Source of the DNA: Sulfitobacter sp. 20_GPM-1509m
Lineage (GTDB): Bacteria > Pseudomonadota > Alphaproteobacteria > Rhodobacterales > Rhodobacteraceae
Direction of reading: 5' to 3'
DNA length: 64,000 nucleotides
Assembly (NCBI RefSeq): GCF_000620505.1
Contig: NZ_KK211144.1
Location: 6,781-70,780 of the forward strand
In this document: piece after piece, positions 1 to 64,000 of the stretch
Layout of the letters: each line of letters starts with the position of its first letter
Numbering within the stretch: position 1 is the first letter of the stretch
Program-made: the position numbers and the translations under genes
The notes under the pieces: generated by a model
Told to the model about the DNA's origin: nothing
What the model saw: only the letters and a program-made list of their open reading frames with translations
The model's database searches: none

Positions 1-190
1 CGCGGTGGCCTCGGGGCTGACCTTCGTCGGCACAGCGGCCTTTTCCGGCACCGGCAACGAAGTCCGCTATGACATCGACGGCAATGGCAAGACCTTTATC
101 CAAGTCGACACAGACGCCAACGGCAGCGCCGACATGCGCATCTGGCTGACGGATGTGGGCGCGCTGAGTGTGGATGATTTCGTGCTGTAA
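1..190 (+). CDS. RTX-type secreted protein, C-terminal fragment (gene 1 of array)
   Basis: Only the last ~62 codons are in the window; the gene starts upstream. The frame reads through the left edge and ends at the stop at 188-190. The residues match the final part of the M10/serralysin-like C-terminal domain found in the five complete genes downstream, ending in D-D-F-V-L. Such tails carry type I secretion signals in RTX proteins (family knowledge). Unlike its neighbours it has S-V-D in place of S-A-D just before the end. Its N-terminal module is unknown. It shows that the array extends beyond the left edge. Confidence 0.85.
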   Translation, partial: AVASGLTFVGTAAFSGTGNEVRYDIDGNGKTFIQVDTDANGSADMRIWLTDVGALSVDDFVL

Positions 191-197
191 ACACTTT

Positions 198-227
198 GCG
201 CGGCCTGCCCTGAAGTGGGCCGCGTTT
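198..227 (+). terminator. Hairpin after RTX gene 1
   Basis: A 7-bp GC stem (199-205 with 218-224) with a 12-nt loop is followed by TTT at 225-227, 8 bases after the stop codon. It looks like a weak intrinsic terminator that would separate this gene from the next one. Confidence 0.5.
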
Positions 228-363
228 GGGTCTGACAGGAATGGCATCGAACGACCATTTCCCCGTGTACCAAAGGCCGGGCTGGACGCTGACCATCTGA
301 ATTCTGAACGTCAATCAACGCGAAAAACGCATTTTCAAAAATCTTTCTCGGAGGAATGTTAAA

Positions 364-1836
364 ATGACAATCATCGTACCATCTACCACTGTCGCCACCG
401 GCATCATCATCGAAAACGCAGACGTCAATAACTTTGATCTGATCTGGATTGAAGAGTCCGTCTCTCTGGTTTCCACGGACTCCCGCGTAATTGACGTGAG
501 CGAACAGTTTCTCAATGTAAACGTCGACGGAACTTTAATCGGCAATAGTCACGCTATCGACCTCGACTCGAACTCACCGGATCTGGGTTACGGTTATCAC
601 ATCACGGTTGGTGAAACCGGCAATCTGGTCGGAAATAATGATTTTGCGCTTTACCTTGGTTCGAACTCCCTCACCAATGACACCTTTGGCAGCATTGCAC
701 TGGAAACGGCCGGTAGCATCACAAGCTACCAGCGCGGCACGGTCTTTATGTTCAATGCGTTCAGCGCCAGCCTGAACAACAGCGGCACCATCACCTCTCA
801 CGGCGCAGAATCCTTTTATTCGTCTGCTGTCATGTTTTATGACGTCAGGAACGCATATTTCGACAACAGCGGGTTGATCCAACGCACCAAGGTCAGCGGA
901 GACGAGACCTACGGGGCGACAGTCTCTTTCTATCAGGGGACCGACAATGTCGTTGCCACCAATTCAGGCACAATCGTCAGCTACGACCTTGCCGTGAATT
1001 CCGATGCGCTTGTGTCGGAAACGTTCACCAACACCGGCGAGATTTACGGGCGGGTTGAACTGTCCGACACGGTCGGCGGCACGTTCAAGAATTTCGGTTT
1101 TGTGGATGGCAATGTGAACACTGCGGGCGGCAATGATATAGTGACCAACAGCGGCTCGATCTCCGGCGTACTTGATCTGGGCACAGGCGATGACACCTAT
1201 ACCGCCAGCAACACCGGTCTTGTGTCAGGTGGCATTCTGGGCGGCTCGGGCAACGACACGCTGACGGGTGGTGACAACGCCGATTTCATCGACGGCGGAG
1301 ACGACAACGACCGCCTGTTCGGGCGCGGTGGTGACGACGACCTGCGCGGCGGATTGGGCAGCGATTTCATGTCAGGCGGCATGGGCGACGACCAGTTGAT
1401 CGGCGATGACGGGGCCGACAAGATGTTTGGCGGCGATGGCGACGACACGCTGAACGGTGGTCGTGACAAGGACACCATCCGCGGTGGTGACGGCAACGAC
1501 GAAATCAAGGGCGGCCGTCTGAACGATGTGCTGAGCGGCGGCGCCGGGGCCGACGTATTTGTCTATGACGTCAAGCAGGACAGCAGCACCGGGGCCAGCG
1601 ACGTGATCCAGGATTTCGAAGTGGGCATCGACGTGATCGACCTGAGCGCGGTGGCCTCGGGGCTGACCTTCGTCGGCACAGCGGCCTTTTCCGGCACCGG
1701 CAACGAAGTCCGCTATGACATCGACGGCAATGGCAAGACCTACATCCAGGTCGACACCGATGCCAACGGCAGCGCCGACATGCGCATCTGGCTCACGGAT
1801 GTGGGTGCGCTGAGCGCAGATGATTTCGTGCTGTAA
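364..1836 (+). CDS. RTX calcium-binding secreted protein, N-terminal type A (gene 2)
   Basis: 490 aa. Residues ~1-285 hold many N-[ST]-G-[TSL]-I strands typical of beta-solenoid repeats. Residues ~289-394 hold about twelve glycine/aspartate nonapeptides (for example GGSGNDTLT, GGDGDDTLN), the Ca-binding RTX beta-roll. Residues ~395-490 resemble the serralysin (Peptidase_M10_C) C-terminal domain and end D-D-F-V-L, a likely type I secretion tail. There is no Sec signal peptide and no HExxH protease motif, so this is not an active serralysin. The start follows a strong RBS (GGAGG at ~352). The N-terminal half is homologous to the gene at 3956. Probably exported through a T1SS encoded elsewhere; a surface or extracellular matrix role is inferred only. 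Confidence 0.88.
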   Translation: MTIIVPSTTVATGIIIENADVNNFDLIWIEESVSLVSTDSRVIDVSEQFLNVNVDGTLIGNSHAIDLDSNSPDLGYGYHITVGETGNLVGNNDFALYLGSNSLTNDTFGSIALETAGSITSYQRGTVFMFNAFSASLNNSGTITSHGAESFYSSAVMFYDVRNAYFDNSGLIQRTKVSGDETYGATVSFYQGTDNVVATNSGTIVSYDLAVNSDALVSETFTNTGEIYGRVELSDTVGGTFKNFGFVDGNVNTAGGNDIVTNSGSISGVLDLGTGDDTYTASNTGLVSGGILGGSGNDTLTGGDNADFIDGGDDNDRLFGRGGDDDLRGGLGSDFMSGGMGDDQLIGDDGADKMFGGDGDDTLNGGRDKDTIRGGDGNDEIKGGRLNDVLSGGAGADVFVYDVKQDSSTGASDVIQDFEVGIDVIDLSAVASGLTFVGTAAFSGTGNEVRYDIDGNGKTYIQVDTDANGSADMRIWLTDVGALSADDFVL

Positions 1837-1848
1837 ACCAGAATCGAA

Positions 1849-1884
1849 CACCACCACCCTGCCCTGAAAGGCCGGGTGGTGGTG
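1849..1884 (+). terminator. Terminator-like hairpin after RTX gene 2
   Basis: An 11-bp perfect stem pairs 1849-1859 with 1874-1884 and has a 14-nt loop. No clean U-tract follows directly, though TTTT occurs about 12 bases further on. The same structure recurs after the gene ending at 7093 (7108-7139), with compensating base changes. Confidence 0.5.
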
Positions 1885-1988
1885 ACGGCCGACCGAATTT
1901 TCCCCACAAAGTTTTATTGACCGAAGGCAAGGTTGCCCGCCTAATCCTGTCCAATTGATACAATGTCCGGTCCGATCCAATTTGATCA
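1861..1988 (+). repeat. Duplicated intergenic leader, copy 1
   Basis: This stretch is highly similar to 7118-7246. It includes the 3' arm of the preceding hairpin, an identical CCGAATTTTCCCCAC stretch, a conserved promoter and a shared TGATCA at its end. The copies lie upstream of genes with different N-terminal types (B here, C at 7301). The leader therefore moved or duplicated independently of the coding modules. Confidence 0.8.
1917..1945 (+). promoter_or_regulatory. Putative sigma70-type promoter of RTX gene 3
   Basis: A -35 TTGACC (1917-1922), a 17-bp spacer and a -10 CCTAAT (1940-1945). The same hexamers with the same 17-bp spacing occur in the second leader copy (7174-7202), while the spacer itself has diverged. 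This supports selection on the hexamers. The start codon lies 129 bp downstream, implying a long 5' UTR. Confidence 0.55.
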
Positions 1989-2073
1989 CGCCATGCCAGA
2001 CAGAACACTGCGTTTTCGACGATCCCGCCTGAGCGCACCACCTGCGCGATGGCTTTTCCCAGGAGAAATTTAA

Positions 2074-3768
2074 ATGGCCGACGTTATTATCACTGCCAAT
2101 GACAGCACAACCTACACCCTAAACGCAGGGGACGACTACCTGCTGGTTTCAGGGGTCACCCATTACACAAGTCTCAACAACAGCATTGTTCGCATTGTGG
2201 ACGGGGTCAGCGACACCAAACTGATTGTTAACGGTGACATGGTTCATCTTGGCATCGGCAATACGATCCTGCAGTCCGATGATACACAGTCGAACATTTC
2301 AATCTCGATCGGCGCAGATGGCAGCATCTCATCTGATCCGATCTATCGCGCGATCTTTTTGTATGCGAGCCAATCACTCGTGACCAACGCGGGCACCATC
2401 ACGGGCGGCGAGGCAATCAACCTTCAGGGAAATGATTCAGCCATTCACAACTCTGGCAGCATTTTCAGCAATTGGACCACAACAGCGGTGCAGATATTTG
2501 CCGTCAATATGGGCGGCCTGGGTGCCGTTTTCACCAACACCGGCATCGTTCAGGCTGACAATGGTCTGAAAAGCAACAAGACCATCAACTTTACAAATTC
2601 AGGCGAGTTTATCGCGAGTGATACTGCGCTGAACCTGACCTCATCAGTGAACGATATTCGCTATGTCACCAACACCGGCACGTTGTCGGGTGGCAACCTG
2701 GTCCTTCAAGGCGGGCAATATTCGGAATTTGTGGTGAACCACGGGCTGATGTCCGGCGATATTGATTTCTACTGGGGCATCGACAAGCTGACCAACACGG
2801 GTTCGTTCTCGGGTGACATTCTGGGCAGTGCCGGGTCAAAGACGATTGACAACACCGGCACCATGACCGGCAATATCGAAATCACCTATGCCACCACGAC
2901 GCTGACAAACGCGGGCACTCTGATCGGGTACGTTTCAACCTTTTCCTATGCCGACAACATCTCGAACACCGGAGAGATCACCGGATCGCTCAACCTGTCA
3001 GGAGGAACCGACACGCTGTTCAACAGCGGCCAGATCGGCGGCAGCGTCCAGTTTGGCATCAACGAGGACCAGATGCTGAACAGCGGTACGGTGGCTGGAT
3101 CGGTTCTGCTGCTGGGAGGTAACGATACGTACACTGCCGCGGGCGACGGCGTTGTGCTGGGCGGGATCGAAGGCGGCGCAGGCGATGATACCATCACCGG
3201 CGGCAATCTGTCGGACTACATTGACGGCGGCGACGACAACGACCGTATCTACGGGCGTGACGGCGATGACGACCTGCGTGCAGGCACCGGCGCCGATTTC
3301 GTTTCCGGCGGCATGGGCGACGACCAGATCCTGGGCGATGACGGGGCCGACAAGATGTTCGGCGGCGATGGCGACGACACGCTGAACGGTGGCCGCGACA
3401 AGGACACCATCCGCGGCGGCGACGGCAACGACGAGATCAAGGGCGGACGTCTGGCCGATGTCCTGAACGGCGGCGCCGGGGCCGACGTGTTTATCTATGA
3501 CGTCAAGCAGGACAGCAGCACCGGGGCCAGCGACGTGATCCAGGATTTCGAGGTGGGCATCGACGTGATCGACCTGAGCGCGGTGGCCTCGGGGCTGACA
3601 TTCGTCGGCACGGCAGCCTTTTCCGGCACCGGCAACGAAGTTCGCTACGAGATCGCAGGCAACGGCAAAACCTTTATCCAGGTCGACACCGATGCCAACG
3701 GCAGCGCCGACATGCGCATCTGGCTCACGGATGTGGGTGCGCTGAGCGCAGATGATTTCGTTTTGTAA
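2074..3768 (+). CDS. RTX calcium-binding secreted protein, N-terminal type B (gene 3)
   Basis: 564 aa, the longest of the array. Residues ~1-360 form a distinct N-terminal module, unlike those of the neighbours except for recurrent N-T-G/N-S-G-[TS]-[ILF] strands every ~20-25 residues, as in beta-helical adhesin passengers. Residues ~362-468 hold the RTX nonapeptides and ~470-564 the M10-like C-terminal domain ending D-D-F-V-L. Start supported by AGGAG at ~2061. Its last ~40 codons share synonymous variants with gene 2 that the other members lack, pointing to recombination. No enzyme motif is seen. Secretion by a T1SS is inferred from the tail; function unknown. Confidence 0.88.
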   Translation: MADVIITANDSTTYTLNAGDDYLLVSGVTHYTSLNNSIVRIVDGVSDTKLIVNGDMVHLGIGNTILQSDDTQSNISISIGADGSISSDPIYRAIFLYASQSLVTNAGTITGGEAINLQGNDSAIHNSGSIFSNWTTTAVQIFAVNMGGLGAVFTNTGIVQADNGLKSNKTINFTNSGEFIASDTALNLTSSVNDIRYVTNTGTLSGGNLVLQGGQYSEFVVNHGLMSGDIDFYWGIDKLTNTGSFSGDILGSAGSKTIDNTGTMTGNIEITYATTTLTNAGTLIGYVSTFSYADNISNTGEITGSLNLSGGTDTLFNSGQIGGSVQFGINEDQMLNSGTVAGSVLLLGGNDTYTAAGDGVVLGGIEGGAGDDTITGGNLSDYIDGGDDNDRIYGRDGDDDLRAGTGADFVSGGMGDDQILGDDGADKMFGGDGDDTLNGGRDKDTIRGGDGNDEIKGGRLADVLNGGAGADVFIYDVKQDSSTGASDVIQDFEVGIDVIDLSAVASGLTFVGTAAFSGTGNEVRYEIAGNGKTFIQVDTDANGSADMRIWLTDVGALSADDFVL

Positions 3769-3775
3769 GACAGCA

Positions 3776-3804
3776 GTCGCGCCTCACATCATGTGTGGCG
3801 CGAC
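3776..3804 (+). terminator. Hairpin after RTX gene 3
   Basis: An 8-bp stem GTCGCGCC/GGCGCGAC (3776-3783 with 3797-3804) can extend internally past one T-T mismatch. It lies 7 bases after the stop. There is no U-tract, so it may act as a 3' end stabiliser rather than a true intrinsic terminator. Confidence 0.4.
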
Positions 3805-3955
3805 AACGGCAATAGTTATCGCAACCTGTAGCACCTCGGGGCAAGATACGTCCCAATTTCGAGAACTCCACCCGCCCGCCCGCGCTGAGCAATTCTGAAT
3901 GCTTTCCTAGTCTTTAATGCAATGCGCATCCAAATGTTTGTGAAGGAACAGAAAA

Positions 3956-5434
3956 ATGGCAATTATCCTACCAACGTCAACCACTTCTGCAAGCGCTGTC
4001 ATAACGGACACAGATGTCACCAACGGCGATCTGCTGTGGGTCCGCGACGACGTCGACCTGGTGTCGACTGCAAGCGATGGCATAGATATTTCCATTCAAA
4101 ATCTTGATTTAAGAATTGATGGTGATGTTGTTGCGAATAGGTATGGCGTCAGCATGGACAGCTTGGCAGTCGACACGGATTATGACTACCGTCTGTCCCT
4201 TGGCGAGACGGCCAATGTCACTTCTAATACACGTTTTGCGCTCTATATCGGCTCGAACTCGACCAACACTGACCTCGCCTTTGGCAATATCAGCGTAACA
4301 AATGCCGGTGAGGTGACCGCCTTTGATCGTGGCGCAGTCCTGTTATTCACCGCCAACCAAGCCGTTTTTTCCAACAGCGGCTCAGTCATAACCCACGCGA
4401 CCACCAGTTACTTTGACGCGGCTGTCAGCATTTACAGCATTAAGGACAGCTCGTTTGACAACAGCGGGCTGATCCAGCGTATGCATGACACGGTCGGGTC
4501 CAGCCAACACATTGCAGCCGTATCGTTCTTCGGCGGCGTCCAGTCCGTTTCGGCCACAAACTCGGGCACGATCCTCAGCGGACGTATTGCCTTTTACTCA
4601 GATGCCACCGTGTCGGAGACGTTGGCCAACAGCGGCCAGATCATTGGCGACGTTGAACTGTCTACATTTGTCGGCGGAACACTCAACAACTTCGGACTGA
4701 TCGACGGTGATGTGACCACCAAAGGCGGCAACGATATCGTCTCGAACAACGGGGTGATGACCGGAGTTCTGGATCTGGGCGCAGACGACGACACCTATAC
4801 CGCCATCGAGGGCGGCGTGGTGTTGGGCGGCGTTCTGGGCGGAACAGGCAACGACACGCTGACCGGTGGCGACAACGCCGATTTCATCGACGGTGGTGAC
4901 GACAACGACCGCCTGTTCGGGCGTGGCGGTGACGACGACCTGCGCGGGGGCTTGGGCAGCGATTTCATGTCCGGCGGCATGGGCGACGACCAGTTGATCG
5001 GTGACGACGGGGCCGACAAGATGTTTGGCGGTGACGGCGACGACACGTTGAACGGTGGTCGCGATCAGGACACCATCCGTGGCGGCGACGGCAATGACGA
5101 GATCAACGGCGGGCGTCTGGCCGATGTGCTGCGCGGCGGTGCCGGGGCGGACACCTTTGTCTACACCGTCAAACAGGACAGCAGCACCGGCGCGAGCGAC
5201 ACCATCCAGGATTTTGAGGTCGGCATCGACGTGATCGACCTGAGCGCGGTGGCCTCGGGGCTGACCTTCGTGGGCACAGCGGCCTTTTCCGGCACCGGCA
5301 ACGAAGTCCGCTATGACATCGACGGCAATGGCAAGACCTTTATCCAGGTCGACACAGACGCCAACGGCAGCGCCGACATGCGCATCTGGCTGACGGATGT
5401 GGGTGCGCTGAGTGCGGATGATTTCGTGCTGTAA
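3956..5434 (+). CDS. RTX calcium-binding secreted protein, N-terminal type A (gene 4)
   Basis: 492 aa. Residues ~1-285 align throughout with gene 2 (shared L-V-S-T start region, F-A-L-Y-[LI]-G-S-N-S, F-D-N-S-G-L-I-Q-R), but at well below identity, so the duplication is old. Residues ~290-396 are RTX nonapeptides nearly identical to those of the neighbours, and ~398-492 are the M10-like tail. In the last repeats it carries the variants D-Q-D-T-I, E-I-N-G-G and T-F-V-Y-T-V. Gene 6 shares these but its N-terminal sibling gene 2 does not, indicating gene conversion. The start has a modest RBS (GAAGGA at ~3941). Extracellular role inferred; no catalytic motif seen. Confidence 0.88.
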   Translation: MAIILPTSTTSASAVITDTDVTNGDLLWVRDDVDLVSTASDGIDISIQNLDLRIDGDVVANRYGVSMDSLAVDTDYDYRLSLGETANVTSNTRFALYIGSNSTNTDLAFGNISVTNAGEVTAFDRGAVLLFTANQAVFSNSGSVITHATTSYFDAAVSIYSIKDSSFDNSGLIQRMHDTVGSSQHIAAVSFFGGVQSVSATNSGTILSGRIAFYSDATVSETLANSGQIIGDVELSTFVGGTLNNFGLIDGDVTTKGGNDIVSNNGVMTGVLDLGADDDTYTAIEGGVVLGGVLGGTGNDTLTGGDNADFIDGGDDNDRLFGRGGDDDLRGGLGSDFMSGGMGDDQLIGDDGADKMFGGDGDDTLNGGRDQDTIRGGDGNDEINGGRLADVLRGGAGADTFVYTVKQDSSTGASDTIQDFEVGIDVIDLSAVASGLTFVGTAAFSGTGNEVRYDIDGNGKTFIQVDTDANGSADMRIWLTDVGALSADDFVL

Positions 5435-5489
5435 CACGCACTGGCCGCCTGCCCTGCGACGGGCTTGGGACAGCGGCATATGACGCACG

Positions 5490-5520
5490 AATAGACGCCC
5501 GTTCGCGAGCGTCTATTTTT
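5490..5520 (+). terminator. Intrinsic terminator after RTX gene 4
   Basis: A 9-bp stem (5490-5498 with 5509-5517) has a 10-nt loop and runs into a T-tract at 5516-5520. This is the best formed terminator of the array. It indicates that genes 4 and 5 are transcribed separately. Confidence 0.75.
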
Positions 5521-5785
5521 GAAAAGGCCAAGTTTTCCCGGCAGAGATCCAATGAAATATGACTGTTTACCGCTCCAGCCCCTTCAACCACGCTTCCCCG
5601 CAACAGCAGTGATTTTCGCTGTTTTTCGACGAAACCAGATTTTGCAAACGGTGCGATTTGACACCTGAAAGCCAGCAAAATCAATAAATTGCAGACAGCC
5701 GAACCTGCCCGTCAGGTGCGCCACTTTGAACACAGTGCGCCGACCATCGGGCGCAAGACGACAATAAACCAAGAGGAGAAATTCC
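5521..5785 (+). promoter_or_regulatory. Long AT-richer leader of RTX gene 5
   Basis: This 265-bp non-coding stretch lies between the terminator of gene 4 and gene 5. It is more A/T-rich than its surroundings. It contains a perfect -35 hexamer TTGACA at 5658-5663, but the candidate -10 (AATAAA at 5683-5688) is at a poor 19-bp spacing, so the promoter is only tentative. An AGAGGAGAAA Shine-Dalgarno lies just before the ATG at 5786. It is not the same sequence as the duplicated leaders at 1861 and 7118. Confidence 0.35.
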
Positions 5786-7093
5786 ATGGCACTACGACTT
5801 TTCACCACAGACCTGATCGGCTCCGACACACAGATCACCGCCAATACCGATGACCTTATTATCGTCGCCGAAGACGTGATCGTTTCAAGTTCAGACGGCA
5901 ATGCCATTTATTCTGATGGCACTGCGAACAGTGTGAATGTGGTCATTGCGGGCGACCTCTACACTTATGGCAACGGCGTAATCCTCAATACAAATGGAAC
6001 CACCGGCCAGCACAATGTGACGGTTCAGGCCACCGGCAGTATCGTGTCCTATTTCTTTACCGGAATAATAGTCTATGGAGACGACAGCGTTGCCGTCAAC
6101 TACGGACAGATCACCACCCATCGCTCTGTCGGAATGGACCTATCTGACGCAGAATTTGGCACGTTGATCAACTATGGCACCATCAATGCCACTGATACCG
6201 GTATTTACAGCAGCGGCTTTCGCTTGGAAAACGATGTTGTCAATGCTCATCTTGAAAACCATGGCAGCATGAATTCGAACTCGACGATTGCTGCCACCAT
6301 TTACGTTGAAGCGAGCGGTGCGGTTTACACGCTGAACACAGGCATGGTCAGCGGACGGTTTGCCGCCTATGAATCCAAGTTCTCCGCCTCGGATACCATC
6401 GACAATTCCGGTGTATTCCAGGGCGATGTGCTGCTGGGCGCAGGCGACGACGTTTACACCGCCTTTGATGGCGGCATTGTGCTGGGTGTCATCGACGGCG
6501 GGCTGGGCAACGACACCCTGACCGGCGGCAGCAATTCCGATTTCATCGACGGCGGCGACGACAACGACCGCCTGTACGGGCGTGGCGGTGACGACGACCT
6601 GCGCGGTGGGTTGGGCAGCGATTTCATGTCCGGCGGCATGGGCGACGACCAGTTGATCGGCGATGACGGCAGCGACAAGATGTTCGGCGGCTCGGGTGAT
6701 GACACCCTGAACGGCGGCCGTGACAAGGACACCATTCACGGCGGCGACGGCAACGACGAAATCAAGGGCGGCCGTCTGGCCGATGTGCTGAGCGGTGGTG
6801 CCGGGGCGGATGTGTTTGTCTATGACGTCAAGCAGGACAGCAGCACCGGGGCCAGCGACGTGATCCAGGATTTCGAAGTGGGCATCGACGTGATCGACCT
6901 GAGCGGCGTGGCCTCCGGGCTGACTTTCGTCGGCACAGCGGCTTTCTCCGGTACCGGCAACGAGGTCCGCTATGACATCGCAGGCAACGGCCGCACCTAT
7001 ATTCAGGTCGACACAGACGCCAACGGCAGCGCCGACATGCGCATCTGGCTGACGGATGTGGGTGCGCTGAGTGCGGATGATTTCGTGCTGTAG
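5786..7093 (+). CDS. RTX calcium-binding secreted protein, N-terminal type C (gene 5)
   Basis: 435 aa. The N-terminal module (~1-230) starts M-A-L-R-L-F-T-T-D-L-I-G-S. It is closely related to that of the gene at 7301 (shared V-N-Y-G-Q-I-T-T-H-R-S and T-L-I-N-Y-G-T-I-N-A strands). Residues ~233-340 are RTX nonapeptides and ~341-435 the M10-like secretion tail. Its repeat block follows the K-D-T-I, E-I-K-G-G, V-F-V-Y-D-V variant set of genes 2 and 3 rather than that of its sibling gene 6. The start is fixed by AGGAG 8-10 bases upstream. No Sec signal or catalytic motif. Likely a T1SS-exported surface or extracellular protein. Confidence 0.88.
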   Translation: MALRLFTTDLIGSDTQITANTDDLIIVAEDVIVSSSDGNAIYSDGTANSVNVVIAGDLYTYGNGVILNTNGTTGQHNVTVQATGSIVSYFFTGIIVYGDDSVAVNYGQITTHRSVGMDLSDAEFGTLINYGTINATDTGIYSSGFRLENDVVNAHLENHGSMNSNSTIAATIYVEASGAVYTLNTGMVSGRFAAYESKFSASDTIDNSGVFQGDVLLGAGDDVYTAFDGGIVLGVIDGGLGNDTLTGGSNSDFIDGGDDNDRLYGRGGDDDLRGGLGSDFMSGGMGDDQLIGDDGSDKMFGGSGDDTLNGGRDKDTIHGGDGNDEIKGGRLADVLSGGAGADVFVYDVKQDSSTGASDVIQDFEVGIDVIDLSGVASGLTFVGTAAFSGTGNEVRYDIAGNGRTYIQVDTDANGSADMRIWLTDVGALSADDFVL

Positions 7094-7107
7094 GGCCTGA
7101 CCAACCG

Positions 7108-7139
7108 CCACCGCCCTGCCCCGAAAGGCCGGGCGGTGG
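7108..7139 (+). terminator. Terminator-like hairpin after RTX gene 5
   Basis: A 9-bp stem (7108-7116 with 7131-7139) has the same loop architecture as the hairpin at 1849-1884 but changed base pairs. There is no immediate U-tract. Confidence 0.5.
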
Positions 7140-7246
7140 TGACAGGCAACCGAATTTTCCCCACGAAGTCATATTGACCGAAAGAAGGGTTGCCCGCCTA
7201 ATCCGGTCCAATAATTCCCACGTCTGGTATGATCCAATCTTGATCA
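7118..7246 (+). repeat. Duplicated intergenic leader, copy 2
   Basis: Second copy of the block at 1861-1988. It has the same order of elements: hairpin 3' arm, CCGAATTTTCCCCAC, TTGACC, a conserved GTTGCCCGCCTAATCC stretch and TGATCA. The middle part is diverged by small changes. Confidence 0.8.
7174..7202 (+). promoter_or_regulatory. Putative sigma70-type promoter of RTX gene 6
   Basis: -35 TTGACC at 7174-7179, a 17-bp spacer, -10 CCTAAT at 7197-7202. Hexamers and spacing are identical to those at 1917-1945. Confidence 0.55.
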
Positions 7247-7300
7247 TCCAGCGCTGTACAAAGGACACAGCAGAACCATTAACCCAAAAGGAGAATTCCC

Positions 7301-8608
7301 ATGGCTTTCCGACTTTTCACATCAGACCTTATCGGCAGTGGCGTTCAGATCACCGGCGCCTCCGATGACCTGATCCTCGTGACCGAAGGGGTGATCATCT
7401 CAAGCTCCAACACCAATGCCATTTCCTCGGATGGCAGCGCGGACAATGTGAACGTCGTGATTGAGGGCGCCGTCTATGCCGCCGGCAATGGCGTTTACCT
7501 CCGATCCGATGGTTTGACAGGTCGGCACAGTGTAACCATTCAGGATACGGGCAGCATCGTTTCTTATGATTTCACGGGAGTGGCAGTTGCCGGCACAGAC
7601 AGCATTGCCGTCAACTATGGGCAGATTACGACGCATCGTTCCAATGGGATGTATCTGGAAGCTGCGGATTTTGGCACATTGATCAACTATGGCACCATCA
7701 ATGCCAATGATACCGATAGTTTCAGCAATGGCATGAGTACAAGTTTCTCCGTTGTTGACGTGCATCTTGAGAACCATGGCAGTATCAGCGCGAACTCGAC
7801 GTCGACTGGCGCCATTTACGTCAGAGCATCCGGGGCGGCCTACATGCTGAACACAGGCATGATCAGTGGACGCTTTGCCGCCTATGAATCCACGTCCTCC
7901 GCCGAGGATACCATCGACAATTCCGGTTTGTTCCAGGGTGATGTACTGTTGGGGAATGGCGACGACACCTATACTGCATTTGATGGCGGCATTGTGCTGG
8001 GTGTCATAGACGGCGGTTCGGGCAACGACACGTTGACGGGCGGTGACAACGCCGACTTCATGGACGGCGGCGACGACAACGACCGCCTGTTCGGACGTGG
8101 TGGTGACGACGACCTGCGCGGTGGGTTGGGCAGCGATTTCATGTCCGGCGGCATGGGCGACGACCAGGTGATCGGTGACGACGGGGCCGACAAGATGTTT
8201 GGCGGCGATGGCGACGACACGCTGAACGGTGGCCGGGATCAGGACACCATCCGTGGCGGCGACGGCAATGACGAGATCAACGGAGGGCGTCTGGCCGATG
8301 TGCTGCGCGGCGGTGCGGGGGCGGACACCTTTGTCTACACCGTCAAACAGGACAGCAGCACCGGCGCGAGCGACACCATCCAGGACTTTGAGGTCGGCAT
8401 CGATGTGATCGACCTGAGCGCGGTGGCCTCGGGGCTGACCTTCGTGGGCACGGCCGCATTCTCCGGCACCGGCAACGAAGTCCGCTATGACATCGACGGC
8501 AATGGCAAGACCTATATCCAGGTCGACACAGACGCAAACGGCAGCGCCGACATGCGCATCTGGCTGACGGATGTGGGCGCGCTGAGTGCGGATGATTTCG
8601 TGCTGTAA
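7301..8608 (+). CDS. RTX calcium-binding secreted protein, N-terminal type C (gene 6)
   Basis: 435 aa, the last gene of the array. Residues ~1-230 match the N-terminal module of gene 5 nearly end to end. Residues ~233-340 are RTX nonapeptides and ~341-435 the M10-like C-terminal domain ending D-D-F-V-L. From D-Q-D-T-I through the T-F-V-Y-T-V / D-T-I-Q-D stretch it carries the variant set of gene 4, not that of gene 5. One repeat reads D-F-M-D-G-G where the others have D-F-I-D-G-G. Strong RBS (AAAGGAG) before the ATG. The duplicated leader upstream is shared with gene 3. Secretion by a T1SS elsewhere is inferred. Confidence 0.88.
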   Translation: MAFRLFTSDLIGSGVQITGASDDLILVTEGVIISSSNTNAISSDGSADNVNVVIEGAVYAAGNGVYLRSDGLTGRHSVTIQDTGSIVSYDFTGVAVAGTDSIAVNYGQITTHRSNGMYLEAADFGTLINYGTINANDTDSFSNGMSTSFSVVDVHLENHGSISANSTSTGAIYVRASGAAYMLNTGMISGRFAAYESTSSAEDTIDNSGLFQGDVLLGNGDDTYTAFDGGIVLGVIDGGSGNDTLTGGDNADFMDGGDDNDRLFGRGGDDDLRGGLGSDFMSGGMGDDQVIGDDGADKMFGGDGDDTLNGGRDQDTIRGGDGNDEINGGRLADVLRGGAGADTFVYTVKQDSSTGASDTIQDFEVGIDVIDLSAVASGLTFVGTAAFSGTGNEVRYDIDGNGKTYIQVDTDANGSADMRIWLTDVGALSADDFVL

Positions 8609-8629
8609 GCTGCCGCCTCCCAACAAAAG

Positions 8630-8664
8630 GACGGGCCGTTGTTTCTGCAAAACGGCCCGTCTTT
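8630..8664 (+). terminator. Intrinsic terminator closing the RTX array
   Basis: An 11-bp stem pairs 8630-8640 with 8651-8661 across a 10-nt loop, followed by TTT. It lies 22 bases after the stop of gene 6. Confidence 0.75.
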
Positions 8665-8728
8665 GCCCTAAAATTGCCGCGTACTCATGTGATTGACCGA
8701 ACAAGCGTCCAGACCTTGCGGAGATCAT

Positions 8729-9880
8729 ATGGCCGACACCCTGCCCCTGCACACAGATGTGCCTGCGACTACGCACGCGCTGGGTGCCCGTGCGATCCGT
8801 CCTGATATCGCCGATCTGTGCGGGTGGGTGAATGCCGCGATCAGGGACACCGGCATGGTGCTGGAGCAGGTTTCAGACCTGTCTGACGGTCAGGCTTTGT
8901 TCAGCCATCCGCGCGTGCATCTGCTGATCACGACGCATCGGCGCAAGATGCCGCGTCAGGTCGTTGCCGGTGCGCTGGCCAGCCCTTTCGCCAAGGCGCG
9001 CATCCCCGATTACGATGGCCTGTTTGCGGCTCACACCGGTTATGTCACGCTGGACGTGGGCCATGGTGCGGGTCCCGAGGACGCGATCAAGGACAAGCTG
9101 CCGCTGGTGCTGCGTCTGCGCGTGCTCAAGGCTGCACTGGACGCGCTGATTGCCAAGACCCCGGTGACGCTGGTGCATTGGGTGCAATCCGACATGGTCT
9201 GTGTCCCGTCCGAGCTGGACATGTGGAAAGGCCGCGACCTGCCCTTTACGCTGGTCATGCACCCCCTGCCCCTGCCCGCTGGTCCCGACATCGACGGCGC
9301 CGCACGGTTGGGTATGGTTGCAGGCTGTTCCGAACATCTGTTGGGCAAGACCCTGTATCTGGACCCGATGCCGCGCGATCAGGCCACCGGGTTCCGGCAA
9401 CTGGTGTCGATCCTGAACGAACACCACGAAGGCCGCATTCACCTGAACCATGGGGACAGCCTGGAACTGACTGACGGCACCCTTTTGCACGTGCGCCATG
9501 AAAACGCGGTCTCGGCGGACAGAACCGGACGTATCTGCGTCGGGCTGACCCCGCCGCAGGTGCGCGCCCCCACCGCAACGGACGCCGCGGGGTTCGAGGA
9601 CCGCCTGTCGCGGCTCAAAGGTGTGGCGCGTGGCGGGGAAAAGATGGCGGTCAGCATCCACGACAAGGTCGAGGCGGAATCCCGCCCACGCAAAAGCCTG
9701 CGTTCGCGGCTGGCGTTTCCGCTGCTGGTACGCGGCGTGGCGGTCCCGGCAGTGCTTCTGGCGCTCTATTATACCTTTGTCGCACCGCCAAAGCCGGTGT
9801 CATTGGCCGACAACACCCCACAGGCCGAGGGCTTGCTTCCGTCCCGGATCACATCTGCGCAAGGAACTGCACAGCCGTAG
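8729..9880 (+). CDS. Hypothetical protein with C-terminal membrane segment
   Basis: 383 aa from the ATG at 8729, which is preceded by GCGGAG. An upstream in-frame TTG at 8693 would add 12 residues but has no RBS. I do not recognise the family with confidence; a DUF4261-like fold is a weak possibility. The bulk (~1-320) is soluble with no signal peptide. A single hydrophobic segment lies at ~330-348, preceded by Arg/Lys-rich sequence, and is followed by a ~35-residue tail rich in Pro/Thr. This suggests a cytoplasmic domain tethered by a near-C-terminal anchor. It stands alone between the RTX terminator and the next signal-peptide gene. No catalytic motif can be named. Confidence 0.7.
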   Translation: MADTLPLHTDVPATTHALGARAIRPDIADLCGWVNAAIRDTGMVLEQVSDLSDGQALFSHPRVHLLITTHRRKMPRQVVAGALASPFAKARIPDYDGLFAAHTGYVTLDVGHGAGPEDAIKDKLPLVLRLRVLKAALDALIAKTPVTLVHWVQSDMVCVPSELDMWKGRDLPFTLVMHPLPLPAGPDIDGAARLGMVAGCSEHLLGKTLYLDPMPRDQATGFRQLVSILNEHHEGRIHLNHGDSLELTDGTLLHVRHENAVSADRTGRICVGLTPPQVRAPTATDAAGFEDRLSRLKGVARGGEKMAVSIHDKVEAESRPRKSLRSRLAFPLLVRGVAVPAVLLALYYTFVAPPKPVSLADNTPQAEGLLPSRITSAQGTAQP

Positions 9881-9953
9881 AGCTAACGCTTTACGCAGTC
9901 TCGGAATACAGCAATACTGAACCGTCTGTTGTTGATATCGGGAAGATTTTTTT

Positions 9954-10766
9954 ATGTCATTTCGCAGCTTTGCCCACTCGCTCGCCCTGTCGTTGACCGC
10001 AGCGTTTTGCCTGACACCGGCGGCTTATGCGGCCAGTTGCGGCAACACCTCGGCGGGGTTCGAGGCGTGGAAAAAGGAATTCGCCGCCGAAGCGCAACGC
10101 GCAGGTGTGAAACAGCGCGGGCTGGATGCGCTGGCACGGGCCAGCTATGCGTCGGGCACGATCGCGGCGGACCGCAATCAGAAGTCGTTCAAATACACCT
10201 TGTCAAAGTTCATGCAGGTTCGCGGGGCTGACACGATTGTCGCTCAAGGCCGCAAGCGCAAGGCCAAAAGCCCCTCGTTCTACCAGGCCCTCGAGGCGCA
10301 ATATGGCGTCCCTGCCGGCGTGATCATCGCCATTCACGGCATGGAAACGGCCTTTGGCGGGTTCATGGGCGACACCTCCGTTGTCTCGGCCATCACCACG
10401 CTGACCTATGACTGCCGCCGCTCTGCATTTTTCCAGCCTCATGCCATCGGCGCACTGATGCTGGTGGACCGCGGTGCCATCGACGGGGCGACCAAAGGGG
10501 CCAAGCACGGCGAATTGGGCCATACACAGTTCCTGCCCGGCAATGCGATGACCTATGGCGTGGACGGCAACGGTGACGGGCGGATTGATTTCTACAACCA
10601 GACCGACGCGCTGGCCTCGACCGCGAATTTCCTGCGCGCCAAGGGCTGGAAACCCGGTCAGGGCTATCAGGAAGGCCAGCCGAATTTTGCCGTGATCAAA
10701 CAGTGGAACGCGGCCACCGTCTATCAGCAGGCCATCGCCATCATGGGCGCGCGCATCGACGGCTGA
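9954..10766 (+). CDS. Lytic murein transglycosylase (MltB/SLT_2 family)
   Basis: 270 aa. Signal peptide at ~1-26 with an A-Y-A cleavage site, so periplasmic; there is no lipobox, unlike E. coli MltB. The SLT_2-type domain follows. The catalytic glutamate is likely E131 in I-H-G-M-E-T-A-F-G, the equivalent of the W-G-x-E-[ST]-x-[FY]-G motif. Further family features are G-E-x-G-x-T-Q-F-x-P and D-G-N-G-D-G-R-x-D-F-Y. Such enzymes cleave the MurNAc-GlcNAc bond of peptidoglycan with 1,6-anhydro ring formation (family knowledge). It lacks a C-terminal peptidoglycan-binding domain and is shorter than typical MltB. The gene stands alone with a GGGAAGA RBS. Confidence 0.88.
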   Translation: MSFRSFAHSLALSLTAAFCLTPAAYAASCGNTSAGFEAWKKEFAAEAQRAGVKQRGLDALARASYASGTIAADRNQKSFKYTLSKFMQVRGADTIVAQGRKRKAKSPSFYQALEAQYGVPAGVIIAIHGMETAFGGFMGDTSVVSAITTLTYDCRRSAFFQPHAIGALMLVDRGAIDGATKGAKHGELGHTQFLPGNAMTYGVDGNGDGRIDFYNQTDALASTANFLRAKGWKPGQGYQEGQPNFAVIKQWNAATVYQQAIAIMGARIDG

Positions 10767-10990
10767 TGCATCCGTGCCGCAGGTGCGTGCCCACGCGCCT
10801 GCACATCTCCTCTGGCTCTTGAACAAACGCAATCCCTGCGCCATATGCGGTGCCAAGGGTCCAGTGCCCCTGCCGCCTGCATGTGGTGAAGCTCTGGCTT
10901 AACTGTCCCGTCTGATCCCAATCTGATCGCACCGGACCCCGGCAATGCAGGCACCCGGCACCACCTTGCGATCCTGACAGGATTGAAGAC

Positions 10991-11422
10991 ATGGAACACA
11001 CACTTCCCTCGCGCGATGCGCTCAAGGCACAGGCCAAACGGCTGCGTGCCGATCTGGCGGCCCAAGGCACGCCCATCACCCATGCGCAGGCGCTGGAAAC
11101 CCTAGCCCATCAATGGGGCGCGCGTGACTGGAACACGCTGTCGGCGCGGCTGGGCAATGATGCGCCCACGGGGTTCGCCCCCGGCATGGCCGTCTCGGGC
11201 CGCTATCTGGGTCACCGGTTTACCGGCTACGTCAAGGCCGCGCGGATGATGGCGCATGGCCACTGGCAGTTAACGCTGCGCTTTGACCAACCGGTGGACG
11301 TGGTCACCTCGCCGCATTTCAGCCTCTTCCGGCAACAGGTGAACTGCACGGTGGATGCCGACGGGGCCAGCCCGCACAAAACCTCGGACGGTCAGCCGCA
11401 GATGGTCATCGACATGGCCTAG
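10991..11422 (+). CDS. Glyoxalase_8-domain (glyoxalase superfamily) protein
   Basis: 143 aa. Residues ~5-55 match the short helical domain called Glyoxalase_8 (L-K-x-Q-A-K-R-L-R, then H-A-Q-A-L-E-x-L-A-H-Q-x-G-x-R-D-W-N-T-L). The remaining ~80 residues form a beta-rich part starting G-x-A-V-S-G-R-Y-L-G-H-x-F-T-G. No glyoxalase metal ligands are evident, so the family name does not establish glyoxalase activity. The stop shares the palindrome CTAG with the stop of the convergent DUF3445 gene. Role unknown. Confidence 0.75.
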   Translation: MEHTLPSRDALKAQAKRLRADLAAQGTPITHAQALETLAHQWGARDWNTLSARLGNDAPTGFAPGMAVSGRYLGHRFTGYVKAARMMAHGHWQLTLRFDQPVDVVTSPHFSLFRQQVNCTVDADGASPHKTSDGQPQMVIDMA

Positions 11423-12144
11423 CGGGTCACGTCCTCGGCCCGCAGCACATAGGTGTGGATCGCAAAGACCACCGTTCCCGAGTGCGGCAGGCGAATCAGC
11501 GTCTGCCGCTCTGACCGGAAATAGCCCGCGCCTTCGCGTTTGTGTCGCGGTTCGGTGACACTGCGCGGCTGGTGCAGTTCGGGATCATCATACCAAAGCG
11601 CGTTGAACCGCCACAGCGGGCGGCCGGGCTGAATGCCATCGAACAGCCGCTGCACGCGCTTGGCGATGTTCTCGTCGTAGGACGCCACCGGATCGTGGAT
11701 GGCCACCAACGGACGCCCTGCCTTTTCATCCAGCCGCCAGCTGGCCGGAAAGCACAGAACAGCACCGGTCAGCACATGTTCGGCGCCGCGTTTGTCCAGC
11801 AGGACGAAATCGCATTGCACCAGACGTCCCAGCGTTTCCATGGGGTTCGCGCGATCCACGGTGACGTGCCGCCCGTCCGGGCAGGTCACGCCCTCGCCCG
11901 CTTGGGCAAAGCCCAGATCAGGCAGCAGCTCCAGCACCATCTCCAACAGCTCAACCGCTGCTGCGTGGGCTTTTGGTTCAAGATAGAGAACTTTGTCCGC
12001 CCTGGTCCCAAGCAAGTCACAGCGGCGCGCCATCTGTCCGGCATAGGCCTCGTCGACACGCAGCCAAGGCTCTGTCACGGGTTGAATCCCGGGCAAGGCG
12101 CGAGGTGTGAAATCGTAGGGAATTGTGTGGTGTAGAATGGTCAT
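11419..12144 (-). CDS. DUF3445 family protein (heme-dependent oxidative N-demethylase-like)
   Basis: 241 aa. The architecture fits DUF3445: an N-terminal P-G-I-x-P-V/W-L-x-x-D-x-x-Y segment, a central L-V-Q-x-D-F-x-L-L block, the C-F-P-A-S-W-R-L-x-E-K-x-G-x-P-L-x-x-I-H-x-P-V motif (~126-150), and the R-P-L-W-R-F-N segment. Characterised members are heme subunits of oxidative N-demethylases of methylamines (family knowledge); the substrate here is unknown. Metabolically this could fit with the sarcosine oxidase operon elsewhere in the window, but the genes are 40 kb apart. No partner subunit is adjacent. It converges on the gene at 10991 with a 4-bp overlap. Confidence 0.8.
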   Translation of the reverse strand: MTILHHTIPYDFTPRALPGIQPVTEPWLRVDEAYAGQMARRCDLLGTRADKVLYLEPKAHAAAVELLEMVLELLPDLGFAQAGEGVTCPDGRHVTVDRANPMETLGRLVQCDFVLLDKRGAEHVLTGAVLCFPASWRLDEKAGRPLVAIHDPVASYDENIAKRVQRLFDGIQPGRPLWRFNALWYDDPELHQPRSVTEPRHKREGAGYFRSERQTLIRLPHSGTVVFAIHTYVLRAEDVTR

Positions 12145-12221
12145 GGCCCCTCGCTAGCCTTGCCCGAAACAAGGTGCAAGTCAGACCGCAGCGGAACCAT
12201 CCGATGCGCGTGCCAAAATAC

Positions 12222-12253
12222 AAAAAAAGGCGCGCACCCTGCGGTCCGCGCCC
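12222..12253 (-). terminator. Intrinsic terminator of bioY
   Basis: On the minus strand a GGCGCG/CGCGCC stem (12247-12252 with 12229-12234) is followed by seven T residues (12228-12222). A canonical terminator 25 bases after the bioY stop. Confidence 0.8.
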
Positions 12254-12276
12254 TTTCAAATCAGTTGCCTGTCAGA

Positions 12277-12864
12277 TCAGCCGCGTGCGCGGTCGATCAG
12301 TTTCCAGATCCCCGGCAACAGCACGGCGGCCAGCGTCAGCTTGATGACATCCCCGATCAGGAACGGTGTCAGACCCCATTGCAGGATCGGCTTGTCCCAA
12401 CCGTAAAGCTGACCCAGCCATGCCAGACCCGGCAGATAGATCACCGCGTTGCCCATCAGCATCGCCAGCGCCATCCAGCCAACAGAGCGGTCCCAGCCGC
12501 GTTGCGCCAGAACGCCCAGCAAAACCGTCGCCAGAACGTAGCCCACGAGATAACCGCCGGTGCCGCCCATCATATATGTCAGACCAAATGTCTGCGCAGA
12601 CGAACCTGCAAAAACGTCCAGACCCAGAGCGCCGACAATCATGTATCCGAGGATCGTCACCAGACCCAGACGCGCGCCATATGCCGCACCGATGGCCAGA
12701 ACGGCAAAGGTGCCCATCGTGATCGGGACAGGCCACATCGGCACCTTGATTTTTGCTGCAACTGCGAGCAACAGAATACCTGCAGCCACCATCAGCACCT
12801 GGCGCGCGCGCAAAGTCAGTTTGTCTTCTGATTCAAGAAGATCACTTAGCACTCTATTTTGCAT
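12277..12864 (-). CDS. bioY: Biotin transporter BioY (substrate-binding S component)
   Basis: 195 aa from the ATG at 12864; an in-frame GTG at 12876 would add 4 residues. Five to six hydrophobic helices carry BioY hallmarks: K-V-P-[MF]-x-P-V-P-I-T-M-G-T-F-A-V-L in the first third and a G-x-x-G-G-Y-L-x-G-Y motif near the middle. BioY is the integral membrane biotin-binding S component of ECF transporters and can work with or without the EcfT/EcfA module. No bioM or bioN gene is adjacent, so it would act alone or with a shared module. No TTATAGATAA-like BioR box is visible in the 100 bp upstream. Confidence 0.9.
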   Translation of the reverse strand: MQNRVLSDLLESEDKLTLRARQVLMVAAGILLLAVAAKIKVPMWPVPITMGTFAVLAIGAAYGARLGLVTILGYMIVGALGLDVFAGSSAQTFGLTYMMGGTGGYLVGYVLATVLLGVLAQRGWDRSVGWMALAMLMGNAVIYLPGLAWLGQLYGWDKPILQWGLTPFLIGDVIKLTLAAVLLPGIWKLIDRARG

Positions 12865-12969
12865 CGTTTTTTCCACCAGGCAGCTCCGTTCGTTTCTTTA
12901 AATTGTTTCTCCAATGGTGCCAATCCGCCAAGGTTTCTGCAAGTGCGAAATCCCCTCAAACGGGCAAAA

Positions 12970-13398
12970 CTACGCCGGTCGATAGCGGCTGGTCATTTGA
13001 TAGGCTTTTCTTGGCCCGCGCACCGCCCATGTGATGGTGAATGCAGGCCAATCGCTGAAATCATAGGATCCGTCGTATTGATCGGGATCACACCAATGCC
13101 CCGCCTCGCCCCCTGTGGGCGGGACGGTGTGAAAGAACCGCCCATCGTCGAAATGGACCCGCAAGCCTGCATCCCACAGATAGACCCGTTGCCCCGCCAT
13201 CGCCGGTCCGTCCCCTATGCGCATCTCGCCCTCTTCGACACAGCGCAGCCGGTCGCCGTCAGGCGTCCAGGTGGCGGTGCCCGTGAACTGGGCGACGGTC
13301 CCGTCGTCATGCACAATCTGCCGCTCCAACCGCCAGCGGCCTGCAAAATCGCTCAAGGTGCGGGATGTAGCGCCGTGGGACATGGGAGGTATTGTCAC
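12970..13398 (-). CDS. DUF6314 family protein
   Basis: 142 aa (137 if the second Met, codon 6, is used). A small beta-barrel-like domain starts F-A-G-R-W-x-L-x-R-x-I and contains the family motif G-x-A-x-[FW] in the first third. It then has alternating strands rich in aromatic residues (F-F-H, H-W-C-x-P-D-x-Y). It matches what is called DUF6314, whose biochemical function is unknown to me. No signal peptide, so cytoplasmic. Divergent from purB with 75 bp between the starts. Confidence 0.75.
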   Translation of the reverse strand: MTIPPMSHGATSRTLSDFAGRWRLERQIVHDDGTVAQFTGTATWTPDGDRLRCVEEGEMRIGDGPAMAGQRVYLWDAGLRVHFDDGRFFHTVPPTGGEAGHWCDPDQYDGSYDFSDWPAFTITWAVRGPRKAYQMTSRYRPA

Positions 13399-13473
13399 TC
13401 GAAAGGTTGTGATGCGTCGCGGCGCAGTTTATGAGCCGCAGCAACTGCTGAACAGTCATGAAAAGGTGCGCCC

Positions 13474-14778
13474 ATGATCCCCCGTTATTCCCGTCCCGAT
13501 ATGGTTGCGATCTGGGAACCAGCAACCAAGTTCAAGATCTGGTACGAGATCGAGGCACATGCCTGCGATGCGATGGCCGATCTGGGCGTGATCCCGCGTG
13601 AAAATGCCGATGCCGTGTGGAAAGCCAAGGACGTTGAATTCGACGTGGCCCGCATTGACGAGATCGAGGCCGTCACCAAACACGACGTGATCGCGTTCCT
13701 GACCCACCTGGCCGAACATGTGGGCAGCGACGAGGCGCGGTTCGTGCATCAGGGCATGACTTCCTCGGACGTGCTGGACACCTGCCTGAACGTGCAACTT
13801 GTCCGCGCCGCTGACATCCTGCTGGCCGATCTGGATGCCCTGCTGGCCGCGCTGAAAAAGCGCGCGCTTGAGCATAAGAACACCGTGCGCGTGGGCCGCA
13901 GCCACGGCATCCACGCCGAACCCACCACGATGGGTCTGACATTCGCCCGCTTCTACGCCGAAATGGATCGCAACCGCGACCGCCTGAAAGCGGCGCGCGC
14001 CGAGATTGCGACCGGTGCGATTTCCGGTGCCGTCGGCACCTTCGCCAACATCGACCCGGCGGTCGAAGAGCATGTCTGCGCCAAACTGGGCCTGACGCCG
14101 GAGCCGATCAGCACACAGGTGATCCCGCGCGACCGTCACGCGATGTTCTTTGCTGTGCTGGGCGTCATCGCCTCTTCCATCGAAAACGTCGCCATCGAAA
14201 TCCGCCACATGCAGCGCACCGAGGTGCTGGAAGGCGCGGAATTCTTCTCGATGGGTCAAAAAGGCTCGTCCGCGATGCCGCACAAGAAGAACCCTGTTCT
14301 GACCGAGAACCTGACCGGCCTTGCCCGTCTGGTGCGCATGTCGGTGATCCCCGCGATGGAAAACGTAGCACTTTGGCACGAGCGTGACATCTCGCACAGC
14401 TCGGTCGAGCGGGCGATTGGGCCCGACACCACCATCACGCTGGACTTTGCGTTGGCGCGGCTGACGGGCGTGATCGACAAGATGCTGATTTTCCCGCAGA
14501 ACATGCTGGACAACATGAACAAATTCCCCGGCCTGGTGATGAGCCAGCGGGTGCTGCTGGCGCTGACACAGGCCGGTGTCAGCCGCGAGGATGCCTATGC
14601 CATGGTGCAGCGCAATGCGCTGAAGGTCTGGGAAGAGCGCGTTGATTTCCGCGAACAGCTGCTGGCCGACGCCGATGTGGTCGCCGCACTGGGCGCGGAC
14701 GCGATCAACGAGAAGTTCGACATGGATTACCACACCAAACACGTCGACACGATCTTTGCCCGCGTTTTCGGCGACTGA
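13474..14778 (+). CDS. purB: Adenylosuccinate lyase
   Basis: 434 aa, full length. It cleaves SAICAR and adenylosuccinate to release fumarate in purine synthesis. The superfamily signature G-S-S-A-M-P-H-K-K-N-P lies at ~264-274, with the flexible catalytic loop. T-S-S-D-V-x-D-T (~95) and G-R-[ST]-H-G-x-H-A-E-P (~142) hold the other conserved regions of the tetrameric active site. Cytoplasmic. It is followed by a hairpin terminator and then two small secreted-protein genes on the same strand. Confidence 0.96.
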   Translation: MIPRYSRPDMVAIWEPATKFKIWYEIEAHACDAMADLGVIPRENADAVWKAKDVEFDVARIDEIEAVTKHDVIAFLTHLAEHVGSDEARFVHQGMTSSDVLDTCLNVQLVRAADILLADLDALLAALKKRALEHKNTVRVGRSHGIHAEPTTMGLTFARFYAEMDRNRDRLKAARAEIATGAISGAVGTFANIDPAVEEHVCAKLGLTPEPISTQVIPRDRHAMFFAVLGVIASSIENVAIEIRHMQRTEVLEGAEFFSMGQKGSSAMPHKKNPVLTENLTGLARLVRMSVIPAMENVALWHERDISHSSVERAIGPDTTITLDFALARLTGVIDKMLIFPQNMLDNMNKFPGLVMSQRVLLALTQAGVSREDAYAMVQRNALKVWEERVDFREQLLADADVVAALGADAINEKFDMDYHTKHVDTIFARVFGD

Positions 14779-14790
14779 TCGCACAGACCG

Positions 14791-14828
14791 ACGCGCGACG
14801 GATTTTTGATTAGGTCCGTCGCGCGCTT
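14791..14828 (+). terminator. Intrinsic terminator of purB
   Basis: A 10-bp stem pairs 14793-14802 with 14815-14824 over a 12-nt loop. GCTTTG follows directly. It lies 13 bases after the purB stop. Confidence 0.65.
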
Positions 14829-14886
14829 TGTCGTATCCTGATTGCCATCACACTATAATACATTCGGCAATCAAGGAGACGAACAG

Positions 14887-15048
14887 ATGAAAATCACACG
14901 TATCGCCACCACGCTGGCGCTTGTATTGGCCCCCGTATTCGCCGTGGCCGAAGGTTGTGGCGGGATGAAGGATCAACAGGCGATGTCCTGTGCTGAAGGG
15001 TCGAATTTTGACCACACAACAGGCACCTGCGTTCCCGTCAGCACCTGA
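14887..15048 (+). CDS. Small secreted Cys-rich protein
   Basis: 53 aa from the ATG at 14887, chosen because AAGGAGA precedes it by 8 bases; a longer reading from 14842 has no RBS. Signal peptide ~1-21 (A-V-A-E). The mature ~32 residues contain three cysteines in C-G-G-M-K, A-M-S-C and T-C-V-P-V. The D-x-x-T-G-T-C-V-P part resembles the cysteine element in the N-terminus of the TPR protein downstream. Similar short reading frames sit after purB in other Rhodobacterales (from memory). Periplasmic; function unknown. Confidence 0.7.
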   Translation: MKITRIATTLALVLAPVFAVAEGCGGMKDQQAMSCAEGSNFDHTTGTCVPVST

Positions 15049-15140
15049 AATACCGTTCACGACCTGTTGATCGCAAAAACGGCTCGCGTTTTCGGAAAAT
15101 GCGTTATCTATTCCCGGTATAGTTAATGGGAGTTGTTCTG

Positions 15141-15686
15141 ATGCGTGTTACCCTACTGGCTGCGGCCCTGACCCTGCCCCTTTCCGTGGCTGCACCGCTT
15201 TATGCGGCTGGCAGCGGCAATGACACGGCCCCGACGCCGACCCAGACCAGCAAGGACTGCAAGGGTGTGCGTGTCTGGGACGAAGAAAAACAGCGCTGCG
15301 TCAAACCCAAGGAATCGCGTCTGGACGACGACCAGCTGTATCAGGCGGTCCGCGAACTGGCCTATGCCGGTCGCTACGAAGACGCCCAAGGGGTGCTGGA
15401 CGCCATGTCCGACCAGTCGGACGACCGCGTGCTGACCTATCGCGGCTTTACCGCGCGCAAGCTGGGTCAGATCGACGTGGCCATGGTGTTCTACCAACAG
15501 GCGCTGGATGCCAATCCCGACAACCTGCTGGCCCGCTCCTACATGGGTCAGGGGCTGGTGGCGCAGGGTGATAGCGTGGCCGCGCTGACGCAGTTGCGTG
15601 AGATCAACGCCCGTGGCGGTGCCGACACCTGGGCCGCCAAATCGCTGCGCACGGCGATCGAAACCGGCGTGACCTACAACTACTAA
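15141..15686 (+). CDS. Secreted tetratricopeptide repeat protein
   Basis: 181 aa from the ATG at 15141, which has GGGAG 8 bases upstream; the in-frame ATG at 15126 lacks an RBS. Signal peptide ~1-23. It is followed by a short element C-K-G-V-x-V-W-D-x-x-x-x-x-C-V, then TPR-type helices over ~60-165 (A-R-K-L-G-Q-x-D-x-A-x-x-F-Y-Q-Q-A-L-D-A-N-P-D-N is a typical repeat). TPRs mediate protein-protein contacts, so this is probably a periplasmic scaffold. Same strand as the small Cys protein at 14887, 92 bp downstream. Confidence 0.8.
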   Translation: MRVTLLAAALTLPLSVAAPLYAAGSGNDTAPTPTQTSKDCKGVRVWDEEKQRCVKPKESRLDDDQLYQAVRELAYAGRYEDAQGVLDAMSDQSDDRVLTYRGFTARKLGQIDVAMVFYQQALDANPDNLLARSYMGQGLVAQGDSVAALTQLREINARGGADTWAAKSLRTAIETGVTYNY

Positions 15687-15695
15687 GCTTCGAAC

Positions 15696-15714
15696 CCGCC
15701 TGATTTCAGGCTTT
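15696..15714 (+). terminator. Short hairpin after TPR gene
   Basis: A 6-bp stem GCCTGA/TCAGGC (15698-15703 with 15706-15711) has a 2-nt loop, which is tight, and is followed by TTTG. Weak terminator candidate. Confidence 0.35.
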
Positions 15715-15773
15715 GTTCACCAATAGATGCCACAACATGCAGGACCTTTGTTCCTGTGTGTTGAGGCCATCTG

Positions 15774-16835
15774 GTGAATGATCTGATTCTGTCCTCCCCC
15801 ATGCCTGCGTTGTCCCTGCCCGCTGCGGGCGCGCCAATCCAGCTGAGCCGTCGCGCCAAGGCTGCGGTGGTCGTGCGCCTGTTGCTGAACGAGGGCGCAG
15901 ATATCCCGCTGGAGGATCTGCCCGAAGAGCTGCAATCCCACCTGACCAAGGCCATGGGCCAGATGCGCACCGTTGATCGGGACACGCTGTCTGCTGTGGT
16001 GTCCGAATTCGCCGAAGAGGTTGAACGCATCGGCCTTCGGTTCCCCGGCGGCATCGCGGGCGCGCTGAACGCGCTTGAGGGCAAGATCAGCCCGCAGACC
16101 GCCGAACGTCTGCGCAAGGAAGCAGGCGTGCGACAGGCCGGCGATCCGTGGGTGCGCATCCGTGACATGGGCGCGGACAAACTGTTGCCGGTCCTGCAAA
16201 GCGAAAGCATCGAGGTCTGTGCCGTTGTGATGTCCAAGCTTGAGGTAAAAAAGGCTGCTGCCCTGCTGGGCCTGTTGCCCGGTCCCCGCGCGCGCCAGAT
16301 CACTTATGCGGTGTCGCTGACAGGATCGGTCACGACGGATGCGGTGGAACGGATTGGCCTTTCGCTGGCCATGCAATTGAACGCGCAGCCTTTGGGTGCC
16401 TTTGACACGGGGCCGGTGGAACGTGTGGGCGCGATCCTGAATTCGTCCACATCCGTCACCCGCGACGACGTGCTCGAAGGGCTGGACGAGACCGATCAGG
16501 GCTTTGCCAATGCGGTGCGCAAGGCGATCTTTACCTTTGCGAACATCCCGCAGCGCATCGCGCCCCGCGACATTCCCCGCGTGCTGCGCGAGGTGGACCC
16601 CGCCGATCTGCTGATTGCCATGGCGGGTGCCGAAGCTGCGGGCATGAAAGCATCGGCCGATTTCATCCTTGAGAACATGTCGGGGCGCATGGCCGATTCC
16701 CTACGCGAGGAAATGCAGGAAACCGCCGCCCCCAAACCCGCCGACCACGACACCGCCACGTCCAATATGGTCGCCGCCATCCGCAAGCTTGAAGCCGAAG
16801 GCGAGTTGATCCTGATGGCAGAAGAGGAAGAATAG
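15774..16835 (+). CDS. fliG: Flagellar motor switch protein FliG-like
   Basis: 353 aa. Three-part FliG architecture: an N-terminal helical domain starting L-S-R-R-A-K-A-A-V-V-V-R-L-L, a middle domain with the E-x-x-x-V-C-A-V-V-M-S-K-L repeat (~145-180), and a C-terminal domain with D-x-P-R-V-L-R-E-V-D-P-A-D-L-L-x-A-M. FliG couples the C ring to the stator and FliF. The GTG at 15774 has a poor RBS; an ATG nine codons in is an alternative. No other flagellar gene lies in the window. The C-terminal ~35 residues are acidic and unusual. Confidence 0.78.
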   Translation: MNDLILSSPMPALSLPAAGAPIQLSRRAKAAVVVRLLLNEGADIPLEDLPEELQSHLTKAMGQMRTVDRDTLSAVVSEFAEEVERIGLRFPGGIAGALNALEGKISPQTAERLRKEAGVRQAGDPWVRIRDMGADKLLPVLQSESIEVCAVVMSKLEVKKAAALLGLLPGPRARQITYAVSLTGSVTTDAVERIGLSLAMQLNAQPLGAFDTGPVERVGAILNSSTSVTRDDVLEGLDETDQGFANAVRKAIFTFANIPQRIAPRDIPRVLREVDPADLLIAMAGAEAAGMKASADFILENMSGRMADSLREEMQETAAPKPADHDTATSNMVAAIRKLEAEGELILMAEEEE

Positions 16836-16886
16836 GCCGCAGCGTCCAGACTGGACAGCGACAGCACCGCGCCGTAAGCGCGGGGA

Positions 16887-17780
16887 ATGAACGCACCCCA
16901 CACCGCCGCCAACCCTGCCCGCGCCATCCTGCTGGCCGTTCTTGCCATTGCCTGCTTTGGCGGCATGGATGCCAGCGTCAAGGCGATCAGCCCGCTGACC
17001 GGCACAGTGCCGGCCCTGTGGGCGCGCTATGGTGGGCAGATGCTGGTGGTTCTGATCCTTGTGGCCCCGCGCCTGCGCAGCGTCGCGCGCAGCCAGTACC
17101 CAAAATTGCAGATCGCACGGTCCTTGCTGCTGATGACCGCGACCGGCTTTTTCTTCACGGCCTTGGGCAAGATCGGGCTGGCCGAGGCAACGGCAGTGAT
17201 GAGCCTGAACCCCGTGCTGATCACCCTGGGCGGTGCGCTGTTTCTGGGCGAGGCGCTTGGCCCCCGTCGCATCTTTGCCATTGCCGCCGCCCTGGTCGGC
17301 GCACTGATCGTGATCCGCCCCGGAACAGAAGTGTTCGCGCCTGCTGCCCTGCTGCCGCTGGGCTCGGCTGTGTGCTTTGCCTCTTATACGCTGCTGACGC
17401 GTCGTCTGGGATCGGACGAAGATGTGTGGACATCACTGTTCTATACCGGCCTTGTCGGCTCGGTCGTGATGACCTGTCTTGTGCCCTTCCACTGGACCCC
17501 GCTGACACCGACATCGGCCACGCTGATGGTGATGATCGGTTGTTTCGGCACCGCCGGGCAACTGATGCTGATCCGCGCCCTGTCTCAGGCCGAGGCGGGG
17601 TTGCTTGCGCCCTTCAACTACACGGGGCTGGTGCTGGCGATGCTGTGGGGCGTGGTGTTTTTCGACGAATTCCCCGACCGATGGACGCTGGTCGGTGCGC
17701 TTGTGATCGTGGGGGCGGGTCTGTATGTCTGGCACCGCGAAACCCGTCTGGCGCGTGCGCCGGCCCTGTCTCAGGTGTGA
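16887..17780 (+). CDS. EamA/DMT-superfamily permease
   Basis: 297 aa with ten predicted membrane helices in two EamA repeats (~12-140 and ~155-290). Conserved spots include F-G-G-M-D-A near the first helix and A-E-A-x-x-V-M-S-L-N-P-V in helix 4. Members export metabolites such as amino acids; the substrate cannot be told from sequence. The downstream acyltransferase starts 7 bp after the stop, so the two are probably co-transcribed. Confidence 0.88.
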   Translation: MNAPHTAANPARAILLAVLAIACFGGMDASVKAISPLTGTVPALWARYGGQMLVVLILVAPRLRSVARSQYPKLQIARSLLLMTATGFFFTALGKIGLAEATAVMSLNPVLITLGGALFLGEALGPRRIFAIAAALVGALIVIRPGTEVFAPAALLPLGSAVCFASYTLLTRRLGSDEDVWTSLFYTGLVGSVVMTCLVPFHWTPLTPTSATLMVMIGCFGTAGQLMLIRALSQAEAGLLAPFNYTGLVLAMLWGVVFFDEFPDRWTLVGALVIVGAGLYVWHRETRLARAPALSQV

Positions 17781-17787
17781 TCCGCCC

Positions 17788-18687
17788 ATGGCCAAAGCCG
17801 ACCTATCGACCATGCCGCTGCGCGAACGCGCCGGGCACTATGTGTCCAACGCGATCATCTACACGCTGATCCGTGTGGCGCTGGCCCTGCCCTATGCGAC
17901 GCGCGTGGCACTGCTGGGCGGGATCGTGGAACGTATCGTGGGGCCGCTGGTGGGCTACCGCCGCCGTGCCGAGGCGAACCTTGCGCTGATCTATCCTGAG
18001 ATGGCCGCGACGGAACGGCGGCGTATCGCGCGGGCCTGCCTGAACAACGCGGGCCGCAGCATCATCGAGAATTATTCGTCGGAAGAATTCCTGCACCGCA
18101 TGGAAAACCAGCCCGTGACCGGTGCAGGTTTCGACGCCTTGCGCGAGGCCGATGCCGCCGACCGTCCGGTCATTCTGGTGACGGGACACTTCGGGAATTA
18201 CGAGGCGACGCGTGCCGCACTGGTGGCACAGGGCTTTGCCGTGGGCGGGCTGTACCGCGACATGGCCAACCCTTATTTCAACGCCCATTACGTCAAGACG
18301 ATGCAGGCCTTTGGCGGCCCTGTCTTTCCGCAAGGGCGGCGCGGCACATCCGGCTTTGTCCGCCATCTGCGCGGCGGTGGGCAGTTGGTGCTTTTGTTCG
18401 ATCAGCATGTGTTCGAGGGGACGGTGCTGGATTTCATGGGCCAGCCTGCAAAAACCGCCCTGTCGGCGGCCGAGCTTGCGCTGCGGTTCGATGCCTTGCT
18501 GATACCGTTCTACGGCATCCGTCAGGCTGATGGCCTGAGCTTTGAAACGGTGCTGGAAGCGCCGGTTGCGCATACGGATGCGGAAACGATGACACAGGCG
18601 CTGAACGACAGTCTGGGTGCAAGGGTGCGCGAAAACCCCGAACAATGGTTCTGGGTGCACCGCCGCTGGCGCGCTTACGAGGTCTGA
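17788..18687 (+). CDS. LpxL/LpxM-like lysophospholipid (lipid A) acyltransferase
   Basis: 299 aa from the ATG at 17788; an in-frame upstream reading from 17725 overlaps the permease gene. N-terminal membrane segment ~20-45, then the acyltransferase domain with the H-x4-E motif H134-F-G-N-Y-E139 in T-G-H-F-G-N-Y-E. Further family features are G-G-L-Y-R-D and D-Q-H near ~210 (a conserved Asp in the lauroyl transferase group). It attaches a secondary acyl chain to lipid A or a related lipid at the inner membrane. The acyl donor and exact acceptor are not determinable. Confidence 0.85.
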   Translation: MAKADLSTMPLRERAGHYVSNAIIYTLIRVALALPYATRVALLGGIVERIVGPLVGYRRRAEANLALIYPEMAATERRRIARACLNNAGRSIIENYSSEEFLHRMENQPVTGAGFDALREADAADRPVILVTGHFGNYEATRAALVAQGFAVGGLYRDMANPYFNAHYVKTMQAFGGPVFPQGRRGTSGFVRHLRGGGQLVLLFDQHVFEGTVLDFMGQPAKTALSAAELALRFDALLIPFYGIRQADGLSFETVLEAPVAHTDAETMTQALNDSLGARVRENPEQWFWVHRRWRAYEV

Positions 18688-18721
18688 GCCGCCGCTGCGA
18701 CCCAAAACGCAAACCTGCGCC

Positions 18722-19414
18722 TTAGCGCAGTGCGTCCGCCGCCAGGATCGCGCCGTCGGTGCCTTGCTGGACCAGCACAACCAGCGGTGCGTCACCTGTC
18801 ACGGGCACGTTCAGCGACAGATCACTGCGCCCGTCCCATGTGCCAATTGCCTTCCAGCCCCAGGCAACATTGGCATAGTCCAGCGTCATGCCCGCATTCT
18901 CGCCCCGGGTGATCCGTGTGTTGCTCATCGGGGTATAGCGCACCAGTTGCACCACCATGTTGCCCGCGTCACCCGTGTTTTGCGCCGAAATCTTCAGCGC
19001 ATCGCCCTGCCGCGTCACATCCAGTGTCACCGGCGAAGGCATGGCCGCGTGTTTGGCAATCGCCTCGGACAGCTCCATCGGCCGCGCGCCCACGATGTCG
19101 GTCTGACCGTTCACCACCATCTGTGGCGTATAGATCGACCGGCGCTGGGCTGCGGCGGCATAGCCACGCTGACGATCCGCATAGGCGGGCACGGCGAATT
19201 CATCTTTCCAGCCGATATAGTCCCAATAGTCCACATGCAGCGCCAGCGCGATCACATCGTCGCGTTGCGCCAGCTCGGCAAAAATCTCGTCTGCGGGCGG
19301 GCAAGACGAACAGCCCTGCGAGGTGAACAACTCGACCACGACCGGCGAATCTGCGGTTCCGGGCGTGGCGGTGGACAGCAGTGCTGCGGCAAGAACGGAC
19401 AAGACTGATTTCAT
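18722..19414 (-). CDS. DUF1223 thioredoxin-like secreted protein
   Basis: 230 aa from the ATG at 19414. Signal peptide ~1-21. The thioredoxin-like domain starts V-V-V-E-L-F-T-S-Q-G-C-S-S-C, with the C35-x-x-C38 pair followed by P-P-A-D. It continues H-V-D-Y-W-D-Y-I-G-W-x-D and Y-T-P-Q-M-V-V-N-G, the most conserved DUF1223 parts. Probably a periplasmic redox or metal-related protein; activity not established. It converges with the acyltransferase gene and is divergent from acnA, with a 286-bp shared upstream region. Confidence 0.88.
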   Translation of the reverse strand: MKSVLSVLAAALLSTATPGTADSPVVVELFTSQGCSSCPPADEIFAELAQRDDVIALALHVDYWDYIGWKDEFAVPAYADRQRGYAAAAQRRSIYTPQMVVNGQTDIVGARPMELSEAIAKHAAMPSPVTLDVTRQGDALKISAQNTGDAGNMVVQLVRYTPMSNTRITRGENAGMTLDYANVAWGWKAIGTWDGRSDLSLNVPVTGDAPLVVLVQQGTDGAILAADALR

Positions 19415-19700
19415 GTATTGGGGGCCTTTGGGTCTTTTGGTCTGGATCATACCTAACTGCATGACCCTGTAATGACCAATCAAGCTTTGTTGAAAGATGG
19501 CCAGTGACAGTGCAGGATGATCCCAAAGCGCCACATCTGACGGCAATCTTTAAAATTCGGTACACAACGGTATACAAAAGTGTCGCAGAGCGGTGGAATC
19601 CTGTTGATCCGAACTAGATTAAGATGCAAATCAGGCGCGAAGACCGCCCCCTGCCACCTGCCCCTCCCATTTGGGGCACAATAAGCCAAAGGAGCCACCC

Positions 19701-22490
19701 ATGCCCATCACAGTTGGCCATGATACGTCCAAAACCCGCAAGACACTGACCGTCGGCGACCAATCCGTCGCCTATTATTCGATTCCCGCCGCCACCGAGG
19801 CAGGCCTGGGCGATTTCTCGAAATTGCCCGCCGCGTTGAAAGTGGTGCTGGAAAACATGCTGCGGTTCGAAGACGGCAAGACCGTCACAACCGACGACAT
19901 CAAGGCCTTTGCCGAATGGGCAACAAAGGGCGGCAACAACCCGCGCGAGATCGCCTATCGTCCGGCCCGCGTGCTGATGCAGGATTTTACCGGCGTTCCG
20001 GCTGTGGTCGACCTGGCCGCGATGCGCGATGGTCTGAAGGCTCTGGGCGGCGACCCGGAAAAGATCAACCCGTTGAACCCCGTCGATCTGGTCATCGACC
20101 ACTCGGTGATGATCGACGAATTCGGCAACCCGCGTGCGTTCCAGATGAACGTGGACCGCGAATACGAGCGGAACATGGAACGCTATGTGTTCCTGAAGTG
20201 GGGTCAGAAGGCGTTTAACAACTTCCGCGTTGTGCCCCCCGGCACCGGCATCTGCCACCAGGTGAACCTGGAGTATCTGGCCCAGACCGTCTGGTCCGAC
20301 AAGGACCAGAACGGCGAGCTGGTGGCCTATCCCGACACATTGGTCGGCACCGACAGCCACACAACGATGGTCAACGGCGCGGCTGTTCTGGGCTGGGGCG
20401 TGGGCGGCATCGAGGCCGAGGCCGCGATGCTGGGTCAGCCGATTTCGATGCTGATCCCCGAGGTTGTCGGCTTTGAGCTGACAGGCAAGATGATGGAAGG
20501 CACCACCGGCACCGACCTGGTGCTGAAAGTCGTGGAAATGCTGCGCGAAAAGGGCGTGGTCAGCAAGTTCGTCGAATTCTATGGCGAAGGTCTGGACCAT
20601 CTGCCGCTGGCCGACCGTGCCACCATCGCCAACATGGCGCCCGAATACGGCGCGACCTGCGGCTTCTTCCCCATCGACGATGAAACCCTGCGCTATCTGA
20701 CCAGCACAGGCCGCGACAAGGACCGCATCGCGCTGGTCGAAGCCTATGCCAAGGAAAACGGTTTCTGGCGCGGCGCGGACTATGCGCCGATCTATACAGA
20801 CACGCTGCATCTGGACATGGGCACCATCGTCCCCGCGATCTCGGGCCCCAAACGCCCGCAGGACTATATCGCACTGACGTCGGCGCACACTGCATTCGCT
20901 GAATACGTCAAGGGCGTGCGCGGCGGTGCGGATGCCACGGCCAGCTCCGAAGTGCGCTGGGAAGGTGAAGGCGGCCAGCCCGAGCCCCGCGATATCCCCG
21001 GCGACACAGGCAACCACAAACGTGGCTATGTGCAGACCGAGGACGGCAACTATCAACTGCACGACGGGTCCATCGTAATCGCGTCGATCACATCGTGCAC
21101 CAACACATCGAACCCCTATGTGATGATCGGTGCCGGTCTGGTTGCGCGCAAAGCCCGCGCGCTGGGTCTGACCCGCAAGCCCTGGGTCAAGACATCGCTG
21201 GCCCCCGGTTCACAGGTCGTGTCGCATTACCTTGAGGCCGCAGGCCTGCAAGAGGATCTGGACGCCATCGGTTTCAACCTTGTCGGCTATGGCTGCACCA
21301 CCTGCATCGGCAACTCGGGTCCGCTTGAGGCGCCGATCAGCAAGGCGATCAATGACTACGATCTGATCGGCACTTCGGTCCTGTCGGGCAACCGCAACTT
21401 TGAAGGGCGCATCAGCCCGGACGTGCGCGCCAACTATCTGGCGTCGCCTCCCCTCGTGGTGGCCTATGCGCTGGTCGGTGACATGAACGTGGATCTGGCG
21501 AACGGTGTGCTGGGTCAGGACAAGGACGGCAATGACGTCTACCTGAAAGACATCTGGCCCTCGACCAAAGAGGTTGCGGAACTGGTTGAAAAAACAGTGA
21601 CACGTGCCGCCTTCCAGGAGAAGTATGCCGACGTCTTCAAAGGCGACGAAAAATGGCAGGGCGTCGAAGTGACGGACAGCATGACCTATGACTGGCCGCC
21701 GCAATCGACCTATGTGCAGAACCCGCCCTATTTCCAGAACATGAGCAAGGAACCGGGCACGATCAGCAACATCAAGGACGCCAAAGTGCTGGCCGTCTTG
21801 GGTGACATGATCACGACCGACCACATCTCGCCTGCCGGTTCGTTCAAGGAAAGCACGCCTGCCGGTCAGTACCTGGTGGAACGTCAGGTGCCGGTGCGCG
21901 AATTCAACTCGTACGGGTCGCGTCGCGGCAACCACGAGGTGATGATGCGCGGCACATTCGCCAACATCCGCATCAAGAACGAAATGCTGGACGGCGTCGA
22001 GGGCGGCTATACCAAGGGCCCCGACGGCAAACAGACCTCGATCTTTGACGCGGCGATGGCCTATCAGGAAACCGGCACACCGTTGGTGATCTTCGGCGGC
22101 GAACAGTACGGCGCGGGGTCCTCGCGTGACTGGGCGGCCAAGGGTACGGCGCTGCTGGGCGTCAAAGCCGTGATCGCGGAAAACTTCGAGCGTATCCACC
22201 GTTCGAACCTGGTGGGCATGGGCGTTATCCCGTTCGAGTTCACAAACGGCGACACCCGCAAATCGCTGGGTCTGACCGGCGAGGAAACCGTGTCGATCAC
22301 CGGTCTGGACACCATCAAGCCGCTGCAAGAGGTGCCTTGCACCATCACAATGGCGGACGGTTCGGTGAAAGAGATCACGATCAAGTGCCGGATCGATACG
22401 GCCATCGAGATCGAATACATCGAGCACGGCGGCGTTCTGCACTATGTGCTGCGCAACCTTGCCGCTGAAAGCGCCATCGCTGCGGAATAA
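19701..22490 (+). CDS. acnA: Aconitate hydratase A
   Basis: 929 aa; the ATG at 19701 has AAAGGAG 6 bases upstream. It isomerises citrate to isocitrate in the TCA cycle. The [4Fe-4S] ligands lie in S-C-T-N-T-S-N-P (~464-471) and G-Y-G-C-T-T-C-I-G-N-S-G (~529-540). The swivel domain has Y-G-A-G-S-S-R-D-W-A-A-K-G (~803). The domain order is that of the AcnA/IRP1 class. Single-gene unit between a 286-bp upstream region and a strong terminator. No recognisable iron-regulator box was found upstream. Confidence 0.97.
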   Translation: MPITVGHDTSKTRKTLTVGDQSVAYYSIPAATEAGLGDFSKLPAALKVVLENMLRFEDGKTVTTDDIKAFAEWATKGGNNPREIAYRPARVLMQDFTGVPAVVDLAAMRDGLKALGGDPEKINPLNPVDLVIDHSVMIDEFGNPRAFQMNVDREYERNMERYVFLKWGQKAFNNFRVVPPGTGICHQVNLEYLAQTVWSDKDQNGELVAYPDTLVGTDSHTTMVNGAAVLGWGVGGIEAEAAMLGQPISMLIPEVVGFELTGKMMEGTTGTDLVLKVVEMLREKGVVSKFVEFYGEGLDHLPLADRATIANMAPEYGATCGFFPIDDETLRYLTSTGRDKDRIALVEAYAKENGFWRGADYAPIYTDTLHLDMGTIVPAISGPKRPQDYIALTSAHTAFAEYVKGVRGGADATASSEVRWEGEGGQPEPRDIPGDTGNHKRGYVQTEDGNYQLHDGSIVIASITSCTNTSNPYVMIGAGLVARKARALGLTRKPWVKTSLAPGSQVVSHYLEAAGLQEDLDAIGFNLVGYGCTTCIGNSGPLEAPISKAINDYDLIGTSVLSGNRNFEGRISPDVRANYLASPPLVVAYALVGDMNVDLANGVLGQDKDGNDVYLKDIWPSTKEVAELVEKTVTRAAFQEKYADVFKGDEKWQGVEVTDSMTYDWPPQSTYVQNPPYFQNMSKEPGTISNIKDAKVLAVLGDMITTDHISPAGSFKESTPAGQYLVERQVPVREFNSYGSRRGNHEVMMRGTFANIRIKNEMLDGVEGGYTKGPDGKQTSIFDAAMAYQETGTPLVIFGGEQYGAGSSRDWAAKGTALLGVKAVIAENFERIHRSNLVGMGVIPFEFTNGDTRKSLGLTGEETVSITGLDTIKPLQEVPCTITMADGSVKEITIKCRIDTAIEIEYIEHGGVLHYVLRNLAAESAIAAE

Positions 22491-22511
22491 GCCCCGCGCG
22501 CAAGCAATTCG

Positions 22512-22546
22512 GAAAAGCCCCCGCGCGGATGCGTCGGGGGCTTTTT
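22512..22546 (+). terminator. Intrinsic terminator of acnA
   Basis: An 11-bp stem AAAAGCCCCCG/CGGGGGCTTTT (22513-22523 with 22535-22545) ends in TTTTT. It lies 22 bases after the stop. Confidence 0.9.
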
Positions 22547-22643
22547 CATTGGTCCCGTCAAAAAACCCAAGTTGCCTTGTGTAGTCCGCCTGATCTTGCA
22601 GTCCTCAGGTATTCATGTCCGAATACTGCAAAAGGAGCACACC

Positions 22644-23327
22644 ATGCGCACAGTTCTTGTCACCGGCGCCGCCCGCGGCATCGGCCGCGCCATTGCCAGC
22701 GATCTGGCGTCAGACCATGCCGTCGCCATCACCCACAACAGCACGTCGCCCGATGCGCTGCTGGCCGATCACCCTGACATCCACACGATACACGCGGACC
22801 TGAGTGATCCCGACAACCCGCCCCGCATCATCGACGCGGTGATCGCCAAGTTCGGCAGGCTGGACGTGATCGTGAACAACGCAGGCGCGATTGAGATGGA
22901 CGATGGTAACCCGCATCTGAATCACACCGTCAACGTCGCGGCCCCCATGTCCCTGCTGGACGCTGCATTGCCGCACCTTGGCGCCGGGGCCACGGTCATC
23001 AACATCTCGTCCGTCAACGCGACCCTTCCCGCCAAGGGCGCCGCCGCCTATTCCGCCAGCAAGGCCGCCCTGAATCTGTGGACCCGCGCCATGGCCAAGG
23101 AACTGGGGCCCCGCGGTATTCGTGTCAACGCGGTGGCCCCCGGCGCGATAGAACGCGCCGAATCCCCGCGCTCGCCCGAACTGGTCCGCGCCTTTGCCGA
23201 CATGACCGCTCTGGGCCGCATCGGGATGCCCGAAGACATCGCAAAGGTAGTGCGGTTTCTGGCATCAGAGGCGGCGGGCTTCATCACCGGAGAGATCATC
23301 ACTGTATCGGGTGGCTACCGGCTTTGA
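22644..23327 (+). CDS. Short-chain dehydrogenase/reductase (SDR)
   Basis: 227 aa from the ATG at 22644 (AAAGGAG upstream). Classical SDR: nucleotide-binding T-G-A-A-R-G-I-G (7-14), N-N-A-G (~78), catalytic Ser in N-I-S-S-V-N, and the Y136-S-A-S-K140 pair. The C-terminal G-x-I-I-T-V-S-G-G-Y is typical of the FabG-like branch. NAD(P)-dependent oxidoreductase of unknown substrate. Short for the class, lacking much of the C-terminal substrate loop. Transcribed towards the fatty acid transporter, 154 bp apart. Confidence 0.9.
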   Translation: MRTVLVTGAARGIGRAIASDLASDHAVAITHNSTSPDALLADHPDIHTIHADLSDPDNPPRIIDAVIAKFGRLDVIVNNAGAIEMDDGNPHLNHTVNVAAPMSLLDAALPHLGAGATVINISSVNATLPAKGAAAYSASKAALNLWTRAMAKELGPRGIRVNAVAPGAIERAESPRSPELVRAFADMTALGRIGMPEDIAKVVRFLASEAAGFITGEIITVSGGYRL

Positions 23328-23481
23328 CCAAGCCTTTGGGTGACAGGTCAAGCACCTGAGGTTACAGCATTAATCAGGCGCATCTACAGGAAAAGGCTGC
23401 GCTTTCCCCCTTTTCATTCAGGTTGAAATCTTGGATCGTCCCGAGAAACAACTCAACCCTAAAGAGAAAAGGAAAGTCGCC

Positions 23482-24789
23482 ATGCTGAATGCGATATCCC
23501 GCCCGATGGTTCGCATCGTCGACCGCTATCTGCCCGATCCCTTCGTCTTTGTCGTCGTACTCACGCTGGTCGCGGGACTGGCCGCGATGGGCATCCAGGG
23601 CAGCAGCCCGCTTGAAGTTGTCAGCGTCTGGGGCGATGGCTTCTGGTCGCTTCTCAGCTTCTCGATGCAGATGCTTCTGGTGCTGGTGACCGGTTACATG
23701 ATGGCCTCGACCCCGCTGGTCAAAAAGGGTCTTCAGGCCCTGGCCGGGCTGGCCAGCAGCGCAGGCGGCGCGATCCTTCTGGTCAGCGTGGTGTCGCTGG
23801 CGGCAAGCTGGATCAACTGGGGCTTTGGCCTTGTGGTCGGCGCCTTGTTTGCCAAGGAACTGGCCCGCCAGATCAAGGTGGACTACCGCCTGCTCGTCGC
23901 TTCGGCCTATTCGGGCTTTATCGTCTGGCACGGCGGACTGGCAGGGTCGATCCCGCTGTCGATCGCCACCGAGGGTCATCCCTTTGCCGAGATCACAGGG
24001 CTTATTCCAACCTCGCAGACGATCTTTTCCACCTACAACCTGATCATCGTCGCCGCCCTCTTCGTGGTGGTCCCGCTGGTCAACCGCGCAATGATGCCGT
24101 CAGAGGCCGACAGCGTCTATATCGACCCTGCCCTGCTGAAGACCGATGAAACCACCACGCCCGACACCCGCTCACCGGCCGAATTTCTGGAAACCACGCC
24201 CATCCTGTCGGTGTTGATCGGTGTCGCGGGTGCCGCCTGGTTGATCCAGTATTTCGCCGCAGGCAACGGGCTGTCGCTGAACGTCATCAACTTTTTGTTC
24301 CTGACCTTGGCGATCCTGCTGCACGGCACACCCAGCCACCTGCTGAACGCCCTGAACGAGGCGGTGAAAGGCGGCGCCGGCATCGTGATCCAGTTCCCGT
24401 TCTACGCGGGCATCATGGCGATCATGGTCCAGACCGGATTGGCCGCAACCGTGTCAGAAGGGCTGGTGGGTCTGGCGACCGAGACCACATTGCCGTTCTG
24501 GTCGTTCCTGTCCGCAGGCATCGTCAACTTTTTCGTGCCCTCCGGTGGCGGACAATGGGCGGTTCAGGCCCCGGTGATCCTGCCCGCAGCCCAAGCTCTG
24601 GGCGCGGATCTTGGCCGTGCGTCGATGGCCGTGGCCTGGGGGGATGCGTGGACGAACATGGTCCAACCCTTCTGGGCGTTGCCGATCCTTGGCATTGCGG
24701 GTCTGCGGGCCAAGGACATCATGGGGTTCTGCGTGATCCACCTGGTGATCACCGGCGTGATCATCGCCCTGGGCCTGACCTTTCTGTAA
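23482..24789 (+). CDS. Short-chain fatty acid transporter, AtoE family
   Basis: 435 aa from the ATG at 23482 (AAAAGGAAA upstream). An in-frame TTG at 23431 would add 17 mostly charged residues and cannot be excluded. About ten to twelve membrane helices. Family features include S-W-x-N-W-G-F-G-L near ~110, S-G-F-I-V-W-H-G-G-L-x-G-S-I-P-L (~150), and F-F-V-P-S-G-G-G-Q-W-x-V-Q-x-P (~350). AtoE-type permeases import short-chain fatty acids such as butyrate. The neighbouring SDR could act in the same pathway, but that is only a guess. Confidence 0.88.
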   Translation: MLNAISRPMVRIVDRYLPDPFVFVVVLTLVAGLAAMGIQGSSPLEVVSVWGDGFWSLLSFSMQMLLVLVTGYMMASTPLVKKGLQALAGLASSAGGAILLVSVVSLAASWINWGFGLVVGALFAKELARQIKVDYRLLVASAYSGFIVWHGGLAGSIPLSIATEGHPFAEITGLIPTSQTIFSTYNLIIVAALFVVVPLVNRAMMPSEADSVYIDPALLKTDETTTPDTRSPAEFLETTPILSVLIGVAGAAWLIQYFAAGNGLSLNVINFLFLTLAILLHGTPSHLLNALNEAVKGGAGIVIQFPFYAGIMAIMVQTGLAATVSEGLVGLATETTLPFWSFLSAGIVNFFVPSGGGQWAVQAPVILPAAQALGADLGRASMAVAWGDAWTNMVQPFWALPILGIAGLRAKDIMGFCVIHLVITGVIIALGLTFL

Positions 24790-24794
24790 TGGTC

Positions 24795-25334
24795 TCAGTC
24801 TGCCTGCGCTGCTTCCAGCGCGGGCAGAAACCGCTGTTCATAATCGCTGCCCACAAGCGGGCCAGCAAAGCGGAACAGCACGGTGCCGTCGCCGTCCACG
24901 ATAAAAGTCTCGGGCGGCGCCGTCACACCCCAGTCAATGCCTGTGCGCCCTGCCGGATCAAAGGCAACAGCGGCAAAGGGATTGCCGTCATCCTCAAGGT
25001 AAGCGGTCGCGGCCCTCTTCTGGTCCTTGTAGTTCACCCCGACGATCCTCAGCCCCTCGGCCTGCATTTCCAGCAGGCGCGGATGTTCGGCACGGCACGG
25101 CGGGCACCAGCTGGCCCAGAAGTTCACCAGCGTGACCTCGCCCTGTTTCAGCATATCGGGCGTGACACCTGGGTAGTCTGCAAGCGTGTCCGTGGTGATC
25201 GCAGGCACCTGTTGACCCACCAGGGTCGAGGGCAACCCCTCGGGATCGTCGCGGAACATCCCGAACGCCGCCAGTCCGACAAAGGCGGCAAAGACCAACG
25301 GTGGTGCGATCATCATCGGTGACAGTCTAGGCAT
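24795..25334 (-). CDS. ccmG: Thiol:disulfide interchange protein CcmG/DsbE
   Basis: 179 aa from the ATG at 25334. N-terminal membrane anchor ~8-26 and a periplasmic thioredoxin fold with W-C77-P-P-C80. The G-V-N-Y-K-D-Q motif and a cis-Pro in V-T-A-P-P-E-T-F match the CcmG/HelX signature. It reduces the apocytochrome c CXXCH cysteines before heme attachment. The start overlaps the 3' end of ccmD by 8 bp, so it is translated as the last gene of the ccm operon. It converges with the AtoE-type gene. Confidence 0.94.
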   Translation of the reverse strand: MPRLSPMMIAPPLVFAAFVGLAAFGMFRDDPEGLPSTLVGQQVPAITTDTLADYPGVTPDMLKQGEVTLVNFWASWCPPCRAEHPRLLEMQAEGLRIVGVNYKDQKRAATAYLEDDGNPFAAVAFDPAGRTGIDWGVTAPPETFIVDGDGTVLFRFAGPLVGSDYEQRFLPALEAAQAD

Positions 25335-25485
25335 CCTTGCGCCCCCTGGCTTCGGTGCGCTGCATCTCGGCCCGCACGCGGCGGCCACGCAGCAATGTGG
25401 CGGCGACCAGCACGACCAGCAGCACCGCCGTGGCCCCGTAGGCCGACAGCACCGAAACGGCGTATTTCCCTAATTCCGGCATCAT
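25327..25485 (-). CDS. ccmD: Heme exporter protein CcmD
   Basis: 52 aa (51 if the second ATG is used). One membrane helix (~16-33) followed by a basic, Arg-rich cytoplasmic tail, the usual CcmD form. CcmD links CcmABC to the heme chaperone CcmE and helps release holo-CcmE. The ATG at 25485 overlaps the ccmC stop as ATGA, which argues for this start. The pI-basic tail overlaps the ccmG start. Confidence 0.85.
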   Translation of the reverse strand: MMPELGKYAVSVLSAYGATAVLLVVLVAATLLRGRRVRAEMQRTEARGRKDA

Positions 25486-26213
25486 CCCCCTGCCCCCTGA
25501 CGTGCGCGCAGCGCGCGGGTGCGCCGGACGCGGATTTCGGTTCCGGTGCGGTACAGCACCAGCGCCAGAAACAGCAGGACAAAGCCCGCAATGCTCAGCA
25601 GAAGCGGATGATAGAACACATCCGCCACGTTCTTTTCCTTGTCCAGCGACAGCGATGCGCCCTGATGCAACCCCTGGTTCCAGAAGTTCACCGCATAACG
25701 CGAGAGAATGGCAAAGACCGATCCCACAAGGCACAGCACCGATGTCAGGTCGGCGGCGGTGTCGGGGTCCTCGATCGCGGACCACAGGGCGATGTAGCCC
25801 AGGTAGAACAGGAACAGGATCAGGAACGAGGTCAGGCGCGGGTCCCACGCCCACCAAGTGCCCCACATCGGCTGGCCCCAGAGGGCACCGGTGATCAGCG
25901 CGATCAGCGTCATGGTCACTCCCACCGGCGCGGCGGCACGGGCGGCCAGCGCGCTGACATGGTGGCGGCGGATCAGCCAGATCAGCGAGGCGACCAGCAT
26001 CATGAACCAGCCGTTGATCGCCATCAGCGCGGCGGGCACGTGGATATAGATGATCTTGACCGTGGACCCCTGGCGGAAGTCATCCGGCGTGCCGAAAAAG
26101 CCCCAGGCGAGCCCGCTGACCAGACACAGCACCGCCAGCGCCCACAGCCACGGCAGAACCCGTTCGCTGAGACGCAGAAACTTGACCGGATTGGCGTATT
26201 CCCACAATGACAT
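25482..26213 (-). CDS. ccmC: Heme exporter protein CcmC
   Basis: 243 aa with six membrane helices. The tryptophan-rich periplasmic motif W-G-T-W-W-A-W-D-P-R lies at 117-126. A conserved His is at ~59 (I-H-V-P) and another in L-H-Q-G between helices 5 and 6; these bind heme. CcmC presents heme to CcmE during cytochrome c maturation. Separated by 63 bp from ccmB and overlapping ccmD by 4 bp. Confidence 0.95.
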   Translation of the reverse strand: MSLWEYANPVKFLRLSERVLPWLWALAVLCLVSGLAWGFFGTPDDFRQGSTVKIIYIHVPAALMAINGWFMMLVASLIWLIRRHHVSALAARAAAPVGVTMTLIALITGALWGQPMWGTWWAWDPRLTSFLILFLFYLGYIALWSAIEDPDTAADLTSVLCLVGSVFAILSRYAVNFWNQGLHQGASLSLDKEKNVADVFYHPLLLSIAGFVLLFLALVLYRTGTEIRVRRTRALRARQGAGG

Positions 26214-26276
26214 GGCGTTTTCCTAATGTGTTGGCCGCACGGGCTCAATCCCTGACAGAAGCCTGCGGCAATGCGC

Positions 26277-26933
26277 TCACCGCAAGTTGACGCGCAGCAC
26301 GGCGGCGCTGGCAAAGGGCATGAGCGCCAGCACGCCCGCGCTGATCCCCGCCAGCATCAACAGTGGCGTGGTGGCGTCCAACCCGTCGGCGCTGCGCCGT
26401 GCGGCCTCGGCCCCGAAAATCAGCGTTGGCACATAAAGCGGCAGCACCAGCAGCGACAACAGCAGCCCGCCGCGCTTGATCCCGACGGTCAGCGCCGCGC
26501 CAAAGGTACCGATCACCGACAGCGCTGGCGTGCCCAGAGCCAGCGACAGCACCAGCCCGCTATAACCCGCCGCTGGCAGGTTCAGCAGCACCGCCAGCAC
26601 CGGGGCGGCGACCACCAACGGCACCCCCGTGGTCAGCCAATGCGCCAGCGCCTTGACGCTCAGCGCGGCCTCCATCGGCAAGGGGGCGGTGGCCAGCACG
26701 TCCAGCGTGCCATCCTCGAAATCCAGCGCGAGGATGCGGTCCAGCGACAAAAGGCAGGCCAGCAAGGCCGCCAGCCATAGGACGCCGGCTGCGATCCGGC
26801 CCAGCAGCTCGGGCGCCGGTCCCACGCTGAAAGGCACCAGCACGACGACAATCAGGAAAAACGCAAGACCCAGGCCAAAGCCGCCCCCCGCCCGCAGCGC
26901 CAGCCGCAGATCGCGCACCAGCAGCGCCCTCAC
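26277..26933 (-). CDS. ccmB: Heme exporter protein CcmB
   Basis: 218 aa with six membrane helices. It starts at a GTG that overlaps the ccmA stop (GTGA), indicating translational coupling. Family features: L-R-D-L-R-L-A-L-R near the start and the F-E-D-G-T-L-D segment in the first cytoplasmic loop, which contacts the CcmA ATPase. CcmB is the permease of the CcmAB complex that releases heme-loaded CcmE. Confidence 0.94.
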
Positions 26934-27550
26934 AGGAATGCCTCGTCACTGGCACCCAGACGCGCCGCGTCCAGCATGACGCGATAAGGTGTCACATCCA
27001 GCACCGCAGCCTCCAGCCCCAGGTCGATATGCGTGGCAATCAACGCCATGCCTCCGCCCGCCAGATGCGCGCACACGGCATCCGCGAACAAGCTCACCGC
27101 ATCCGCGTCCAGCGATACGGTCGGCTCGTCCAGCACCCAGATGGGCCGCCCCGTAACCAGCAAACGCGCCAGCCCCAGCCGTCGCTTTTGCCCCGCCGAC
27201 AACGTGCCCGCCAGACGGTCCGCCAGCGGCTCCAGCGCAAAGGCCTCGAGCGCCGCTGCTACATCCCGCGTGCCAAAGACAGCGGCCCAAAATCCCAGGT
27301 TTTCCGAAACACTCAGCATCGCCTTCAGCCCGTCGGCGTGGCCCGCGTAGGCTATGCGGTCCTCTGCCCCGGTCACACGCCCCGCCAACGCAGGTTGCAA
27401 CCCGGCGATGGTGCGCAGCAGCGTTGTCTTGCCCGAGCCATTAGGCCCCCGCAGCACCAGCGCCTGACCGGGTGCCAGCGACAGGCTGACACCTTCCAGC
27501 ACCGGCACGCCACCGCGCGCCACGGACAATTCGGATACGTTCAATTCCAT
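26930..27550 (-). CDS. ccmA: Heme ABC exporter ATP-binding protein CcmA
   Basis: 206 aa. Walker A G-P-N-G-S-G-K-T (35-42), ABC signature L-S-A-G-Q (117-121), Walker B I-W-V-L-D-E (137-142) with the H-loop in A-T-H-I-D (~180). Small stand-alone ATPase of cytochrome c maturation system I. First gene of the ccmABCDG operon, 112 bp after the Mth938-like gene of the sec block. The intervening DNA holds a dispersed-type palindrome. Confidence 0.95.
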
Positions 27551-27554
27551 CAGC

Positions 27555-27660
27555 CAGACCTAGCGAATGCACGCCGCGCCGAAAAGCCCTTCTCTGGTTC
27601 CAATACTCCACCGGGGGCAAATGGGCCGCAGGCCCAGAGCGGGCAGACTGCCCCCGTTTC
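27555..27660 (-). repeat. Rhodobacterales-type intergenic palindrome, copy 1
   Basis: Arms 27612-27619 and 27649-27656 pair as an 8-bp GC stem, with a nested GGGCC/GGCCC hairpin inside. On the minus strand the unit continues with GGAGTATTGGAACCAGAG. The second copy at 35085-35140 has the same layout (GC palindrome, then GATATTTCCGGCCAAAAG). I recognise this layout from memory as a common intergenic element of this bacterial order. Confidence 0.5.
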
Positions 27661-27662
27661 GC

Positions 27663-28019
27663 TCAGACAGGCAACATCGCCAGCGCAATGCGGCGCCCTT
27701 CGCTCAGCAGCACGTTGTAGGTGCGTGCAGCGGCGGGTGAGGACATGGCCTCGACGCCCAGTCCCGCCTCTTCCAGTTGCGTGCGCAGGTCGGCAGGGAT
27801 GTGCGCGACCTCGGCGCCGGTGCCCACGAACAACACGTCGATCTTCCCCGCCAGCGCCAGCAGCGCCTGCGGATCGGCGTCATAGCCACCCCAGGCCTGC
27901 GTGCCTTCCGGTCCGGTCAGCACCGCGCCGTGGAACACCTCGCCGCCGATGCGGAAAAAGCCGGGGCCGTATCCTTCGATCGGTTTGGCATCGTTGTAAG
28001 TCACTTCGTTCAGACGCAT
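27663..28019 (-). CDS. Mth938-like domain protein (DUF498)
   Basis: 118 aa from the ATG at 28019. Small alpha/beta fold of the Mth938/NDUFAF3 family: N-terminal Y-x-P-I-x-G-Y-G-P-G-F-F-R-I, central I-D-V-L-F-V-G-T-G-A-E, and C-terminal T-Y-N-V-L-L-x-E-G-R-R-I-A-x-A-M. The mitochondrial relatives help assemble respiratory complex I; the bacterial role is unproven. It lies between the sec genes and ccmABCDG, where it is commonly found in this group (from memory). Confidence 0.85.
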   Translation of the reverse strand: MRLNEVTYNDAKPIEGYGPGFFRIGGEVFHGAVLTGPEGTQAWGGYDADPQALLALAGKIDVLFVGTGAEVAHIPADLRTQLEEAGLGVEAMSSPAAARTYNVLLSEGRRIALAMLPV

Positions 28020-28020
28020 C

Positions 28021-28776
28021 TCAATTCCCCCAGACTGGCAGGCCCATGATGGCCGAGCTTGCCACAACCACGTAGGCCACGCCACGGTATAGGCCAGCTT
28101 TGTCGGGGTTGAAAATGGCCGCACCGATCAAATTGCCGATCATCGACGGGATCGCCAGCATCAGGCCGATCACCACGGGCAGCCAGACCAGATCGCCGCG
28201 CAACGCCAGCACGCCGACCAGCAGGAAATCGAAGGCAAAGAGGTACAGCAACACATTCGCCCGCACCACCGCCACCGGCAGGGCGCTGGCCATGTAGAAC
28301 AGGATCACCGGCGGGCCGGGAACACCGCTCAGACCACCGGAAAACCCGGCCAGCGCGCCGATGCCGCCCACCAGCGGCGGCGTCAGCTTGCCTTGATAGC
28401 GCAGGCCAAGGGCCAGGCAGGCGACCAGCGCAAGCGACAGGATACACACGATATAGCGGTAGGTTTCGCCGGTCATCAGCGCCAGCAACGCAAGGCCGAC
28501 AGGCAGCAGGCACAGGGTGCCCGCCAGCAGCAGCACCAGATCGCGGCGATGCGCCTGACGCAGGGCGCGCGGCACGATGGGAACGGGACCGAACACGTCC
28601 AGCATCACCAGCGATAGGATCGCCCAGATGGGCGGCATGACCTGTGCCGCCACGGGCAAATAGATCATCGCAGTGCCAAAGCCGGAAAAGCCGCGCACGA
28701 TCCCTGCGACAAAAGCGCCAAGGATCAACAGCCAGAGGCCCTGAAACGACAGGGCCTCTGACAGAATATCAGGCAT
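28021..28776 (-). CDS. TauE/SafE family permease
   Basis: 251 aa from the ATG at 28776, whose RBS is weak. An in-frame GTG at 28803 has AGGA at good spacing and would add 9 residues, so the start is uncertain. Eight or so membrane helices in two repeats; conserved G-F-S-G-F-G in the first repeat and G-F-S-G-G-L-S-G-V-P-G-P-P in the second. Family members move sulfite, sulfonates or other small anions; substrate unknown here. The 5' end overlaps secF and the 3' end abuts the Mth938-like gene with 1 bp between, so it sits inside the sec operon. Confidence 0.88.
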   Translation of the reverse strand: MPDILSEALSFQGLWLLILGAFVAGIVRGFSGFGTAMIYLPVAAQVMPPIWAILSLVMLDVFGPVPIVPRALRQAHRRDLVLLLAGTLCLLPVGLALLALMTGETYRYIVCILSLALVACLALGLRYQGKLTPPLVGGIGALAGFSGGLSGVPGPPVILFYMASALPVAVVRANVLLYLFAFDFLLVGVLALRGDLVWLPVVIGLMLAIPSMIGNLIGAAIFNPDKAGLYRGVAYVVVASSAIMGLPVWGN

Positions 28777-29737
28777 CAATGTTGGCGTATTGGTTGCCAG
28801 CACTGCCGTCCTGTTTGGTCCAGTCGCGCTTGACGCCCAGATACAGCAGGATGGTCGAGGCCACGAAAATCGACGAATAGGTGCCGACCACCACGCCCCA
28901 GATCATCGCAAAGACGAACCCGCGGATCACGTCGCCGCCCAACACATACAGCGCAATCAGCGCCAGAAGCGTGGTCAGCGAGGTCATCAGGGTCCGGCTG
29001 AGGGTCTCGTTGATCGACAGGTTCAACACCTCTTTCAGCGGACGGTTCTTGTACTTGCGCAGGTTTTCCCGCACGCGGTCGAACACCACCACCGTATCGT
29101 TCAGCGAATAGCCGACGATGGTCAGCAACGCCGCGATAATTGCCAGGTCGAACCGGATCTGGATTTCCGAGAACACGCCGATGGTCAGCACCACGTCATG
29201 CACCAGCGCAATCACCGCGCCCAGGGCAAACTGCCATTCGAACCGCAACCAGATATAGACCAGCACCGCGCCAATCGCGAGAGCCACCGCCAGCACGGCG
29301 GTCTGGATCAGCTCGCCTGACACTTTGGGCCCCACCGATTCAACGGAGATGAACTTGATGTCCGGCACTTCCACCGCCAGCGCCGCCTCGACGGCCGCGA
29401 TGGTTTCGGGTGTTACAGCCTCTTCCTCGTCCTGCGCCTGAATGCGGAGCATGGCGACGTTCTTGTCAGGCCCAAAACTGGGGTCAAAGACTTCGGTGAT
29501 CGAAACATCGCCCAGACCCAGTGTCGAAACCGCATCACGGTACACACCGACATCTACCGGCTGCGTGCTTTCGGTGCGGATGGTTGTACCGCCCCGGAAG
29601 TCGATGCCATAGTTCAGACCCTGCACCAGGAAGGAGGTAAAGGCGACAACGACCATCACGGCCGAAATGCCCAACCACAGCTTCCAGCGGCCAAAGAAGT
29701 TAAAGTGCGTCTCGTCAGGAACCAGTCTTAAACGCAT
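28769..29737 (-). CDS. secF: Protein translocase subunit SecF
   Basis: 322 aa. Six membrane helices, a periplasmic P1-like domain after helix 1 opening with G-I-D-F-R-G-G-T, and the G-Y-S-L-N-D-T-V-V-V-F-D-R-[VI]-R-E-N motif in helix 4-5. SecDF uses the proton gradient to pull secreted proteins through SecYEG. It starts one base after the secD stop and overlaps the TauE/SafE gene by ~8 bp. Confidence 0.96.
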   Translation of the reverse strand: MRLRLVPDETHFNFFGRWKLWLGISAVMVVVAFTSFLVQGLNYGIDFRGGTTIRTESTQPVDVGVYRDAVSTLGLGDVSITEVFDPSFGPDKNVAMLRIQAQDEEEAVTPETIAAVEAALAVEVPDIKFISVESVGPKVSGELIQTAVLAVALAIGAVLVYIWLRFEWQFALGAVIALVHDVVLTIGVFSEIQIRFDLAIIAALLTIVGYSLNDTVVVFDRVRENLRKYKNRPLKEVLNLSINETLSRTLMTSLTTLLALIALYVLGGDVIRGFVFAMIWGVVVGTYSSIFVASTILLYLGVKRDWTKQDGSAGNQYANIDA

Positions 29738-29738
29738 A

Positions 29739-31400
29739 TCAAACCTCGATCTGCTTGGGGCGGCGGCGGTCGTACCACATAACCACCATCAACCGTGTCA
29801 CGTAGACGGCGGTAAAGACGGATGTCACGATACCCAGACCCAGGGTGATGGCAAAGCCGCGCACCGGGCCGGAGCCCATGACAAAGAGGATAACGGCCGT
29901 GATGAATGTGGTGATGTTGGCATCCAGAATGGCGCTTAGCGCCTTCTCATAGCCCAGTTCGATGGCCCGCGCAGGTCCGCGTGCCGATTTCAGCTCTTCG
30001 CGGATACGCTCGAACACCAGCACGTTGGCGTCCACCGCCATACCCACCGTCAGAACGATCCCCGCGATCCCCGGCAACGTCAGCGTGGCACCAATGGTGC
30101 TGAGCAGGCCAAAGATCATCGCGATGTTGATGATCAGCGCGATGTTGGCAAACATGCCGAACAGCCCATAGCTGAGCACCATGAAGATCAGCACACCGGC
30201 AAAGGCGACACCGGTGGCAAGCTTGCCCGCCTCGATGCTGTCCTGCCCCAGTTCGGGGCCGATGGTGCGTTCTTCAAGAAAGTTCATCTTGGCAGGCAAG
30301 GCCCCTGCCCGCAGCAAAACGGCCAGCTTGGTGGTCTGCTCAACCGTGAAGCGACCCGTAATAATGCCTGAACCGCCCGGAATATGGCTTTGGATCACCG
30401 GCGCGCTGACGACTTCGTTGTCCAGAACGATGGCAAAAGGGCTGCCGATATTTTCAGCGGTGTAATCGCCAAACCGGCGTGCGCCGGAGGAATCAAACCG
30501 GAAGTTGACCGCAGGGCCGCCGTTCTGGTCAAACGCAGGCTGTGCATCCACCAGATCCTCGCCCGACACCACCGGCGCCGTCTGGATCACATAGTACACA
30601 CCCTTTTCGTCCAGCGACGGCACCAGCTTTTCGCCCGGAGCCACCGAAGTGTTTTCGTCCGTTGTGCGGGTTACGACAGGGTTGAACGTCAATTGGGCCG
30701 TGGTGCCCAACAGAGCCTTCAGCTCGGCGGCCGAGCCGATGCCCGGCACCTGGATCAGGATACGGTCACTGCCCTGACGCTGGATCGTGGGTTCGCGTGT
30801 GCCCACCTCGTCGATCCGGCGACGCACGATTTCCAGCGATTGCTGCATGGTGCGTTCGTCGGTGGCCTGTTTCTCGGCGTCGCTGAGGGTCACGGTAATC
30901 AGGTCGCCCTGCCCGCTGGCCACGATGTCGGTCGATCCGGCACCGGTCAGCGTTTGCACGGGACGCGCAAGACCGCGCACGATCTCAAGCGCGGTTTGCA
31001 TGCCCGATGCCTCACCGATGCGAATGCGCAGCGTTCCCGCAGGCGAGTCCTGCAGACGGATCGTGCCCACGGTGGCCCGCTCGGGGCGCAGCGCGTCACG
31101 GATCTCCGGCCAGCTGGCTTGCAGGCGGGCATCATAGACATCCGCAACCTGCACTTCGGCCAGCAGATGCGCACCGCCGCGCAAGTCAAGCCCGAGGTTC
31201 ACCAGGTTCGACGGCAACCATTCGGGCCATTGCGCGGCAAGTGCCTGATTTTCAGGGGTGTCGGCGCCGGCCTCGATGGCGGCAACCGCGTCGTTCGACT
31301 GCTCGACCCGCGTGTAAAACGCATTGGGCAGTGCCAACAGCAGACCCAGGGCCACAAGGCCCCAGATGAACAGCCGTTTCCAGAAACCGAGTTGCAGCAT
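29739..31400 (-). CDS. secD: Protein translocase subunit SecD
   Basis: 553 aa. N-terminal helix, then L-G-L-D-L-R-G-G-A-H-L-L (~68-79), the periplasmic head domain, and the six-helix C-terminal part with G-M-A-V-D-A-N-V-L-[VI]-F-E-R-I-R-E-E (~460-476). Works with SecF and YajC in preprotein export. Immediately follows yajC with no gap. Confidence 0.97.
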   Translation of the reverse strand: MLQLGFWKRLFIWGLVALGLLLALPNAFYTRVEQSNDAVAAIEAGADTPENQALAAQWPEWLPSNLVNLGLDLRGGAHLLAEVQVADVYDARLQASWPEIRDALRPERATVGTIRLQDSPAGTLRIRIGEASGMQTALEIVRGLARPVQTLTGAGSTDIVASGQGDLITVTLSDAEKQATDERTMQQSLEIVRRRIDEVGTREPTIQRQGSDRILIQVPGIGSAAELKALLGTTAQLTFNPVVTRTTDENTSVAPGEKLVPSLDEKGVYYVIQTAPVVSGEDLVDAQPAFDQNGGPAVNFRFDSSGARRFGDYTAENIGSPFAIVLDNEVVSAPVIQSHIPGGSGIITGRFTVEQTTKLAVLLRAGALPAKMNFLEERTIGPELGQDSIEAGKLATGVAFAGVLIFMVLSYGLFGMFANIALIINIAMIFGLLSTIGATLTLPGIAGIVLTVGMAVDANVLVFERIREELKSARGPARAIELGYEKALSAILDANITTFITAVILFVMGSGPVRGFAITLGLGIVTSVFTAVYVTRLMVVMWYDRRRPKQIEV

Positions 31401-31679
31401 TTACTTGGCAGGCTCTGTTTTCGAGATCACTTGCGCGATCGTGCTTTGGACAACGCGGATTTTCACGCCGTCCGCCACTTCGAGCTCGACTTCATTCTCT
31501 TCCTTGACCTTGACCACCTTGCCGATGATGCCGCCCTGGGTCACGACCTGATCGCCCCGGCGCAGCGCCTGAACCATGGCCTGATGCTCTTTGACCTTTT
31601 TCTGCTGGGGACGGATCAACAGGAAATACATGATACCGAAGATCAGGATAAGGGGAACGAACTGGCCGATTTGTTGCAT
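31401..31679 (-). CDS. yajC: Preprotein translocase subunit YajC
   Basis: 92 aa from the ATG at 31679, which has AAAGGA upstream. One N-terminal membrane helix (F-x-P-L-I-L-I-F-G-I-M-Y-F-L-L-I-R-P-Q-Q-K), then a cytoplasmic beta domain (L-R-R-G-D-Q-V-V-T-Q-G-G-I-x-G-K-V). Accessory subunit of the SecDF complex. First gene of the operon; divergent from serS with a 209-bp shared promoter region. Confidence 0.95.
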   Translation of the reverse strand: MQQIGQFVPLILIFGIMYFLLIRPQQKKVKEHQAMVQALRRGDQVVTQGGIIGKVVKVKEENEVELEVADGVKIRVVQSTIAQVISKTEPAK

Positions 31680-31888
31680 GGATAGGGTCCTTTTGACGGC
31701 CTTCATCGGCCTGCTGTCGATTTTGGCAGAACCTAGGGGCGGCTTGGCATGTGTGCAAGGTGCAATACTGCACTAAACTGCGGCATCTGGACCCGCCTCG
31801 GACCATCCAGAGGCTACCTTTCGCCTCCATGATGGGTCATAAGGCGCGCACCGACTCAAAGCAGACACATCGCTCAGAGGAACTGACC

Positions 31889-33181
31889 ATGCACGACATC
31901 CGCGCTATCCGAGACAATCCCGCCGCTTTTGATGCAGCACTTGCCCGCCGTGGCGATGCGCCGGTGTCCTCGGATCTGTTGTCGCTGGACGAGGCCCGCC
32001 GGGGCAAGATCCTGGCCGCCGAAACCGCGCAGGCCGAGCAGAACAAGGCCAGCAAAGAGGTCGGTGCCGCCAAGGGACGTGGCGACGAGGCCGAATTTGA
32101 ACGCCTGCGCGCGCTGGTCGCTGCCAAAAAGGCCGAAATCGCCGAGATGAACGAGGCCGCCAAGGCGCTGGATGCGCAGTTGACCGACAAGCTGGCGCGC
32201 ATTCCCAACCTGCCTGCAGATGATGTGCCCGATGGCGCAGACGAGGCTGATAACGTCGAAGTGAACCGCTGGGGCACACCGCGCAGCTTTGATTTCACGC
32301 CCCGCGAACATTACGATCTGGCCGGCGTCGCCCCGTCGATGGACTTTGAAACCGCCGCGAAAATCTCGGGCAGCCGTTTTGTGCTGCTGTCGGGAGCAGT
32401 GGCACGCATTCACCGCGCGCTGGCGCAATTCATGCTGGACACCCACGTAGATGTGAACGGCCTGACCGAGACAAACACGCCCGTGCTGGTCAATTCCGAC
32501 GCCATGTACGGCACTGACAAGCTGCCGAAATTCGGCGACGACAGCTATCAGACCACCGAAGGCAAATGGCTGGTGCCCACGTCCGAGGTGCCGCTGACCT
32601 ATATCGCCGCAGGTGAGGTGATTGACGCAGGCAGCCTGCCCCGCCGCTACACTGCGCATACCTTATGTTTCCGCTCGGAAGCGGGCAGCGCAGGGCGTGA
32701 CACCGCGGGCATGTTGCGCCAGCACCAGTTCGAAAAGGTCGAGATGGTCAGCGTCACCCTGCCAGAAGAGTCCGACGCCGAGCAAAAGCGGATGCTGCGC
32801 TGTGCCGAGGATATTCTGGAGCGTCTGGGCATCCCCTATCGCACCGTGATCCTGTGCACCGGCGACATGGGCTTTGGCGCGCGCCGCACCTATGACATCG
32901 AGGCATGGCTGCCCGGTCAGGATGCCTATCGCGAGATCAGCTCGGTTTCGAACACGGGCGATTTCCAGGCGCGGCGCATGAATGCACGGTTCAAACCTGC
33001 GGATGGCGGCAAGCCGCAGTTCGTGCACACGCTGAACGGCTCGGGCCTTGCGGTCGGGCGCTGCCTGATCGCGGTGCTGGAAAACGGCCAGCAGGCGGAC
33101 GGTTCGGTGACCCTGCCTGAGGTTCTGGCCCCCTATCTGGGCGGCAAGACCACGCTGGGCGCAGACGGCATGCTCGCCTAG
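31889..33181 (+). CDS. serS: Serine--tRNA ligase
   Basis: 430 aa from the ATG at 31889 (CAGAGGA upstream). The N-terminal coiled-coil arm (~28-105, Lys/Glu/Ala-rich) binds the long variable arm of tRNA-Ser. Class II catalytic motifs: motif 2 [13 protein letters not shown] (~255-270) and motif 3 G-S-G-L-A-V-G-R (~385). The stop shares the palindrome CTAG with the stop of the convergent DUF2235 gene. Confidence 0.97.
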
Positions 33182-34290
33182 CCTGCCGGAAACATCTTGT
33201 GCAGACTGCGCGGGCGGTAATCTTTGCGCCCGCGCACACGCGCGTCCGTGCTGTCATGCAGTTCCCATTTTTGCTGCGGCCCCTCGCGCCAACCGCTCAG
33301 CTTCTGGCTGAGCCATCCGGTCTTGCCGGCCAACTCGTCCGTATCCACCAGCGCATCGCCATCTATATGGGGAAAGCGCACGCCCGGCTTTTGCTTGAGC
33401 GCTCTGGCACCTTCGTAGATCCATTGCAGCGGATAGGCTGACAACGCCTGTACGCGGGCACTGCCGCCGACAACGCTGTGCGTGCCCACGAACCAGACCT
33501 GCTGATATTTGCGCGCGGGGCTGGTGTCGCCCTTGTTCAGACCTTTCTTGTCGTTCAGGTCATCCAGGTTGTCCCATTTCGCGGGCCGGTAGAACAACCG
33601 CCGCTCGTCCACAGCCAACGCGTGCCGGGCACTGCGCACAAGGCTGGACAATGCCATATCGTGAAACTTGTACTGGGCGTTCCACATCGATGCGACGGGG
33701 CCAAGGATTGCCACCGGAACGCCGCGTGCGCCAACCGTGTCCCAAACGCCGATATAGGCGATGTTGACCAGTTCCGAATCGTCACCACGCCAGTCGAGAT
33801 CCTCTTGCGAGGTGGCAAAACGGGGCGACAGCCTGCGGCGCTCTTGCTGGATATGCGGCTTGTCAGGATGGTTGGCGGCACCGGGCTTGCGATACAGCTT
33901 GAACGCCGCATTGATGCCGTCAGGCGTGGTGTCCGTGACGATCCCGCATTTGCGGATCATCCCCCCGACCGACCGCGCGGTGAACGCGCCACGCGAGAAA
34001 CCGAACAAATAGATTTCATCCCCCGGCTGATAGACCTGAGCGATAAACTGGTAGGCCTGCTTGACCTTGGCATCCAGGCCCCACCCAAAAGCCCCGCCAC
34101 CATATTTGTTGAAGAACCGTTTCACCGGCCCGTCGAACCGCTCGTCCGTGCCGATCCCTGCAAAATAGGCAGAGACCTGCCCCTGCATCGGGTCGCTGAT
34201 CAAAGTATGGTGAAGTTTATGGACACTGGTGGGTTCTTCGATGGTGGGTGAATTCCACGTGCCATCGCAGAAAATAGCGATACGGGGCAT
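33178..34290 (-). CDS. DUF2235 alpha/beta hydrolase-like protein
   Basis: 370 aa from the ATG at 34290. DUF2235 features: [10 protein letters not shown] at the very start, Y-x-x-G-I-G-T near ~45, and the nucleophile elbow [10 protein letters not shown] (~97-106) with a G-x-S-x-G serine. The family includes Tle1-type phospholipase effectors of type VI secretion, but many members are free-standing and uncharacterised. No VgrG, PAAR or immunity-like gene is next to it, so an effector role is not supported here. No signal peptide. Divergent from a TspO-like gene. Confidence 0.85.
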
Positions 34291-34371
34291 GGCAATCGTC
34301 CTTGGCAGTCTGCTGAAATGGATTACTTGAATATGAAACCACCTTATCATTCCCGCAGGAAGTGTAAATAA

Positions 34372-35061
34372 ATGCCTCTCGCCGTCCTCGTCTTGATCCT
34401 CAGCATTGCCTTTGCTGCCTCTCCTTTGCTGGTGCCGGGCTTTGGTGGATTTGACCCCAACCAGTTCCCGATCCCGCAAGACAGCCCACCGGTTCAGCCA
34501 GCGGGCTATGCTTTCTCGATCTGGGGGCTGATCTATCTGTGGTTGATTGCCAGCGCGTTATTCGGACTGAAGCGCGCGGCCGAATGGACCGCCATGCGCC
34601 CGGCTCTTGCGGTGTCGCTGGCCATCGGGGCTACGTGGCTGCCGGTGGCGATTCTCAGCCCGATCTGGGCGGCCATCCTGATCTGGGCGATGCTGGTCAC
34701 GGCATTGATCGCGCTGTTCCGTGCGCCGATGACCGACAAGCCTTGGGCCGCGTGGCCAATTGGCTTGTACACAGGCTGGCTGAGTGCGGCGTCCTGTGTG
34801 TCGCTGGGGCTGCTTGCGGCCGGGTATGGCTGGATGAGCCAGCAGACCGCAGCCTATGTCTTTGTCGGGCTGGCGATCCTGTTGGCGATGGTGGTGCAAA
34901 GCCTGTTGAACCGCACGCCGACCTACGGGCTGGCGGTGATCTGGGCGCTGATCGCGGTGGCGGTTCACAATTGGGACACTGCAAGCACCGGCGTGGCGTG
35001 GCTGGCGTTGATCGGGGCCGTGGCCATGGTCCTGCCGATGGTGCGCAGCGCCCGCGTATAA
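34372..35061 (+). CDS. TspO/tryptophan-rich-like membrane protein
   Basis: 229 aa, almost entirely membrane-embedded (about seven helices). The P-A-G-Y-A-F-S-I-W-G-L-I-Y segment at ~43-55 corresponds to the P-x-x-x-F-x-x-[VI]-W-x-x-L-Y hallmark of TspO/MBR proteins. It is longer than classical five-helix TspO (~160 aa) and carries many Trp and Ala residues. It may belong to a seven-helix relative often annotated as tryptophan-rich sensory protein. Ligand and function unknown. Confidence 0.65.
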   Translation: MPLAVLVLILSIAFAASPLLVPGFGGFDPNQFPIPQDSPPVQPAGYAFSIWGLIYLWLIASALFGLKRAAEWTAMRPALAVSLAIGATWLPVAILSPIWAAILIWAMLVTALIALFRAPMTDKPWAAWPIGLYTGWLSAASCVSLGLLAAGYGWMSQQTAAYVFVGLAILLAMVVQSLLNRTPTYGLAVIWALIAVAVHNWDTASTGVAWLALIGAVAMVLPMVRSARV

Positions 35062-35072
35062 CGGGCGCTGTT
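35046..35072 (+). terminator. Hairpin overlapping the stop of the TspO-like gene
   Basis: A 9-bp perfect stem CAGCGCCCG/CGGGCGCTG (35046-35054 with 35062-35070) encloses the final codons and the TAA stop in or next to its loop, followed by TT. Probable 3' end of this transcript. Confidence 0.5.
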
Positions 35073-35084
35073 ACTGGTCCACGA

Positions 35085-35140
35085 CCCTGATTTCTTTTGG
35101 CCGGAAATATCCCGGGGTCCGGGGCAGCGCCCCGGTCCTG
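35085..35140 (-). repeat. Rhodobacterales-type intergenic palindrome, copy 2
   Basis: A 7-bp stem CCGGGGC/GCCCCGG (35119-35125 with 35129-35135) lies just after der on the minus strand. It is followed in that strand by GGACCCCGGGATATTTCCGG and then CCAAAAG. Same layout as the element at 27555-27660. Could also terminate the yfgM-bamB-der transcript. Confidence 0.55.
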
Positions 35141-35142
35141 CC

Positions 35143-36615
35143 CTAGCTGCGACGCCCTTCGGTGTGCTTGCGCAGCTTCGACGGCGGCGCCTTTTTGCGG
35201 CCTTTGTAGGGGTTCGAATCATTCTGGCCACGCATGTACAGGCGGATCGGCGTGCCCGGCATGTCGAAATCAATCCGCAGCGCGTTCACCAGATAGCGCG
35301 AATAGCTCTCCGGCACCTTGTCGGGATGTGAACACATCACCACGAACCCCGGCGGGCGCGTCTTGGCCTGTGTCATGTAGCGCAGTTTGATCCGCTTGCC
35401 CTGCGGTGCGGGGGGCGGGTGCGCCTCGACCATGCCGCTCAGCCAGCGGTTCAGCGCAGCGGTGGCCACACGCCGGTTCCACACGTCATAGGCTTTCATG
35501 ATCGCGGCGTGCAGACGGTCCAGACCGCGTCCCGTCTTGGCCGAGACCGTGATCAACGGTGCGCCGCGCAGTTGCGGCAGCAGCCGCTCAAAGCTTTCCT
35601 TGAGGTCGCGCAGCTTGTCCTGCTTGTCGTCCTCGATGTCCCATTTGTTCACCGCGATGACCACCGCGCGGCCTTCACGTTCGGCCAGGTCGGCAATGCG
35701 CAGGTCCTGCTGCTCAAAGGGAATGGCCGCGTCCAGCAGCACGACTACGACTTCGGCGAACTTGACCGCGCGCAACCCGTCGCCGACGCTGAGCTTCTCC
35801 AGCTTTTCCTGAACCTTGGCCTTTTTGCGCATCCCGGCGGTGTCAAAAATCCGCATCGGCACAGGTTCACCATCGTCGCCTGCCCAGTCGATGCGCAGCG
35901 AAATCGCGTCACGGGTGATGCCCGCCTCGGGGCCGGTCAGCAAACGCTCGTCCCCCAGAATCTTGTTGATCAACGTCGACTTGCCCGCGTTGGGGCGGCC
36001 CACGACGGCAACCTGCAGGGGCTTGGCATTGGTGGGTACCGGCACGACGTCCATGTCGTCCAGATCCTCATCCAGCGTCACGTCGATTTCGGGCGCATCT
36101 TCGGCGGCGCGTTCGGCGAACTTGTCGGCCAGCGGCATCAGATGCGTATAGAGGTCGTTCAGCCCCTCGCCGTGCTCGGCGGACAGGCGGATCGGCTCGC
36201 CCAGACCCAAGCTATAGGCTTCGATCACACCCGCGTCGGCCGCAGCGCCTTCGCCCTTGTTGGCGGCCAGAATCACATGAGCCGAACGTTTGCGCAGGAT
36301 TTCCGCGAAGACTTCGTCGGTGGGTGTCACCCCTGCCCGCGCGTCGATCATGAACAGGCAGACATCGGCCATATCCACGGCGCGTTCGGTCAGCTTGCGC
36401 ATCCGCCCTTGCAGGGATTCGTCCGTGGCCTCTTCCAGACCGGCGGTGTCGATCACGGTAAAGCGCAGGTCGGCCAGGCGCGCGGCCCCTTCGCGCAGGT
36501 CGCGGGTCACGCCGGGTTGGTCGTCGACCAGCGCCAGACGCTTGCCCACAAGGCGGTTGAACAGCGTGGACTTGCCCACATTGGGCCGCCCCACGATGGC
36601 GAGGGTGAAAGACAT
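35143..36615 (-). CDS. der: Ribosome biogenesis GTPase Der (EngA)
   Basis: 490 aa. Two tandem G domains: first with G-R-P-N-V-G-K-S-T (9-17) and D-T-A-G; second with G-R-P-N-A-G-K-S-T (~209), D-T-A-G-M-R-K-K and N-K-W-D. The C-terminal KH-like domain ends in a basic R/K-rich tail. Acts in 50S subunit maturation. An acidic ~25-residue linker rich in D/E joins the G domains. Third gene of the yfgM-bamB-der operon, 69 bp after bamB. Confidence 0.97.
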
Positions 36616-36684
36616 GACAGTCTCCGGTTCAGGTCAGGCGCGCCGATGCGCGCCCCAAAGAGCACGCCCTAGCGCAATTCCGCA

Positions 36685-38049
36685 TCAACGGAAAGCGTGC
36701 AATTGCCCGTTGCGGCTTACAACATACAATGTGCCACCTGCGACCACCGGTGCGGTGATGCCGCCACCGGGGATTTCCGCGGTGCCGACAAGTGCGCCAC
36801 TGACCGGATCAAAGCTGCGCAGCAGCCCGTCGGACGAGGCCACCCGCACAAGGCCACCGGCCACGACCGGGCCATTGTGGGCATAGACTTCGGCGATCTT
36901 CTTGGGGCGGTCCTTGACATAGTTGGGCAGGCGTACACCCCAGATACGGGTGCCGTCGGACGCATCAAGACGCACCAGCTCGTTGCGGTCGGTCAGCGCA
37001 AAGACGCTGTTGCCGATGGGGTACATCGTGTCGATAGCACCGTCATTCGCGGTCCATTCCCGCATGCCCGACACAGCGTTGACCGCGACCATGCGGCCCG
37101 CCTGGCTGCCTGCATAGACGGTGTTGCCCACAACAACGGGCGCGCCGGTGATGTCGTCAACCTTGGACAAGGCACGTCCCCGACGCTCGCCCAGCACGGA
37201 TGCGTCCCAGCGGCTCAGACCACCCTGGCGGAACACGGCCTGCATTTCACCCGAGCCGAAGGCAAAGATTGCCAGCTCGTCGGTGAGGGCCGGTGCCGGA
37301 GCGCCCAGAATGTTTGAAACGGACGCGGGGCCCGCGACCTGCCAGCGTACACGGCCCGTGGCGGTTTCCACCGCCCAGCCAGTGTCGTCGCCTGCCATCA
37401 GATAGACCAGATCACCATAAACCGTGGGTGCACCCGAACCGGTGGCATCCAGCTGCTGTGTCCAGCGCACACCGCCGTTGGTGACATCCAGAGCGGTCAG
37501 CACGCCGTAGCCGGATGAAACGTAAAGCGTGCCATCCTTGACAGCGAGACCTCCGCCGGTGGCAGTGCCCGCATCATCACGCGCGGGGCGCACGTCCGCC
37601 TGCCACAGGGTTGCGCCAGATGTCGATGTCGCGGTGACGGTCGAGCCGGAATCCAGTGTAAAAATGCGCCCTGCGTCCACGACCGGATCGGCGGTGATGC
37701 GCTGACGGCGGCTGTCACCCTGACCGATATTGGCGCTCCACACCCGTTGCGGAGCGGCAGACAGGGCCGGATTGATGGTGCGATAGGCCGATGTGCCAAT
37801 CGAATGGGTCCACGAGGCATTGGCCTTTGGCGCAGGAAAAGACACCGCGCGCGTGGTGTTTTCAGGTGCGACATCGACCACCAGATCTTCGGGATCGGGG
37901 TTCTGCAGCACCGAGCGCACAGGCTCGCGTTTGCCGGCCAGAATGACTTCGGGTTCTGTGCACGCGCTCAGGATCAGGCTGCCACCAAGGGCCAGGGCCA
38001 GAGGCAAACGCGCCGCGAAAAGAGGGTTCGATTTCATGGCTCTGCTCAT
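36685..38049 (-). CDS. bamB: Outer membrane assembly lipoprotein BamB
   Basis: 454 aa; starting four codons later, at 38037, is equally possible. Lipoprotein signal with the lipobox L-I-L-S-A-C (Cys30). The rest is an eight-bladed PQQ-like beta-propeller with recurrent G-x-[LV]-x-A-[LV]-[DN]-x-x-[ST]-G-x-x-x-W strands. BamB is an accessory of the BamA outer membrane beta-barrel insertase. Placed between a YfgM-like gene and der, as in many Proteobacteria, which supports BamB over other PQQ-repeat proteins. Confidence 0.9.
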   Translation of the reverse strand: MSRAMKSNPLFAARLPLALALGGSLILSACTEPEVILAGKREPVRSVLQNPDPEDLVVDVAPENTTRAVSFPAPKANASWTHSIGTSAYRTINPALSAAPQRVWSANIGQGDSRRQRITADPVVDAGRIFTLDSGSTVTATSTSGATLWQADVRPARDDAGTATGGGLAVKDGTLYVSSGYGVLTALDVTNGGVRWTQQLDATGSGAPTVYGDLVYLMAGDDTGWAVETATGRVRWQVAGPASVSNILGAPAPALTDELAIFAFGSGEMQAVFRQGGLSRWDASVLGERRGRALSKVDDITGAPVVVGNTVYAGSQAGRMVAVNAVSGMREWTANDGAIDTMYPIGNSVFALTDRNELVRLDASDGTRIWGVRLPNYVKDRPKKIAEVYAHNGPVVAGGLVRVASSDGLLRSFDPVSGALVGTAEIPGGGITAPVVAGGTLYVVSRNGQLHAFR

Positions 38050-38085
38050 TGTCGTTTCTGGTCCCGAGGCAAATTCGTCGTTTGT

Positions 38086-38763
38086 TCAGTTGCCGTTGGC
38101 GCCGTTTGCACCAAGGTCGGGCTCCCCACCCAGCGCCACAATCACCTGTAGCGCACGTTGTTGCAAGTCCGGCGTCACTTCGCTGTCATCCAAAATGGTT
38201 TTCAGCCGGGCAATGGCGCCATCGGTGTCACCGGTTTCAATATCGATCATCGCCAACTGCTCGGTCGCCAGGAGGCGCAGTGGCACGCCGGGCTGGGTCA
38301 ACGCCTCGTAGCCTGCGCGGCGGTCTTCGACGGACATCGTGCCCGCGCCCTGCCCCAGAAGTTTGAAAGATGCGATCTGACGGTAGATCAGCGGCACGTC
38401 GTTGTTGTTGGCAACCTCCTGCAGGCGCGCAGCACCTTCGGCGGCATCCCCTACGGCGTATTCCTCGGTTGCGGTCAGAAAGTTCAGCACGGCACGTGCC
38501 GACGGCTGACCCGCCTCGATCTTGGAGAAGGCCTCGGCGCGCGCAGCGCTGTCATTCAGCTTCAGCGCATTCAACATCGCATCCCCAAGCGCCTCGGCTT
38601 CGGTGCGGGTCTGGGCCTTTTGCCATTCGTTATACGCAGCACCGCCCACGATCAGCGCGATCAGAACCACCGCGATCCAACCGTAACGGCGCACCATGCC
38701 ATACAGGCGGTCACGGCGGACCTCGTCATTCACTTCGTCAATGAAACTGTCGTTATTGCTCAT
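38086..38763 (-). CDS. YfgM-like TPR membrane protein
   Basis: 225 aa. Short cytoplasmic N-terminus (E-V-N-[DE]-E-V-R-R-D-R-L), one membrane helix ~28-44 (W-I-A-V-V-L-I-A-L-I-V-G-G-A-A), then a periplasmic helical TPR domain. This is the YfgM architecture; YfgM associates with SecYEG and periplasmic chaperones in E. coli. First gene of the operon with bamB and der. Confidence 0.82.
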   Translation of the reverse strand: MSNNDSFIDEVNDEVRRDRLYGMVRRYGWIAVVLIALIVGGAAYNEWQKAQTRTEAEALGDAMLNALKLNDSAARAEAFSKIEAGQPSARAVLNFLTATEEYAVGDAAEGAARLQEVANNNDVPLIYRQIASFKLLGQGAGTMSVEDRRAGYEALTQPGVPLRLLATEQLAMIDIETGDTDGAIARLKTILDDSEVTPDLQQRALQVIVALGGEPDLGANGANGN

Positions 38764-38916
38764 GGCTTGGCCTCGGGTCTGTCACAGGGTCCGACCCTCT
38801 GTTGGGGCCCGGTTTCGCCCCTCTTAACGCGCACATGGCGCCAAGCCAAGGGGCACGCGTCGGAACGGCGGACTGCGGCGATTTGCGGATTTGCTTCGCG
38901 GTGCAAAATTTTTTTA

Positions 38917-38936
38917 ACTAAACTGGTTAGTTTAGT
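38917..38936. promoter_or_regulatory. TetR-type operator palindrome
   Basis: Perfect inverted repeat ACTAAACT-GGTT-AGTTTAGT, 8-bp arms with a 4-bp centre, ~75 bp upstream of the RND adaptor start. Size and symmetry fit TetR/AcrR-family operators that control efflux pumps. It sits in the AT-rich part of the yfgM/RND intergenic region. No tetR-like gene lies next to it in this window. Confidence 0.65.
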
Positions 38937-39009
38937 GTAATTCTGCACCTATATCTCCGACATCAGCAAGCCTGCAGGCTTGGTCGGACGCATACGAATC
39001 GGGGCGCTC

Positions 39010-40302
39010 ATGCGTATACTTTCTATTCTGGCGGCATTGATCGTCGCTGTTATCGTGCTGGCTTTCACCATCGAGCGTGACGCAACAATGGCCTACCTGC
39101 GCGGCGATGCCGCGGCAGAAACGACCGATCAACCCGCCGCCCCACCGCCCTCGACTGCAGCGCAAGCGGCGCAACCGGCCGCCCCCGCGATGCGCGTCGT
39201 GGCCTTGCATTCCACCGCGCGTGACGTTGACAGCGCCGTCGTGTTGCGCGGTCAGACCCAAGCCTGGCGTGAGGTCGAGGTCAAAGCCGAAACCAGCTCC
39301 ACCGTGATGTCCGAACCGCTGCCCAAAGGCACCTTTGTCGATGCGGGACAATTGCTGTGTAAACTGTCCCCCGGCACCCGCGGCGCGACATTGGCCGAAG
39401 CCAGGGCACGCCTGTCCGAAGCCACAGCCGCCAAAGCCACGGCCGAAAGCCGCGTGCCCGAGGCGCAAAGCCGCGTGGCAGAGGCACAGGCAAAGCTGGA
39501 CGAAACGCTGATCAACCAGAACGCCGCCGCCAAGCTGAGCGAAGGCGGCTTTGCTGCGGAAACCCGCGTCAAAAGCGCCGACGCCGCAGTGGCCTCTGCC
39601 CGCGCGGGGCTGGAATCGGCCCGCGCGAGTGTTCAGGCGGCAAAATCGGGCCTGCAATCGGCAGATGCCGGGATCGAGGCGGCGCAGGCAGCCGTGGCCG
39701 CTGCCGAGAAGGAAATCGAGCGGCTGGACATCCACGCGCCCTTTGCCGGCCTGCTGGAAAGCGACACTGCCGAACTGGGCAGCCTGATGCAGCCCGGCGC
39801 GCTGTGCGCCACGGTGATCCAGCTGGACCCGATCAAGCTGGTGGCCTTTGTGCCCGAAACCGATGTCAGCCGCGTGCATGTGGGTGCGATGGCAGGCGGG
39901 CGTCTGGCGGCGGGTGGTGACGATGTTCGGGGACAGGTTACGTTCCTGTCACGCGCAGCGGACCCTGTCACCCGCACTTTCCGCGTGGAAATCGAAATTC
40001 CGAACTCCGACCTGACACTGCGCGACGGACAAACGGTGGAAATCCTGATCGCCACGGATGGCGCACCTGCGCATCTGCTGCCGCAATCGGCCCTGACCCT
40101 GAACGACGAGGGCACGCTGGGACTGCGCACGCTGGGCCCTGACAGCGTGGTCCAGTTCCAGCCCGTGAAAATCCTGCGCGACACGCCCGATGGCATCTGG
40201 CTGACCGGATTGCCCGACGCCGTCGACGTGATCGTCGTGGGGCAGGAATATGTCACCGCAGGCGTCACGGTCGAGGCGACCTTTCGGGAGGCTGCTGAAT
40301 GA
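39010..40302 (+). CDS. RND efflux periplasmic adaptor subunit (membrane fusion protein)
   Basis: 430 aa from the ATG at 39010; an upstream in-frame TTG at 38980 adds 10 residues without support. N-terminal membrane anchor ~4-20, a Pro/Ala linker, then the lipoyl/hairpin/beta-barrel order of RND adaptors. The alpha-hairpin (~120-235) is a long Ala/Glu/Arg coiled coil. A-P-F-A-G-L-L closes the lipoyl domain, and R-T-F-R-V-E-I-E-I-P-N marks the beta-barrel. Connects the pump to an outer membrane channel, which is not encoded here. Overlaps the pump gene by 4 bp (ATGA). Confidence 0.92.
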   Translation: MRILSILAALIVAVIVLAFTIERDATMAYLRGDAAAETTDQPAAPPPSTAAQAAQPAAPAMRVVALHSTARDVDSAVVLRGQTQAWREVEVKAETSSTVMSEPLPKGTFVDAGQLLCKLSPGTRGATLAEARARLSEATAAKATAESRVPEAQSRVAEAQAKLDETLINQNAAAKLSEGGFAAETRVKSADAAVASARAGLESARASVQAAKSGLQSADAGIEAAQAAVAAAEKEIERLDIHAPFAGLLESDTAELGSLMQPGALCATVIQLDPIKLVAFVPETDVSRVHVGAMAGGRLAAGGDDVRGQVTFLSRAADPVTRTFRVEIEIPNSDLTLRDGQTVEILIATDGAPAHLLPQSALTLNDEGTLGLRTLGPDSVVQFQPVKILRDTPDGIWLTGLPDAVDVIVVGQEYVTAGVTVEATFREAAE

Positions 40303-43300
40303 GCGGTATCGTCGACTGGGCCGCATCCCGGGCGCGGATGGTGCTGGCCTTTGTGGTGCTGTCCCTGACGGTCGGCGCCTTTGCCTATGTCAGCCTGCCA
40401 AAAGAGGGCGAGCCTGACATCGAGATTCCGATGCTGATCGTCACGGCACCTTTCCCCGGCATTTCTGCCTCGGATGCCGAAACGCTGCTGATCAAACCGA
40501 TGGAGACCGAACTGGCCGACCTGCCCGGCCTGAAAAAGATGAGCGCGACCGCAGCGGAAAACTACGCCAACATCGTGCTTGAGTTCGAATTCGGCTGGGA
40601 CAAGACGCAGGTGATGGCCGACGCCCGCGACGCGTTGAACAATGCGCAGGCCAAGTTCCCCGATGGCGCGGAACAATACACGGTCGAAGAGTTCAACTTT
40701 TCCGAATTTCCCATCGTCATCGTCAACCTGTCCGGCCCCGTGCCGGAACGCACAATGGCCCGCGTTGCCAAAGACTTGCAGGACGATCTTGAATCTCTGG
40801 ATGCGGTTCTGGAAGCGCCGATTTCAGGCAACCGCGACGAGATGCTGGAGGTGGTGATCGACCCGCTGCGGCTCGAGGCCTATAACGTCACCGCTGCCGA
40901 ACTGGTGGGCGTGGTTCAGAACAACAACCTGCTGATCGCGGCGGGCGAAGTGACCTCGGACAACGGCAGCTTTGCGGTCAAGATCCCCTCGTCCTTCAAG
41001 GACGCGCGTGATGTCTATGCACTGCCTGTCAAGACCAATGGCGACCGTGTGGTCACGCTGGGCGATGTGGCCGAGATCAACCTGACCTTTGAAGACCGCG
41101 CAAGCACGGCGCGGTTCAACGGGAACGACACGATTGCCATCCAGGTGGTGAAACGCAAGGGGTTCAACCTGATCGACACCGCCGATCTGGTCAAGGCGAC
41201 CGTGGCCAAGAAGGCCGAGAACTGGCCCGACGGGCTGAAGGCGGCGGTGCAGGTTGGGACCTCGAACGACCAAAGCCGTGTGGTCAACTCGATGGTGCAA
41301 CAGCTGCAAGGGTCGGTGTTCACCGCCATCGCGCTGGTGATGATCGTGGTCCTGGCCGCCCTGGGCCTGCGTGCGTCGCTGTTGGTGGGTTTTGCAATCC
41401 CGACCTCGTTCCTTTTGTGTTTCGTGTTGCTGGCCCTGATGGGCATTTCGATCTCGAACATTGTCATGTTCGGCCTGATCCTGGCTGTCGGGATGCTGGT
41501 CGACGGGGCGATCGTTGTGGTGGAATATGCCGACAAACGGCAGTCCGAGGGCGTGGGACCGATGCAGGCCTATGTGGATGCGGCTAAACGCATGTTCTGG
41601 CCGGTGATCTCGTCCACCGCGACAACACTGTGCGCCTTCCTGCCGATGCTGTTCTGGCCGGGTGTGCCGGGCGAATTCATGGGCATGTTGCCGGTCACCA
41701 TCATCTGCGTGCTGTCGGCCTCGCTTGTCGTGGCGCTGGTTTACCTGCCCGTCATGGGCGGTGTCACAGGCCGGATGGAACGCTGGGTGTCCCAGGGCGT
41801 GGCGCGGATCGCGGCCTTGCCGGTGCTGGCACATGTGGGCCTGATCGTCGGACTGGGCGCAATCGCCGCACTTGTCATGGCACTGGCCTTTGTGCCGCAC
41901 GCTGGTGAAGTCGGTGCCGTGCCGCCCGCGCCGCCTGTCTTTGCGCTGATGGGCGATGTGTTTGGCAAGCTGGACCAAAACAGTCTGCAATCCATCCTGG
42001 CCACCTTTACCACAGCGTTTGGCGTATTGCTGGTGACGGCCGCTGCGGCGGGGATCGTGCTGGGCTGTGTCGTGGGGCTGTTCATCAGCCTGCTGGCCAT
42101 CGTCGCGCGGCTGGGGCGTGGCGGCCGTTGGCTGGTGGTCAAGACATTCGGCGCCCGCACCCGCCGCGTGCACGCAGGCTATCAGCGTTCGCCCTTTGGC
42201 CACGTGATGGCGTTCATCGCGGGCAATCCGGTGATGCCGCTGGTGATGATCGGGGCCGTCTTCGTTTTTGTCGGCACCACGCTGGTCACCTTCATGAACA
42301 ACAACAACGGCACCGAGTTCTTTGTCGAATCCGAACCGGAACAGGCCATTGTCTATGTGATGGCGCGTGGCAACCTCAGCCTTGAGGAAAAGGATGCGCT
42401 GGTCCATCAGGCCGAAGAAGTGGTCTTGCAACATCCCGGCGTGGCCACGGCCTTTGCCTTTGCCGGCACCGGCGGGCTGAACGCCAACACCGGCGGAGCG
42501 CAATCGCCCAAGGACACCATCGGCCAGATCCAGATCGAAACCATCCCGTGGGAGGACCGCCCCAGCCACAAGGAGCCGGTCTTTACCATTCCGCTGATCA
42601 ACTACACGTTGACGCGCGATGTGCAGGATCCTGCCTTTGACGGCAATGCGGTGATCGACGATCTGATGGCCGAGCTTGGGCAGATCCCCGGCATCCGGGT
42701 CGAAATCCTAAATTTGGCGATGGGCCCGGCCTCGGCCAAACCGGTGCACCTGCGCCTGAAGGGCAACAATTGGGATGATCTGGTTGCCTCTGCCGCTCTG
42801 GCCCGCGCCGAGTTCGAGCGCACGCCCGGCCTGAGGCTGATCGAGGACACACGGCCCCTGCCCGGCATCGACTGGCAGATTGATGTGGATGTGGAAAAGG
42901 CAGGCCGGTACGGCGCGGATGTGGCGACGGTCGGTGCGATGGTACAACTGGTGACACGCGGCTTGTTGCTGGACACCATGCGGGTCGACACCTCGGACGA
43001 AGAAATCGAAATCCGGGTGCGTCTGCCCGAAAAGGACAGGCTGCTGAGCACGCTGGATTCAATGAAAGTGCGGACATCCGACGGGCTGGTGCCGCTGTCG
43101 AACTTTATCACCCGCACCCCGGTGCCCAAGCTGGCCCAGATCAGCCGCGTGGGTCAGAAGCGGTATTTTGACGTCAAGGCCGCGGTCGCGCCCGGCCTGC
43201 AAAAGCTGGTGGCTAAGGATGCAACCGGCACCGATGGGACCACTGCCGATGTGGTGGCGACACTCACACCTGCGCCCGATGGCCCCCTGCGCGCCGAGGA

Positions 43301-44231
43301 TGGCACGACCTATGCGGTGCTGGAGGCCAGCGATCCGGCGATGGACCTGCAAGCCGCCTTGGATCAGGGCCGCCTGCACATGGTGCCGGTCAACGCCAAC
43401 GAGCGCATTGCCGAGATAACCAAATGGCTGGACACAGCCCCCCTGCCCGCGGGCATCGAATGGGAATGGACCGGCGACCAGGAGGATCAGGCGGAATCCG
43501 AGGCCTTCCTGTCCTCGGCCTTTTCCGCAGCGCTGGGGCTGATGTTCATCATTCTGCTGGCCCAGTTCAACAGCGTTTACAACTCGATCCTCGTGCTGGG
43601 GGCGGTGGTGCTGTCCACCGCAGGGGTGCTGATCGGCATGATGGTGATGGATCAGGCGTTTTCGATCATCATGACCGGCACGGGCATCGTGGCGCTGGCG
43701 GGGATTGTGGTGAACAACAACATCGTTCTGATCGACACCTATCAGGAATACGAACGCTACATGCCAAGGATCGAGGCGATCATCCGCACCGCTCAGGACC
43801 GTATTCGCCCGGTGCTGCTGACCACGATCACGACAATGGCGGGGCTCGCCCCGATGATGTTCGGCCTGTCGCTGGACTTCGTCAACGGCGGCTTTACCAT
43901 CGACAGCCCGACCGCACTGTGGTGGAAACAGCTTGCGACGGCGGTGGTCTTTGGGCTGGGCATTGCCACGGTCCTGACGCTGGTGATCACGCCTTCGCTG
44001 CTGGCGGTGCGCGTGTGGCTGGGCACCTATGTGCTGTGGCTGTCGCATCTGCTGGCCAAGCTCAGCCTGGGCCGTGCCAGTGCGGCGGCCCGCGACTGGG
44101 CGCTGAACCGCCAGGCCAAGGCGTCCGACCTGCACGAGATCATCTGGGATGACGGTACAGGCGACACACGCGTCAAGGCCACCTTTCCCAAAGATCCGCA
44201 CCTGAACAGCGACCTGCGCGCAGCGGAATAG
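40299..44231 (+). CDS. RND efflux transporter permease with enlarged central region
   Basis: 1310 aa, about 260 longer than AcrB. N-terminal R-x-x-x-x-F-x-V-L and two porter halves with R-x-x-V-L-L-T-T-x-T-x-M-A-G-L-x-P-M-M (~1175) and the helix 4 motif G-x-L-V-D-G-A-I-V-V-V-E (~400-412). A ~125-residue insertion (~500-625), holding two extra hydrophobic segments and a basic loop, lies at the junction of the two halves. The C-terminal ~55 residues extend past the last helix and are acidic/basic mixed. Proton-driven export of unknown substrate, tripartite with the adaptor. Confidence 0.92.
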   Translation: MSGIVDWAASRARMVLAFVVLSLTVGAFAYVSLPKEGEPDIEIPMLIVTAPFPGISASDAETLLIKPMETELADLPGLKKMSATAAENYANIVLEFEFGWDKTQVMADARDALNNAQAKFPDGAEQYTVEEFNFSEFPIVIVNLSGPVPERTMARVAKDLQDDLESLDAVLEAPISGNRDEMLEVVIDPLRLEAYNVTAAELVGVVQNNNLLIAAGEVTSDNGSFAVKIPSSFKDARDVYALPVKTNGDRVVTLGDVAEINLTFEDRASTARFNGNDTIAIQVVKRKGFNLIDTADLVKATVAKKAENWPDGLKAAVQVGTSNDQSRVVNSMVQQLQGSVFTAIALVMIVVLAALGLRASLLVGFAIPTSFLLCFVLLALMGISISNIVMFGLILAVGMLVDGAIVVVEYADKRQSEGVGPMQAYVDAAKRMFWPVISSTATTLCAFLPMLFWPGVPGEFMGMLPVTIICVLSASLVVALVYLPVMGGVTGRMERWVSQGVARIAALPVLAHVGLIVGLGAIAALVMALAFVPHAGEVGAVPPAPPVFALMGDVFGKLDQNSLQSILATFTTAFGVLLVTAAAAGIVLGCVVGLFISLLAIVARLGRGGRWLVVKTFGARTRRVHAGYQRSPFGHVMAFIAGNPVMPLVMIGAVFVFVGTTLVTFMNNNNGTEFFVESEPEQAIVYVMARGNLSLEEKDALVHQAEEVVLQHPGVATAFAFAGTGGLNANTGGAQSPKDTIGQIQIETIPWEDRPSHKEPVFTIPLINYTLTRDVQDPAFDGNAVIDDLMAELGQIPGIRVEILNLAMGPASAKPVHLRLKGNNWDDLVASAALARAEFERTPGLRLIEDTRPLPGIDWQIDVDVEKAGRYGADVATVGAMVQLVTRGLLLDTMRVDTSDEEIEIRVRLPEKDRLLSTLDSMKVRTSDGLVPLSNFITRTPVPKLAQISRVGQKRYFDVKAAVAPGLQKLVAKDATGTDGTTADVVATLTPAPDGPLRAEDGTTYAVLEASDPAMDLQAALDQGRLHMVPVNANERIAEITKWLDTAPLPAGIEWEWTGDQEDQAESEAFLSSAFSAALGLMFIILLAQFNSVYNSILVLGAVVLSTAGVLIGMMVMDQAFSIIMTGTGIVALAGIVVNNNIVLIDTYQEYERYMPRIEAIIRTAQDRIRPVLLTTITTMAGLAPMMFGLSLDFVNGGFTIDSPTALWWKQLATAVVFGLGIATVLTLVITPSLLAVRVWLGTYVLWLSHLLAKLSLGRASAAARDWALNRQAKASDLHEIIWDDGTGDTRVKATFPKDPHLNSDLRAAE

Positions 44232-44245
44232 CGCGCAGGCAGGGC

Positions 44246-44581
44246 CTAGCCTTTGGCACGGCATTCCGCGTCAAGGTCGGCCCACCACGCCGCATAACTG
44301 GATGCTTGCGGTGCGACCCCGCCTTCATCCGGGGCACCGTCGTCCCACCAGACCGGCCCCCGCTCGCCCAAGGTGACCTTGGCCGCGTCAATGTCGGCAC
44401 GCGCCTGTTGGACCGCGGCGTCATCCACAGCCGACCGCTCCGCCATCCGTGCCCGCATCATCCGCTTGATCGCAGCACGGCGCTGGTCATCCGGCAAGGT
44501 CGGATCGGTCATACGCCACAGCTTGCCCTTTGACACGAAATAACGTCCGTCCGGGGTTTGCGGATGGTCCTTGGGCGGCAT
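44246..44581 (-). CDS. Conserved small protein of unknown function
   Basis: 111 aa. It begins with T-P-D-G-R-Y-F-V-S-K-G-K-L-W-R-M-T-D-P-x-L, then D-x-R-R-A-A-I-K-R-M-M-x-A-R, then a charged helix and a C-terminal W-W-x-D-x-x-x-E-x-x-x-K. Homologues are often mislabelled as Tol biopolymer transporter (from memory), but nothing in the sequence supports transport. No signal or membrane segment. The start codon directly abuts the Atm1-like gene stop (TGAATG), so the two genes are probably translated from one message. Confidence 0.7.
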   Translation of the reverse strand: MPPKDHPQTPDGRYFVSKGKLWRMTDPTLPDDQRRAAIKRMMRARMAERSAVDDAAVQQARADIDAAKVTLGERGPVWWDDGAPDEGGVAPQASSYAAWWADLDAECRAKG

Positions 44582-46432
44582 TCAGTCCTCTTCGAATTGC
44601 TGACGGTTCCACAGCTGCGCATAGCGCCCCGCCTGCGCCAACAGCGCCTCGTGCGTGCCGTGTTCGACGATCTTGCCCTTTTCCAGCACGATGATCCGGT
44701 CTGCTTCGGAAATGGTGCTGAGCCGGTGTGCGATGGTCAGCACCGTCCGCCCCCGCCCTGCAGCCATCAGCGCCGATTTGATCTCTTGCTCGGTCTCGCT
44801 GTCCAGCGCGCTGGTGGCTTCGTCCAGCAACAGGATCGGCGGGTCTTTCAGCAAGGTCCGCGCAATGCCGACCCGCTGTTTCTCGCCGCCCGACAACTTC
44901 AGGCCACGTTCGCCCACGGCGGTGTCGTAGCCATCGGGCAGGCTGAGGATAAAGTCATGGATTTGCGCCGACCGCGCTGCTGCCTCGATCTCGTCCTGCG
45001 TGGCGTCGCCGCGCCCGTAGGCGATGTTGTACCGGATGGTGTCGTTGAACAGCACGGTGTCCTGCGGCACCACACCGATGGCGGCGTGCAGGCTGGTTTG
45101 CGTGACATCGCGCACGTCCTGCCCGTCGATGCGCAGCGCCCCGCTGCCGACGTCATAGAACCGGAACAGCAAACGGCCGATGGTCGACTTGCCCGATCCG
45201 GTCGATCCGACGATGGCCACCATTTCCCCCGGCTCTGCGGTCAGGGTGATCCCCTTGAGGATCGCGCGTTCGCTGTCATAGCCAAAGTGTACGTCCTCCA
45301 GTTCGATCCGCCCGCCGGTAACTTTCAGCGGCCTGGCGTCGGGTTTGTCGGTGACCTCGGCGGGCTGTTCCAGCAAATCGAACATCTGGCCCATGTCCAC
45401 CAGCGCCTGCCGGATCTCGCGGTAGACCGACCCGAGAAAGTTCAGCGGCAGGGTGATCTGGATCATATAGGCGTTGACCATGACGAAATCGCCGACGGTC
45501 AGCGTGCCGTTCTGCACGCCCACGGCGGCCATGACCATGACCCCCACCAACCCGCAGGTGATCAGGAACGACTGGCCAAAGTTCAGAAAGGCCAGCGAAT
45601 AGGATGTCTTGATCGCCGCCGCCTCGTATCCCGCCATGGCCTTGTCATAGCGATACGCCTCGCGCTCTTCCGCGCCGAAATATTTGACGGTTTCATAGTT
45701 CAGCAGGCTGTCGATGGCCTTTTGGTTGGCATCGGTATCCTGATCATTCATCTCGCGGCGCAGTTTCACGCGCCATTCGGTCACCTTGAACGTGAACCAG
45801 ACATAGAGCGCGATGGTGAAGGCGACGATGGCCAGGTACATCCAGTCGAACAGCACCGTCAGGATGATCCCGATCAAAAGCAGCTCCAGCACCAGCGGGC
45901 CGATGGAGAACAGCAGGAAACGCAGCAGAAAATCGACACCCTTCACCCCGCGCTCGATGATCCGGCTCAGCCCGCCGGTCTTGCGGGTGATGTGATAGCG
46001 CATCGACAGGCGGTGGATGTGTTCAAAGGTCTCCAGCGCCAGCATCCGCAACGCGCGTTGGCCGACACGGGCAAAGACTGCATCGCGCAATTGCTGGAAC
46101 CCGACGTTCATCAGACGCGCCACGCCGTAGGCAACCGTAAGGCCAACCGCCCCCAGCGCCAGCGCCGAGACGCCCTCGCCCGACAGCACGTTGACCGCGT
46201 CGCGGAAGATGATGGGGATGTAGACAGAAATCAGTTTTGACGCCAAGAGCGCCACCAGCGCCCAGACCACCCGGTGCTTCACCCAAGGCTGGTTGTCGGG
46301 CCACAGATACGGCATGACCTTGCGGATGGTCCGCCAGCCCGAGCGGCGCTCGGCGCGGGTTTCTTCGCGGTCAAGTTCGGCTTGGGCCGCGACATCTGTG
46401 TCTGCGGCGGGGCTGGCTGTGTCGGCTGGCAT
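44582..46432 (-). CDS. Atm1-type ABC exporter (fused permease and ATPase)
   Basis: 616 aa. Six-helix ABC exporter membrane domain (~55-340) and an ATPase domain with Walker A G-S-T-G-S-G-K-S (~408), signature L-S-G-G-E-K-Q-R (~510), Walker B I-L-L-L-D-E-A-T-S-A-L-D (~535) and the H-loop A-H-R-L-S-T. The membrane-domain motifs R-x-x-x-F-E-H-I-H-R-L-S-M-R-Y-H-x-x-R-x-T-G-G-L and N-Y-E-T-V-K-Y-F are hallmarks of the Atm1/ABCB7/HMT1 branch. That branch exports glutathione-linked compounds for Fe-S or heavy-metal homeostasis. The exact substrate is not proven here. Confidence 0.92.
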   Translation of the reverse strand: MPADTASPAADTDVAAQAELDREETRAERRSGWRTIRKVMPYLWPDNQPWVKHRVVWALVALLASKLISVYIPIIFRDAVNVLSGEGVSALALGAVGLTVAYGVARLMNVGFQQLRDAVFARVGQRALRMLALETFEHIHRLSMRYHITRKTGGLSRIIERGVKGVDFLLRFLLFSIGPLVLELLLIGIILTVLFDWMYLAIVAFTIALYVWFTFKVTEWRVKLRREMNDQDTDANQKAIDSLLNYETVKYFGAEEREAYRYDKAMAGYEAAAIKTSYSLAFLNFGQSFLITCGLVGVMVMAAVGVQNGTLTVGDFVMVNAYMIQITLPLNFLGSVYREIRQALVDMGQMFDLLEQPAEVTDKPDARPLKVTGGRIELEDVHFGYDSERAILKGITLTAEPGEMVAIVGSTGSGKSTIGRLLFRFYDVGSGALRIDGQDVRDVTQTSLHAAIGVVPQDTVLFNDTIRYNIAYGRGDATQDEIEAAARSAQIHDFILSLPDGYDTAVGERGLKLSGGEKQRVGIARTLLKDPPILLLDEATSALDSETEQEIKSALMAAGRGRTVLTIAHRLSTISEADRIIVLEKGKIVEHGTHEALLAQAGRYAQLWNRQQFEED

Positions 46433-46501
46433 GAAGGGTCCTGTCTTGCTGGCCTTCTACATAGGCCGACGGGCGCGCGGTTGCCAGTGCTGCGGGGGGC
46501 T

Positions 46502-47962
46502 TTAGTCCGGCAGGTTGAAGACCTGACCGGGATAGATCAGGTCGGGATTTCGGATGCTGTCGCGGTTGGCCTCGAAGACGCGGACGTACATCACGCCCTC
46601 GCCATAGCGGTCACGGGCGATAGCCCACAGCGTGTTGCCAGTCTGGACGGTCACCGCCTTGACCGGTGTGTCCTGTGGACCGGATTGCGCGGCCAATGCA
46701 GCCGGATCTTCGCGTTTGAACGGGGTTTCGGCGCGGCTGACAACCTCGCCTTGCGGGTTCATCTCGTCCACGCGCAGGGTGTAGACGCCACCATCCACAT
46801 GCGGCAGGTCCCCCCGCCAGCGGCCACGGGCATCCACGGGCAGATCGATGATCGCAGCGTTATCAAGGTAGATGCGCACCGAACCATCTCGCCCGATTGC
46901 ACGGCCCGACAATTGCACGCTGCCATCGTCGGAATAGCCGATGGTGTCAATCGACACGTTCAACTCGGCCATGGCCACGGGGCTGTTGACCAGCTCGACG
47001 CCTCCCGCATCGGATTTCAGGATGGCGACGGTGGTGTCGGCAGGCGTCGGTGTTCCGGCGTCGGTCTGGGCCGGTGCCGCGTTCTCTGCCGTCTGCTTTG
47101 TATCTTGGGTGGCGGGCGTCTGTGCCTGTTGTGATGGCTCGGTTGTGTCCGCAGTCAGGGCGGTATCTTCCTGCGCCGCAGCGGTTACGGTGTCTGCCGT
47201 TTGGGTCGGTGCTTCGGTTTGCGCAAGCTCGGTCTGCGCCGTCACGGCAGGTGTCTCTGCGGTGTCTGTTGCTGCTTCGCCAGTCGTCGCATCCCCTGCC
47301 GCGGCCACCTGTGCGGGCGCGTCAGCCGCGGGCGCGGGCGTGGTTTCTGCGGTGGCAACGGCAACCTCTTCCGGTTTCGGATCTGCCGCGCCCTGCGCAG
47401 GAGTTACAGCTTCGCCCACCGCATCCGCCGCCTGTCCGGCCTCTGCCACTTGGGTGGCATCCGACTGTGGCGTCATCGGTGCAAGAACAATCTCTTCCGC
47501 ACCGATGACATCGCCATCGGGACCGCGCTGGATGACGCTGAGAATCTGCGGTTGCGTGCTGGGTTCGATCAGCGTCACGGTGGCAAAGGCCCCCTGTCCG
47601 CTGGCTTGTGTCGTGGTGTTCTCAACCCCGTCAAGCAACACGGAAACGGTGCTGTCAGGGGCCGCGCGACCGGCGACGACAAAAACGCCATCTGCCTCAA
47701 GGCGCACTTCGTCGATGGTGGGCGGTGTCGGTGTCTCGGTCGCCTGGGGCGTCGACGCATTCTTGGGCGCTGCAGCGACTTCAGATGTCTGAACGTTGGC
47801 CGGCTCGGACCCCGTTGTCCCTTCGGGTGCCTGCATCACGGCAATCGGAGCATCCATCGAAGCCGGTTTGAGAAAATACCAGCCCAACCCGGCAGCAATC
47901 GCGACAACAGCCGCCGCTGCGACACCCGCAGGTGCCCCCGAATATGATGAAAACTTGCTCAT
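46502..47962 (-). CDS. LysM-domain protein with long disordered linker
   Basis: 486 aa from the ATG at 47962. Membrane anchor ~12-32, a ~250-residue low-complexity stretch rich in Ala, Thr, Gln, Pro and Val, a repeat-like beta domain (~300-430), then a C-terminal LysM (~436-485) with G-N-T-L-W-A-I-A-R-D-R-Y-G and P-G-Q-V-F-N-L-P. LysM binds N-acetylglucosamine-containing glycans such as peptidoglycan. The layout suggests an inner membrane-anchored periplasmic protein that reaches the cell wall. Common in Rhodobacterales next to the LOG gene (from memory). Confidence 0.83.
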   Translation of the reverse strand: MSKFSSYSGAPAGVAAAAVVAIAAGLGWYFLKPASMDAPIAVMQAPEGTTGSEPANVQTSEVAAAPKNASTPQATETPTPPTIDEVRLEADGVFVVAGRAAPDSTVSVLLDGVENTTTQASGQGAFATVTLIEPSTQPQILSVIQRGPDGDVIGAEEIVLAPMTPQSDATQVAEAGQAADAVGEAVTPAQGAADPKPEEVAVATAETTPAPAADAPAQVAAAGDATTGEAATDTAETPAVTAQTELAQTEAPTQTADTVTAAAQEDTALTADTTEPSQQAQTPATQDTKQTAENAAPAQTDAGTPTPADTTVAILKSDAGGVELVNSPVAMAELNVSIDTIGYSDDGSVQLSGRAIGRDGSVRIYLDNAAIIDLPVDARGRWRGDLPHVDGGVYTLRVDEMNPQGEVVSRAETPFKREDPAALAAQSGPQDTPVKAVTVQTGNTLWAIARDRYGEGVMYVRVFEANRDSIRNPDLIYPGQVFNLPD

Positions 47963-48093
47963 GTCAGTCGCGCGCCCGCACGGCGCCCCCCAGTAGGCCC
48001 AAGTGCCGTTGAGCTTACATATCAAGCGCGCTATCACCGGTCAAAAGCCTAGCGATGACAACCCCGTTTATTTTCAAGACCCTGAGGTGAACC

Positions 48094-48642
48094 ATGCTGA
48101 AGTCTGTCTGTGTTTTCTGCGGCTCCCGCACCGGCAATGATACCGATTATGCAAAACAGGCGACGGCCCTCGGCACCGCCCTTGCTGAAAACAACTGGCG
48201 GCTGGTGTATGGCGCGGGTGATGTGGGGCTGATGGGGACCGTGGCACGGGCCACACAATCCGCGGGTGGAGAGACCTTTGGCGTGATCCCCGCGCACCTG
48301 GTGGCCTGGGAGGTCGGCAAGGTTGATCTGACCCGCTATATCGTCACCGAGACCATGCACGAACGCAAGAAAGTCATGTTCATGAACTGCGATGCCGTGG
48401 TGCTGCTGCCCGGCGGTGCCGGATCGCTGGACGAGATATTCGAAGTGTTGACATGGCGCCAGCTCGGCCTGCACGAAAAACCAGTAGTTGTTTTGAATTC
48501 AAATCGTTACTGGGACCCGTTCATCCAATTGTTGAAGCATGTGGTGGATCAGGGTTTTGCCGATGCCAGCCTGCTGGATTACATCATTCCGGTGCCGGAT
48601 GCCGCCGCTGCCACGGCCGCTTTGCGTGATGCCCTGTCCTGA
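48094..48642 (+). CDS. LOG-family nucleotide phosphoribohydrolase (TIGR00730)
   Basis: 182 aa. Rossmann-type fold with V-C-V-F-C-G-S at the start, Y-G-A-G-D-V-G-L-M-G near ~43, and the catalytic P-G-G-A-G-S-L-D-E (~105-113; the usual form is P-G-G-x-G-T-x-x-E, so Ser replaces Thr and Asp precedes Glu). R-K-x-x-M also fits. Family members release adenine or cytokinin bases from ribonucleotides. Its 3' end overlaps the convergent rarD gene by 64 bp. Confidence 0.9.
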   Translation: MLKSVCVFCGSRTGNDTDYAKQATALGTALAENNWRLVYGAGDVGLMGTVARATQSAGGETFGVIPAHLVAWEVGKVDLTRYIVTETMHERKKVMFMNCDAVVLLPGGAGSLDEIFEVLTWRQLGLHEKPVVVLNSNRYWDPFIQLLKHVVDQGFADASLLDYIIPVPDAAAATAALRDALS

Positions 48643-49520
48643 GCGAACATGCTGGCGGCATAGATCGCCAGCGCCAGCCAGATCAGGCCGAAGGCGATCA
48701 TGTGCCAGAGGGTAAAGGGTTCCTTGAACACGAAGACCGCGCAAGAGAACTGCAATGTGGGGTTGAGGTATTGCACCAGCCCCAACGAGGTCATCCGCAC
48801 CCGTCGCGCCGCATAGCTGAACAGGATCAAGGGCAGCGCCGTCACTGGCCCCGAGATCAACAACACGCCCATGGTCCACGCCCCCGCATGAAACGCGGAA
48901 CCGCCCGTGTGTTCCGATTGCAACAATACGAACACTGCGATCGGCAGCATCAACAGCACCTCGGCGGTAACTGACACCACAGGCCCGACATCCAACCGCT
49001 TTTTGATCAGCGCATAGAGGCCGAAACTGAGCGCCAGCGTCAGCGCGATCCACGGTGGCGCTTGCAAGCCCACGGTCAGCAACACCACCGCCCCCGTGGC
49101 CAGCGCCACCGCCACCCACTGGCTGCGCATCAGTGCCTCGCCAAAGATCACGCGGCCAATGACCACCGCCACCAGCGGCAGAATGTAATAACCCAAACTG
49201 CTTTCGGTGGTGCGCCCCGCCCCCACGGCCCAGATGAACAGGAACCAGTTCGTTCCGATCATCAGCGAGGCCAGCCCCACGGTGGCCAGCTTGCGCCGCG
49301 TGTTCACCGCCGCAAGGACCAGCCCCAGCCGTCCTTGCAGCGCCAGAACGCCGCCAAAGAACACCAGCGACCAGACCGTGCGATGCGCCAGCACTTCGAT
49401 CGCGGGCACATGCGAGACCTGTTTGTAAAAGATCGGCGACAGCCCCCAGATCGTACAGGCACCGATGGCCGCCAGAACGCCTTTGGCTTGTGGTGACAGA
49501 ATCTTGGGGGTGTGGCTCAT
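48579..49520 (-). CDS. rarD: RarD-type EamA permease
   Basis: 313 aa from the ATG at 49520. Ten membrane helices in two EamA repeats. RarD-like features are I-W-G-L-S-P-I-F-Y-K near the N-terminus, E-V-L-A-H-R-x-x-W-S, and the G-Y-Y-I-L-P-L segment at ~110. Proposed chloramphenicol-resistance permease of unknown natural substrate. The last ~21 codons lie within the 3' end of the LOG gene on the opposite strand. Confidence 0.88.
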   Translation of the reverse strand: MSHTPKILSPQAKGVLAAIGACTIWGLSPIFYKQVSHVPAIEVLAHRTVWSLVFFGGVLALQGRLGLVLAAVNTRRKLATVGLASLMIGTNWFLFIWAVGAGRTTESSLGYYILPLVAVVIGRVIFGEALMRSQWVAVALATGAVVLLTVGLQAPPWIALTLALSFGLYALIKKRLDVGPVVSVTAEVLLMLPIAVFVLLQSEHTGGSAFHAGAWTMGVLLISGPVTALPLILFSYAARRVRMTSLGLVQYLNPTLQFSCAVFVFKEPFTLWHMIAFGLIWLALAIYAASMFAQDRASRKAAVAAAASGTGMM

Positions 49521-49579
49521 GTCGCCATCAAGAGCGCGATTGCAAGACCACCGCAAGGATGAACGCCCCGTGAAACGCG

Positions 49580-49609
49580 AAACGCCCCGCAGAAGTCTGC
49601 GAGGCGTTT
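49580..49609 (-). terminator. Hairpin downstream of sodB
   Basis: AAACGCC/GGCGTTT arms (49580-49586 with 49603-49609) and an inner CGCAGA/TCTGCG stem, separated by single unpaired bases. It lies ~50 bases after the sodB stop. On the minus strand the structure ends in GTTT, a weak U-tract. Confidence 0.5.
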
Positions 49610-49658
49610 GCAGGCATCGTCGTGCAGCGCGATATATGCGCGCCACTTGTTCCCGCGC

Positions 49659-50258
49659 TTACATGCGCGAGGCAACGTTTTCCCAGTTGACCAGATTGTC
49701 GAGGAAGTTGGTCAGATAGTCGGGACGCTTGTTGCGGAAGTCGATGTAGTAGGAGTGTTCCCACACGTCACAACCCAGCAGCGCGGTTTGGCCAAAGCAC
49801 ACGGGGTTCACGCCGTTTTCGGTCTTGGTGACCTTCAGGCCACCATCGGTATCCTTGACCAGCCAAGCCCAGCCCGAGCCGAACTGACCGGCGCCTGCGG
49901 CTTTGAATTCGTCCTTGAACTTGTCAACCGAGCCAAAGCTGTCGGTGATCGCCTTTTCCAGATCGCCCGGCATCTTGCTGGCGTCGGGGGTCATCATTTC
50001 CCAGAACTGGTTGTGGTTCCACAACTGGCTGATGTTGTTGAAGATACCCGATTGGGCGACAGCCTTGGGATCGTAGGTGCCCTTGATGATCTCTTCAAGC
50101 GACTTGCCATCCCATTCGGTGCCTTCAATCGCCTTGTTGCCATTGGTGACATAGGCGTTGTGGTGAATGTCATGGTGGAATTCCAGCGTCTCGGCGGACA
50201 TGCCTTTGGCGGCAAGTGCATCGTGCGCATACGGAAGGTCGGGAAGTTCAAAAGCCAT
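49659..50258 (-). CDS. sodB: Superoxide dismutase, Fe-type
   Basis: 199 aa. Metal ligands H28, H82, D164 and H168 sit in F-H-H-D-I-H-H, L-W-N-H-N-Q-F-W and C-D-V-W-E-H-S-Y-Y. Gln78 in N-N-I-S-Q-L-W-N-H is the position used by Fe-SODs for the outer-sphere glutamine, which argues for iron. No signal peptide, so cytoplasmic. Disproportionates superoxide. Single-gene unit with an AGGAGG-rich leader. Confidence 0.95.
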   Translation of the reverse strand: MAFELPDLPYAHDALAAKGMSAETLEFHHDIHHNAYVTNGNKAIEGTEWDGKSLEEIIKGTYDPKAVAQSGIFNNISQLWNHNQFWEMMTPDASKMPGDLEKAITDSFGSVDKFKDEFKAAGAGQFGSGWAWLVKDTDGGLKVTKTENGVNPVCFGQTALLGCDVWEHSYYIDFRNKRPDYLTNFLDNLVNWENVASRM

Positions 50259-50370
50259 CGGGAAGGCCTCCTGATTTGTATTTCGGTTACGTCACATGAA
50301 GCGCGACAGGGTGGTTCGTCAAGAGCACCCCACATATTTCAACGCGCGAAGTCCAAAATTGGTCCGGGCA

Positions 50371-50796
50371 CTATTTTATAATTTTGCACTGCCCTTGGGT
50401 CGCGTAGATGCCGTCGCTGCTGGGAATTGTTGACCGCATTCGGATATCCAGCGTCTTTTTGTCAACTGATGCGCGGTAGATCACCCGCCCGATGCTGTAG
50501 CCCTGTCGATATTTCAAGCCGATAAGTTCCCAACCAATCTGAACCCGACGCCCTTCGTTCGACATCAGTTTCACGGGAATGGGAACCTGATGCACCTCGT
50601 GTATCATCGCATCATATGCGGCAGGGTTGGTCCAACCGCCCTTGAACGACACAAAAATCTTCTCGCCAAAGCCACCGTTGTTGTTGAGCCTGACAAGGTC
50701 GCATTCCAGTGTGAAGTCCTGCGCGGTAAGCCCCGTCGAAACGCCGAGAACCGCAGTAGCCGCGATCACGCAGGAAAGGAAGGTTTTCTTTAACAT
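50371..50796 (-). CDS. Small secreted protein, paralogue 1 of a tandem pair
   Basis: 141 aa from the ATG at 50796, chosen because it overlaps the upstream stop by one base (TGATG) and gives a clean signal peptide (~1-24, L-T-A-Q). Mature part starts F-T-L-E-C-D-L and ends G-Q-C-K, so two cysteines flank a ~105-residue beta-rich domain. The middle R-V-Q-I-G-W-E-L ... V-I-Y-R-A-S-V-D-K-K-T-L-D lines up with the neighbour's Y-R-I-T-W-V-I ... F-S-Y-I-A-K-L-N-T-M-T-Q-A. Family not recognised. Probably periplasmic or exported. Confidence 0.65.
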   Translation of the reverse strand: MLKKTFLSCVIAATAVLGVSTGLTAQDFTLECDLVRLNNNGGFGEKIFVSFKGGWTNPAAYDAMIHEVHQVPIPVKLMSNEGRRVQIGWELIGLKYRQGYSIGRVIYRASVDKKTLDIRMRSTIPSSDGIYATQGQCKIIK

Positions 50797-51239
50797 CAAT
50801 TTATTACCTGAAACTCTTTTGGTGGTTTTGTCCGGCTGACACATGTACCCTTGCCGGAAAACCGTTGCGGGAAATGGACCGGTTTGGCCACGACCGAAAT
50901 GGCCTGCGTCATTGTATTCAATTTGGCAATATAGCTGAATGTTGGCACGGTCTGGCCCTTTGCATCGCGCGTATTGGCGATCACCCATGTGATCCTGTAA
51001 GTATCACCGTTCTTGCGGGCCCGCGCGGTGATAGGAGACCCTGCAAAAGTAAGGATTATATTGTCGATGACAGTGACCTTGCCCCTGTCATCAAAGACTA
51101 GGCCGATCTTTGGTGACACCCAACCATCCGGCCTCTTGGTGTTCATGTCGCAATCATAGAAGACGCCGGCAAATACGCCGCTACAGCTTAAAATCCAAAT
51201 GGGCACTGCCTTAGAAACCGCCCTTAAATACTTGCGCAT
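50796..51239 (-). CDS. Small secreted protein, paralogue 2 of a tandem pair
   Basis: 147 aa from the ATG at 51239; two more codons are open upstream. Signal peptide ~1-24 (V-F-A-G). Mature part starts F-Y-D-C-D-M and has a Cys near the end (G-K-G-T-C-V), the same two-Cys frame as the downstream gene. Contains K-V-T-V-I-D-N-I-I and I-T-W-V-I strands. Translationally coupled to paralogue 1. No motif of known function. The pair has lower GC than its surroundings, which may reflect recent acquisition. Confidence 0.62.
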   Translation of the reverse strand: MRKYLRAVSKAVPIWILSCSGVFAGVFYDCDMNTKRPDGWVSPKIGLVFDDRGKVTVIDNIILTFAGSPITARARKNGDTYRITWVIANTRDAKGQTVPTFSYIAKLNTMTQAISVVAKPVHFPQRFSGKGTCVSRTKPPKEFQVIN

Positions 51240-51579
51240 GAACACTTTCCCGAAAACTCCAAGTCCAACCTAGGCTTTCCTGGGCTTTTGAAACAACCCC
51301 GAAAGGATGCCGTACCAAGGTTTTTTCAACCAGAACGTCAACCGACCGTGCCTCATCGGTTCCAAGCACATGTGGCGCACACCGATGCCGATTAAATCGA
51401 ACGCCGGGCCAAGAAGTATCGCGATGTTCGATAGAAGGACAGAATTGTGACTTTGCACGCAATGACACGCGCCTTATGGATGTCCGACACGCCCTGCCGA
51501 TACATTCTCGGCCTTGAATTCGTACCAGCGCGCCAGTGCCCTTGAAGGGGGCCCGTCGCAAAACGCAGTGAGGATCCCG
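51240..51579. other. 340-bp gap with no convincing gene
   Basis: The stretch is lower in GC than the flanking genes. A 62-codon minus-strand frame at 51270-51458 has a hydrophobic N-terminal part and a basic tail, but starts with GTG and lacks an RBS. No hairpin terminator, repeat or tRNA was found. The NADAR RBS (GAGGA at ~51569) lies at the right end. Confidence 0.4.
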
Positions 51580-52188
51580 ATGTCAGACCGGGCAAGACAA
51601 TCATCGCACGACAGCCTGACACTGAGATACGACAGGTCCTGGGCGGCCAGTCAGGCACGGCACCCGCGCTGCAGCTTCCTCATGTTCTGGGGGCATCGGG
51701 CGCGGCCGGGGCAGCCGGTACGCGAAAGCTGTTTCAGCCAGTGGTTTTCCAGCCCGTTCAAACATCAGGGCCAGCGTTATGCCACCGCGGAACACTGGAT
51801 GATGGCAGGCAAGGCGCGTGTGTTTGGCGACACGGCGATGGAGCGGGCGATTGTAGCTTCGGATGATCCGCGCGAGGTCAAGGCACTGGGGCGCAAGATC
51901 AAGGGCTTTGACGCGACGGTTTGGTCACGCCACAAGGTCGGTATCGTCTACGAGGGCAATCTGGCGAAATTCCGGGCGCATCCTGACATGGCAGCCTTTC
52001 TGGTCAAGACCGACCCCAAGATCCTGGTCGAGGCTAGCCCGGTCGATCCGGTCTGGGGGATTGGACTCCGACGGGATGATCCGAACGCGGAACGGCCTGA
52101 GAAATGGAAGGGTGAAAACCTGTTGGGCTTTTGCCTGATGGCCGTGCGCGATACGTTGATCGCCGAAGGCATCAAGGGCCGCCGCTGA
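51580..52188 (+). CDS. NADAR family protein (YbiA-like N-glycosidase)
   Basis: 202 aa from the ATG at 51580 (GTGAGGA upstream). NADAR domain ~45-195: F-S-Q-W-F-x-S-P-F, Y-A-T-A-E-H-W-M-M-A-x-K-A, V-W-S-R-H-K-V-x-I-V-Y-E-G-N-L-A-K-F and the C-terminal W-x-G-E-N-L-L-G. Members hydrolyse N-glycosidic bonds in riboflavin pathway intermediates or remove ADP-ribose (family knowledge). The first ~40 residues are an Arg/Ser-rich extension that the core family lacks, so a later start is possible. Confidence 0.85.
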   Translation: MSDRARQSSHDSLTLRYDRSWAASQARHPRCSFLMFWGHRARPGQPVRESCFSQWFSSPFKHQGQRYATAEHWMMAGKARVFGDTAMERAIVASDDPREVKALGRKIKGFDATVWSRHKVGIVYEGNLAKFRAHPDMAAFLVKTDPKILVEASPVDPVWGIGLRRDDPNAERPEKWKGENLLGFCLMAVRDTLIAEGIKGRR

Positions 52189-52206
52189 ACTTCACCGATC
52201 CATGAT

Positions 52207-52238
52207 GATCGGGGCGACGTGTTACGCCGCCCCTGATC
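52207..52238. terminator. Bidirectional hairpin between NADAR and soxG
   Basis: GATC-GGGGCG (52207-52216) pairs with CGCCCC-T-GATC (52228-52238), with one bulged base. It lies between the convergent stops of the NADAR gene and soxG. There is no U-tract on either side. Confidence 0.45.
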
Positions 52239-52242
52239 CGAC

Positions 52243-52812
52243 TTAGAAGAACCCGACCTCGGACCCCGGCTGTGCCGCCACTTTCAACAGATCGAACGCA
52301 TATTGCGCCTGGCTGCGGAAGGTGATGATGCGGAAGGTATCGGGCGTGTGCAGCCAGAAGGCCGCCGGGATTTGCGCCATGCGGCTGCGGCGGAACATTC
52401 CCTCCTTGAACACCTCAGGCGACAGATCAACCGGCACAAGCTTGGCCAGAGCTTCGCGCGCATGTGGGCCGCTCAGGTCAAAGACCGCGCGGGCGTCCGA
52501 CACGTCCACACTCAGCGCATGGGCACCGTCCAGGCTCTTGCGCATTTTCGCAAGATTGTCCGCGACCGTCTCATAAGGGCACAGCACCAGCAGCTCGTCC
52601 GGGCTCATCCAGCAGATACCGCGCTGGTCAACGCAATTGACCTGGCTGGGCGCAGGCATGTCCACACCAGCCACGCCGGTGGCGGCGGATTTGACGGCAG
52701 CGCTGGCCATGTCACCGCGCAGGGTGATCATGCCCTGCAAGCCGATCTCGCGCACTTCGGCGATGCCGTCCGCATAGGTTTTCTGGTTCAACGCACTGAC
52801 GATGTTAGACAT
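52243..52812 (-). CDS. soxG: Sarcosine oxidase subunit gamma
   Basis: 189 aa from the ATG at 52812, overlapping the soxA 3' end by 8 bp. Family features: S-P-D-E-L-L-V-L-C-P near ~75 and the central S-x-A-R-A-V-F-D-L-S-G-P-x-A-R-E-x-L-A-K (~107-127), ending R-S-x-A-x-Y-x-x-D-L-L. SoxG resembles part of the GcvT/folate-binding fold and completes the heterotetramer that demethylates sarcosine to glycine. Last gene of the operon. Confidence 0.92.
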   Translation of the reverse strand: MSNIVSALNQKTYADGIAEVREIGLQGMITLRGDMASAAVKSAATGVAGVDMPAPSQVNCVDQRGICWMSPDELLVLCPYETVADNLAKMRKSLDGAHALSVDVSDARAVFDLSGPHAREALAKLVPVDLSPEVFKEGMFRRSRMAQIPAAFWLHTPDTFRIITFRSQAQYAFDLLKVAAQPGSEVGFF

Positions 52813-55800
52813 TCGGCTTCTCCCCTTCGGGGTCATAGAAAACGGGTGACACGATCTTGGCCTTGTACTCTTTGCCATCCGTGCCGGGGAAAGTCAGAAC
52901 CTCGCCCATGCGGTCCGGCCCGTTCAGCACCAGCCCCATGGCAATCCCCCGGTCTAGGTTGGGGGAATGATAGGTCGAGGTCACGCGGCCTTGGGTCTCG
53001 CGCTGGCCGTTGGCGTTGGTGCCCTCGGCCGAGGCATAGGCCCCGTCCGGCAGGGTCGATCCGTCAACGGTTTCCAGCCCCACAAGCTGCCAGCGGGTCG
53101 GATCGACCATATGGCTGCGTTCCTGGCCGCGTTTGCCGATAAAGTCGTCCTTTTTCTTCGAAATCGCCCAGTGCAGGCCCAGATCCTGCGGGATCACCGT
53201 ACCATCGGTTTCGTCCCCGATCATGATAAAGCCCTTTTCGGCGCGCAGGATGTGCAGGCATTCGGTGCCATAGGGCATCACGCCCAATCCCGCACCCACC
53301 GCCATCAGCGTATCCCACAGCGCCTGCCCCTGCGACGCAGGGACCGCGATTTCATAGCTCAGCTCGCCCGAGAACGAGATCCGGTAGACCCGCACGTCAA
53401 AGCCGCCCAGCGTGCCATCGGCCCAATCCATGAAGCCAAGCGTTTCGGCGCTGACATCCATGCCGCCCAGATGTTCCAAGGCCTCGCGTGCCTTGGGGCC
53501 GACCACGGCGATCTGTGCGTACTGCTCGGTCACGTTCGCCACGTAAACCTGCCATGTCCACCATTCGGTTTGCAGCCATTCCTCCATATGGGCATGGATA
53601 CGCTCAGCGCCGCCGGTGGTGGTGTGGCACAGCCATGTTTGCTCGTCGATGCGCGCAACCACGCCGTCGTCGATCAAAAAGCCGTTCTCGTCGCACATCA
53701 GACCATAGCGGCATTTGCCCGGTTTCAGCGTAGACATCATGTTGGTGTACATCATGTCCAGGAACTTGCCCGCATCCGGCCCGCGCACGATGATCTTGCC
53801 CAGCGTGCTGGCATCCAGCAGGCCAAGGTTGTCGCGGGTGTTCTTGGTTTCGCGCATCACGGCGTCGTGGGTGCTTTCGCCACTACGGACATAGGCATAG
53901 GGACGGCGCCAGTGCCCCACGGGTTCCCATTCAGCGCCGTTTTCGTCATGCCAGTCGTGCATGGGCGTGCGGCGGATAGGCTGGAACACATCGCCACGCG
54001 CCTCGCCGCCGATGGCGCCCATGGAAATGGGTGTATAGGGCGGGCGGAACGTGGTGGTGCCGGTCTGCGGGATCGGCTGGTTCAGGCTGTCCGAGAGGAT
54101 CGCCAGACCGTTGATATTGCTCAGCTTGCCCTGATCCGTGGCCATGCCCAGCGTGGTGTAGCGTTTGGCATGTTCGACCGAATGAAAGCCCTCTTGCGCC
54201 GCCAGTTGCACGTCGCTGACTTTCACGTCGTTCTGATAGTCCAGCCAAGCCTTGCTGCGCAGTTTGATCCCTGCCCCGTGCGGCATCAGCCAGACGGGTG
54301 CCATCGGGGCCTCGGGAGTGTGGCTGGCTTCGGGTGCGGCAGAGGCGTTGCGGCCTGTCTTGTGGCCTGTCGCGGTCGCGGCGGCCTGACCTGCGGCATC
54401 TGCGTCCGACAATACATCGGCCAGCAAAAGCGCCCCGCTGGCACTGCCTGCGGCGGTTACAAAGGCTTTGCCGTCCGCACCTGTCGGAGCTTTGTCCACA
54501 TCCGGTTTGAACGCAGCCTGAGCCGTATCCCACGTCAACTTGCCACCACAATGGGACCACAGGTGCACCACAGGCGACCAACCGCCCGACATGGCAACCA
54601 CGTCACAGGGAATTGTTTCCAGAATGGAACCTTCGCCCGCTTGTGAACACACGGCAACACCTGTCACGCGCTTGCCGCCCATGACGGTCGAGACACCATG
54701 CCCCATCAGCACCCGAATGCCCAACGCCTTGGCCTGCGCCATCAGCGCGCTGTCGGTGGGCAACACCCGCGCATCCAGGATCGCCGGAACGTCCAAACCC
54801 GCGTGTTTCAAGGCAATTGCCGTTAGGTAAGCATTGTCGTTGTTCGTCACAACAACCGTGCGATCCCCCGGCGAGACGCCAAAATTGGTCACATAATCGC
54901 GCACAGCCGAAGCCAGCATGACACCGGGAATGTCGTTTCCGGCAAAGCTGAGCGGGCGTTCGATGGCCCCTGTGGCAGTCACGATGTGCCCGGCACGGAT
55001 GCGCCACAGACGGTGGCGCGGGCCGTCCATTTCCGGCGCGTGATCGGTCAGACGTTCATAGCTCAGAACGTAACCGTGGTCATAAACGCCCGCCCCCATC
55101 ATGCGACGGCGCAGGGTGACATTGTCCATGGCTTCAAGGGCCGCCACGGTTTCATCCACGTAGTTATCCACAGGCTTGCCTGCGATTTCTCCGCCGTCCA
55201 CGGGGGCACGCCCGCCCCAATGCGCGGTCTGTTCGATCAGCATCACACGGGCACCGGTGTCTGCTGCAGCCTTGGCCGCTTGCAGACCGGCCACACCACC
55301 GCCGATCACCAGAACATCGCAGAAGGCATAGAAATGCTCGTAAGTGTCATCGTCACGCTCTTTCGGCGCGGCGCCCAGACCGGCAGCCTTGCGGATGAAT
55401 GGCTCGTAGACGTGTTTCCACAGCGGACGCGGGTACATGAACGTCTTGTAATAGAACCCCGCAGGCATGAACCGCGACATCTGGGCGTTGATCGCGCCCA
55501 CGTCGAATTCCAGGCTGGGCCAGTGGTTCTGGCTTTTGGCGGTCAGCCCGTCGAACAGTTCGGTCGTGGTGACGCGCTGGTTCGGCTCGAACCGGCCTCC
55601 CTGCCCGAGATTGACCAGCCCGTTCGGCTCTTCTGCCCCGCTGGCGACGATGCCGCGCGGACGGTGGTATTTAAAGCTGCGCCCGACCAGCATCTGGTCA
55701 TTGGCCAGAAGGGCCGAGGCCAGCGTATCGCCCTCGTAACCCGTCATGTGTTGACCGTTAAAGGTAAAGCTCACGGCGCGGGATTTGTTCAACAGGCGAC

Positions 55801-55825
55801 CGCCTGTGGCAAGACGGGTGCTCAT
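52805..55825 (-). CDS. soxA: Sarcosine oxidase subunit alpha
   Basis: 1006 aa from the ATG at 55825, which overlaps the soxD stop (ATGA). N-terminal 2Fe-2S-like/ferredoxin-fold domain (~1-100), FAD/NAD domain with V-L-V-I-G-G-G-V-A-G-L-Q-A-A (~171-184), and a C-terminal GcvT-like tetrahydrofolate domain (~600-1000) with R-G-P-D-A-G-K-F-L-D and P-Y-G-T-E-C-L-H-I-L-R-A-E-K-G. The complex oxidises sarcosine and passes the one-carbon unit to folate as 5,10-methylene-THF. Cytoplasmic. Confidence 0.97.
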   Translation of the reverse strand: MSTRLATGGRLLNKSRAVSFTFNGQHMTGYEGDTLASALLANDQMLVGRSFKYHRPRGIVASGAEEPNGLVNLGQGGRFEPNQRVTTTELFDGLTAKSQNHWPSLEFDVGAINAQMSRFMPAGFYYKTFMYPRPLWKHVYEPFIRKAAGLGAAPKERDDDTYEHFYAFCDVLVIGGGVAGLQAAKAAADTGARVMLIEQTAHWGGRAPVDGGEIAGKPVDNYVDETVAALEAMDNVTLRRRMMGAGVYDHGYVLSYERLTDHAPEMDGPRHRLWRIRAGHIVTATGAIERPLSFAGNDIPGVMLASAVRDYVTNFGVSPGDRTVVVTNNDNAYLTAIALKHAGLDVPAILDARVLPTDSALMAQAKALGIRVLMGHGVSTVMGGKRVTGVAVCSQAGEGSILETIPCDVVAMSGGWSPVVHLWSHCGGKLTWDTAQAAFKPDVDKAPTGADGKAFVTAAGSASGALLLADVLSDADAAGQAAATATGHKTGRNASAAPEASHTPEAPMAPVWLMPHGAGIKLRSKAWLDYQNDVKVSDVQLAAQEGFHSVEHAKRYTTLGMATDQGKLSNINGLAILSDSLNQPIPQTGTTTFRPPYTPISMGAIGGEARGDVFQPIRRTPMHDWHDENGAEWEPVGHWRRPYAYVRSGESTHDAVMRETKNTRDNLGLLDASTLGKIIVRGPDAGKFLDMMYTNMMSTLKPGKCRYGLMCDENGFLIDDGVVARIDEQTWLCHTTTGGAERIHAHMEEWLQTEWWTWQVYVANVTEQYAQIAVVGPKAREALEHLGGMDVSAETLGFMDWADGTLGGFDVRVYRISFSGELSYEIAVPASQGQALWDTLMAVGAGLGVMPYGTECLHILRAEKGFIMIGDETDGTVIPQDLGLHWAISKKKDDFIGKRGQERSHMVDPTRWQLVGLETVDGSTLPDGAYASAEGTNANGQRETQGRVTSTYHSPNLDRGIAMGLVLNGPDRMGEVLTFPGTDGKEYKAKIVSPVFYDPEGEKPNV

Positions 55826-56151
55826 TGAAACTCTCTCCATGTCCAGCCAGGGACTTTTTTGCTGATTGTGTCGCGCAGGTCTTTGGGCGGCTCGTGGGTC
55901 TGGGCGGCATAGGTGCCATAGACCTCAAGCGTGGTGGTGCTGCGCGCGGCATGAAACCACTTGCCGCAGCCGTAAACGTGGCGCCAGCGTTCGAAATGCA
56001 CGCCCTTGGGGTTTTCGCGCATAAACAGGTATTCTTCGAACTGGTCCTCGGTCGAGCCGGGGCCATGACGTTTCAAATGCGCTTCGCCGCCTGCGTGGAA
56101 CTCGGTTTCTTCGCCGGTCACGCCGCAACAGGGACAGGTCAGGATCAGCAT
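55822..56151 (-). CDS. soxD: Sarcosine oxidase subunit delta
   Basis: 109 aa. N-terminal zinc-binding cluster with C-P-C-C-G at ~6-10, followed by E-F-H-A-G-G-E-A-H, and Y-G-C-G-K-W-F near ~67. Small Zn subunit of the heterotetramer. Its start lies 99 bp after the extra membrane-protein gene, and a strong hairpin sits in between. It overlaps soxA by 4 bp. Confidence 0.94.
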   Translation of the reverse strand: MLILTCPCCGVTGEETEFHAGGEAHLKRHGPGSTEDQFEEYLFMRENPKGVHFERWRHVYGCGKWFHAARSTTTLEVYGTYAAQTHEPPKDLRDTISKKVPGWTWREFQ

Positions 56152-56186
56152 GGGCAGGCCTCGTTTTGATGTGCGGACATGACAAA

Positions 56187-56210
56187 GGCGCGCGCATGAC
56201 TGCGCGCGCC
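56187..56210 (-). terminator. Strong hairpin inside the sox operon
   Basis: A 10-bp perfect GC stem GGCGCGCGCA/TGCGCGCGCC (56187-56196 with 56201-56210) with a 4-nt loop. On the minus strand it is followed by TTTG. It lies 40 bases after the small membrane-protein gene and ~35 bases before soxD, so it may attenuate or end transcription from soxB. Confidence 0.6.
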
Positions 56211-56250
56211 CGTACCAGGATGCGTGTTGAAATCGGCGCCGGAGGCGCGC

Positions 56251-56580
56251 TTAGTTGCCGGTTGTGGCTTCGTCGGCTGCGTTGCCAACGCTGTCGGCAG
56301 CACCTTCAACGGCGTCGCCTGCGCTTTCGGCAGCACCTTGGATGGCTTGACCTGCGTCATTGGCTGCGTCGCCGGCACCTTCGATGGTGACATTGACATC
56401 ATTCGCGCCGCTGGACGTGTCGGCATCGCCACCGAACATGACATAGGCCAGAATACCGACGACGACGACAAGCGCGCCGACGACAAAGGCGACACCGCCG
56501 CTTCCGCCCGAGCGGGTCGTTGTTGTGGTCGAGTGGACAGGCTCATTGGTCGTGGTGCGTGTTGTTTCATAGTCGGCCAT
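56251..56580 (-). CDS. Small membrane-anchored low-complexity protein
   Basis: 109 aa from the ATG at 56580 (CAAGGAGA upstream, a strong RBS). A Thr-rich hydrophilic N-terminus (~1-25) is followed by Gly/Ser and one membrane helix (~30-48, V-V-G-A-L-V-V-V-V-G-I-L-A-Y). The tail is Ala/Gly/Asp/Glu-rich with repeated A-x-D-A-[VG]-[EQ]-x-A-A heptad-like units (~67-105), probably periplasmic and helical. Similar tails occur in stress-associated hydrophilic proteins. It is not part of the known sarcosine oxidase complex yet lies between soxB and soxD on the same strand. Function unknown. Confidence 0.75.
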   Translation of the reverse strand: MADYETTRTTTNEPVHSTTTTTRSGGSGGVAFVVGALVVVVGILAYVMFGGDADTSSGANDVNVTIEGAGDAANDAGQAIQGAAESAGDAVEGAADSVGNAADEATTGN

Positions 56581-56683
56581 TGGTCGTCTCCTTGCTTGAT
56601 CAACGTTGCAAGGAGAACGTGGGCACGTTCGATTTGGTTCCTGAGCCGCAAATCGCAGCGGCGAGAATCTGCCAAAGCTGCCA

Positions 56684-57928
56684 TCAGTGGGCCACCCCGG
56701 CGGCGACGCTTTCATCGATGAACTTGCCTTCGCGGAAACGGTGCATGGAGAATTCATCGGTCAGGGGCGAATGTCCCTTGGCCATAAGCTCGGCCATGGC
56801 CCAGCCGGATCCGGGGATCGCCTTGAAGCCGCCGGTGCCCCAGCCGCAGTTGATGAACATCCCCTCGACGGGTGTTTTCGACAGGATCGGCGAGCGGTCG
56901 CCCGTCACGTCCACGATGCCGCCCCACTGGCGCAGCATCTTGAGGCGCGACACCATCGGGAAGGTTTCGATCAGCGCGCGGACGGTTTCCTCGATATGAT
57001 GGAAGCTGCCGCGCTGGGTGTAGTTGTTGTAGCCGTCGGTGCCGCCACCGATGACCATCTCGCCCTTGTCCGACTGCGACATATAGCCGTGCACAGTGTT
57101 GGCCATCACGACCACGTCCATGCAGGGTTTGATCGGCTCGGACACAAGCGCCTGCAGGGCAACGGATTCGATGGGCAGCCGGAAACCGGCCATATCGCAC
57201 AGGTGCCCCGAATGGCCTGCAACGACGCCACCCAGTTTGTCACAGTCGATCGGCCCGCGCGTGGTGTCGACGCCCGTGACCTTGCCGCCTTCGGTGCGCA
57301 CGGCGGTCACTTCGCATTGCTGGATCACGTCCATGCCCATGTCGGAACAGGCCCGCGCATAGCCCCAGGCCACCGCATCGTGCCGCGCGGTGCCGCCGCG
57401 CGCCTGATAGAGCCCCCCCAGGACCGGATAGCGCGGCCCGTCGATGTTGATGATCGGAACCAGCTCCTTGACCCGCGCGGGGCTGATGAACTCGGTCGAG
57501 ACCCCCTGCAGCGCGTTGGCATGTGCCGTGCGCTGATAGCCGCGCACCTCGTGATGGGTCTGCGCCAGCATGATCAGACCGCGCGGGCTGAACATGACGT
57601 TATAGTTCAGGTCCTGGCTCATGGTCTCGTACAGGCTGCGCGATTTCTCGTAGATCGCGGCCGACGGGTCTTGCAGATAGTTCGACCGGATGATCGTGGT
57701 GTTGCGGCCTGTGTTGCCGCCACCCAGCCAGCCTTTTTCAAGGATCGCCACGTTGGTGATGCCAAAGTTCTTGCCCAGGTAATAGGCTGTGGCCAGCCCA
57801 TGTCCGCCTGCGCCGACGATAATGACGTCGTATTTGGGTTTCGGTTGCGCATCGCGCCAGGCGCGGTTCCAACCGGTGTGGTGGCGCATGGCCTCGCGGG
57901 CAATGGCAAAGGCTGAATAACGTTTCAT
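56684..57928 (-). CDS. soxB: Sarcosine oxidase subunit beta
   Basis: 414 aa from the ATG at 57928. FAD-binding V-I-I-V-G-A-G-G-H-G-L-A (~36-47). His183 in G-G-T-A-R-H-D-A-V aligns with the histidine that carries covalent FMN in heterotetrameric sarcosine oxidases. W-G-T-G-G-F-K-A-I-P-G-S-G near ~368 completes the DAO fold. Oxidises sarcosine at the FAD site; electrons pass to FMN and oxygen. First gene of the operon, divergent from ccmI. Confidence 0.95.
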   Translation of the reverse strand: MKRYSAFAIAREAMRHHTGWNRAWRDAQPKPKYDVIIVGAGGHGLATAYYLGKNFGITNVAILEKGWLGGGNTGRNTTIIRSNYLQDPSAAIYEKSRSLYETMSQDLNYNVMFSPRGLIMLAQTHHEVRGYQRTAHANALQGVSTEFISPARVKELVPIINIDGPRYPVLGGLYQARGGTARHDAVAWGYARACSDMGMDVIQQCEVTAVRTEGGKVTGVDTTRGPIDCDKLGGVVAGHSGHLCDMAGFRLPIESVALQALVSEPIKPCMDVVVMANTVHGYMSQSDKGEMVIGGGTDGYNNYTQRGSFHHIEETVRALIETFPMVSRLKMLRQWGGIVDVTGDRSPILSKTPVEGMFINCGWGTGGFKAIPGSGWAMAELMAKGHSPLTDEFSMHRFREGKFIDESVAAGVAH

Positions 57929-58139
57929 GGGCACGGTCCTGACAGGATTCGGGGCAAGGCAATCGGCTGGTTCTGTATTGGTTGAGACTGCGATTTGAAA
58001 GGATACTCACGGCGGCACTTTTTAACAGGTTTGCGACACCCGCGACAATTGCTGTCCCTGCAGACGAGGCGCGGCCTTTTGCCCCTTTTTATGGCAGGCA
58101 GGCTTGGGTACACCCCGAGGGGTAACAAAGAAGGCTGAT

Positions 58140-59375
58140 ATGGACATCTGGGGTTTCGGGATCATCGCGGCGGGGCTGGCACTTGTGGTGTCCGCGCTGC
58201 TGGCGGCGGCATTGCGCGCAGGCCGCGCACAGGCGCAATCGGCCGCCTCCTATGACGTGCAAATCTACCGCGACCAGCTGGCCGAGGTCGAACGCGATCT
58301 GGCCCGTGGCACGATCAACGCCGAAGATGCCGCACGGGTGCGCACCGAAGTGTCGCGTCGTATTCTGGCCGCAGATGCCGATGCGCGGCTGCCTAACGAT
58401 GCCAAGGCGGGACGCGGCAGCGTCGGCCTGGCGCTGGGACTGGGTGCGCTTTTGCTGGTGGGCAGCGGCGTGCTGTACTGGCAGCTTGGCGCGCCCGGCT
58501 ATGGCGACCTGAGCCTGAAATCGCGGATCGAAATGGCGGCAGAGCGCCGCGCCGACCGCCCCACACAGGAACAGGCCGAAGCGGCACAGCCCCCGGTGCC
58601 CGAAACGCAAGAGAACAACGCCGAATACGCCGCCCTGATCGAACAGCTGCGCTCGGCGGTTGCAGGGCGTCCAGACGATTTGCAAGGTCATATCCTTCTG
58701 GCCCAGACCGAGGCGCGGCTGGGCAACTATGGTCACGCCGCCGATGCGCAGGCGGCTGTGGTTCGGCTGAAAGGCGACGACGCAAGCGTGGCGGATCTGA
58801 CCACATTGGCGGAATTGCTGATCTATGCGGCGGGCGGCTATGTCTCGCCAAGCGCCGAGGACGCGCTGCGCCGGGCGCTGAACATCGACGACACGGACGG
58901 ATCGGCACGTTTCTACTGGGGCGAAATGCTGATCCAGACCGGGCGGCCCGATCTGGGCTTTCGCCTGTGGGACGGTCTATTGCGTGCAGGCCCAGAGGAT
59001 GCGCCCTGGATGGCCCCGATCCGCGCCCGCATTCCCGAACTGGCTGAAATGGCCGGTGTGAACGGATATACCCCGCCGCAGCCCGCACAGGCCGATCAGC
59101 GCGGCCCCAGCCAGCAGGATATGGACAACGCCGCCGCCATGACGCCCCAAGAGCGGATGCAGATGATCGAGGGCATGGTGTCGTCGCTGTCTGACCGGCT
59201 GGCGACCGAGGGGGGGCCCGCGACCGAATGGGCGCGGTTGATCACGGCGCTGTCGGTGCTGGGCCGCCAGGACGATGCCCGCGCGGTTCTGGTGGACGCG
59301 CGCGCCACTTTTGCCGACGATCCCACGGCGCTGGACAGGTTGACCGGTGCAGCAGAACAGGCAGGTTTGGAATGA
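58140..59375 (+). CDS. ccmI: c-type cytochrome biogenesis protein CcmI
   Basis: 411 aa from the ATG at 58140. Two N-terminal membrane helices (~5-22 and ~95-115) bracket a cytoplasmic loop with leucine-zipper character (Y-x-x-Q-L-A-E-V-E-R-D-x-x-R-G). The periplasmic part is TPR-like (~165-300) with D-L-Q-G-x-x-L-L-A. CcmI chaperones apocytochrome c to the CcmFH heme ligation complex. It is 31 kb from ccmABCDG. The stop overlaps the ruvX start (ATGA). Confidence 0.9.
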   Translation: MDIWGFGIIAAGLALVVSALLAAALRAGRAQAQSAASYDVQIYRDQLAEVERDLARGTINAEDAARVRTEVSRRILAADADARLPNDAKAGRGSVGLALGLGALLLVGSGVLYWQLGAPGYGDLSLKSRIEMAAERRADRPTQEQAEAAQPPVPETQENNAEYAALIEQLRSAVAGRPDDLQGHILLAQTEARLGNYGHAADAQAAVVRLKGDDASVADLTTLAELLIYAAGGYVSPSAEDALRRALNIDDTDGSARFYWGEMLIQTGRPDLGFRLWDGLLRAGPEDAPWMAPIRARIPELAEMAGVNGYTPPQPAQADQRGPSQQDMDNAAAMTPQERMQMIEGMVSSLSDRLATEGGPATEWARLITALSVLGRQDDARAVLVDARATFADDPTALDRLTGAAEQAGLE

Positions 59376-59848
59376 TATTCGACGACACCGCTGACTTTCT
59401 GGCCGCCCTGCCCCCGATGCGGTCGCTGATCGGACTGGATCTGGGCGACAAGACCATTGGCGTGGCGGTTTCCGACACGTTCTGGTCCGTGGCTTCGCCG
59501 CTGGAAACCGTGCGGCGCAAGAAATTCGGGCTGGATGCCGCCCGCCTGCAAGAGATCATCGCGCATAGATCGGTCGGTGGGATCGTTCTGGGCCTGCCGC
59601 GCAACATGGACGGCTCGGAAGGGCCGCGTTGTCAGTCGACCCGCGCCTTTGCCCGCAATTTCGAAAAGCTGTGGGATGGCCCCGTGACCTTCTGGGACGA
59701 ACGCCTGTCCACCGTCGCCGCCGAGCGCGCGCTGCTTGAGGCGGATACGACACGCAAACGTCGCTCGGAGGTGATCGACCACGTGGCGGCGGCCTATATT
59801 CTCCAAGGAATGCTGGACCGTTTGCGCGTATTGCGCGCGGCAAGCTGA
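59372..59848 (+). CDS. ruvX: Holliday junction resolvase-like RuvX/YqgF
   Basis: 158 aa from the ATG at 59372. RNase H-like fold: L-I-G-L-D-L-G-D-K-T-I-G-V-A-V-S-D (Asp23 catalytic), G-I-V-L-G-L-P-R-N-M-D-G, and F-W-D-E-R-L-S-T-V-A-A-E with the second acidic residue. The protein processes the 5' end of pre-16S rRNA and is essential in E. coli. Translationally coupled to ccmI. Confidence 0.93.
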   Translation: MIFDDTADFLAALPPMRSLIGLDLGDKTIGVAVSDTFWSVASPLETVRRKKFGLDAARLQEIIAHRSVGGIVLGLPRNMDGSEGPRCQSTRAFARNFEKLWDGPVTFWDERLSTVAAERALLEADTTRKRRSEVIDHVAAAYILQGMLDRLRVLRAAS

Positions 59849-59857
59849 GGACACCCC

Positions 59858-60091
59858 ATGACCGAACCTGTCTGGACCCGGAACGAGATCGAAAGCCCCT
59901 GCGTGCGCATCTGCGTGGTGCACCCCGAGACACGCCTGTGCACAGGCTGTGCGCGCTCCATCGACGAAATCGGTCGCTGGTCGCGGATGACCCCCGAGGA
60001 ACGCACAGCGATCATGGCCGAGCTGCCGAACCGGGAGGTTGCGCCGAAAGGTCGGCGCGGCGGACGTGCGGCGCGGTTGAAGCGGAATTAG
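59858..60091 (+). CDS. DUF1289 zinc-ribbon-like protein
   Basis: 77 aa. Four cysteines C15, C19, C28 and C31 in S-P-C-x-x-x-C and L-C-x-G-C-x-R-S-x-D-E-I, then W-S-x-M-T-P-E-E-R and a basic R/K-rich tail (P-K-G-R-R-G-G-R). This is the DUF1289 layout, probably a small metal-binding protein. Nine bases after ruvX, so co-transcribed. Confidence 0.88.
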   Translation: MTEPVWTRNEIESPCVRICVVHPETRLCTGCARSIDEIGRWSRMTPEERTAIMAELPNREVAPKGRRGGRAARLKRN

Positions 60092-60137
60092 CCCCGGGCT
60101 TGATTTCGATCCCGTGTTTGCATAGATAACAGGCTGC

Positions 60138-60193
60138 GAGGACGACCTCCCCCATCGGGAAAATATCCGGGACGACCCGGCCTTCAGATGGAG
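60138..60193 (+). promoter_or_regulatory. Candidate guanidine-II (mini-ykkC) riboswitch
   Basis: Two hairpins with identical ACGA tetraloops: P1 GAGG-ACGA-CCTC (60138-60149) and P2 CCGGG-ACGA-CCCGG (60167-60180), separated by 17 nt. The ACGR loop pair is the defining feature of the guanidine-II class, where two loops dock and bind guanidinium. The 3' arm of P1 and the following CCATC (60147-60156) can instead pair with GATGGAG (60187-60193), which includes the Shine-Dalgarno. That fits ligand-dependent release of translation. Consensus known from literature; the pairings are read from this sequence. Confidence 0.82.
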
Positions 60194-60199
60194 AAGATC

Positions 60200-60619
60200 A
60201 TGCGCACCACCCCGGACCGTATTCGCCACGCAATCAGCTTTGAAGTGATCGGCCTTCTGCTGGTCATTCCCTTGGGCGCGATTGGCTTTGGCATGGACGC
60301 CCAGCATATCGGCGTTATCGCCATCCTTGCCGCGACCTTGGCGACCCTGTGGAATTACGTCTATAACCTGCTGTTCGACCGCGCCTTGAAACGCCTGCGG
60401 GGCAGCGTGCACAAGACCGTAGTCATACGGATCGTCCATGCGCTGATGTTCGAGCTGGGCTTGCTGCTGGTCACCCTTCCGATGATAGCACTCTATCTGG
60501 GTATCGGACTGTGGCAGGCGCTGGTGATGGATGTGGCCTTTGTCGTGTTCTACCTGGTCTATGCCTTTGCCTTCAACTGGGCTTACGACCAGATCTTTCC
60601 GCTGCCTGAAACGGCGTGA
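60200..60619 (+). CDS. PACE family efflux transporter, candidate guanidinium exporter
   Basis: 139 aa from the ATG at 60200 (GGAG at 60190-60193); an ATG four codons upstream lies on the RBS itself. Four membrane helices in two bacterial transmembrane pair repeats. R-x-R-H-A-x-x-F-E15 at the start matches the proton-coupling Glu15 of AceI, the founding member. W-N-Y-V-Y-N-x-x-F-D is the second hallmark. PACE proteins export chlorhexidine, acriflavine and small diamines. Here the leader carries two guanidine-II hairpins, so guanidinium is the likely natural substrate (inference). Confidence 0.9.
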   Translation: MRTTPDRIRHAISFEVIGLLLVIPLGAIGFGMDAQHIGVIAILAATLATLWNYVYNLLFDRALKRLRGSVHKTVVIRIVHALMFELGLLLVTLPMIALYLGIGLWQALVMDVAFVVFYLVYAFAFNWAYDQIFPLPETA

Positions 60620-60623
60620 TCCC

Positions 60624-60664
60624 GGCAGGCGGGGCGGATCTTACGCGATTTCCGCCCTGCCTTT
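60624..60664 (+). terminator. Hairpin after the PACE gene
   Basis: A GGGCGGA/TCCGCCC stem (60632-60638 with 60651-60657) can extend via GGCA/TGCC (60624-60627 with 60658-60661) past a bulge, then TTTG. It sits between the convergent PACE and TauE/SafE genes. Confidence 0.5.
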
Positions 60665-60671
60665 GCAGATT

Positions 60672-61493
60672 TCAGTAGCCCAAAGCCTTGCGCAGCATGT
60701 TCAGCGCGACCAGCACCAGGAACACGGCAAAGACCCGCTTCAGAGGCTTGGGGTCCATCGCATGGGCCAGCTTCACGCCCCAAGGCGCTGTGATCAGCGT
60801 CATGGCGATGATGATGCCAAAAGCGACAAAGTTCACGGCCCCCACCGTCAGCGGCGGCACCGGCATGGTCATGTCAACGAACAGGAACCCGATCACTGAC
60901 GGCACGGCGATCAGCAGGCCAAAGCCCGCAGCGGTTGCCACAGCGCGGTGGATCGGCACGTTGTGCAGGCTCATCAGCGGCACGCCAAAGCTGCCGCCGC
61001 CGATGCCCATCAGCACCGACAAAAACCCCACAGCCGGCGAATAGGCCCAGCGTTTCGGCCCCTTGGGCATCTCCTCGCCCAGCCGCCAATGCGCGCGGCC
61101 AAAGCCCATGTAGAGCCCGACGATCAGCGCCAAAAAGCCAAAGATCCCCTGCAACGTCGACGAACGCAGTTGCGACACGGCCAGCATCCCCAGAACCGCG
61201 CCGATCACGATTCCCGGCGCCCAGCCGCGCAGGATCGTCCAGTCGACAGCGCCTTTCTTGTTGTGGCTGTGGACCGACCGCAGCGAGGTGACGATGATCG
61301 TCGCCAGCGAGGTGGCCAGACACATCTGCATCAATTGCGGCCCGTCATAGCCAAGCGTATGAAATGCATAAAAGAATGCAGGCACCAGAACGATGCCCCC
61401 ACCGACGCCCAACAGGCCCGCCAGAACGCCCGCAAAGGCCCCAATGATCATCAGCATGATCAGCATTTCCAGCAAAAGCATGGTGTCCGGCAT
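60672..61493 (-). CDS. TauE/SafE family permease
   Basis: 273 aa, about eight membrane helices in two repeats. Family core G-x-x-A-G-L-L-G-V-G-G-G-[IV]-V-L-V-P (~22-38) and the second-half M-G-I-G-G-G-S-F-G-V-P-L (~157-168). Putative anion or sulfonate exporter with unknown substrate. Distinct from the TauE/SafE gene at 28021. Convergent with the PACE gene and divergent from the Bcr/CflA gene. Confidence 0.9.
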   Translation of the reverse strand: MPDTMLLLEMLIMLMIIGAFAGVLAGLLGVGGGIVLVPAFFYAFHTLGYDGPQLMQMCLATSLATIIVTSLRSVHSHNKKGAVDWTILRGWAPGIVIGAVLGMLAVSQLRSSTLQGIFGFLALIVGLYMGFGRAHWRLGEEMPKGPKRWAYSPAVGFLSVLMGIGGGSFGVPLMSLHNVPIHRAVATAAGFGLLIAVPSVIGFLFVDMTMPVPPLTVGAVNFVAFGIIIAMTLITAPWGVKLAHAMDPKPLKRVFAVFLVLVALNMLRKALGY

Positions 61494-61650
61494 CTTGTCT
61501 GTCCCATTTGGTGTGTTTGCGCACAGGTAAATCGCAGCTGGCGCGCAGCCACAAGTTCAAAGCCAGCCTTGGCATTCAGAAAACACGGGCGTATGTCCAT
61601 GCTGCAATGCGGCAGGGCCGCGCCAAACCCTTTCATTGACGGAGAGACCG

Positions 61651-62829
61651 ATGTTGCGCATCGCACTAGTACTGGGACTGTTGGTCATGATCGGGCCGTT
61701 CGCGATCGACATGTATCTGCCCGCAATGCCCGATATCGCCGCCGATTTCGGTGTCGACGAACCTGCGGTCCAGATGACTTTGACCGCGTATTTCCTGTCC
61801 CTGGGTGTGGCGCAGCTGGTCTATGGGCCGCTGTCCGACCAGACGGGCCGCCGCCTGCCGGTGTTCATGGGGCTCGGCGTGTTCTTCATCGGGTCGGTCG
61901 GCGCCACGTTGGCCGGGTCGGTCGAGGCGCTGGCCGGATGGCGTGCCGTGCAGGGGCTGGGCGGGGCTGCGATGATGGTCATGCCCCGCGCCATCGTGCG
62001 CGATCTGCACACCGGGAACGAGGCCACGCGGCTGATGGCGATGGTCATGCTGGTGATGTCCGTGTCGCCCATGCTGGCGCCGCTGGCAGGCAGCTTGGTG
62101 ATCTCGCTGGGGTCCTGGCGCGCGGTTTTTGCGGTGCTGGCCTGTGCTGCGGCAATTGCCGCTGTGGTGATGGGCGTGTCGCTGGGCGAAACCCTTCCGC
62201 CCGAAAAACGCACGCCGGTCCGGGTAAAGACGTTGATCCAGAACGCAGGCATCCTGTTTCGGGATCGCGGGTTCATGGGGCTGACGATGATCGGCGGCTT
62301 TGGCATGGCCAGCTTCTTTGTCTTCATCGCCTCGGCCCCCTTTGTCTATGTGCAGGAATTCGGCCTGACGCCCACACAATTCTCGCTGGCCTTCGCGGTC
62401 AACGCCATCGGCTTCTTCTCGGCCTCGCAGATGGCCGCCCCCTTGGGCGAGCGGTTCGGGATGCGCCCGCTGGTGCGGATGGGTGTGACCGGGTTCACGT
62501 TCTTCGTGTTGCTGTTGTTGCTGGTCGTGGCCTCGGGCTTTCAGAACCTGCCGGTCGTGATCGCCGGATTGTTCTGCGCGAACGCCTGTCTGGGCGTGGT
62601 GATCCCCACAACAATGGTGCTGGCGCTGGATGCACATGGCGAGCGCGCAGGGCTGGCGTCGTCGCTGGGTGGCACCTTGCAGATGCTGGCAGGCGGGCTG
62701 ATGATTGCAGCCACGGGGCCGTTCTTTGACGGCACGGTCCTGCCGATGCTGGCGGCGATTGCGATATGTGGCGTGGCAGCGATGGGCTTTACCCTGTTCA
62801 CCCTGCCCCGCCGCGTGCGCGTGACGTAA
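61651..62829 (+). CDS. Bcr/CflA family drug resistance transporter (MFS)
   Basis: 392 aa from the ATG at 61651 (CGGAGAG upstream). Twelve membrane helices. Bcr hallmarks: F-A-I-D-M-Y-L-P-A-[ML]-P near ~18-28, G-P-L-S-D-x-x-G-R-R (~60-69, MFS motif A) and R-A-V-Q-G-L-G-G-A (~98). Exports drugs such as bicyclomycin or sulfonamides, and in some cases L-cysteine. Substrate not determinable. Confidence 0.92.
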   Translation: MLRIALVLGLLVMIGPFAIDMYLPAMPDIAADFGVDEPAVQMTLTAYFLSLGVAQLVYGPLSDQTGRRLPVFMGLGVFFIGSVGATLAGSVEALAGWRAVQGLGGAAMMVMPRAIVRDLHTGNEATRLMAMVMLVMSVSPMLAPLAGSLVISLGSWRAVFAVLACAAAIAAVVMGVSLGETLPPEKRTPVRVKTLIQNAGILFRDRGFMGLTMIGGFGMASFFVFIASAPFVYVQEFGLTPTQFSLAFAVNAIGFFSASQMAAPLGERFGMRPLVRMGVTGFTFFVLLLLLVVASGFQNLPVVIAGLFCANACLGVVIPTTMVLALDAHGERAGLASSLGGTLQMLAGGLMIAATGPFFDGTVLPMLAAIAICGVAAMGFTLFTLPRRVRVT

Positions 62830-62847
62830 GCTGCTCTTGAGATCGGC

Positions 62848-63855
62848 TCAGGCGCTTTGCGCCTGGGCTGCCTGCGTGATGTGAGTCAGCGCCTGTTCCA
62901 CCAGTTCCGGCCCCGCCCCGTCACGATGCGCCCCCTCGGACAGCGCCCGCCGCCAGCCACGCGCACCGGGACGGCCCGCGAACAGACCCAGCATATGGCG
63001 GGTGACCTGATGCAGGCGGCCCCCATCGGTCAGATGCGCCTCGATATAAGGCAGCATTCCTGCCACGGCCTCTTCGGCTGAAGTGTCGGTGCCGGTGCCG
63101 TATATCCGCCGGTCCGCCGTGCTGAGAATATCCGAGGGCTGGTGATAGGCCGCGCGGCCCACCATGACACCGTCCAGCCCCCCGTCGAGGAACTCAACCG
63201 CCTGCTCCAGCGACGTGATCCCGCCGTTGACCGAGATGTGCAGATTGGGAAACAGCCCCTTCATCTGACGCACCAGATCATAGTCCAGCGGAGGAATGTC
63301 GCGGTTTTCCTTGGGGCTGAGACCTTGCAACCACGCCTTGCGCGCATGGATCGAGACACGCTCGACGCCTGCCCCCACCATCTGTGACAGGAATTCGGGC
63401 AGCACGTCGGCGGGGTTTTGTTCGTCCACACCGATACGGCACTTCACCGTCACCTCGATGTCCACCGCGTCCTGCATGGCCCGCACACAGTCGGCCACCA
63501 GCGCAGGCTGGCGCATCAACACAGCCCCGAACGTGCCCGATTGCACCCGGTCCGACGGGCAGCCCACGTTCAGGTTGATCTCGTCATAGCCCGCGGCCGC
63601 CCCGATCCGCGCCGCCTGGGCAAGCTCGGACGGGTCAGAGCCGCCCAGTTGCAACGCCACGGGATGCTCGTCCCCGTGATGGTCCAGCAAATGCAAAGCA
63701 CCGCCGCGCACCAAGGCGGGGGACGTGACCATTTCAGTGTAGAGCAACACATGCGCCGACAGCAGACGGTGCAGGTAGCGACAATGGCGGTCCGTCCAGT
63801 CCATCATGGGGGCTACGGACAGTTTCGCGGCCCTTGCGGCTGACGTATGGGTCAT
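62848..63855 (-). CDS. dusA: tRNA-dihydrouridine synthase A
   Basis: 335 aa from the ATG at 63855 (AGGAGA upstream). FMN TIM barrel: S-V-A-P-M-M-D-W-T-D-R-H (~12-24, DusA form), catalytic Cys99 in N-L-N-V-G-C-P-S-D-R-V-Q, K-C-R-I-G-V-D and H-A-R-K-A-W-L-x-G-L-S-P-K-E-N-R, which distinguishes DusA. Reduces U20/U20a in tRNA. Its start codon overlaps the stop of the preceding gene as ATGA, so the two are coupled. Confidence 0.95.
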   Translation of the reverse strand: MTHTSAARAAKLSVAPMMDWTDRHCRYLHRLLSAHVLLYTEMVTSPALVRGGALHLLDHHGDEHPVALQLGGSDPSELAQAARIGAAAGYDEINLNVGCPSDRVQSGTFGAVLMRQPALVADCVRAMQDAVDIEVTVKCRIGVDEQNPADVLPEFLSQMVGAGVERVSIHARKAWLQGLSPKENRDIPPLDYDLVRQMKGLFPNLHISVNGGITSLEQAVEFLDGGLDGVMVGRAAYHQPSDILSTADRRIYGTGTDTSAEEAVAGMLPYIEAHLTDGGRLHQVTRHMLGLFAGRPGARGWRRALSEGAHRDGAGPELVEQALTHITQAAQAQSA

Positions 63856-64000
63856 CTCTTCGGTCTCCTGACCTTCGCAAACAGCAGATACGGCCATTCC
63901 GGCCGATCGTATGCGCCTGCCCGTGGGCAGACCAGCCCCCCATAAAGCGAAGCGCGCAGGGCTTCAAACCGGATCTGTGCAAGCTGCACGCCGGCACAAG
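63852..64000 (-). CDS. Partial upstream gene coupled to dusA (C-terminal end only)
   Basis: An open minus-strand frame from the right edge ends at TGA (63854-63852), overlapping the dusA ATG by 4 bp. The visible ~48 residues include Y-G-G-L-V-C-P and R-P-E-W-P-Y-L-L-F-A-K-V before a basic end. They look like a genuine protein C-terminus rather than noise. The family cannot be named from this piece. Confidence 0.5.
   Translation of the reverse strand, partial: CAGVQLAQIRFEALRASLYGGLVCPRAGAYDRPEWPYLLFAKVRRPKR

Follow-up and report, generated by a model that had tools for sequence, protein, structure and literature searches.

Guanidine-II riboswitches are already known upstream of SMR and carboxylase genes (PMC12186494), and published models of this class describe a probable translational ON switch (PMC12186494, PMC9094411), with a putative anti-Shine-Dalgarno placed in the linker (PMC9094411). 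In the arrangement found with sugE/gdx, paired ACGR hairpins lie just before the start codon of an exporter gene. The locus described here shares the RNA family, the paired hairpins, their position, and the downstream exporter, and may share the translational mode of action as well. However, the gene is of the PACE rather than the SMR family, and the P1 stem is reduced to a 4-bp GAGG/CCUC core, which is also found before some Gdx-type genes. Non-SMR transporters under guanidine control have likewise been described for guanidine-IV riboswitches, located before MATE and PnuC genes whose products are proposed to be new guanidine exporters (PMC7736828), but these involve another RNA class and other transporter families, and the term PACE is absent from the main text of that paper. 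In the open-access literature searched, no statement on guanidine-II control of PACE genes was found; supplementary gene tables may list the association. The characterized PACE proteins AceI of Acinetobacter and PA2880 of Pseudomonas belong to the same four-helix family as the protein described here. Transport of short-chain diamines, chlorhexidine, and dyes has been reported for PACE proteins, and their natural substrate is debated, short-chain diamines having been proposed (PMC9045395). A guanidine sensor before a PACE gene offers a direct and testable answer to the substrate question for one subfamily.

Guanidine-II aptamer and PACE gene of the window

The window, a stretch of 64,000 nt from Sulfitobacter sp. 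20_GPM-1509m, contains at 60134-60180 on the plus strand a match to the guanidine-II family (mini-ykkC, RF01068), obtained with cmscan at 37.0 bits against a gathering threshold of 32 (E 8.7e-4). No other Rfam family reached gathering within the window. A preliminary description had proposed a guanidine-II riboswitch ahead of a PACE gene on the basis of two hairpins spaced by 17 nt. Both are present, P1 (GAGG-ACGA-CCTC) at 60138-60149 and P2 (CCGGG-ACGA-CCCGG) at 60167-60180, separated by a 17-nt linker at 60150-60166, all on the plus strand, where each hairpin sequence occurs once in the window. The RNA in this leader matches the guanidine-II family, and the proposal is supported by the above-threshold covariance-model match together with the conservation of the leader in relatives, where both ACGR loops are kept before related PACE genes. 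The distance from the hairpins to the Shine-Dalgarno, previously given as 10 nt, measures 9 nt: the GGAG motif is located at 60190-60193 (+), with a spacing of 6 nt to the start codon ATG (60200), and 19 nt separate the end of the aptamer (60180) from this codon. No second RF01068 match was reported among the 150 of 868 first-look candidates scored in the genome, nor was a guanidine-I riboswitch matched in this genome or a guanidine-III riboswitch in 11 genomes.

The downstream gene (60200-60619, +) encodes a PACE (BTP, PF05232) transporter of 139 aa, matching Pfam BTP at 1.1e-47 and NCBIfam PACE_transport at 141 bits (cut-off 80). Unlike AceI and PA2880, it falls under the cut-offs of the AceI equivalog model (NF033663, 96.5 vs 180 bits) and of the PCE model (131.5 vs 165 bits), has a riboswitch leader, and lacks a divergent LysR gene. 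The start is best placed at 60200 because MRT/MRS is conserved in relatives, so the membrane glutamate is numbered E15, in agreement with the earlier reading of a PACE-type gene with Glu15 intact; a longer ORF from 60188 would place the Shine-Dalgarno within the gene. The predicted structure (39 sequences, mean pLDDT 88.7) comprises four helices, with this glutamate in helix 1. Residues E15, D60, H80, E85, and D111 appear to match five important residues of PA2880 (PMC9045395; the mapping is ours). Across riboswitch-linked proteins, E15, D60, R77, H80, and E85 are invariant (89 of 89 rows compared), and D111 is D in 79 rows and E in 10. The largest differences from LysR-linked proteins occur at S13, A44, G26, F30, and K72, with S13, F30, K72, and Y118 commoner in the riboswitch-linked rows. 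Solved structures gave no sequence match up to E 1 and no fold match to the model at E 0.001 or better. Homology to SMR proteins was found neither by family model (Pfam BTP only) nor by sequence or fold among solved structures; by these comparisons, Gdx and PACE appear unrelated, and an exchange between them would be convergent. The gene is flanked on one side by a DUF1289 gene (59858-60091) and on the other by a TauE gene of the opposite strand, and a Bcr/CflA-type MFS efflux gene lies two genes downstream, at 61636-62829. Among the matches listed, the nearest named PACE locus is that of Pseudosulfitobacter pseudonitzschiae, with 94% amino-acid identity.

Since both hairpins are short and GC-rich, and one terminator-like site lies over P2 on the minus strand, they might be a chance occurrence or an unrelated conserved leader element such as a terminator or a protein site. 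Against this, two GGACGR hairpins with stems of at least 4 were present in 47 of 83 PACE leaders (160 nt) of the window's family and in 0 of 16,600 dinucleotide-shuffled copies, which rules out chance hairpins; on the coding strand, no terminator was detected in 59800-60800. When the window was tiled, 6 of 3,192 tiles qualified for a hairpin pair on the plus strand and none on the minus strand, and all six (starts 60021-60121) cover the PACE-leader site. With the covariance-model match above threshold, and with a pattern that the survey found conserved across several orders rather than lost among orthologues, such an origin is scarcely credible.

Distribution of riboswitch-linked PACE genes

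PACE genes over the cut-off were found in 12 of 61 relatives searched (13 genes). Eleven of their leaders carry two hairpins, one of these with a 3-bp P2 stem, a further leader (L012) combines a clear hairpin with an imperfect one, and that of G009 has none, the riboswitch of this genome preceding an SMR gene instead. In the family of the window (taken from the named relatives to be Rhodobacteraceae; 345 genomes, one per genus), 79 genomes contained 83 PACE genes over the cut-off (set A), whose leaders showed two hairpins in 47 cases, one in 10, and none in 26, the GGACG requirement having dropped two chance hairpins (G112, G230). A second, imperfect hairpin was recognized by eye in nine of the ten one-hairpin leaders and was absent in L158. 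The leaders L118 (G288) and L158 (G241), with a single recognizable hairpin or a broken ACG loop, possibly represent stages of riboswitch loss. Of the 26 family loci without hairpins, 20 were compared with Rfam, and nothing reached gathering.

Among the 80 best named relatives, drawn from at least 578 confirmed candidates (set B), two hairpins were present in 75 leaders, one in 1, and none in 4, or 75, 2, and 3 under a looser rule. The four hairpin-less loci belong to Psychrobacter (three) and Aliiroseovarius (one), and the hairpin-bearing ones include Rhodobacteraceae, roseobacters, Rhizobium, Agrobacterium, Microvirga, Devosia, and Nitratireductor. When 20 named loci, 16 of them with two hairpins, were scanned, RF01068 reached gathering in 12. 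In a phylum-wide sample of 348 genomes, 90 rows exceeded the cut-off; six were already in set A, two partial genes (G687:C1, G618:C1) were omitted, and of the 82 retained (set C) only three had two hairpins and one had a single hairpin, all four from the window's class. The absence of hairpins from 26 of 83 family and 78 of 82 phylum-wide PACE genes indicates that PACE is not a guanidine-only family. As sets A, B, and C overlap, the 255 loci correspond to 250 distinct genes, with two hairpins in 123, one in 11, and none in 116.

A tree built from 205 PACE proteins (131 columns, many unresolved forks, 30 of the 80 set B rows kept) placed all 89 riboswitch-linked rows on one side of a branch with SH-aLRT 88, together with 18 others, this branch having been chosen afterwards as the best separator of riboswitch rows. 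Presence or absence of the riboswitch required 12 changes on the tree, suggesting that the link has probably been gained or lost several times. One genome (G346) contains three PACE genes (L082, L141, L160), all of them preceded by a separate guanidine-II leader with two hairpins. Plasmid-borne riboswitch-PACE units were also observed (L377 on pSMR1-1, L372 on pTHAF187b_a, and probably L117); the unit may be mobile. An RF01068 hit is included in a list of Mesorhizobium small RNAs (PMC5596092).

Other PACE genes may be under a different type of control. In the phylum-wide sample, 63 of 82 PACE genes have a divergent LysR gene upstream; the counts are 3 of 83 in the family, none among the 80 named relatives of set B, and 7 of 10 for plasmid PACE loci (set D, chosen from 180 matching records), six of those seven LysR genes being the annotated divergent neighbours from which the LysR profile was built. 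No locus among the 255 (250 distinct genes) combines a divergent LysR gene with a hairpin; the upstream sequence covered spanned 500-600 nt at many loci and as much as 1,500 nt at others, so distant regulators would be missed. A LysR-like frame also precedes the hairpin-bearing PACE genes of L020 and L021, there on the same strand rather than divergent. In four hairpin-less loci (L068, L076, L088, L134), an inverted repeat, ATCTTTCT-GAAAGAT with variants, lies just before the start; it resembles a repressor operator, perhaps of TetR type, and would then represent a third type of PACE regulation.

Exchange with Gdx-type SMR genes

The 345 family genomes contain at least 66 guanidine-II matches, a lower bound because the stricter filters used in RF01068 searches over more than 40 genomes lose weak matches; G005, with two hairpin-bearing PACE leaders and no RF01068 match reported, is such a missed case. 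Comparison of riboswitch and PACE coordinates assigned 37 of these matches to PACE genes. A further 26 precede SMR genes, two precede UAAP1-like (urea amidolyase associated protein) genes identified by eye, and one, probably a chance match, precedes a tuf-like gene. The position three residues after the helix-1 glutamate is tryptophan in all 26 riboswitch-linked SMR proteins, the residue of Gdx proteins, glycine or alanine occupying this position in Qac proteins (PMC7695847).

The SMR complement of genomes with a riboswitch-linked PACE gene is of another kind. Such genomes number 54 (44 with two hairpins, 10 with one), and an SMR match is absent in seven. The 50 strong SMR matches carry glycine (40), alanine (7), phenylalanine (1), or tryptophan (2) at the diagnostic position, so that among the strong matches read a Gdx-type SMR occurs in only 2 of the 54 genomes; 11 weak matches (24 bits or less), including the sole match of G075, lie outside this count. 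In G228, a riboswitch-PACE gene coexists with a W-type SMR gene that has no riboswitch, and in G326 the riboswitch precedes the W-type SMR gene and one hairpin is found at PACE. The only SMR protein of the window's genome is nearest to EmrE, below model cut-offs. By comparison, the riboswitch-linked SMR protein of G031 is nearest to the SugE model (below cut-off) and to PDB entries 8vxu and 6wk5, the latter of which we take to be Gdx-Clo. Viewed from the other side, a riboswitch-linked Gdx gene is present in 8 of the 79 PACE-bearing genomes, seven of which lack hairpins at PACE, in contrast to 53 of the 71 genomes without riboswitch-Gdx, where PACE hairpins are present (Fisher p 0.001); these counts and the p value are not independent owing to shared descent, and some of the PACE genes without hairpins come from other branches.

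A class-wide survey of guanidine-II matches (31 rows, 29 loci read) identified 12 W-type, one G-type, and one F-type SMR genes, two PACE genes, and 13 others. The last group comprises ten UAAP1-like genes recognized by eye, two of them tested (L288, L289, L296, L300-L302, L305, L307, L309, L314), an SMR gene near a contig end (L291), and the loci L294 and L295, in which the RNA precedes genes for a small protein of membrane-like character and for a protein of 135 aa, respectively. L295 gave no NCBIfam match, and both genes are possible further guanidine-related genes.

The location of a guanidine-sensing RNA directly before a PACE gene suggests that the pump exports guanidinium in place of the usual exporter, and the exchange with Gdx-type SMR genes, together with the lack of divergent LysR genes, provides a comparative signature that extends beyond a single window. 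From these patterns we infer ligand binding, induction by the ligand, and guanidinium as the PACE substrate, and we consider it quite likely that guanidinium activates the translation of a PACE pump which takes the place of Gdx. The pump, presumably a proton-coupled exporter, would remove guanidinium, the task performed elsewhere by Gdx proteins of the SMR family. Chlorhexidine is a bisbiguanide, and for the broader proposal we lean, if only slightly, towards a PACE subfamily, widespread in Alphaproteobacteria, that forms a second, unrelated family of dedicated guanidinium exporters and has been swapped with Gdx behind a shared riboswitch. In that case, guanidinium export would be native within PACE, and chlorhexidine efflux by other PACE pumps would be a by-product of recognizing guanidinium-like groups, parallel to Gdx and Qac within the SMR family. 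If so, guanidinium export would have evolved convergently, marine, soil, and plant-associated alphaproteobacteria without Gdx would have a means of meeting guanidine stress, and guanidine exposure could induce a biocide-type pump.

The riboswitch could instead sense guanidinium as a proxy, the main substrate of the pump being a co-arising compound such as diamines, substituted guanidines (agmatine or methylguanidine), or biguanides. The reported movement of short-chain diamines, chlorhexidine, and dyes by PACE proteins (PMC9045395) fits this explanation, as does the transport of substituted guanidinium ions by Gdx-Clo (PMC7695847). However, the same RNA stands before both Gdx-type (26) and PACE (37) genes of the at least 66 family matches, and the retention of a Gdx-type SMR in just 2 of 54 riboswitch-PACE genomes is what a swap of function predicts, so we regard a proxy signal as rather unlikely and guanidinium itself as the favoured substrate.

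Leader anatomy and predicted switching

In the proposed mechanism, the guanidine-II riboswitch at the start of the mRNA would respond to rising guanidinium by switching on PACE translation. With the ligand absent, the 3' arm of P1 and the linker (CCUCC...CCAUC) would sequester the Shine-Dalgarno region by base pairing; binding of guanidinium would let P1 and P2 form and kiss through their ACGR loops, freeing the ribosome site. The leaders compared below were de-duplicated to 120 for pair statistics, 119 for pairing energies, and 122 for AT content and promoter signals. The four P1 pairs have identical letters in 120, 120, 118, and 117 of the 120 leaders, which had been selected for GGACGR and four pairs, and CCTCC is found at the 3' arm of P1 in 88 of them. 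By its letters, this arm (CCTC, then CC) can act as a candidate anti-Shine-Dalgarno, and a strand that both completes the aptamer stem and masks the Shine-Dalgarno would be consistent with so constant a P1. The inner pairs of P2 are nearly invariant in these leaders, themselves selected for pairing. The letters of its outer pair 5 vary, with pairing in 86 of 120 leaders where independent columns would give 62.3. The distance from the P2 loop to the start codon is 25-33 nt in 112 of 119 leaders.

The short and nearly invariant P1, compared with the longer P1 of the Rfam consensus, could also mark a guanidine-II variant whose ligand has shifted to a close guanidine relative matching the PACE substrate. 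This is improbable given that the ACGR loops are retained (in leaders that had been selected for them) and that a short P1 also precedes Gdx-type genes (e.g., L004, L009), and guanidinium remains the preferred ligand.

The preliminary description had suggested that an alternative pairing of 60147-60156 with 60187-60193 would hide the ribosome-binding site. Part of it, 60152-60156 with 60187-60191, is found in the minimum-energy fold of the window leader, in which P1 is open (-24.5 kcal/mol), and the fold containing P1 and P2 (-24.1 kcal/mol) is weaker by 0.4 kcal/mol, a gap within model error; the folding energy of the whole leader was, however, no better than that of shuffles (z 0.11). Across 119 leaders, the anti-Shine-Dalgarno pairing had a mean z of -0.91 relative to shuffled sequences, with z below -1 in 55, and an energy of -12.27 kcal/mol with own partners vs -11.67 kcal/mol with swapped ones. 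Considering the small fold gap, the z of 0.11, and the weak cross-leader test, the proposed switching draws chiefly on what is known of the class.

Upstream of the aptamer, a -35-like hexamer TTGATT (60100-60105, +) is placed 17 nt before a -10-like hexamer TAGATA (60123-60128, +), the latter coinciding with an AT peak across leaders; a stricter sigma-70 scan reported no promoter at 60100-60128. In the 122 distinct leaders, a TTGACA/TATAAT-like signal with 17-nt spacing occurs with 8-9 nt between the -10 element and P1, scoring 4.42 and 4.14 of 12 matches at offsets of 9 and 8 nt, respectively, against a background of 2.49 (sd 0.18), and AT content reaches its maximum (0.82) at -13 relative to P1. 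Because this promoter-like signal is fixed relative to P1, transcription should begin almost at P1; the start is predicted about 2-3 nt before it, which would place the aptamer near the 5' end of the mRNA.
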